In this document: piece after piece, positions 1-23,620 of the stretch
Layout of the letters: each line of letters begins with the position of its first letter
Numbering within the stretch: position 1 is the stretch's first letter
DNA from: a virus
Virus record (IMG/VR): IMGVR_UViG_3300030410_000067
Coordinates: 1 to 23,620 of that record
Strand: one strand, 5' to 3'
DNA: 23,620 bases
The notes under the pieces: generated by a model
Seen by the model: only the letters and a program-made list of their open reading frames with translations
Databases searched by the model: none
Told to the model about the DNA's origin: nothing
Translations under genes and position numbers: made by a program

Positions 1-1731
1 TCTACCTTAAAAGCCCCCCCTCCTGTTACTACGCAGGTAGGTGCTTTTGCAGTGCCAGCGGGAAGTCAAAACATCCAGTTAGCTCCACGGCCATTAGATA
101 AAACCGACACGCGGGGAATTTTACCTTCTCAGAGGGACGCGTATCTGAAAGAAAACCCAGATACTCCAGCAACCCCTGGGTATAGTTTTACAATGCCCAC
201 GAGCGCAAAGCAAATCACAGAGGGAACTCCTCAGACCGTAAGTGGACTGGCTCCGAGAACTCCTACAACTAGGGATGAAGCCTTTAATCAATTAGCGGAA
301 CGCTATGTTCCACCAGAGCAGCGTAGTGCTGAATTTGCTCGCAAGCAACTGGGTCTCGATGCGGAGGCGTACCGTGACGCGTTTCTTGGGGCCACAAAAG
401 CAGAAGTTGCGGCGTATGCGACAGGCGAAAAACTACATAATTCGCCGGTTAAAATCTACGTCAAAGAGAATGGGGACAGGCAGGCATTTCAAGTCGATAA
501 TGTGCCGGAAGGACAAGGTTGGCAGATTGCTCCAACCGGAGGATCGTCTCGCCCTGTCCCTTATTTCGCTGGTGCTCAATCGCTAACTATGGCCCGAAAA
601 ATGGCCTCTGATTTAGGTACGGAATATTTAGATCAAAGAGGGGAGGATTGGGATTTGAACATCCTCCCGCCTGAGGCGGTATTGGTTCCGGTCTATGAGC
701 CTGGGGGAAAACAATACTGGAGCGTCGCAACCGATAAGGGGAGATTCGTAACGTGGGATAATAAGAGGAACTTTGTGAATGCAGTGGGTCATACTCCCAC
801 TAACGACCAGACTCTCGGTGTGGCGCGAGTGGGAAATAATAGAACAGTAGCCTCTCCCGGTGGGGAGCAGGTATTAGCAGGTACTACTACTCCAAATACG
901 CCTGGTGCTCATTCGACACTAGGAGGGACGGTTGCGCCTCGCATACCGGGTTCTGGTGCCGGGGGTACGGGTGCAGGAGCACAGCACAAGGGGGGGGCGC
1001 CAAGAGCAGCATCTTCCCCGTCTACTACTCAAGGCGATATAATGCCAAACATTAAACGCATGACTCCCATAAACGCAAGAATAGCAATCAGGTCTCAACC
1101 TGCTGTCACCGCATTAATGGGATTGTTTGGCGACCCGACGCATCCAGAAACTAAGTCGATGGCAGACTTCGCTTCGCTGGCTGACAATCCCCATGCACAA
1201 AGGGTTATCGGCAAAGCGTTTCAGTTGATGGATCAACAGATGGGGAACATGCACGATCCTGGGGTTATCGCTACGCTCGGGCGTTTGTCTGGCTGGGCGG
1301 GGATTCAGGCGGAAGTGGCGGCTAATACACAAAGAGAAGCTGGAAATGCTATGACGCCAGAAGAACAGGAATACTTCGACACCGCAATTGCTTCGATGGC
1401 TGACATTATCGGCTCACGAGCAGCGACAGGGCAAAGTGCGGCTCAATTCAGCGTCAATTCCATGCAAAACGAATTGCCTTTGATCGGAAGCAGTTCGGTA
1501 ACGAATCGCGCTTCGTACATGACGAAGATGGGAACGATTGCCCGTCAGATTAAAGTTGGACTAAACGCCATGCCTGACAATGTAGGGGCTTTGGCGTGGC
1601 TCGAAAAAAGGCTTAGAGAGTTAAGCGGAGAGCATCAAAGCCCCGCTCCGAGGAACGAGGCGGGTAAGGGTAAGGGTAAGGGCAAGGCGATTCACTACAA
1701 GATCGTCAACGGCGAACTGGTGCCGCAATAA
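1..1731 (+). CDS. Virion-type protein, 5' end outside the window
   Basis: The frame is open from base 1 and ends at TAA 1729-1731. A GTG at 52 would give 559 residues, but the 17 codons before it are also open, so I read the gene as continuing from the left. The protein is rich in Pro, Thr, Gly and Ala, has no membrane segment or signal peptide, and contains a Gly/Ser/Thr-rich linker at about residues 280-330. It ends in a basic tail with a Pro-Ala-Pro-Arg motif followed by a Lys-Gly repeat. The stop overlaps the next start (TAATG), so the two genes are translationally coupled. I recognise no catalytic family. Position and composition suggest a virion-associated or internal protein from the end of the late genes; this is inference. 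Confidence 0.75.
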   Translation, partial: STLKAPPPVTTQVGAFAVPAGSQNIQLAPRPLDKTDTRGILPSQRDAYLKENPDTPATPGYSFTMPTSAKQITEGTPQTVSGLAPRTPTTRDEAFNQLAERYVPPEQRSAEFARKQLGLDAEAYRDAFLGATKAEVAAYATGEKLHNSPVKIYVKENGDRQAFQVDNVPEGQGWQIAPTGGSSRPVPYFAGAQSLTMARKMASDLGTEYLDQRGEDWDLNILPPEAVLVPVYEPGGKQYWSVATDKGRFVTWDNKRNFVNAVGHTPTNDQTLGVARVGNNRTVASPGGEQVLAGTTTPNTPGAHSTLGGTVAPRIPGSGAGGTGAGAQHKGGAPRAASSPSTTQGDIMPNIKRMTPINARIAIRSQPAVTALMGLFGDPTHPETKSMADFASLADNPHAQRVIGKAFQLMDQQMGNMHDPGVIATLGRLSGWAGIQAEVAANTQREAGNAMTPEEQEYFDTAIASMADIIGSRAATGQSAAQFSVNSMQNELPLIGSSSVTNRASYMTKMGTIARQIKVGLNAMPDNVGALAWLEKRLRELSGEHQSPAPRNEAGKGKGKGKAIHYKIVNGELVPQ

Positions 1732-3818
1732 TGCCGGAAATCAAAGTCACTGACGAGCAGGGCAACACGCACGTATTTCCTGACGGAAGTACGCCGCAGA
1801 TGATCGCCAAAGCGATGCACGTAAGAGTGCAAGGAGATAAAGGTCTAGCGCCTAAATCTACGGTAAGCGCGCTGCAAAATGCTACGGTAAGCGCACGTCC
1901 TCCCGGCGTTACGACGTGGCTGGAAGACATACAGAGTGACGTTTCACACGGAACCGGACTCACATTCCCCGGCAGGGTATTAAGCGCGATGGGAGCACCG
2001 GGAACTGAGCGCGGCGTACCCCCCCAAGTAGCAGAGATGATGCCCGGTGGCGGAACCATACAAGGCGCTGCGAAGATGGGGCATGGCATTGGCCGCGCGG
2101 TTCAAGGGCATCCGATACTAGGGGGGAACGAAGCCATGCAGGGATTTATGCAGGCAGTGGCCCCCGTAGCGGCAATGAATCCGGCTTTCCTGCCGACAAT
2201 GGTCGCTTATGGCGTTGGCGGGGCAGCAATCAACAAGGGGCTTACCGCCGTTGGCGTTGACCCGGACACCGCCGAATTCATTCAGAATGTGATTCTTATG
2301 AAGGGCGGGAAGGACATTATTGAGGGAGCAATCAGGAAGACAACAGGCAGAGATGTTGATTTGTTGAAACTTCCGAAAGAGCAAATCAAAAATGTTGCTG
2401 TCGCTGTCAGGGACCATATGACGGCGCAGCACACGCCAAAAGGGAAGCATATTCCCGCGCCCAAGCGTGCGGTGGCTAATAAGCGGCAGGAGTATCTTGC
2501 GAACTCTATATCGGAGACAGCGAGCGGTTCTGGTATTGACCCGCAAACATCGGCAAAAGCGGTTGAGCCGTGGCTTCGTCAAGCCGCAGCCGATAACCCT
2601 TCTGTTCTGAAGGTGATTACCGATAGAAAAAATCCAGTTGATTCACTAAAGGGCCAATACGCGATGTATAATCTCGCGGAAACGGCCTTAGAGAAGCAGT
2701 ACCAAGGGGTTGTGGATCGCCACCCGAACCTTAAAACACAGCTTATTAGTATTAAAAATCTCTGGCTCCAAGCTGATCCTATCTTAGAGGAGGTGTTGGG
2801 CAAGGATACGACTGGAATCAATGATATGTTCCGCTCGATCAACAAGCCCCACACGTTCGCTGAGTGGGACAACATGAGAAGGAAACTAGGCGAACTGTCG
2901 AAAAAGACTTACGACAGCGCCCCCGGTAGCGATTCGGTTCTCAATCAGGTTGCCGCTCTCCGCAAGGCGGCAGATGTGGTGCGTAACGGCTTGTACGACC
3001 AAGTGCAGGAGATTACCAAAGAAGATTTGCGCCCTCTGAAAAGCGCTCAGGGTTATCTCATCGAGCACAAGTGGGACTTGTATAAGAGTACCAAGGGTGT
3101 AGGCGCGGAGCATCAGCTTGCGACTGGACCCGCCCCTAGCAAGAGGGCGTGGGTTGCCAGGTGGATGGAAGCCTCCGGCGACAAGGGCGGTATTGGGATC
3201 CCCGGAGCGGGACACCTCTTCAAAAGATGGATGGGAACCAAGGCGGAACGGATACAAGGCAATCTCCGCAACTTCTATCGGGACTTGCCAGATGCGACAC
3301 CTGAACCCAAGGGAGAGCCGGGACAACCGGGAGCTACATTCACTTCGCGTCAAAATCCCACTCCTTCCCGCCCCGGCCTACCCGCTGGAGCGCGGCAAGC
3401 GCAGATACCGACATTTAAGCAGCTCCTGCTTGGGCCGCCAGCGCCAGCTCCATTCATGCAGACGCCGCCATTCAACCCCGGCACGGCAAAGATGAAATTG
3501 AACCCATCGCGCCTTGAGGCGGCACAGGCGGCACAGGCGGCAGACGCACCGGCTTCGCGTGGGTTCACCGTGGACGCCGAAGGAAAGGCCGTTCCGGTTC
3601 CCGCTGGACAGCTACCCGGGAAAGTAGAGAAAGGGCCAGCCCCACGCCCACCAAATAAAGGGAAAGGGAAATACTCACAGTCAAAGAAAGGGAAAGGGAA
3701 AGACTCACAGTCAGAGAAAGGGCCAGCCCCACGCCCACAGTCTTCGGTTGTCCCTCAGCCATCTCCCTCCGAGCAGAGTGAAATGTGGAGTGATGAAACC
3801 GCACGACATTACGGCTGA
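1731..3818 (+). CDS. Large virion-associated protein, possibly internal or ejected
   Basis: This 695-residue protein starts at the ATG overlapping the previous stop. Its first 30 residues (an 'I-K-V-T-D-E-Q-G-N-x-H-x-F-P-D-G-S-T-P' pattern) match an N-terminal segment I know from several phage virion-associated proteins. Residues about 75-190 are Gly/Ala/Met-rich and hydrophobic, which may be a membrane-interacting segment. Residues about 230-480 look alpha-helical. The C-terminal 170 residues are low-complexity Pro/Ala/Lys, with two copies of a KGPAPRP motif around two 10-residue KGKGK-type repeats. No enzyme motif is visible. A role as an internal or DNA-ejection protein is inferred from layout only. 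Confidence 0.75.
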   Translation: MPEIKVTDEQGNTHVFPDGSTPQMIAKAMHVRVQGDKGLAPKSTVSALQNATVSARPPGVTTWLEDIQSDVSHGTGLTFPGRVLSAMGAPGTERGVPPQVAEMMPGGGTIQGAAKMGHGIGRAVQGHPILGGNEAMQGFMQAVAPVAAMNPAFLPTMVAYGVGGAAINKGLTAVGVDPDTAEFIQNVILMKGGKDIIEGAIRKTTGRDVDLLKLPKEQIKNVAVAVRDHMTAQHTPKGKHIPAPKRAVANKRQEYLANSISETASGSGIDPQTSAKAVEPWLRQAAADNPSVLKVITDRKNPVDSLKGQYAMYNLAETALEKQYQGVVDRHPNLKTQLISIKNLWLQADPILEEVLGKDTTGINDMFRSINKPHTFAEWDNMRRKLGELSKKTYDSAPGSDSVLNQVAALRKAADVVRNGLYDQVQEITKEDLRPLKSAQGYLIEHKWDLYKSTKGVGAEHQLATGPAPSKRAWVARWMEASGDKGGIGIPGAGHLFKRWMGTKAERIQGNLRNFYRDLPDATPEPKGEPGQPGATFTSRQNPTPSRPGLPAGARQAQIPTFKQLLLGPPAPAPFMQTPPFNPGTAKMKLNPSRLEAAQAAQAADAPASRGFTVDAEGKAVPVPAGQLPGKVEKGPAPRPPNKGKGKYSQSKKGKGKDSQSEKGPAPRPQSSVVPQPSPSEQSEMWSDETARHYG
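3627..3737 (+). repeat. In-frame short tandem repeats in the virion gene
   Basis: Two 30-base units (3657-3686 and 3687-3716) differ at two bases and encode KGKGKYSQSK and KGKGKDSQSE. They are flanked by two identical 24-base copies (3627-3650 and 3714-3737) encoding EKGPAPRP. The unit length is a multiple of three, so repeat-number changes would keep the reading frame. Confidence 0.85.
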
Positions 3819-3891
3819 CCCGATCTAACAGGGGAGACGAGCAGCATCTTGAACCGAGCCGCTGAAGAGTTGGATAAGGGAGGAAACCTCA

Positions 3892-4518
3892 GTGCCGAAG
3901 CCATCAGTTCGACCCTTTAAAAGGGCGATAGACTATACCCACGAGGACGTTGGGGCCGCTTTGCCTCCGCAGATTAAGCGCATCATGGATGGTTTAGGTG
4001 TTCAGTTCAAGAAGGGCGAAAAACTGTCTGGATATAATAACATGGGGTCCACTGCTAGTGTCAGGTATAACGATCCTAGAACCATTGAGATTAATGATGT
4101 GGAGAATTTCAAGAAGGGTCCAAATCAGACATTAGGCCATGAAATTACACACCTATGGCAAAACAACCTTCCCGGCGTTATCAGGGAACATATCCCCCCG
4201 GATAACCAGAAAGACCCTTACGGAATATCCAACATTGACAAACTTCGCTCCCAGGGTCACACGCTGGCGACCATCCCAAGAGAACAGGGGTCCGCTATCG
4301 TACAGATGTACGTTGCCCGTCCAAGTGAGAGAGAAAGGCTACAACCGTGGATAGACGACCTCGAAAATATCCCTATGACTTCAAACATTGGAACTGATCC
4401 AGACGCTAAGGAAATTAACCTAGGGGTTCACCCGCCACAGCCTCCAATGAGCTATTATGGCCAAACTCTTCCTTACGGAACAAAACCGAGAGGACCGGCA
4501 CCTCGTAAAAAACCATGA
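3892..4518 (+). CDS. Putative HEXXH zinc metallopeptidase
   Basis: The start is a GTG preceded by GGGAGGAAA at good spacing. The 208-residue protein has a zincin-type motif: Gly82-His83-Glu84-Ile-Thr-His87 on a helix, with a plausible third ligand Glu131 in a later helix (REQGSAIVQ). In that family the two His and the distal Glu bind zinc and Glu84 is the catalytic base. No signal peptide is visible. The C-terminus (RGPAPRKKP) repeats the basic Pro-Ala-Pro-Arg motif of the two upstream virion proteins, suggesting it belongs with them. It could be a structural protein keeping a peptidase fold, or a peptidase acting on host envelope or virion proteins; the substrate is unknown. The stop overlaps the next start (ATGA). 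Confidence 0.7.
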   Translation: MPKPSVRPFKRAIDYTHEDVGAALPPQIKRIMDGLGVQFKKGEKLSGYNNMGSTASVRYNDPRTIEINDVENFKKGPNQTLGHEITHLWQNNLPGVIREHIPPDNQKDPYGISNIDKLRSQGHTLATIPREQGSAIVQMYVARPSERERLQPWIDDLENIPMTSNIGTDPDAKEINLGVHPPQPPMSYYGQTLPYGTKPRGPAPRKKP

Positions 4519-5417
4519 CATCCGCTGAGCGATTAACCTCGTTTGAACTCTGTCCGCGTCGCTACGCTTGGACCTCCGCGTATAAATCTTTCCGCGTCTC
4601 CCCTATTCGCGCTTTGTTCATGGGACTTGACGCTGGACTTCGCAGTGAGAAAGACCCCGAAAAAGCAGCAGAAAATGAAGTTCTTAAGATTGCCGCCAAC
4701 CCCGGATTAGACCTCATCGGTGACTCAATATACAGCGTTGCATTCCACCACGCGAAGCTTGCCGGAGTGCTTACGGCCGCCTTGCGTTCCTCTTCCGATG
4801 GTCCGTGGAAGCCGTTTAAGGGTACAGACACATGGGAGAGCGCCTGTTATGATTTGGGCGATGGAAAGCCCCGCCGAATCTCCTTGGTAGACAGATGGAG
4901 CGACGACAGGCAGCAGGTGGAGATGTACGGGTGGCGCTCTATTGGGGAAGCTGCGGCTCTAAATATGCCAATCAAGCTTACAGCAATCAGCATTGGCGCA
5001 GCAAGAGACAGGCACCGCTATTCCGCTTGGACACGTGCTCACCGTCACCCCAAAAATCGCACAATACGATTCAAGCGCAAGACTTCTACAGAGGATTTTG
5101 GATCAACGTGGCTACCTGTGTGGCGTGAAGACTCTGACGTTACAACCGAAGCGTGGCTGACGCAGATGCAGAAAGACGGCTGCATGGAAGACTTAGTTAA
5201 TACCGTCCATATACCCGTACCGATTCGGAGAGGCGACTACCTTGCGGAGATGGATCGTCTGGCTGGTGAGATGGAATCAACGGCGGATAACCCGCCGATG
5301 AGACTGGCTGGATGCTTCGGGTTTAACCCGTGCCAGTTCAGAAACGTGTGTCATGGCTCGAAGGAGCCTCTTCCTGAAAAATATGGATTCCATTTACGAG
5401 CAATTGCTTTGGGCTGA
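4515..5417 (+). CDS. PD-(D/E)XK/Fe-S nuclease-like protein, catalytic core apparently degenerate
   Basis: The ATG overlaps the upstream stop. The N-terminal pattern S-x-x-x-L-x-S-F-E-x-C-P-R-R-Y (Cys13) is characteristic of RecB/AddB/Cas4-type nucleases. Near the C-terminus Cys267, Cys273 and Cys279 (C-x5-C-x5-C) complete a four-cysteine set like that holding the 4Fe-4S cluster in AddB and Cas4. Between them LVDRW (Asp126) and Q-V-E-M-Y-G-W (about 134-140) resemble the motif-II Asp and the Gln/Tyr motif. The intervening D/E-x-Lys strand seems missing, so activity is doubtful. This is the last gene of the rightward late-type block; its 3' end overlaps the convergent HNH gene by 67 bases. Related nucleases process DNA ends; the role here is unknown. 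Confidence 0.65.
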   Translation: MTSAERLTSFELCPRRYAWTSAYKSFRVSPIRALFMGLDAGLRSEKDPEKAAENEVLKIAANPGLDLIGDSIYSVAFHHAKLAGVLTAALRSSSDGPWKPFKGTDTWESACYDLGDGKPRRISLVDRWSDDRQQVEMYGWRSIGEAAALNMPIKLTAISIGAARDRHRYSAWTRAHRHPKNRTIRFKRKTSTEDFGSTWLPVWREDSDVTTEAWLTQMQKDGCMEDLVNTVHIPVPIRRGDYLAEMDRLAGEMESTADNPPMRLAGCFGFNPCQFRNVCHGSKEPLPEKYGFHLRAIALG

Positions 5418-5650
5418 TGTTCACTGACATGGCATGGGGAGCATAGCGCCCTGACGTTATCAATAGTGTCCGATCCTCCCCTTCCTCGCCCTTGGATGTG
5501 CGCCATCTCGAAACTGTCCCACTCGATACGCCTATCGCACTCTCCGCATTTCCATTTCGATCTATCAAAACATTCCATGCGTAGATTAGTCAGCGCGGCA
5601 CCCTTAAGACGCAACTTGCCGGTTTTCCCGATTACTCCACTGCGAATCAT
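5351..5650 (-). CDS. HNH endonuclease
   Basis: The 99-residue protein has the HNH layout: a C-x2-C zinc knuckle (Cys35, Cys38), an A-H-I segment with His51, a G-G-S-D-T-x-D-N-V-R-A-L-C stretch including Asn65, and a second C-x2-C-H (Cys70, Cys73, His74). HNH proteins cut DNA with one divalent metal. Phages use them at packaging sites, as homing nucleases or in recombination. It is the promoter-distal gene of the leftward early operon and starts by an ATGA overlap with the gene before it. Its 3' end runs antisense into the last rightward gene. It lies far from the terminase genes, so a packaging role is not supported by neighbourhood. Confidence 0.88.
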   Translation of the reverse strand: MIRSGVIGKTGKLRLKGAALTNLRMECFDRSKWKCGECDRRIEWDSFEMAHIQGRGRGGSDTIDNVRALCSPCHVSEHQPKAIARKWNPYFSGRGSFEP

Positions 5651-5856
5651 CTCAACTCCATTTCCATTTCTTCGACTTCTGCCATAAACTTGTCATTCGG
5701 TCGTGCTTGAGATTGTGCCGTACCGTTTAGAACCCCCTGAAGAGAAAGTAGAGAGGTTGCTGATCCGCAACAGCAGCACTGGACGAGGTTTTCACCAATC
5801 TCATTACAGTTTAGGCAAAGAGCGGCTGTCTTCAATGAAAAGTGCTGTGAAATCAT
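5647..5856 (-). CDS. Small zinc-binding protein, unknown function
   Basis: A 69-residue protein in the coupled leftward operon, with ATGA overlaps at both ends. Residues about 14-30 carry C-x2-C and a C-C-C-C-G cluster, consistent with one zinc ribbon. The C-terminus is a charged helix rich in Glu and Met. The unbroken stop/start overlaps are the main evidence that it is a gene. No family is recognised. Confidence 0.65.
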   Translation of the reverse strand: MISQHFSLKTAALCLNCNEIGENLVQCCCCGSATSLLSLQGVLNGTAQSQARPNDKFMAEVEEMEMELR

Positions 5857-6167
5857 CTCAATATCTCCATAACGTCGTTGATAGCATCCCCCCTCAATAC
5901 CATTGACGGTGTGTACCTTACCACCCTCCAGCCTAGTTTAGTGGCGGAATTATACTTGGAACAATCGGCCTCAAACCCCCCGAATGATTGGTGACGGCCT
6001 CGGCCTTCAATCTCTACGGCAAGCATTTCGGATGGCCACGCAAAATCGAATCTCCATTTTCTCGTAGGATGGAAGCTGTACTCCCTAATCGGATCAAGCA
6101 TCTCTGCTCGGCAGTGAAGCGCGAAAGCCTCTTCCCCTGGGCTTAATGCTTGCGGAATGGTAGTCAT
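5853..6167 (-). CDS. DUF559/Vsr-like endonuclease
   Basis: I chose the ATG at 6167 because it overlaps the upstream stop (ATGA) and is preceded by AGAGGGGG; the frame is open further upstream but without support. The 104-residue protein matches small phage nucleases of the Vsr/DUF559 PD-(D/E)XK branch: R-F-D-F-A-W-P with Asp41, then A-V-E-I-E-G with Glu52 and Glu54, an R-H segment, K-Y-N and L-G-W-R-V-V-R-Y. In that fold the Asp and Glu residues bind the metal. Within this operon a role in recombination intermediates or host DNA breakdown is plausible, but the substrate is unknown. Confidence 0.82.
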   Translation of the reverse strand: MTTIPQALSPGEEAFALHCRAEMLDPIREYSFHPTRKWRFDFAWPSEMLAVEIEGRGRHQSFGGFEADCSKYNSATKLGWRVVRYTPSMVLRGDAINDVMEILR

Positions 6168-6841
6168 TGAATTGCCCCCTCTGGCATATCCCGCATAGCT
6201 CTGTCTATAGCAATCTCTTCTTCCTTGAATGAAATCCAGTCCATCGCCCATCCTGCAATCCATTCCAAAGACTCATCACGTGTACGCGCACCCATTGATT
6301 CGGCTCGACTGAGCGCGGATTCAATCTTCTCTGCCGCTGACTCTTCAGGGTGGAACCTCATCGACTTACGAGATTCTAGGTGCTGCGAAGGGAACGACCG
6401 TTTAATATGCTCCACAAACTCGTCAATCTTTTTAGTCTTAGCGGCTATAAGAATTTCAGGCTCGGATCGTACCGCTGTTGACAACTGACGCAGGATAGGG
6501 AAATTTGACGCTGGTATCTCAGACAGATGCTCTTCCGAAATGTCCTTCATGGCTTCGCAGTCGCGCATTGCTGCGTAGCAGGTTGAATAGCTATACGGTG
6601 CGGCAAGATGGAGCCATCGGCTGAATGAGCATGGCTCGCCATTATCCGGGTCAGTTCGCATCTCGTGCAGTAGGTGTGCTTGCACCTTGAGACAGATGTT
6701 GCCCGTCTCTGAGTAGCTAAGTTTGTGGATTTTGTCTATGTGTCGAAGCCTCTCGAACAAAGCGGCTTCGGCTTCCACTTCGCCCAAGCCTAAAACTTCA
6801 ATCATCACGTCCGGTGTTATCGGCATACATGGATCATTCAC
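6164..6841 (-). CDS. Hypothetical early-operon protein
   Basis: A 225-residue, acidic, helix-rich protein starting at GTG 6841, which overlaps the upstream stop; GAGG lies six bases before it. There is no signal peptide or membrane segment. Residues about 85-130 contain a Tyr/Ser/Cys-rich segment followed by regular helices and could be a winged-helix or small helical domain; I cannot name a family. It sits between the DnaB-N-like protein and the DUF559-like nuclease, so a replication or DNA-processing accessory role is likely, as inference from context. Confidence 0.75.
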   Translation of the reverse strand: MNDPCMPITPDVMIEVLGLGEVEAEAALFERLRHIDKIHKLSYSETGNICLKVQAHLLHEMRTDPDNGEPCSFSRWLHLAAPYSYSTCYAAMRDCEAMKDISEEHLSEIPASNFPILRQLSTAVRSEPEILIAAKTKKIDEFVEHIKRSFPSQHLESRKSMRFHPEESAAEKIESALSRAESMGARTRDESLEWIAGWAMDWISFKEEEIAIDRAMRDMPEGAIQ

Positions 6842-7341
6842 GCGTTCCTCATTCCTCTCTTGGCTACATCTTCGATTTCGCTGATTTGATCTTTGAGAGC
6901 GTCTATTATCTTAAACCCGCTCTCCCCATCGTAGGCTTTTTCCAATGCAGTTGAACACGAGTAAATCAGCTTTCTCAGCAAACTTTTTGCCTTTACGATT
7001 TTAACGTAATCGCGGATAAATGGACGGCTCGGCAAGCCCTCGGTGAGTCCAGCCAGATACGCAACCCCGCCGATTCTTTCTACCTCCTTGTAGCGGCCCA
7101 ACTCGTTTGCTAGTGTTACTATGTCAACTTGGCTCCCCGCGTCAATTAGTTCCCCCATGCGCAGGAAGATGCGGCGATGCGATTCGAGACAAAAATCATC
7201 TGGTTCTAGTATTTTAGCTATTTCCCATTGCTTAATCCATTCTGGCTTATCTGCGCAGGAGCACTCTAGGAGGATGGCCCCCAATATGGTAGTCTCGGCA
7301 TGGATGCTAGTAGGTGGCTGTTTAGCAACGCGACTCTTCAC
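6838..7341 (-). CDS. Stand-alone DnaB N-terminal-domain protein
   Basis: I place the start at GTG 7341, overlapping the helicase stop (GTGA) with AAAGGAGG just upstream; a TTG at 7386 would add 15 residues. The roughly 167-residue protein follows the N-terminal domain of replicative DnaB helicase: A-E-x-x-I-L-G-A-I-L, then L-x-P-D-D-F-x-x-E-S-H-R-R-I-F, V-D-I-V-T-L, I-G-G-V-A-Y-L and a Y-V-K-I-V-K-A-K-S linker helix. In DnaB this domain forms trimers of dimers and contacts primase and loader. The ATPase half is absent and the gene ends cleanly. It follows the SF2 helicase directly and may act as its partner or as a modulator of host DnaB. Confidence 0.85.
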   Translation of the reverse strand: MKSRVAKQPPTSIHAETTILGAILLECSCADKPEWIKQWEIAKILEPDDFCLESHRRIFLRMGELIDAGSQVDIVTLANELGRYKEVERIGGVAYLAGLTEGLPSRPFIRDYVKIVKAKSLLRKLIYSCSTALEKAYDGESGFKIIDALKDQISEIEDVAKRGMRNA

Positions 7342-8882
7342 TTGACCTCCTTTGACTTCATTGACTTCGCCCATTTTATCCTGCAATGTCGGTCAAACTG
7401 TTCGCACTCGAATGATGGTGGGGAGGCAACTCTTCTTAGGCATCTCGGCCATGTGCCAAACTTTTCTCGGAACCTGTGCGCCGCCATGCCTTCAGGATTA
7501 CCCCCCTCTTTGGCAATCCAGATCATCCCTGAATAAAACTCCTGCTTCTCCTGCATTGAGTATTCACGTTTGGAGCTTGGCCCTTTCTTCGGCTGGCTTC
7601 CGTAGACAGCCAGTTCCCCCTCGCGGTGCTCAATGTCGGATGTGACACGCTCCACGGTTCCACAGGCAGGACACTTTACCATCCCCTTTGGTATCAACGC
7701 GTTACACACTACGCACTTGTGCGGCTTGGATGGCCTAAGTTCTCCTTCGTAGGCTTCACCTTTCTCGTTCGGCTTCCTCATGTCCAGCGTATCGTGGTAA
7801 ATGTCGGTTACTAATCCCAACTCCAGCGCGTTACCTGCGTGGTCTAAAATCGTGCAAACTTCCTTTCCGGGTGCAGTCCTTAGTCCTCTACCGATCTTCT
7901 GAACGTGACGTATCTCGCTTTTAGTAGGAGCGGCGTCGATGATCGTGCGCACGTCTTCGTCCACTCCTGCGATCAGGCAACCAATTGAAGCAATACCGGC
8001 AATCTCTCCGTTGCGCATCTTCGCGAACTGCTTAGTTCTAACTTCTCTAGGAGTATTTGCGTCGATGTATCCAAAAGGGATACCGGAGTCGATGAACGCC
8101 CCCATCTGCTCCTTGGCGTGTGCGCGGTTCACGCAGAACATGAACGTCTTTTCCTGTGTGGATTTCTCTTTCCAGGTCTTCACAATGTCGCCCACGATAG
8201 TAGCCCCGATCATAGCAATCCCCGCACTCTTTTCCTGAAACTCGCCAGCAATCACCTTAATCTGGCTGCGGTCGAAGTCCTTGCAGGGAACATACACTTG
8301 AAACGGTGACAAGTGTTCGTCTTCGATAAGCTCCTGAATGGTAGCCGCGACGATCAGCTTACTCCATCGCAATCCAAGCCCCTTGCTCCACGGGGTTGCG
8401 CTTAGACCTATTGCTATCTTATCCCTCCATGGGCCGTCTAGCAGTTTCCCTAAACCGTCAAAGTTTAGATGAACTTCGTCAATGAATATAAGGTCCACAT
8501 CTGGCAACTCGCGACGGATGAGGGTTTGAACGCTGGCTATTTGCAACCTTGCTAGCCAGTCCGTGCGCTCATGTTGCGCCTGCATGATTCCAATATTCCT
8601 GATCCCGTCAGCCTCAAAAGACTTTAATGTTTGGTCAACAAGCGTGATAGCGGGACACGTAAATAAAACTCGATTGGATTTACTCATCGCTCCGGTTATC
8701 ATGTGAGCCGCGCACAGTGTCTTTCCCATTCCCGTTGGTGCTTGCATGATGATTCTTTTATGACCTTGTCTGACAGCTTCGCGTATCTCCAACACGGCAG
8801 CATTCTGCCTAGGACGCAGGGGTCGCAAAGATACCCTCTGCTCGTTATCAAAGAGATTTGTCACTGTATTTGCCCTCACCAC
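7338..8882 (-). CDS. SF2 DEAD/DEAH-type helicase with zinc ribbon
   Basis: The 514-residue protein has a full SF2 core. It shows R-P-R-Q (22-26), Walker A APTGMGKT (48-55), the DEVH box (135-138), SAT (161-163), a second RecA-like domain with G-C-L-I-A-G-V-D near 301-308, and motif VI QKIGRGLR (328-335). A zinc ribbon follows (Cys390, Cys393, Cys404, Cys407), then about 80 residues ending in a basic helix. Phage proteins of this type often serve as replication or recombination helicases. The start is uncertain: GTG 8882, GTG 8879 or GTG 8864, the last having GAGGG eight bases upstream. The stop overlaps the DnaB-N-like gene. Confidence 0.92.
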   Translation of the reverse strand: MVRANTVTNLFDNEQRVSLRPLRPRQNAAVLEIREAVRQGHKRIIMQAPTGMGKTLCAAHMITGAMSKSNRVLFTCPAITLVDQTLKSFEADGIRNIGIMQAQHERTDWLARLQIASVQTLIRRELPDVDLIFIDEVHLNFDGLGKLLDGPWRDKIAIGLSATPWSKGLGLRWSKLIVAATIQELIEDEHLSPFQVYVPCKDFDRSQIKVIAGEFQEKSAGIAMIGATIVGDIVKTWKEKSTQEKTFMFCVNRAHAKEQMGAFIDSGIPFGYIDANTPREVRTKQFAKMRNGEIAGIASIGCLIAGVDEDVRTIIDAAPTKSEIRHVQKIGRGLRTAPGKEVCTILDHAGNALELGLVTDIYHDTLDMRKPNEKGEAYEGELRPSKPHKCVVCNALIPKGMVKCPACGTVERVTSDIEHREGELAVYGSQPKKGPSSKREYSMQEKQEFYSGMIWIAKEGGNPEGMAAHRFREKFGTWPRCLRRVASPPSFECEQFDRHCRIKWAKSMKSKEVK

Positions 8883-8921
8883 TGCTCTGACATTGCATTT
8901 GCTTCCTTTCCTTACGGTTGA

Positions 8922-9311
8922 TTAACGGATAATTCTTGCACCTTTTTTCGCCTTGATTACTTTGAGGGCCGCGCACCCATAGGCGTAGATGGTCTGCGCT
9001 TCTGGGGCATTGATGCTGATGAGGGACGTGCAACCACTGGCGTCGATATAGGCGGCCTTTGGCGCGTCGATGCTGGTGATCGACTTGCACCCGTGGGCGT
9101 CGATGCTGGTGATCGACTTGCACCCGTGGGCGTCGATATGGGTAGCCTTTGGCGCGTCGATGCTAGTGAGGGACTTGCAGTAACTGGCGTCGATATAGGT
9201 GGCCTTTGGCGCGTCGATGCTGGTGATCGACTTGCAACCACTGGCATAGATGTGGGCGGCTTCTGACTTGACGAGCCCTTCAAATTTAATGTCGATCTTG
9301 AGAGTTTTCAT
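8922..9311 (-). CDS. 19-residue-repeat beta-solenoid protein, copy A
   Basis: A 129-residue protein starting MKTLKID with AAGGAAAGGAAG before the ATG. After a short N-cap (K-F-E-G-x-x-x-S-E-A) it consists of about five coils of a 19-residue unit of the form S-I-D-A-P-K-A-T-x-I-D-A-x-x-C-x-S-L-T. It ends in the cap I-K-A-K-K-G-A-R-I-I-R. Two I-x-A strands per unit suggest a beta-solenoid. The spacing recalls BspA-type leucine-rich or pentapeptide repeats, but I cannot assign it to either. No signal peptide is present, so it is probably cytoplasmic. It lies between the second family member and the helicase in the early operon. Function unknown. Confidence 0.8.
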   Translation of the reverse strand: MKTLKIDIKFEGLVKSEAAHIYASGCKSITSIDAPKATYIDASYCKSLTSIDAPKATHIDAHGCKSITSIDAHGCKSITSIDAPKAAYIDASGCTSLISINAPEAQTIYAYGCAALKVIKAKKGARIIR

Positions 9312-9338
9312 TTGCTTCCTTTCCTTTTCGGTTGATTG

Positions 9339-9923
9339 TTAACGGATGACTATTGCGCCTTTTTTGGCCTTGATGCTGGTAAGAGCCGTGCAACCACCGG
9401 CGTCGATGGTCTGCGCTTCGGGGGCGTCGATGCTGGTAAGGGCCGTGCAACCATCGGCGAAGATTTCGGTAGCTTTTGACGCGTCGATGCTGATAAGGGC
9501 CGTGCAACCATCGGCGTCGATATAGGTGGCTTCTGGGGCGTCGATGCTGGTAAGGGACGTGCAACCATTGGCGTCGATGGAGGTGGCTTCTGACGCGTCG
9601 ATGCTGATAAGGGCCGTGCAACCATCGGCGTCGATATAGGTGGCTTCTGGGGCGTCGATGCTGGTAAGGGACGTGCAACCATTGGCGAAGATGCTCTGCG
9701 CTTTTGACGCGTCGATGCTGACAAGGGACGTGCAACCATCGGCGTCGATATAGGTGGCTTCTGGGGCGTCGATGCTGGTAAGGGACGTGCAACCATTGGC
9801 GTCGATGGAGGTGGCTTCTGACGCGTCGATGCTGATAAGGGCCGTGCAACCATTGGCGTCGATGGAGGTGGCTTCTGATGTGAAGTGTCCCTCAAATTCA
9901 ATGTCGATCTTGGGAGTCTTCAT
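9339..9923 (-). CDS. 19-residue-repeat beta-solenoid protein, copy B
   Basis: The longest family member, 194 residues, starting at an ATGA overlap with the upstream gene. It has the same N-cap (I-E-F-E-G-H-F-T-S-E-A) and C-cap (I-K-A-K-K-G-A) as its paralogues, around about eight or nine 19-residue coils with Asp or Glu in nearly every coil and few Lys or Arg, so the solenoid is visibly acidic. Adjacent coils alternate between two types, giving a 38-residue (114-base) higher-order repeat. Acidic solenoids can mimic DNA in some pentapeptide families; that is only an analogy here. Three minus-strand frames are open through the repeats because the unit is a multiple of three; the capped frame is the real one. 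Confidence 0.82.
   Translation of the reverse strand: MKTPKIDIEFEGHFTSEATSIDANGCTALISIDASEATSIDANGCTSLTSIDAPEATYIDADGCTSLVSIDASKAQSIFANGCTSLTSIDAPEATYIDADGCTALISIDASEATSIDANGCTSLTSIDAPEATYIDADGCTALISIDASKATEIFADGCTALTSIDAPEAQTIDAGGCTALTSIKAKKGAIVIR
9477..9850 (-). repeat. 57-base tandem repeats with a 114-base higher-order period
   Basis: The coding repeats of copy B are near-identical at the DNA level. Blocks starting near 9477, 9590 and 9704 share long identical stretches, each spanning two 57-base units. This indicates recent expansion by unequal recombination or slippage. Confidence 0.75.
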
Positions 9924-10234
9924 TTGCGTCCCTCCGCGTGTGCGTCAATGAGAAGCTGGAAGCTGTCCCAGTTGACACAGGTTTTGCCACGCCATCGTGT
10001 TACCGTGTTTAGTGCCAGAGTCAAGAGTCCCTTCCTGTATCGTTGCCTTTTTTCGATGTACCGCAATAAACACAGCGTGGCCGTTTCAAAACCCGCCGCA
10101 CGGTGGGCGGCTTCGTCTGCTCGGCTCTCCAGTCCCACCTGAGATGCACAAACCACTCGGACGAACATCTCGGGGTCCTCCTTGACAACGCGAACAACCA
10201 ACTCAATCATCGCTTGCTTGTCAGCCTCGGTCAT
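9920..10234 (-). CDS. Hypothetical early-operon protein
   Basis: A 104-residue protein with AAAGGAAAA before its ATG and a stop overlapping the start of solenoid copy B. It is helical and charged, with no cysteine cluster of zinc type and no membrane segment. Residues about 1-30 form an amphipathic helix and the C-terminal third contains W-R-G-K and W-D-S-F. No family is recognised. Tight coupling to copy B means the two are made together. Confidence 0.7.
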   Translation of the reverse strand: MTEADKQAMIELVVRVVKEDPEMFVRVVCASQVGLESRADEAAHRAAGFETATLCLLRYIEKRQRYRKGLLTLALNTVTRWRGKTCVNWDSFQLLIDAHAEGRK

Positions 10235-10265
10235 TGTTTTTTCCTTTCGGTTAAGCGGGTTGTGG

Positions 10266-10502
10266 CTAAGCCATTGCGCATGACTCGCATATATCCAACT
10301 CTTCTAGCACTGGATTGTCTCCGCATTCTATGCAGTAGTGTCGGCAATCCAGACATCTAACCTGACCCTCCCATAGGTCATTGTCTTCGTGTACCATCTC
10401 CCCACAAGACTCACACTCGGTATAGGAATCGTCCGATTCTTCTTCGGGTGGGTTTAAACGCTGCTTCTCCATTAGTCGTATGGCTTCAGATTCATTCTGC
10501 AT
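10266..10502 (-). CDS. Small multi-CxxC zinc protein
   Basis: A 78-residue acidic protein with four C-x2-C pairs (Cys30/33, Cys50/53, Cys57/60, Cys72/75), enough for two zinc sites in a treble-clef or double zinc-ribbon arrangement. GAGGGATAG precedes the ATG. The first 25 residues are a charged helix. It lies between the exonuclease and an unknown gene. Such proteins in phages often bind nucleic acids or modify host polymerase, but nothing here fixes the function. Confidence 0.78.
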   Translation of the reverse strand: MQNESEAIRLMEKQRLNPPEEESDDSYTECESCGEMVHEDNDLWEGQVRCLDCRHYCIECGDNPVLEELDICESCAMA

Positions 10503-10541
10503 AGCTATCCCTCATGGTGGTGGATTGTATTGGTAAAACAG

Positions 10542-10661
10542 TTACTTTTCAGTAAATGCATTGCATTCGCCGTGAGTGCAGGGCTTCCTTATGGTGATGA
10601 TGGTTGGATCAGGGTCTATCTGCTCGATGGCGTACACAGTTTGCGCGGCGGCTCTAGGCAT
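10542..10661 (-). CDS. Possible 39-residue small protein
   Basis: An ATG at 10661 opens a 39-codon frame that fills most of the gap between the exonuclease stop (10699) and the CxxC gene. The ribosome-binding site is weak (CAGGA about 11 bases upstream). The C-terminus has a C-T-H-G-E-C segment. The longer frame upstream is a shadow of the exonuclease. It may be non-coding. Confidence 0.3.
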   Translation of the reverse strand: MPRAAAQTVYAIEQIDPDPTIITIRKPCTHGECNAFTEK

Positions 10662-10698
10662 CTGGTTAGTGAGTCCTGACAGGTAGCGGTCGGACTCT

Positions 10699-11331
10699 CT
10701 AAAGAATAGCCTCGCCCACGTCTGCGCGGCTGCGATTCTGGCGTCCCGTCCATCCGATTTGAGCGGCAAAATTTGCGAAGTCTCTAACGAGTTGGGCACA
10801 ATCTTCCTCCATTTCAGGGTAGCGGTAGGTGGTGAGTTTATGGAAAGCGTACACTTCCCAAGCAATGCCTGGTCCGTCGCTTTTGATCTCGCGACACTCC
10901 CAAACGTGGTGCTGGAAAACGTCTGCGTCGAACATGGACATGTAGAATCGTGGTTGGTACTTGTCCATGTAAGACTCGGCGTCGAACTGCGAAGTTGTTT
11001 TATCATCGGCCACGGTGCGCCCCATGATGCGGTCACACCGGGCCGAAACTATAACCCCTCCGTAGTCCTTCTCTCGCTTCTCTTCCCTGCGCGGCCAAGA
11101 TTCAATTTCGGCATCACAGGTAAAGGCGAACGTATGGCCCTCTGCGCTGATAGTGGAAGTCTCCCCAAGGCTGGCGTGTTCCATCGCGACGGCGAACGCC
11201 CTCCCCCGCATCATGGCTGGGGTAGCTACATTTTCTCCGCGAAGGTCGGCAAGGAACACACCCAACGGGTATTCATCGTCCGAAATGAACTTTCGGTAAA
11301 GGTCAAGAGAACTCACGGAAACCCTAATCAC
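10699..11331 (-). CDS. Phage PD-(D/E)XK exonuclease (RecB/Cas4-like)
   Basis: The start is GTG 11331, overlapping the end of the Sak4-like gene and preceded by CGGAGG at ideal spacing. The 210-residue protein has the RecB-type order: a G-x5-A-M-E-H motif with His52, a motif-II Asp100 (A-R-C-D-R-I), the catalytic D-D-K (Asp109/110, Lys111) and a downstream Q-P-R-F-Y helix (Gln126). These residues bind metal and cut DNA. Phage nucleases of this kind resect double-stranded ends to produce single strands for an annealing protein. The gene just upstream is the Sak4-like ATPase, so the two form a likely recombination pair. Confidence 0.85.
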   Translation of the reverse strand: MIRVSVSSLDLYRKFISDDEYPLGVFLADLRGENVATPAMMRGRAFAVAMEHASLGETSTISAEGHTFAFTCDAEIESWPRREEKREKDYGGVIVSARCDRIMGRTVADDKTTSQFDAESYMDKYQPRFYMSMFDADVFQHHVWECREIKSDGPGIAWEVYAFHKLTTYRYPEMEEDCAQLVRDFANFAAQIGWTGRQNRSRADVGEAIL

Positions 11332-12265
11332 TATGATCCTCCGTTTTCTCAGCCTGAACTCCGTTGGCGGTGGGCAGAACATAAAAACCGGCAGTCTTAT
11401 CAAACTCAAACCCAAGCCCATTGGCCCTGGTGACTAGCAGAGCTTTTTGCCCCTTGCTGAGCTTTCGTTCCTTGGACAGACCGACGAGAAGGTTGATGGC
11501 GGGAAGGTCTTGGGCTTCCTCAACGGCCTCGGCCCATTGGTCCTGCTGTTTCACGGCTTCAGCCTGGCCCTTGGTCTGGTTGTTGAGAGCGGTCTTGATC
11601 TGCGCGATCACACCAGCCAGAAACGCGGGGGAGTTGCGCAGGTCGGGAACGGGGATTTTAGGAAGCTGCGCTGGATTCTTTCCGTAACCGCCCTGCCGAG
11701 GGTCAAAGTCGAGGTAACGCTGGTCGCGGTTGTCTAGCCGTATGCGGCACATAGCATCGCTGGATTTATAGATTTCGTTTCGGCTTGACCCTTGCGCGTC
11801 AATGCGTTCCTGGGTGTCGTCGCCGTTCTTCTGCTCATCGAGATGACAAATGAGGATTATGTCTTTTTTCTGCGCTCTCAAAAATGAGAGCCACTGAGCA
11901 AACCTTCCCTTCAAAGCGCCGAAGCCCTGCAATGAAAGGCTACCGTCTCCCCGACCCATCTTGGGACTCGACTGAATGATTTCCTGCGAGAGAACGTCAA
12001 GCGCCCTTCCTGCGGTGTCCACTACGATTGTCTTGTAGGGGGATAAGTCCTCCGTTGTCATACATGATACATCGGACCAGTTGCGAATGGTTACTGAGGC
12101 CTGGCGGTTGAACGCCCGATAGATTCCGTTGTCGGTGTCCAGCGTAAAAGTGTCCTCCGCTGTTTGGGCGATAGAGGTCTTCCATAATCCTGGCTGGCTA
12201 TAAATTGTTAGGATGATGGACTCGATGTGCATTGGCTCGGTTGCTTTGATGATTTTCAGGGCCAC
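11324..12265 (-). CDS. Sak4-like phage ATPase / single-strand annealing protein
   Basis: A 313-residue RecA-fold ATPase of the phage AAA_24/Sak4-like type, starting at GTG 12265 with AGAGGT upstream and overlapping the previous stop. The P-loop region S-Q-P-G-L-W-K-T-S (23-31) keeps Lys29 and Thr30 but lacks both invariant Gly. Walker B is K-T-I-V-V-D (Asp83). A later strand I-I-L-I-C-H-L-D and an A-Q-G-S segment match the family's sensor and lid regions. The C-terminal 100 residues are helical and charged. Sak4 proteins anneal single strands with the phage SSB; an exonuclease gene follows directly and an SSB is encoded at 16763. Reduced nucleotide binding is possible. Confidence 0.8.
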   Translation of the reverse strand: MALKIIKATEPMHIESIILTIYSQPGLWKTSIAQTAEDTFTLDTDNGIYRAFNRQASVTIRNWSDVSCMTTEDLSPYKTIVVDTAGRALDVLSQEIIQSSPKMGRGDGSLSLQGFGALKGRFAQWLSFLRAQKKDIILICHLDEQKNGDDTQERIDAQGSSRNEIYKSSDAMCRIRLDNRDQRYLDFDPRQGGYGKNPAQLPKIPVPDLRNSPAFLAGVIAQIKTALNNQTKGQAEAVKQQDQWAEAVEEAQDLPAINLLVGLSKERKLSKGQKALLVTRANGLGFEFDKTAGFYVLPTANGVQAEKTEDHSD

Positions 12266-12708
12266 TAGACTACCTCTTTCTGTTTTCTCGGATTTTTTGT
12301 TTTAGGTTGCAGTGTCTCGGCGTACTCAGCGATGTACGCGATGTGCTTTCCGTACTCTGCGATCTGTGACGGCGTGTAACCCTCAACGCGCCCAATAGCC
12401 TTATATCGCTTGAGCCAGTAGCTAATTTTTCGGACGTGGCACCCGATGGCTATTTGCGTTAATGAGCACAGTGTCAGAGGGTGTCGGGAACCTTGCAGGT
12501 AGATCGGTGAAAATTCCCACGCATCGCCGTATACCCGCGCATTGCCGGACACCCGCGCATTGCCGTATACAATTGCCGTGAGGTGTAAATAAGCGGTTGC
12601 GTCAACGTGAGAGGTTTTATATACCCACCCACCGCCGTTTTTGTGAGCGTGCCAGTCTACCGGATTTGAGCCGTAGACCAGTACGTTTTGTGGGACTTTT
12701 TCATTCAT
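12265..12708 (-). CDS. Phage hexapeptide-repeat (left-handed beta-helix) protein
   Basis: I start at ATG 12708, which overlaps the upstream stop. The 147-residue protein has an N-terminal segment with imperfect hexapeptide repeats (Y-G-N-A-R-V-S-G-N-A-R-V-Y-G-D-A), the signature of short left-handed beta-helices. A conserved tail follows (S-P-I-Y-L-Q-G-S-R-H, then I-G-C-H, then W-L-K-R-Y and Y-T-P-S-Q-I-A-E-Y) that I recognise from a widespread family of uncharacterised phage early proteins. There is no evidence for transferase activity. It is the second gene of the early operon. Confidence 0.8.
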   Translation of the reverse strand: MNEKVPQNVLVYGSNPVDWHAHKNGGGWVYKTSHVDATAYLHLTAIVYGNARVSGNARVYGDAWEFSPIYLQGSRHPLTLCSLTQIAIGCHVRKISYWLKRYKAIGRVEGYTPSQIAEYGKHIAYIAEYAETLQPKTKNPRKQKEVV

Positions 12709-13061
12709 CACAGCGCCTCTTTCGCGATGATAGACTCTTCTTCGCTGGAGAGCAGCGGTTCGCAGCGGTAGACTGCTGGTCGAGCGGGTTCGATGAGGGT
12801 GCAAACCTTGTTGCGATCAATGGTTGCAAAAACTTCTAGCGCATCGCTTTTATGCGTAAGAGTGAGCTGATCGTGCGACCATCCATCCCCCTTGTCGTAT
12901 GGTCGCGGGAAGATGCGCGCCAATGCGAGAAACTCCTCTTTGGAGCCATACGAACCGTGATAAAAACTCAAGGTGGGTTGGGCAATTTCTACGTCGGGAG
13001 ACTTGTCTAGGTGGGATGCAAACGCGCGAAGCGCGTTGGCTATGGCTGATGTGGTAGGCAT
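12708..13061 (-). CDS. First gene of leftward early operon, unknown function
   Basis: A 117-residue soluble protein with an almost perfect ribosome-binding site (TTAGGAGGTG) eight bases before its ATG and a promoter about 30 bases further upstream. The N-terminal 25 residues are helical and the rest mixes strands and loops with aromatic residues. No family is recognised. Its leading position and strong translation signal suggest high early expression. Confidence 0.75.
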   Translation of the reverse strand: MPTTSAIANALRAFASHLDKSPDVEIAQPTLSFYHGSYGSKEEFLALARIFPRPYDKGDGWSHDQLTLTHKSDALEVFATIDRNKVCTLIEPARPAVYRCEPLLSSEEESIIAKEAL

Positions 13062-13090
13062 TTCTGAGCACCTCCTAAGTGCTAGATCAA

Positions 13091-13119
13091 TTCGTACTCT
13101 CGCTGCATTCTGTTGTCAA
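13091..13119 (-). promoter_or_regulatory. Leftward early promoter
   Basis: On the minus strand TTGACA (13119-13114) is followed 17 bases later by TACGAA (13096-13091). The -35 is perfect and the -10 weak, which suggests dependence on an activator or modest basal strength. It lies upstream of the early operon, back to back with the rightward promoter. Confidence 0.55.
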
Positions 13120-13148
13120 TGAAAATCCGCATGATTGCCAATAATAAA

Positions 13149-13177
13149 TTGACTTTGCGGAAGAAGGAACATATGCT
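13149..13177 (+). promoter_or_regulatory. Rightward promoter placing transcription start on an ATG
   Basis: TTGACT (13149-13154), a 17-base spacer and TATGCT (13172-13177). Standard spacing puts the first transcribed base at about 13184, the A of the HTH gene's ATG, so the mRNA would be leaderless. Confidence 0.65.
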
Positions 13178-13183
13178 TACTGC

Positions 13184-13357
13184 ATGAAACTATCAACTTT
13201 GTTGTACGATTGGCGGACGATGGAAAGAATGACGATAGCAGAGGCAGCTAAATCGCTGTCTCTTGATGCGGACACTTACCGTAGGATAGAGCGGGGTGAC
13301 TCGATGCACTCGAACACGCTTCGCTCTATCCTGCTCTGGATGATGTCAGAAGAATAA
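13184..13357 (+). CDS. Small Cro/XRE-type HTH regulator
   Basis: A 57-residue protein. Residues about 16-50 read as a compact XRE/Cro helix-turn-helix: M-T-I-A-E-A-A-K-S-L, a turn, then D-A-D-T-Y-R-R-I-E-R-G as recognition helix, followed by a short helix. It is the only rightward gene between two leftward operons and its promoter is back to back with the early leftward promoter, the arrangement of a phage switch. No Shine-Dalgarno lies at usable distance (AGAAGGAA is about 15 bases away), consistent with a leaderless transcript. Its stop overlaps the end of the convergent membrane-protein gene. Whether it represses the early operon is inference. Confidence 0.7.
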   Translation: MKLSTLLYDWRTMERMTIAEAAKSLSLDADTYRRIERGDSMHSNTLRSILLWMMSEE

Positions 13358-13576
13358 AAAATCATAGCTAAAAGCCATAAAAACAGCTAAAAGCCATAAA
13401 ATCAGTGTCACAACGCAAAAAACAGCGGTGTAATTCAGACGCATGGGGGGGGGGAGTGGTTGCAGACTAGCCCCCCAATATTCTTTATATTTTCCCGTGC
13501 TGATGGTTTCCCAGTTCGGCTCTTCCATTTCTTCAATGATTCTGCGAGCGATCACTCTGTTAATGGATTCTGTCAT
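13346..13576 (-). CDS. Small single-span membrane protein
   Basis: The start ATG 13576 overlaps the upstream stop (ATGA), with AAAGGGG before it. The 76-residue protein has a charged cytoplasmic-type N-terminal half (E-E-M-E-E-P-N-W) and one strong C-terminal membrane span (about residues 48-72). A run of ten G on the plus strand (C on the coding strand) encodes the Pro-rich turn before the span. No family is recognised. It could be a holin-like, superinfection-exclusion or envelope-modifying protein. Confidence 0.7.
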   Translation of the reverse strand: MTESINRVIARRIIEEMEEPNWETISTGKYKEYWGASLQPLPPPMRLNYTAVFCVVTLILWLLAVFMAFSYDFLFF

Positions 13577-13710
13577 TTTGATCCCCTTTCGTGGTGCGAA
13601 CGTACCGCAGAAAACAGAGAGTTGACGATGACAACGGCTAGCAGCGAAGCGGAGGCTGCTACCCATATGAGAAAAAGTGCGGATGCGATGGTTATGGCTA
13701 GATGAATCAT
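13573..13710 (-). CDS. 45-residue membrane protein
   Basis: A short gene linked by ATGA overlaps to the genes on both sides, with AAAGGGAAAA before the ATG. It encodes 45 residues: a hydrophobic stretch over residues 3-36, enough for one span or a tight hairpin, and a basic tail (R-S-H-H-E-R-G-S-K). Together with the next gene it gives a pair of coupled tiny membrane proteins. Function unknown. Confidence 0.65.
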   Translation of the reverse strand: MIHLAITIASALFLIWVAASASLLAVVIVNSLFSAVRSHHERGSK

Positions 13711-13949
13711 TTTTCCCTTTCTTGAGTCGGTTTAATTTGCCGACCCTGCTGCATACACTCGTCTAAATCGGATACAGCTAGTCTGTACGACTTCCCAATT
13801 TTCGATGCGGGGAGTCGCCCGGATTTTATCCACCGCAATATTGTTATATTGCATACCTGAAAATATTTCGCGGCTTGGTCAACGGTGGCCCACGTTTCGC
13901 GGGGAGTAGAGAAATTTTGCTCCCCGATCCAACTGTTAGTATTTTTCAT
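13707..13949 (-). CDS. Excisionase-family (HTH_17/MerR-like) DNA-binding protein
   Basis: An 80-residue protein with the winged-helix pattern of excisionase-type HTH_17 domains: T-V-D-Q-A-A-K-Y-F (about 22-30), then I-T-I-L-R-W-I-K-S-G-R-L-P-A (35-48) and K-S-Y-R-L-A-V-S-D-L-D (53-63). These bind DNA as excisionases or as transcription regulators. No integrase or attachment site is visible in the window, so a regulatory role is as likely as excision. The gene shares its leader with the solenoid genes and follows solenoid copy C. Its stop overlaps the 45-residue membrane protein. Confidence 0.85.
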   Translation of the reverse strand: MKNTNSWIGEQNFSTPRETWATVDQAAKYFQVCNITILRWIKSGRLPASKIGKSYRLAVSDLDECMQQGRQIKPTQEREK

Positions 13950-13976
13950 TTGTTCCTTTCCTGTTCGGTTGATTTC

Positions 13977-14390
13977 TTAACGGATAATTCTTGCACCTTT
14001 TTTCGCCTTGATTACTTCGAGGGCTGTGCAACCATAGGCGTAGATGGTCTGCGCTTCGGGCGCGTAAATGCTAGTGATAGCCGAGCAATCACTGGCGTAA
14101 ATGTAGGTTGCTTCTGGGGCGTCGATGCTAGTGATAGCCGTGCAACCACCGGCGTAAATGTGGGTAGCTTCTGGGGCGTCGATGCTATTGAGGGACTTGC
14201 AACCACTGGCGTCGATGTAGGTAGCCTTTAGGGCGTCGATACTGGTAAGAGCTGTGCAGTAACGGGCGTCGATGTGGGTAGCCTTTGGCGCGTCGATGCT
14301 GACAAGGGACGTGCAACCATCGGCGAAGATGGAGGTGGCTTCTGATGTGAAGTGTCCCTCAAATTCAATGTCAATCCTGAGAGTTTTCAT
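13977..14390 (-). CDS. 19-residue-repeat beta-solenoid protein, copy C
   Basis: A 137-residue intact family member. The N-cap (M-K-T-L-R-I-D-I-E-F-E-G-H-F-T-S-E-A) is almost identical to copy B, and the C-cap (Y-G-C-T-A-L-E-V-I-K-A-K-K-G-A-R-I-I-R) almost identical to copy A. It is therefore a mosaic of the first pair, with about five coils between the caps. Some coils have I-Y-A or I-F-A instead of I-D-A. The leader AACCGTAAGGAAAGGAAC precedes the ATG. It is separated by 22 bases from the frameshifted copy D upstream and is followed by the excisionase-type gene. Confidence 0.8.
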   Translation of the reverse strand: MKTLRIDIEFEGHFTSEATSIFADGCTSLVSIDAPKATHIDARYCTALTSIDALKATYIDASGCKSLNSIDAPEATHIYAGGCTAITSIDAPEATYIYASDCSAITSIYAPEAQTIYAYGCTALEVIKAKKGARIIR

Positions 14391-14412
14391 TTGTTCCTTT
14401 CCTTACGGTTGA

Positions 14413-14939
14413 TTAACGGATAATTCTTGCACCTTTTTTCGCCTTTATGCTAGCGAGGGCCGTGCAACCACTGGCGTTAATGGCCTGCGCTTCTGGGGCT
14501 TCGATACAGTAAGGGCCGCGCACTTATAGGCGTAGATGGTCTGCGCTTCTGGGGCATTGATGCTGATGAGGGACGAGCAGTAACTGGCGAAGATGTGGGT
14601 AGCCTTTGGCGCATTGATGCTGGTGAGGGCTGTGCAACCATTGGCATAAATGTGGGTGGCCTTTGGCGCTTCGATGCTGATGAGGGACGTGCAATCACGG
14701 GCGTAGATGCCGGTAGCTTCTGGCGCTTCGATGCTGGTGAGGGACGTGCAATCACGGGCGTCGATATAGGTGGCCTTTGGCGAGTCGATGCTGATGAGGG
14801 ACGTGCAGTAACGGGCGTAGATTTCGGTAGCTTCTGGCGATTCGATGCTGGTGAGGGCCGCGCAGTAATCGGCGTAGATTTCGGTAGCTTCTAATTTGAG
14901 GTGGCCTTCAAAGTTATTGTCAATCCTGAGAGTTTTCAT
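14413..14939 (-). pseudogene. Solenoid copy D, frameshifted near its 3' end
   Basis: The gene starts at ATG 14939 (MKTLRID, leader AACCGCAAGGAAAGGAAG). It reads the family repeat in frame to about base 14507, then leaves frame and ends at TAA 14445-14447 with an unrelated basic tail. Restoring one missing base near 14505-14510 recovers a further coil and the family C-cap I-K-A-K-K-G-A-R-I-I-R, with a stop at 14413-14415. So the copy carries a probable one-base deletion, or the sequence has an error there. If translated as it stands, the product is about 164 residues without the C-cap. Confidence 0.75.
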
Positions 14940-15013
14940 TTGCTTCCTTTCCTTGCGGTTGATTATGCGTTTTCCGTTTTCGCGTGTGGGGGTGGACAGT
15001 AGCATAAGCAGGG

Positions 15014-15259
15014 TCATTCTTCCCCCCCCCCTAACTCCTGATCTCCGTCAATATAGCCCGAGTTGTAGCTACCCTTGCAGGTCACATTGAGGCGGGCCTG
15101 CTTTGCTTTAATCGCCTCAGCTCCTTGGCTGGCACTATTGCAGTCGCCATCATCTTTGTGCATCTCGGCCCACTTGTCGCGTGAGGCCTTGGTCGCAAAA
15201 AAGTAAGTAATCACCTCGTTGGCAAATCCGCGTGGACTCTGTTGTGCGTAAAATCTCAT
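15014..15259 (-). CDS. Small hypothetical protein
   Basis: I start at ATG 15259, preceded by a purine-rich GAGAGAGAGAT. The 81-residue protein begins M-R-F-Y-A-Q-Q-S-P-R-G and has F-F-A-T-K-A-S-R-D-K-W (about 20-30), and ends in an acidic-glycine tail coded by a ten-base G run. A frame change in that run would alter only the last few residues. No family is recognised. It is probably cotranscribed with the solenoid pair. Confidence 0.6.
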   Translation of the reverse strand: MRFYAQQSPRGFANEVITYFFATKASRDKWAEMHKDDGDCNSASQGAEAIKAKQARLNVTCKGSYNSGYIDGDQELGGGEE

Positions 15260-15342
15260 TTTATCTCTCTCTCTCTGAGGCTGTCTGCCTCTTGCCACAT
15301 CTCCGTGGGCGGTGTGATATTGCACTAGCTACGATTTCGCCA

Positions 15343-15585
15343 TTACGCGTTAATCAGCTCGACAAAGTACGCGGCGGCTGTTTTAGGCGAGTAACGGCGG
15401 GCTGTAACAACACCATTGATTCGAAATTCCCAAGTGTTACGGCCACACGTTTTACGCGCACACGGGACGACAAATTCAACGGCGATTGCGCCATCCTCCA
15501 TCCAATGCCGCCCTTCCCGCCGCATATCCGAGAACCTTTGTACTAGCGTTATGCTCATCTGTACTAGCGTTATGCTCATCATCAT
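15343..15585 (-). CDS. Small hypothetical protein with duplicated N-terminus
   Basis: The first gene of the second leftward operon, about 80 residues. Three consecutive ATGs (15585, 15582, 15579) follow GAGAGGCAGAG; a further ATG lies in the second repeat. A perfect in-frame 21-base duplication gives M-S-I-T-L-V-Q twice. The rest (W-M-E-D-G-A-I-A-V-E-F-V-V-P-C, then N-T-W-E-F-R-I-N-G and A-A-A-Y-F-V-E-L) looks like a small alpha/beta protein. No family is recognised. Confidence 0.6.
   Translation of the reverse strand: MMMSITLVQMSITLVQRFSDMRREGRHWMEDGAIAVEFVVPCARKTCGRNTWEFRINGVVTARRYSPKTAAAYFVELINA
15539..15580 (-). repeat. Perfect 21-base tandem duplication
   Basis: Two identical copies, 15539-15559 and 15560-15580, lie within the first codons of the 15585 gene. 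Each encodes MSITLVQ, so two start regions are possible. Confidence 0.9.
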
Positions 15586-15612
15586 TTTCTCTGCCTCTCT
15601 TGATCTGTATAG

Positions 15613-15642
15613 ATATTGCGCCTTATTGGTCGCCATTGTCAA
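15613..15642 (-). promoter_or_regulatory. Leftward promoter of the second operon
   Basis: A perfect minus-strand TTGACA (15642-15637) and a partial -10 CAATAT (15618-15613) at 18-base spacing. Transcription would begin near 15606, about 20 bases before the ribosome-binding site and start of the first gene. Confidence 0.45.
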
Positions 15643-15684
15643 CTATTATTTTCAGTTATTTTCAGTAGTCTCAAATTGTCTTAT

Positions 15685-15699
15685 CTACCTATTAGGTAG
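15685..15699. promoter_or_regulatory. Perfect 15-base palindrome, candidate operator
   Basis: CTACCTA and TAGGTAG flank a central T, upstream of the leftward promoter. A further TAGG follows directly. It has the size and symmetry of a dimeric repressor site. Confidence 0.45.
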
Positions 15700-15942
15700 G
15701 TAGGCATCTCGTGCTCCCCCCCCCTAGATAACCGCTGCGGTCTGCGGTCTGCGGTCTGATCAACGCGCTCACACGTGCGCTGCTACAGGGGTGAGCGCAT
15801 GCTGGGGTGCGTCGTTGTCGTGGTCGTCTCGGGGTGCTCTCTGACTAGGTTAGTTGTCCCTATAGGGCGGGTGTGTGATGATAATAGTCCTTTTAGAAGT
15901 ATTGAACCAATATGCATATCCGTGTAATATTATAATAATAAC
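15700..15942. other. Non-coding control region with short repeats and dyads
   Basis: No convincing gene lies between the divergent operons. The region holds a run of nine C (15716-15724), three tandem copies of a 7-base GCGGTCT unit near 15737-15757, an inverted repeat GCGCTCAC/GTGAGCGC (15765-15772 and 15791-15798), a palindrome CCCTATAGGG (15858-15867) and an AT-rich stretch from about 15890. It could hold operators or an origin. Confidence 0.5.
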
Positions 15943-15970
15943 TTGACATGATGAGTATTATGAGTATAAT
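15943..15970 (+). promoter_or_regulatory. Consensus rightward sigma-70 promoter
   Basis: TTGACA (15943-15948) and TATAAT (15965-15970) are both perfect, with a 16-base spacer. Transcription would begin near 15977, giving a leader of about 13 bases that contains the AGGGGA ribosome-binding site of the next gene. Confidence 0.8.
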
Positions 15971-15989
15971 AATAAGCATAGGGGATAAA

Positions 15990-16259
15990 ATGGCGTATTG
16001 TAATCAGTGTGGTTATGAGTGGAAGCCGAAGTTTGATAGGGAGCCAATAGCGTGTACCCGGTGTAAGAGGTATGACTACCGAGAGGGTAAGAAGGGGGAT
16101 GGAAATGCGGCGACTAAGTCCAGGAGTGCAAAAGGCGTATCGAAGGCTACTGTTAAGGGAGAAGCACTGTCTTCTGACTATGGCGTTGTGGGGGAGCATG
16201 TTTCCTGCCGGTCCTGCGGGTCTGTCAGCGGAGTCCACGCGAAAGGGTGTAAAAGATGA
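15990..16259 (+). CDS. Zinc-ribbon protein, likely nucleic-acid binding
   Basis: I start at ATG 15990, because the promoter would start transcription near 15977 and AGGGGA lies just before it. The 89-residue basic protein has an N-terminal zinc ribbon (Cys4, Cys7, Cys22, Cys25, with Y-E-W-K-P after the first knuckle), a Lys/Ser/Gly-rich linker, and a second C-terminal C-x2-C with a late His and Cys (Cys73, Cys76, Cys87). The N-terminal ribbon resembles that of the protein at 18425. It is the first gene behind the strongest promoter in the window, so an early regulator or host-takeover protein is plausible. Confidence 0.75.
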   Translation: MAYCNQCGYEWKPKFDREPIACTRCKRYDYREGKKGDGNAATKSRSAKGVSKATVKGEALSSDYGVVGEHVSCRSCGSVSGVHAKGCKR

Positions 16260-16522
16260 CAGGTGAAAAAACTCATAAGAAAAATAATAAAAAATACAAC
16301 GGGTGGATGAAGGCAGCAAGACGTCGTGGCGCTCCTGAAAAGGATTTGCCAATCGTTCCTACTCGGTTTGACACTTTGTTGATAAAACTCCGCATAGGGG
16401 AAGATGTGGCAGCATATCATCCCATAATGAGACACTGGATCAGAGTCCATTACCGTACCTGCTATGTGCCTGAATACATTCTAGATGCGGCAGGAATACC
16501 TGAGTACCTAAGAGCATTTTGA
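16256..16522 (+). CDS. Hypothetical protein
   Basis: An 88-residue protein translationally coupled by ATGA to the zinc-ribbon gene. The first 25 residues are very basic (Lys/Arg/Asn), followed by a helical part with several aromatic residues (M-R-H-W-I-R-V-H-Y-R). No family is recognised. The basic N-terminus suggests nucleic-acid contact; that is inference. Confidence 0.65.
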   Translation: MTGEKTHKKNNKKYNGWMKAARRRGAPEKDLPIVPTRFDTLLIKLRIGEDVAAYHPIMRHWIRVHYRTCYVPEYILDAAGIPEYLRAF

Positions 16523-16559
16523 GAAAGGAAACATCGAATTTATTCAGGATCGCTTCAAA

Positions 16560-16778
16560 ATGTTCTTTCATTTTCTCCCCCTTTTTGGTATACTGAGTGG
16601 GTTGATTTCGTGCTATCAACACGAACATCAACCCTTTGTGCGTGCCACCTCAGACGGCACTCATAGTATTAACGTCAGAACCATTTCTGACCTCCTACGG
16701 GTAATTCCCTATTCACCATCCAAACGAATCTTTATCCGATATAGACCGCAAGGTTGGAAACAATGTCAAAATCAGTGA
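16560..16778 (+). CDS. Doubtful small gene before SSB
   Basis: A 72-codon frame with no good ribosome-binding site that overlaps the SSB start by 16 bases. Residues after about 27 look protein-like (R-A-T-S-D-G-T-H-S-I-N-V, then R-I-F-I-R-Y-R-P-Q-G-W). However, an extended -10 element lies inside it and a strong hairpin covers codons 14-25. It may instead be the SSB 5' leader. TTG 16602 and GTG 16638 are alternative starts. Confidence 0.3.
   Translation: MFFHFLPLFGILSGLISCYQHEHQPFVRATSDGTHSINVRTISDLLRVIPYSPSKRIFIRYRPQGWKQCQNQ
16587..16634 (+). promoter_or_regulatory. Extended -10 promoter and 5' stem-loop of the SSB transcript
   Basis: TGG-TATACT (16586-16594) is an extended -10 and would start transcription near 16601. 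From that point the RNA folds into a 14-pair stem (16599-16612 with 16620-16634, one bulged C) and a 7-base loop. No T run follows, so it is not a terminator. A 5' stabilising or regulatory hairpin is likely. Confidence 0.5.
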
Positions 16779-17176
16779 ATAGGTGGGTCGGCCTCGGAAA
16801 TGTCGGCAAAGACCCGGATATAAAGTCAACCAGCGGAGGAACACTCGTCGCCAACTTCTCCATCGCAACCACAGACCGACAGAAAGACACTGCGGGCAAC
16901 TGGCAGGACCACACAGACTGGACCAACCTTGTCGCGTTTGGCCGCACGGCTGAGATTGTGCGCGATTACGTCAAGAAAGGCTCCAAGCTATACGTCGAGG
17001 GAAAACTCCAAACCCGATCATGGGAAAAAGACGGCCAGAAACAATACCGAACTGAGGTAATCGTCAACGACTTGTCTCTCCTGTCGGGCCGGGACGATGA
17101 AAACAGGGCGTCAAGCTCAAGAGTCGTCGAGCCGATTATTGCGCCGGAGATTACAAACGATGACATCCCTTTTTAG
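16763..17176 (+). CDS. ssb: Single-stranded DNA-binding protein
   Basis: I start at ATG 16763 (GGAAACA before it); an ATG nine bases upstream is possible. The 137-residue protein has the bacterial/phage SSB pattern: N-R-W-V-G-L-G-N-V-G-K-D-P-D, then V-A-N-F-S-I-A-T, W-T-N-L-V-A-F-G, A-E-I-V-R-D-Y-V-K-K-G-S-K-L-Y-V-E-G-K-L-Q-T-R-S-W, and an acidic tip D-D-I-P-F. The OB fold binds single strands as a tetramer and the tip recruits partner proteins. It is the expected partner of the Sak4-like ATPase and the exonuclease encoded on the other strand. A terminator follows. Confidence 0.95.
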   Translation: MSKSVNRWVGLGNVGKDPDIKSTSGGTLVANFSIATTDRQKDTAGNWQDHTDWTNLVAFGRTAEIVRDYVKKGSKLYVEGKLQTRSWEKDGQKQYRTEVIVNDLSLLSGRDDENRASSSRVVEPIIAPEITNDDIPF

Positions 17177-17201
17177 AAAAGAGTAGGTAGAGTTCATAGC
17201 A

Positions 17202-17237
17202 CTAAAATGCCCCCGGCGATTGCTGAGGGCATTTTAG
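17202..17237. terminator. Bidirectional intrinsic terminator
   Basis: A perfect 11-base inverted repeat, CTAAAATGCCC (17202-17212) and GGGCATTTTAG (17227-17237), with a 14-base loop and T-rich flanks on both strands. It separates the convergent SSB and Ig-like-domain genes. Confidence 0.85.
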
Positions 17238-17251
17238 TTTCTAGTCGTGGA

Positions 17252-17752
17252 CTAGACTGGCGTTGAGAACGAGTTTGTCACGCTCTGTGTAAGCTGAGCC
17301 GGAGGAACCACCTGGTTGGTTGTAACGGTGAATGCCACAGTCCACGTAGACACTGCCCCGTCAGTATCGGTCACCGTTACAGCGGTAGAGCCGTTCACCG
17401 GACCAGTAGAGGCGATAACCGCAGTGAATGCAACCGTATTGTCGGGATTCACTACAAACGTAGCTGACTGGTCAGAGAACGTCACTACGACGTTGCTCAG
17501 TACGCCGCCAGACGGGGTTACACCATCGGCAAGCAAGGGGATGATTGTGTTGATGGAAGTCTGTCCTACATTGAATACAAGCGCGTTGATTGCCATGATC
17601 TCTTCTCCTAAAAACTGGTTGACTACGGATTTGGTTATACGAGTCGGAAGCAGTTCCCGCTCGATACGATGCAAAATACGCAGTTCTGCGCGTTGCAGTT
17701 CCAAGCTCTCGCGAAGAAGTCTGGTCTCTTCTTTTCCGTTTCGTTCATGCAA
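17252..17752 (-). CDS. Coiled-coil plus Ig-like-domain protein
   Basis: A 166-residue frame starting at TTG 17752 with GGAGG nine bases upstream. Residues 1-50 form a charged coiled-coil helix (L-L-R-E-S-L-E-L-Q-R-A-E-L). Residues about 53-166 (A-L-V-F-N-V-G-Q, then V-V-V-T-F-S-D, T-A-V-T-V-T-D-T-D-G, S-T-W-T-V-A-F-T-V) are Thr/Val-rich strands like a bacterial Ig-like domain. An internal ATG at 17596 with TTTAGGAGAAGAG could produce the Ig-like part alone (114 residues). Ig-like domains in phages often decorate the virion. It is isolated, transcribed opposite to its neighbours and preceded by a structured leader. Confidence 0.7.
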   Translation of the reverse strand: MHERNGKEETRLLRESLELQRAELRILHRIERELLPTRITKSVVNQFLGEEIMAINALVFNVGQTSINTIIPLLADGVTPSGGVLSNVVVTFSDQSATFVVNPDNTVAFTAVIASTGPVNGSTAVTVTDTDGAVSTWTVAFTVTTNQVVPPAQLTQSVTNSFSTPV

Positions 17753-17766
17753 GGGAGCATGCCTCC

Positions 17767-17878
17767 GAAAAAAATATTAGCCGCCACCCAATTTGAGATT
17801 GAGAGGCGGCTTGTAAATATTAGTGGGGTGCATTCTTCGCTGCTTAGGAGGAGAATGAGAGGTTCATAACACCCCACG
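17767..17878 (-). ncRNA. Structured minus-strand RNA: leader attenuator or small RNA
   Basis: On the minus strand a -10-like TAGAAT (17890-17885) would start transcription near 17878. The RNA begins with a stem GTGGGGTG/CACCCCAC (17877-17870 with 17830-17823) enclosing an inner CATTCT/AGAATG stem and a loop with CCTCCTAAG. A second stem AGCCGCC/GGCGGCT (17811-17805 with 17785-17779) follows, ending in seven T (17774-17768), a classic intrinsic terminator. The Ig-like-domain gene begins 15 bases later, so it could be an attenuated leader or a free RNA of about 110 bases. A 36-codon plus-strand frame (17759-17869) also crosses this stretch and cannot be excluded. The -35 element is weak. Confidence 0.45.
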
Positions 17879-17944
17879 AATATTATTCTACAATATATCA
17901 GATGATATGTGCTATCATTTTGTTGCTTGGGAAGGAGCAAATGA

Positions 17945-18169
17945 GTGAGATTCCTGACAGACCATAAAACACCGTCGAAATACACCCATTCATTCCCCTG
18001 GGCCGCGTCTCCGCATAGCATTGCATCCCGGAGAGGGAACAACGTGTACAGGATGAGAGCGTCTGTTCAGTTCCCAAAAAACAATTATGAGAGTTTTTGC
18101 CGAGCAAAATTCAATGTGGTGCCGATGATGGCCTTGTCGCCGCGCCGCCACACCAACGGGGATCGGTAA
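17945..18169 (+). CDS. Possible small basic protein
   Basis: A GTG at 17945 preceded by GGAAGGAG at seven bases opens a 74-codon frame. The product is basic, with R-A-S-V-Q-F-P-K-N-N-Y-E-S-F and a R-R-H-T-N-G-D-R tail. A competing ATG at 17941 gives only eight codons. No family is recognised; support is the ribosome-binding site and placement only. Confidence 0.42.
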   Translation: MRFLTDHKTPSKYTHSFPWAASPHSIASRRGNNVYRMRASVQFPKNNYESFCRAKFNVVPMMALSPRRHTNGDR

Positions 18170-18387
18170 ATCAGCGGGTAAGGGTTCCCCGCTGAGAGGC
18201 GGGTCTTTCCGGGTTGCGGTGGCGGCTTCCGTCCGGTCAAAAAGGGATGGCACAGAAAGAACCCATAGAACCTCAAGATTGGCTCTCATAGTTCACTCCA
18301 CCGAAGCTGGGACTACTATCCCAACGGGGAAGCCGCAAGTGTGTCTTGTTGTTGGTATTAACAAAGTAGTAACTATATTGTCAATAC
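18170..18387. other. Intergenic region without a convincing gene
   Basis: It contains a stem-loop, TCAGCGGG (18171-18178) with CCCGCTGA (18188-18195), then GC-rich sequence and a more AT-rich approach to the next promoter. The frame open at 18219-18416 has no ribosome-binding site and looks spurious. Confidence 0.45.
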
Positions 18388-18417
18388 TTTCCACCACCAC
18401 CAATTGTGGTGTATGAT
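18388..18417 (+). promoter_or_regulatory. Rightward promoter next to a start codon
   Basis: TTTCCA (18388-18393) and TATGAT (18412-18417) at 18-base spacing predict a start at about 18424, one base before the next gene's ATG. CACCA and TGGTG arms around CCAATTG-type sequence form a dyad in the spacer and may be an operator. Confidence 0.45.
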
Positions 18418-18424
18418 AAGCAAC

Positions 18425-18853
18425 ATGGAACCGATCATCTGCCATCATTGCCAATACGAATGGGTTCCTCGCAAGGCTTCACCCAAGAAGTGTCCACAGT
18501 GTATGAATCCCCTATGGAAAAGCAACAAGCCGCACCGGAAGCCGCTGCTAAATAGCCCAGTAGAGGTGGTGGAATCATTAGAATTAAACCCGACAGAGGT
18601 TCCGGTGGTAAACTCAGAAAGCGGAGAATTGCCAGTCGTAGAGATGGACAAGCGAGTTATGGATGCGACTGAGATAGCTCTTGACGGAATAAAAACATCT
18701 AGCAAAGTCAGACAGAAACTTAACAAATCACTACAAGAAGAGATTTACTTGCGGGATCAAAAGGCTCTAGTAGAAACCGAAAAACCCACGTACAAATACC
18801 CTTCGCGGGATCAAAAGTTTAAGGTAGTAAGCCTATTAGCGGGGTTAATATGA
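18425..18853 (+). CDS. Zinc-ribbon protein, second of two
   Basis: I use ATG 18425, because the promoter would start transcription one base before it; TTG 18404 and ATG 18413 lie in frame upstream. The 142-residue protein has an N-terminal zinc ribbon (Cys6, Cys9, Cys23, Cys26, with Y-E-W-V-P-R after the first knuckle) that resembles the protein at 15990, then a Pro/Val/Glu-rich acidic linker and a helical C-terminus. The stop overlaps the start of the XRE gene (ATGA), so the two are coupled. A regulatory role is likely. Confidence 0.75.
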   Translation: MEPIICHHCQYEWVPRKASPKKCPQCMNPLWKSNKPHRKPLLNSPVEVVESLELNPTEVPVVNSESGELPVVEMDKRVMDATEIALDGIKTSSKVRQKLNKSLQEEIYLRDQKALVETEKPTYKYPSRDQKFKVVSLLAGLI

Positions 18854-19113
18854 GCGAACCAATCAATGACAGCCAGCGTATTCGTGTCATTCGAGCCATT
18901 CTTGGGATGACCTCCAAGGCGCTTGCAAATGAACTGGGTGTATCGACAAATGCTTTAACTTCATGGGAAAAGAATAAGTACAGTCCTCGGCCAGAAAACC
19001 GACACGAATTAGCACGTTTATGCAAGAAAAACGAAATCGGGTTCACTCCTTCTGGAATGCCAGTTCCGATGACAGACGTTTTCACATTCAGAAAGAAAGA
19101 GAGTCGCGAATGA
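18850..19113 (+). CDS. XRE-family HTH transcription regulator
   Basis: An 87-residue protein with a clear XRE helix-turn-helix at residues 8-45: R-I-R-V-I-R-A-I-L-G-M-T-S-K-A-L-A-N-E-L-G-V-S-T-N-A-L-T-S-W-E plus K-N-K-Y-S-P-R. The tail (about 50-87) is too short for a sensor domain. It is coupled to the zinc-ribbon gene before it and to the hydrolase-like gene after it, at the head of the packaging block, so it probably controls late-gene timing. Confidence 0.87.
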   Translation: MSEPINDSQRIRVIRAILGMTSKALANELGVSTNALTSWEKNKYSPRPENRHELARLCKKNEIGFTPSGMPVPMTDVFTFRKKESRE

Positions 19114-19454
19114 CGTTTATGGAAGCAATTGCACGTCAAGAAGGCTTCAATATTCCGGGGACAATACCCAACCGTCGCAACAACCCAGGAGACATTGAAG
19201 AGGGGAAGTTTGCGCAAGCCCACGCGGCGCTTCCTTCGGATGGAAACAGGTTTGCGGCATGGTCTACTCCAGATGGCGGTTTTAGAGCCATGAGGGCTTT
19301 GCTAATCTCTCACTATGCAGGTATGACAGTAGAGGCCGCATTGAACAAGTGGGCACCTCCAGTAGAGAATTCGACAAACATTTACGTAGAGCGCGTAACA
19401 TCTTGGACTGGATTTAGTCCGGCCACTATTCTTACCAAAGAAAATATCGGTTAG
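19110..19454 (+). CDS. Putative peptidoglycan hydrolase / virion lysozyme-like protein
   Basis: ATG 19110 overlaps the XRE stop; an open frame 30 codons upstream is a shadow. The 114-residue protein matches a common phage family: an E-G-F/I-P motif, then R-R-N-N-P-G-D-I-E-E-G (about 18-28), F-A-A-W-S-T-P-D-G-G-F-R-A-M (about 48-61), L-I-S-H-Y-A-G-M-T-V and K-W-A-P-P-V-E-N-S-T-N-x-Y-V. These are usually linked to tail lysozyme or transglycosylase-like virion proteins. The family's catalytic mechanism is not settled to my knowledge. No holin-like gene is adjacent. Confidence 0.72.
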   Translation: MTFMEAIARQEGFNIPGTIPNRRNNPGDIEEGKFAQAHAALPSDGNRFAAWSTPDGGFRAMRALLISHYAGMTVEAALNKWAPPVENSTNIYVERVTSWTGFSPATILTKENIG

Positions 19455-19463
19455 GGGAGAATC

Positions 19464-19847
19464 ATGATCGAAAAAGCGATAAATGTTTCCTTTGATGCAG
19501 GGGAAATCTGCGAAATAGCAGCAGCGGAGTTCTTGAAGCGAATCCGGTCACTTTCGCCTCTTAGCGGAGGAAAACTGTATGCTCACTTTAGTCTCGACTT
19601 TAACGTAGGAATAAAGCTTCAACGGTCCGGTGAAGATCCTCAAAACGCCAATGATACGCTTGTATGGGGTACGGTGACAGCCGGTGATTTGGTTGAAGAT
19701 GTAGAGGTGGAGTGTGCCAAAATTGAAGATACGTTTGAAAGTAAAGAACCAAACGTAGAGCGTGTGGCCAGGAATTTACCTTTAACTGTAGAGACTACGG
19801 ACGGCAAGGGCGGGAAAATTACTAAAAAAGTTCGCGTGAAGGGATAA
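19464..19847 (+). CDS. Hypothetical protein
   Basis: A 127-residue protein with TAGGGGAG before the ATG. It mixes an N-terminal helix (A-G-E-I-C-E-I-A-A-A-E-F-L-K-R-I) with acidic strands and a basic C-terminal tail (G-K-I-T-K-K-V-R-V-K-G). No family is recognised. It sits between the hydrolase-like gene and the terminase genes. Confidence 0.75.
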   Translation: MIEKAINVSFDAGEICEIAAAEFLKRIRSLSPLSGGKLYAHFSLDFNVGIKLQRSGEDPQNANDTLVWGTVTAGDLVEDVEVECAKIEDTFESKEPNVERVARNLPLTVETTDGKGGKITKKVRVKG

Positions 19848-19849
19848 AA

Positions 19850-20035
19850 ATGAATGGACAATACCTCGCCGCTCTCGAACGAATCGCCATCAGTCTTGAA
19901 CGAATGGCCGAGCACTTCTGTCCAGAAGAAGAAACGCGCTCAAAGCTACCAGCGACCCTCGGTATCGCAACGTATTCCCGTGAAGAAAGAGAACGCAGGG
20001 AGCTTCGGGAAAACCTCAAAGACAAGAGCCGCTAA
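19850..20035 (+). CDS. Small coiled-coil phage protein
   Basis: A 61-residue protein with AAGGGAT before its ATG. The N-terminus Y-L-A-A-L-E-R-I-A-I-S-L-E-R-M-A-E is an amphipathic helix typical of tiny phage proteins near terminase genes, and the rest is charged helix (S-R-E-E-R-E-R-R-E-L-R-E-N-L-K). Its 3' part overlaps the start of the small terminase in another frame. Function unknown. Confidence 0.65.
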   Translation: MNGQYLAALERIAISLERMAEHFCPEEETRSKLPATLGIATYSREERERRELRENLKDKSR

Positions 20036-20648
20036 CCGTAGGGACAGGGTTTTACATCGTTTGGGACTGAGCGCTGATCAGGTGGACGGTACTCCGCAAA
20101 TCACCTATCAACTATCTCAATGCGGACTTGATCCTAAACGTGTCATGGAGGTACTGCGCGGCGATCAAGACGAGAATTCAAACAAGGCAGTGGCTTTGTG
20201 GGACACTTTGAACTCTTACGAGCGCACAGCCGTAAGGCTTGAAGGGGTTGCTTTATGTATAGGAATCACTCCGCGCCGACTGTGGGAGCTTTATGCTGGG
20301 GCAACAATGATGCAGTCTAGGGAGTCGGTAGGTGTGATGATTGCAGAATCTCTCCCATCTATTCTTAAAGTAACAATCAAGAGAGCCAAACTATCCAAGG
20401 GCGGATATTCCGACAGGGAGCACATATTCAAAGCAGCAAGGGTGTTGCCAGTCCCGAAGGGAAGCACTACAAATATCAACGTAGGTTCTCAGACTTCAGG
20501 TTTGGATGACGGTGATTTTGATGACGGAGGAAGTGATCTTGAATCCAGCGATGATGCCCTGATGAAGTTTTCAGAGGCAATGGGAACTAAGCAGTTACCC
20601 GCCCCGACTATAGATGCTGAGGATGAATACGAAGAGAAAGAGGGATAG
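19980..20648 (+). CDS. terS: Terminase small subunit
   Basis: The frame is open from ATG 19854, but the first 42 codons are Ser/Pro-rich and overlap the coiled-coil gene, so I prefer GTG 19980; the start is uncertain. The product (about 222 residues) has a central helical part with R-R-L-W-E-L-Y-A and a conserved stretch S-L-P-S-I-L-K-V-T-I-K-R-A followed by G-Y-S-D-R-E-H-I-F-K-A-A-R-V-L-P-V-P-K-G-S-T. I recognise this as a phage small-terminase signature. The C-terminus is acidic. Small terminases recognise the packaging site and load the large subunit, encoded one gene downstream. Confidence 0.72.
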   Translation: MKKENAGSFGKTSKTRAANRRDRVLHRLGLSADQVDGTPQITYQLSQCGLDPKRVMEVLRGDQDENSNKAVALWDTLNSYERTAVRLEGVALCIGITPRRLWELYAGATMMQSRESVGVMIAESLPSILKVTIKRAKLSKGGYSDREHIFKAARVLPVPKGSTTNINVGSQTSGLDDGDFDDGGSDLESSDDALMKFSEAMGTKQLPAPTIDAEDEYEEKEG

Positions 20649-20649
20649 G

Positions 20650-20946
20650 ATGAACAGCGTTGACGGCTTCATCGAAAGATATGAGGCTCAGGTTAATCGT
20701 ATCAACAGAGAGTGCCATACCGTTAGTGCGGTTGCAGATCGTATCATTCCGATATTGAACGGTTTTACGAATTCTGGACTGAGAGAATTGTTTGAACAAA
20801 TTTTTCTTGATTGGATATGGGTGGAGCCGGAGAGTTTGGAAAAAAGACGCATAGATGGAGAACTTGACGTCCTAATCAAATATGTCATACCGAATCAAAT
20901 ATGTCATACCGAGGACGAGATAAGCCTATGTTTGCTCCAGAGGTAG
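20650..20946 (+). CDS. Hypothetical protein between terminase subunits
   Basis: A 98-residue helical protein starting one base after the small-terminase stop, with AGAGGG upstream. It has F-I-E-R-Y-E-A-Q-V-N-R-I-N and a hydrophobic R-E-L-F-E-Q-I-F-L-D-W-I-W stretch. A 19-base tandem duplication near its 3' end changes its last 17 residues and extends it into the large terminase. Without the duplication it would end with R-T-R four residues after the common part. No family is recognised. Confidence 0.65.
   Translation: MNSVDGFIERYEAQVNRINRECHTVSAVADRIIPILNGFTNSGLRELFEQIFLDWIWVEPESLEKRRIDGELDVLIKYVIPNQICHTEDEISLCLLQR
20874..20911 (+). repeat. 19-base tandem duplication at the large-terminase start
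   Basis: Two perfect copies, 20874-20892 and 20893-20911. Each contains the ATG-TCA-TAC-CG that opens the large terminase. 19 is not a multiple of three, so it shifts the frame of the upstream gene. Confidence 0.92.
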
Positions 20947-23111
20947 TTGAAGAAAAACTAAAACGCTTCCAAAATTCTATTGGATGGCTTCCGACACCCC
21001 ATAGTATTGAAGAAGTAGATGCGTTCAAAAAGCGCATGGAAAGCGTATTTTCCATTGAACGGAATGGGGACATTGACCAGGTTCGAGGTCTATCGAAGTC
21101 GGAAGAAAGATTTATCGCCAACGAACGGGCCATGTGCACGGCTAGTTGTCACTATTTTCTCACCCGATATTACTATATAAAGAGCAAAAACAAGATTCAC
21201 CGATTCAATTTTCGGCAAGGACAATGGATTCTCTGGCAGATGCTTTGCGAGTTGGACCGTAAGGGCGTCTCTAAGATGATTCAATGCCTAAAAGCTAGAC
21301 AGCTTGGAATCTCCACTCTTTCTGAGGGAATTGCCACTTGGGAAAGCCAGTTCATTCCCGGAGTGGCGGCTCAGATCGGCTCTGCTGACGGTCAAAAGAC
21401 TCAAATCATGCTTGGCATGATGACTATGGCGATCGACCAACTTCCCTCATGGCTTCCCCCAACTCAAACTAAAGCCAAGATGGGAGACCGAGCACTGATC
21501 GAGTTTTCTAGAATCGGCTCGCAAATCATGGTGCAATCAGGGTCTATCAGGGGAGGAATGGGGCAAGGTTCCACCCCTACGTTCGTACATCTTTCAGAGG
21601 TGAGCCAATATACCAACCCGGTTGAGCAGTTAGATGAGGGGCTATTTAAGGCACTTCATGAGGGTCCAGAGCTTGTTGTGATTTTGGAGTCAACTGGAGA
21701 TGCCTCACACCGCTCAGCATGGTGGTGGAAAGAGCAATGGATTGCCAATAGGGATGGATACTGGTCAGGACGGGCTAAGTTTCTTCCAGTATTTTTGCCG
21801 TGGCATACTACGCCGGAGCTTTACCCCGGAGATGCTTGGCTAAAAAAGTTTCCTATGCCTGGTAGTTTTATTCCAAACGAGGACACGGAGGCTCACGTTC
21901 GCCGCGCCGAGGCGTATGTGCACTCTACTCCTATGCTTTCAAAGATCATGGGAGAAGAGTGGAAAATGCCCATGAATCAAAAGTGGTATTGGGAATTTAA
22001 CCACGAGGACCACAAGAAGAGGCGGGTTGAGAAGTCATGGTTTAGGCAGATGCCGAGTGACGATTACGAGGCTCTTTTAGGGGAGAATGATAAGGTTTAC
22101 GGTCAAGAAATAATTGAGGTCGTCACTAAAACAGTTGAAAAACTAAAGAACACGTCAGTCTATGCTCTAGTTGGAGATGACATACCGAGTCATCGGGAGC
22201 CAGAAGAGGATCGTGTTTGGTATGGGGAAGATTCACCTCAAAGACTAAAAACCAATTGGATAACAAAGAAAGGTAACAAGCTTGAATGGATGTTTGTTCC
22301 GCTGCTACCAGAGTCTGAAAACAGTTTCGACCCTTTAGAGAAGTTCCTGATTTGGAAGGAAAAAGAGGATGGGTTCGACTACTCAATAGGAGCCGACACA
22401 GGTACAGGAGTAGGGGGAGATAGAACGGTTCTTAACGTGACTCGCCACGGAACTGACGCCGATCCTGACGTTCAGGTGGCCGAATTTACGTCAGACTCCA
22501 TTCCCGCATCAGAGATTTACGTATACATAGCGGCTCTCGCTTCCCTTTATGCCCCATGTGGGATTCAGCGTCCTCATCCAAAGATTTGTATTGAGATGAA
22601 GCGAAAGTTTGGTGACTTGCCATACCATCTGGCGCGTCAGATTGGGCTAAGGCGCTGGCATGAGTGGGGTCAAGGATTCGATAGAAAGAAATTTAAGCCT
22701 AACGTAGGAGAGCATGGGAGAATCGGGTGGTTTACGAATGAGTGGAGTAGACCCTTGCTTCTTTCCGCATTCCAGTACGCTCTTGAAAACGGTTGGTATA
22801 CTGTCAAGTCGAAGTGGTTATCTGAAGAGATTGCTGGATTGGAGCAAAAAACTATGTCTTCAGGTAAAACTAGAGTTGATCACGAGTCGGGACAGCATGA
22901 CGATAGAGTGTTTGCGGCAGCGATGGCTTACTGGACGATGAACCAATCTTCTGTGATGATTGAACGCGCACAGAAGCGTTACGAATCTCCAAGCGATAAT
23001 CCAATGGTCATAGATTTCGGGGCAGCGTCGAATTCCATCATAATACCAGGCTCGAAGTGGTTTGACTTAATGGAGGAAAAATCAAACAAAAAACGTGCTT
23101 TTAATAAGTAA
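20901..23111 (+). CDS. terL: Terminase large subunit
   Basis: A 736-residue packaging motor. The ATPase half has Walker A K-A-R-Q-L-G-I-S-T-L (131-140) and a Walker B-like F-V-H-L-S-E (228-233) with Ser in place of the usual Asp before the catalytic Glu, as in some terminases. The C-terminal RNase H-like nuclease starts with S-I-G-A-D-T-G (Asp about 499) and ends with H-D-D-R (666-669). Starts at 20901 (weak ribosome site, inside a duplication) and 20928 (GAGG further upstream) are both possible. It cuts concatemers and drives DNA into the prohead. The late genes should follow to the right. Confidence 0.93.
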   Translation: MSYRGRDKPMFAPEVVEEKLKRFQNSIGWLPTPHSIEEVDAFKKRMESVFSIERNGDIDQVRGLSKSEERFIANERAMCTASCHYFLTRYYYIKSKNKIHRFNFRQGQWILWQMLCELDRKGVSKMIQCLKARQLGISTLSEGIATWESQFIPGVAAQIGSADGQKTQIMLGMMTMAIDQLPSWLPPTQTKAKMGDRALIEFSRIGSQIMVQSGSIRGGMGQGSTPTFVHLSEVSQYTNPVEQLDEGLFKALHEGPELVVILESTGDASHRSAWWWKEQWIANRDGYWSGRAKFLPVFLPWHTTPELYPGDAWLKKFPMPGSFIPNEDTEAHVRRAEAYVHSTPMLSKIMGEEWKMPMNQKWYWEFNHEDHKKRRVEKSWFRQMPSDDYEALLGENDKVYGQEIIEVVTKTVEKLKNTSVYALVGDDIPSHREPEEDRVWYGEDSPQRLKTNWITKKGNKLEWMFVPLLPESENSFDPLEKFLIWKEKEDGFDYSIGADTGTGVGGDRTVLNVTRHGTDADPDVQVAEFTSDSIPASEIYVYIAALASLYAPCGIQRPHPKICIEMKRKFGDLPYHLARQIGLRRWHEWGQGFDRKKFKPNVGEHGRIGWFTNEWSRPLLLSAFQYALENGWYTVKSKWLSEEIAGLEQKTMSSGKTRVDHESGQHDDRVFAAAMAYWTMNQSSVMIERAQKRYESPSDNPMVIDFGAASNSIIIPGSKWFDLMEEKSNKKRAFNK

Positions 23112-23154
23112 ACGTAGTACATTTGATACAAAATGAAATATTTTTGGGGGAAAA

Positions 23155-23620
23155 ATGACAATTCCAATCTTAAAATCGGCAAAAATAGAGTGTCCGATGC
23201 TGATTATGACAAATTCATCTAATTCTTCCAAGGATAACATTTTCCGTTATTTTGTCAGCCAGAAGGGGGAAATCATGCCTGCCCCTGACACCCACGCCAC
23301 GTTAAAGCAATGCGGATTGGATGAAAGGTATTGGAGATGTTTTGAGGCGAATGGAGCTAAGGAGATTGAGAAAATATCCTTGATATTAAGCCGCCAGATG
23401 TTCGAGAAGAAGAAGCAAATGAAGGTGGAGCAGCATTTGCGGGAGAGGTTTTATATCGAGCAACTAAAGTTCCGCTGCAAACTAAGGCAAGCACAGGGGT
23501 ACAGCAAAAACGACGAAGAGGCGAACAGGCACATTCTTCGTAAAGCAGAACAGTCAGAGAATATGCTGTACGACGCCATTGCTTCCGAGTTTGACCCGAA
23601 CCATAGAAACACGGCACTTG
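23155..23620 (+). CDS. Hypothetical protein, runs off the right edge
   Basis: The frame from ATG 23155 (GGGGGAAAA before it) is open to the last base, giving at least 155 residues. An ATG at 23275 with AGAAGGGGG at ideal spacing is the better start and would remove a 40-residue Ser/Asn-rich leader. After it come T-L-K-Q-C-G-L-D-E-R-Y-W and a long, charged, probably coiled helical segment rich in Lys, Glu and Gln (Q-M-F-E-K-K-K-Q-M-K). No family is recognised. It follows the large terminase, where portal-associated proteins often lie. Confidence 0.7.
   Translation, partial: MTIPILKSAKIECPMLIMTNSSNSSKDNIFRYFVSQKGEIMPAPDTHATLKQCGLDERYWRCFEANGAKEIEKISLILSRQMFEKKKQMKVEQHLRERFYIEQLKFRCKLRQAQGYSKNDEEANRHILRKAEQSENMLYDAIASEFDPNHRNTAL

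What the first reader, a model, noticed from the sequence alone, without database searches (positions are those of the whole stretch)
8922..14939. Four-member family of 19-residue-repeat solenoid proteins in two tandem pairs
Genes at 8922-9311, 9339-9923, 13977-14390 and 14413-14939 share a 19-residue unit (S-I-D-A-x-x-A-T-x-I-x-A-x-x-C-x-x-L-x), near-identical N-caps (M-K-T-x-x-I-D) and C-caps (I-K-A-K-K-G-A), but differ in repeat number and exposed residues. Copy C mixes caps of copies A and B. This looks like a phage-encoded modular binding scaffold diversified by recombination, placed among replication and regulatory genes instead of tail genes. Function is unknown; decoy, host-protein binder or DNA-mimic are speculative.
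Basis: partly seen in the sequence, partly recalled or inferred. Interest (0 to 1): 0.72.

Follow-up and report, generated by a model that had tools for sequence, protein, structure and literature searches.

The report
Phage solenoid-repeat genes that recombine
A soil-type bacterial virus carries three intact genes and one frame-slipped gene for rod-shaped proteins built from a repeated 19-residue coil; relatives differ widely in coil number and in the domains attached, so these look like quickly re-cut binding rods, although nothing yet shows what they bind.

Summary
The repeat family is real. Copies A, B and C are intact genes at the stated coordinates. Copy D is not: its frame slips near 14505, so the ORF stops at 14445 and the C-cap is in another frame. 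Copy A also has an irregular 11-residue unit. Copy B is predicted with high confidence (pLDDT 93.9) as a regular two-strand-per-coil solenoid, closest to BspA-type leucine-rich repeats (LRRs). Copy C is a mosaic: a B-like start and an A-like end (Fisher p=0.0014). Relatives occur in other environmental viral contigs and one Rhodopseudomonas genome. They carry 2 to at least 14 units, and two genomes 99.94% identical outside the array differ in unit number (assembly collapse not excluded). The same coil is fused to different N- and C-terminal domains. One N-domain, absent from Pfam, PHROGs and PDB fold space, also carries quite different repeat tails. Phages sharing the window's recombination module lack this solenoid; several carry other in-frame repeat genes there. 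Best reading: an exchangeable early-region solenoid, a compact LRR variant, probably binding proteins inside the cell. Binding, targets and expression are untested. DNA mimicry is unlikely for the family, since net charge runs from +6 to -22.

The parts
8922..9311 (-). Copy A: solenoid gene, 129 aa, net charge +6; four full 19-residue units, one 11-residue partial unit, then the IKAKKGARIIR cap
   Evidence: exact 33-nt tandem repeat at 9064-9137
9339..9923 (-). Copy B: solenoid gene, 194 aa, eight full units plus cap, net charge -22; start overlaps the end of the upstream ORF by 4 nt
   Evidence: AlphaFold2 pLDDT 93.9
13977..14390 (-). Copy C: solenoid gene, 137 aa, five full units plus cap; B-like 5' end and A-like 3' end
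14445..14939 (-). Copy D as read in frame: 164 aa, six full units, then a frame slip and a stop; no C-cap in this frame
14416..14505 (-). Copy D remnant: last coil and IKAKKGARIIR cap, in a different frame from the rest of D
14940..14968 (-). Repeated gene-start leader (AATCAACCG.AAGGAAAGGAAGCAA) before D; near-copies lie before C, before A, before the HTH gene at 13949 and just after A
   Evidence: family D3, 5 copies
13707..13949 (-). Small HTH protein (HTH_17, excisionase-like), directly downstream of copy C and sharing its leader
12265..12804 (-). Another repeat-bearing gene between the two pairs: hexapeptide beta-solenoid (YdcK type, 2.4e-6, below curated cut-off)
11324..12265 (-). Sak4-like ssDNA annealing protein
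   Evidence: phrog_124, 2.3e-41
10699..11421 (-). ORF matching phrog_34697 (unknown function); exonuclease role inferred from position
   Evidence: 7.4e-13; travels with Sak4 in relatives
7338..8882 (-). DNA helicase, directly downstream of copy A
   Evidence: phrog_16, 3.4e-70

Best explanation
These are accessory early-region phage genes for small rod-like solenoids, a compact 19-residue-per-coil variant of the leucine-rich-repeat / BspA-like fold. Shown: conserved core residues, variation concentrated at strand and turn positions that the pattern suggests face outward, and mosaicism of copy C. Inferred from comparison: units and whole end-modules are gained, lost and exchanged by recombination between near-identical repeats, so length and exposed surface change quickly while the fold is kept. 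Inferred: the rods stay in the infected cell and bind proteins, of the host or of competing or defence elements, acting as inhibitors, decoys or adaptors. The two tandem pairs would give this phage several surfaces at once, with D decayed or damaged.
For: Model of copy B: pLDDT 93.9, pTM 0.86, two short strands per coil. Foldseek best PDB hits are BspA-type LRR proteins 4gt6 and 4fs7 (E 2.6e-4, 5.6e-4); top viral hits include LRR and BspA-family proteins. Hypervariable positions 14 and 18 (entropy 2.3 and 2.7 bits) with almost no synonymous change, against core positions 1, 6, 7, 12, 15, 17 with no amino-acid change. By DSSP on the model, position 14 is in strand 2. Mosaic copy C, p=0.0014. 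Unit number in relatives from 2 to at least 14; 99.94% identical genomes with 2 against at least 7 units plus cap. Same coil with three N-terminal types and at least two C-terminal types. Neighbours are helicase, Sak4 and HTH genes, not virion genes. Relatives also lie by recombinases or replication-type genes.
Against: No target, expression or phenotype was tested. D is frame-slipped and A has a broken coil, so selection on each copy may be weak. Phages sharing the core module do without the gene. The nearly identical pair with different unit number could partly reflect assembly collapse, since many relatives' contigs end inside the array. TM-scores to the two best LRR structures are low (0.44 and 0.28), so 'LRR' is a class resemblance, not an identical architecture.
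Confidence: 0.5

Rival explanations
1. Virion or surface adhesin: the solenoids decorate particles or the host surface and bind glycans or receptors, as BspA-type LRR surface proteins are thought to do.
For: Closest folds are LRR surface proteins. A weak relative in phage NatCom_3357 lies between a very large gene and the holin.
Against: No hydrophobic leader is visible at the N-terminus (sequence inspection). Genes lie in the minus-strand replication module, and relatives lie by recombinases or nuclease-type genes.
Confidence: 0.15
2. Nearly neutral repeat genes: slippage-prone tracts that persist without a selected binding function.
For: D is frame-slipped, A has an 11-residue unit, relatives lack the genes, and other phages carry quite different repeats such as (GS)n or Ala-rich tracts.
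Against: Core residues are invariant while their codons vary synonymously; caps, ribosome-binding leaders and the fold are kept; the same caps recur in unrelated contigs.
Confidence: 0.2
3. DNA mimic or topoisomerase inhibitor, analogous to pentapeptide-repeat proteins.
For: Copy B is strongly acidic (net -22, pI 4.05). A phage with a related module carries a pentapeptide-repeat protein.
Against: Copy A is basic (+6), D is -1 and the L011 relative is +1; acidity is not a family trait.
Confidence: 0.1
4. PARCEL elements (TIGR02167 / DUF285): mobile palindromic repeat-coding elements of surface proteins.
For: TIGR02167 scores above its cut-off on A, B and C; PARCELs have been reported in a Vibrio jumbo phage (PMC7765460).
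Against: The best matched stretch in each copy is only 10 residues. PARCEL units are 25 residues with coding-DNA dyad symmetry (PMC2996958); here units are 19 and no palindrome longer than 8 nt was found.
Confidence: 0.05

Closest known systems
BspA-type leucine-rich repeat proteins (solved: 4gt6, 4fs7; phage members annotated 'BspA family leucine-rich repeat surface protein')
   Same: Foldseek top class; repeated GC(T)(S)L(T)SI signature; strand-based solenoid
   Different: 19 residues per coil where BspA-type coils have about 23 (own knowledge); no secretion or anchor features seen; early phage module; no Pfam LRR model passes its cut-off
PARCEL / TIGR02167 / DUF285 repeats (PMC2996958)
   Same: Tandem amphipathic repeat; NCBIfam score above cut-off
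   Different: Unit 19, not 25; no DNA dyad symmetry; only 10-residue best matches
Prophage HyvI/HyvII (LasAI/II) of Ca. Liberibacter asiaticus (PMC3708911)
   Same: Phage-borne LRR-like genes with near-identical tandem repeats and reported repeat gains and losses
   Different: 44-residue unit; reported as autotransporters (LasAI 919 aa); no sequence comparison was made here
Phage pentapeptide-repeat + DUF5758 proteins
   Same: In-frame solenoid repeat gene in an early module sharing Sak4, exonuclease-type and helicase genes (L055)
   Different: Different repeat and different cap domain

Membership tests
Leucine-rich repeat, BspA/LRR_5 class | Regular solenoid with one strand-bearing coil per repeat | tested here: met
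   AlphaFold2 pLDDT 93.9, strands every coil
Leucine-rich repeat, BspA/LRR_5 class | Structural similarity to solved BspA-type LRRs | tested here: met
   4gt6 E 2.6e-4, 4fs7 5.6e-4, the only hits below 0.001; low TM-scores
Leucine-rich repeat, BspA/LRR_5 class | Match to a curated LRR profile above cut-off | tested here: not met
   Best is LRR_4 at E 0.1, 13.3 bits against a cut-off of 27
PARCEL / TIGR02167 | Profile score above curated cut-off | tested here: met
   38.9, 48.7 and 34.4 bits against 30 for A, B, C; D 24.2, below
PARCEL / TIGR02167 | 25-residue repeat | tested here: not met
   Spacing 19
PARCEL / TIGR02167 | Palindromic coding DNA | tested here: not met
   No stem of 7 bp or more with loop up to 20; only an 8-nt palindrome in B. 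MEME, used by the authors, was not run
DNA mimic protein | Strong net negative charge across the family | tested here: not met
   Net +6, -22, -5, -1; relative +1
DNA mimic protein | Competes with DNA for a binding protein | not testable with these tools
   Needs biochemistry
Anti-defence or defence protein | Match to a known defence-system model | tested here: not met
   No PADLOC match at 0.1; PADLOC covers defence, not counter-defence
Phage structural repeat protein | Encoded in a virion gene cluster | tested here: not met
   Neighbours are helicase, Sak4 and HTH genes

The most novel reading that the evidence does not exclude
Many uncultured phages keep a 'solenoid slot' in their early region: a small set of end domains (including an undescribed MC(K/N)FASFVLTKD domain) onto which tandem-repeat tails of unrelated kinds (19-residue LRR, other LRRs, MORN, DUF5649-like, Ala-rich) are exchanged, with repeat number retuned by recombination. 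This would be a system for making changeable intracellular binding surfaces without a dedicated mutagenesis enzyme.
Probability: 0.22. Interest if true: 0.75.

Novelty: new variant of a known kind. Interest (0 to 1): 0.5.

Why it matters
Fast-evolving phage proteins are best known on tail fibres. A family of intracellular-looking rods whose length and surface are re-cut by repeat recombination would be a natural counterpart of designed repeat-protein binders, and a lead to unknown host or defence targets. The associated N-terminal domain has no Pfam, PHROG or PDB-fold match and recurs with different repeat tails, which makes the idea testable by asking what the constant domain does.

Tried and rejected
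PARCEL membership: rejected on unit length and palindromy. DNA mimic: not a family trait. Known defence models: none. Relatives in GenBank phages: the 19-residue coil gave no match, only weak LRR-like hits at a loose cut-off; BLAST low-complexity masking may hide some. The first helicase relative, L029, lacked the solenoid. Fold search of the N-domain gave nothing. I considered that the GYVFAGVDSRGY..WRVLAGCRN cap of L013/L017/L018 might be related to the C-end of L055's hexapeptide protein or window ORF 12265-12804: not significant. Diversity-generating retroelement: no reverse transcriptase was recognised among the window ORFs scanned, but no dedicated search was run. Whether the window genome also encodes the MCKFAS domain: none in this 23.6-kb record, which may be a fragment.
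Full report
What is there. The window is a 23,620-base IMG/VR virus record classed as linear. On the minus strand, in transcription order, lie D, C, an HTH gene, several small genes, Sak4, an ORF matching phrog_34697, small genes, B, A, a helicase and a DnaB-like N-terminal protein. A, B and C are intact ORFs with Cys-to-Cys spacing of 19 residues. D is not intact: reading from ATG 14939 it meets a stop at 14445, and its last coil and C-cap (14416-14505) are in another frame. This may be a real frame slip or an assembly error. Copy A has an 11-residue unit next to an exact 33-nt tandem repeat.

More than chance. Tandem Repeats Finder gives 57-nt periodicity with scores up to 784 for the 114-nt double unit. 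A 57-nt period keeps several frames open, so ORF length is no evidence here. The annotated frame has the highest synonymous share of single-base codon differences (46%; next best 41%). Core positions A12 and I15 vary only synonymously, while positions 14 and 18 vary almost only in amino acid. Each copy except B has a near-identical leader with AAGGAAAGGA before the ATG.

Recombination. Copy C is 93% identical to B over its first 60 nt (80% to A) and 91% identical to A over its last 90 nt (79% to B). Sites where A and B differ split 12:3 towards B in the first 75 nt and 15:4 towards A in the last 90 nt, Fisher p=0.0014.

Fold. AlphaFold2 on copy B, with an alignment of ten window and locus proteins, gives pLDDT 93.9 and pTM 0.86, with two short strands in each coil, at unit positions near 4-8 and 14-16. 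Foldseek's only PDB hits below E 0.001 are two BspA-type LRR proteins. Top viral hits are mostly LRR proteins of phages and giant viruses. TM-scores are low, so I call it an LRR-class solenoid with an unusually short coil, not a standard LRR. No Pfam LRR profile passes its cut-off. The variable positions 14, 16, 18 and 19 fall on or just after strand 2; that they form one face is inference from the strand pattern.

Relatives. Profile and protein scans found relatives in IMG/VR contigs (L009-L012, L014-L022), one Rhodopseudomonas MAG (L013) and, through a shared N-domain, 22 loci. The cap IKAKKGA or variants recurs. No match was found in 50,697 GenBank phages with P0003 or with the relatives' coil consensus; weak LRR-like hits appear at a loose cut-off. 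Unit number in proteins with both ends present ranges from 2 (L012) to at least 14 (L038). L011 and L012/L016 are 99.94% identical over 10.2 kb, yet L012 has two units plus cap and L011 at least seven plus cap before its contig ends. Because many contigs stop inside the array, part of this could be assembly.

Modularity. The same coil follows three kinds of N-terminus: the window's MKT.KID..FEG, MC(K/N)FASFVLTKD (L012, L020, L031 and others), and a .DKIF..VD......FMAMDKS type (L014, L015, L019). It ends in the IKAKKGA cap or in a GYVFAGVDSRGY..WRVLAGCRN..HWGPGG domain (L013, L017, L018). The MC(K/N)FAS domain has no Pfam or PHROG match, is well predicted (pLDDT 94.3) and has no PDB fold match. 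It is also followed by quite different repeats: LRR_EndoS-like (L040), DUF5649-like (L043), Ala-rich (L046) and MORN_2 (L051).

Setting. Phages sharing the Sak4 gene and mostly also the phrog_34697-type and helicase genes (L054-L065) have no 19-residue solenoid by tblastn with masking off. Several carry other in-frame repeats: pentapeptide plus DUF5758 and a VRGNQ hexapeptide in L055, an Ala-rich protein in L056, a short-unit repeat in L054; L029 has a (GS)n ORF before its helicase. The window itself has a hexapeptide-repeat gene between the two pairs. The genes are thus accessory, in a region that often accepts repeat genes. The terminase's best GenBank relatives are Tunturiibacter phages, about 30% identical, which hints at an acidobacterial host but does not show it.

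Mechanism. Shown: repeated coil, conserved core, variable outer positions, a mosaic copy, varying unit number among relatives (with the assembly caveat), exchanged end domains, early-type neighbourhood. Inferred: recombination between near-identical units as the cause; an intracellular location; protein binding as the function. The LRR and solenoid class is used mainly for binding (own knowledge), no catalytic motif is visible, and charge differs strongly between copies, which fits different partners better than one conserved ligand. I put about 0.5 on this whole reading; the structural and evolutionary part alone is much safer, the binding role much less.

Comparison with known systems. It works like other repeat binders and resembles the prophage HyvI/II genes of Liberibacter, where repeat gains and losses were reported (PMC3708911). 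Tandem repeats as evolutionary hot spots in phages have also been discussed for crAssphage BACON domains (PMC6949934, abstract start only). It is not a PARCEL by unit length and palindromy (PMC2996958).

Verdict. The wider pattern of a constant domain with exchangeable repeat tails is the more interesting lead.

Noticed in passing
L030-L051: An undescribed ~95-residue phage domain (MC(K/N)FASFVLTKD...(I/V)DQD..P.W...EKRTR.AL) in 22 IMG/VR loci; wherever the contig runs far enough it is followed by a repeat tail, of at least five different kinds.
   Followed up: partly
L054-L065: Phages sharing the window's Sak4 module lack its solenoid; several carry other tandem-repeat genes (pentapeptide+DUF5758, VRGNQ hexapeptide, Ala-rich).
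   Followed up: partly
L010, L012, L013, L032: Solenoid genes lie next to a site-specific recombinase gene (serine type in L010; tyrosine integrase type in L012, L013, L032), judged from the sequences only.
   Followed up: no
L050:4001-4306: The MCKFAS domain is cut short and runs in frame straight into a TELKADAA coil, either a natural deletion or an assembly chimera.
   Followed up: no
window 8880-8924, 9293-9337, 13931-13975, 14371-14415, 14921-14965: A repeated ~30-nt gene-start leader (AATCAACCG.AAGGAAAGGAA.CAAATG), also before a non-repeat gene; it could serve as homology for whole-gene recombination.
   Followed up: partly
window 20901-23111: The large terminase has its best GenBank hits in Tunturiibacter (Acidobacteriota) phages at about 30% identity, suggesting a little-sampled phage lineage.
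   Followed up: no
L012:6934-7674: A second paralogue in the same phage (P0005) with strongly diverged coils, MCNFAS domain and IKAKKGA cap, showing old and young arrays side by side.
   Followed up: no
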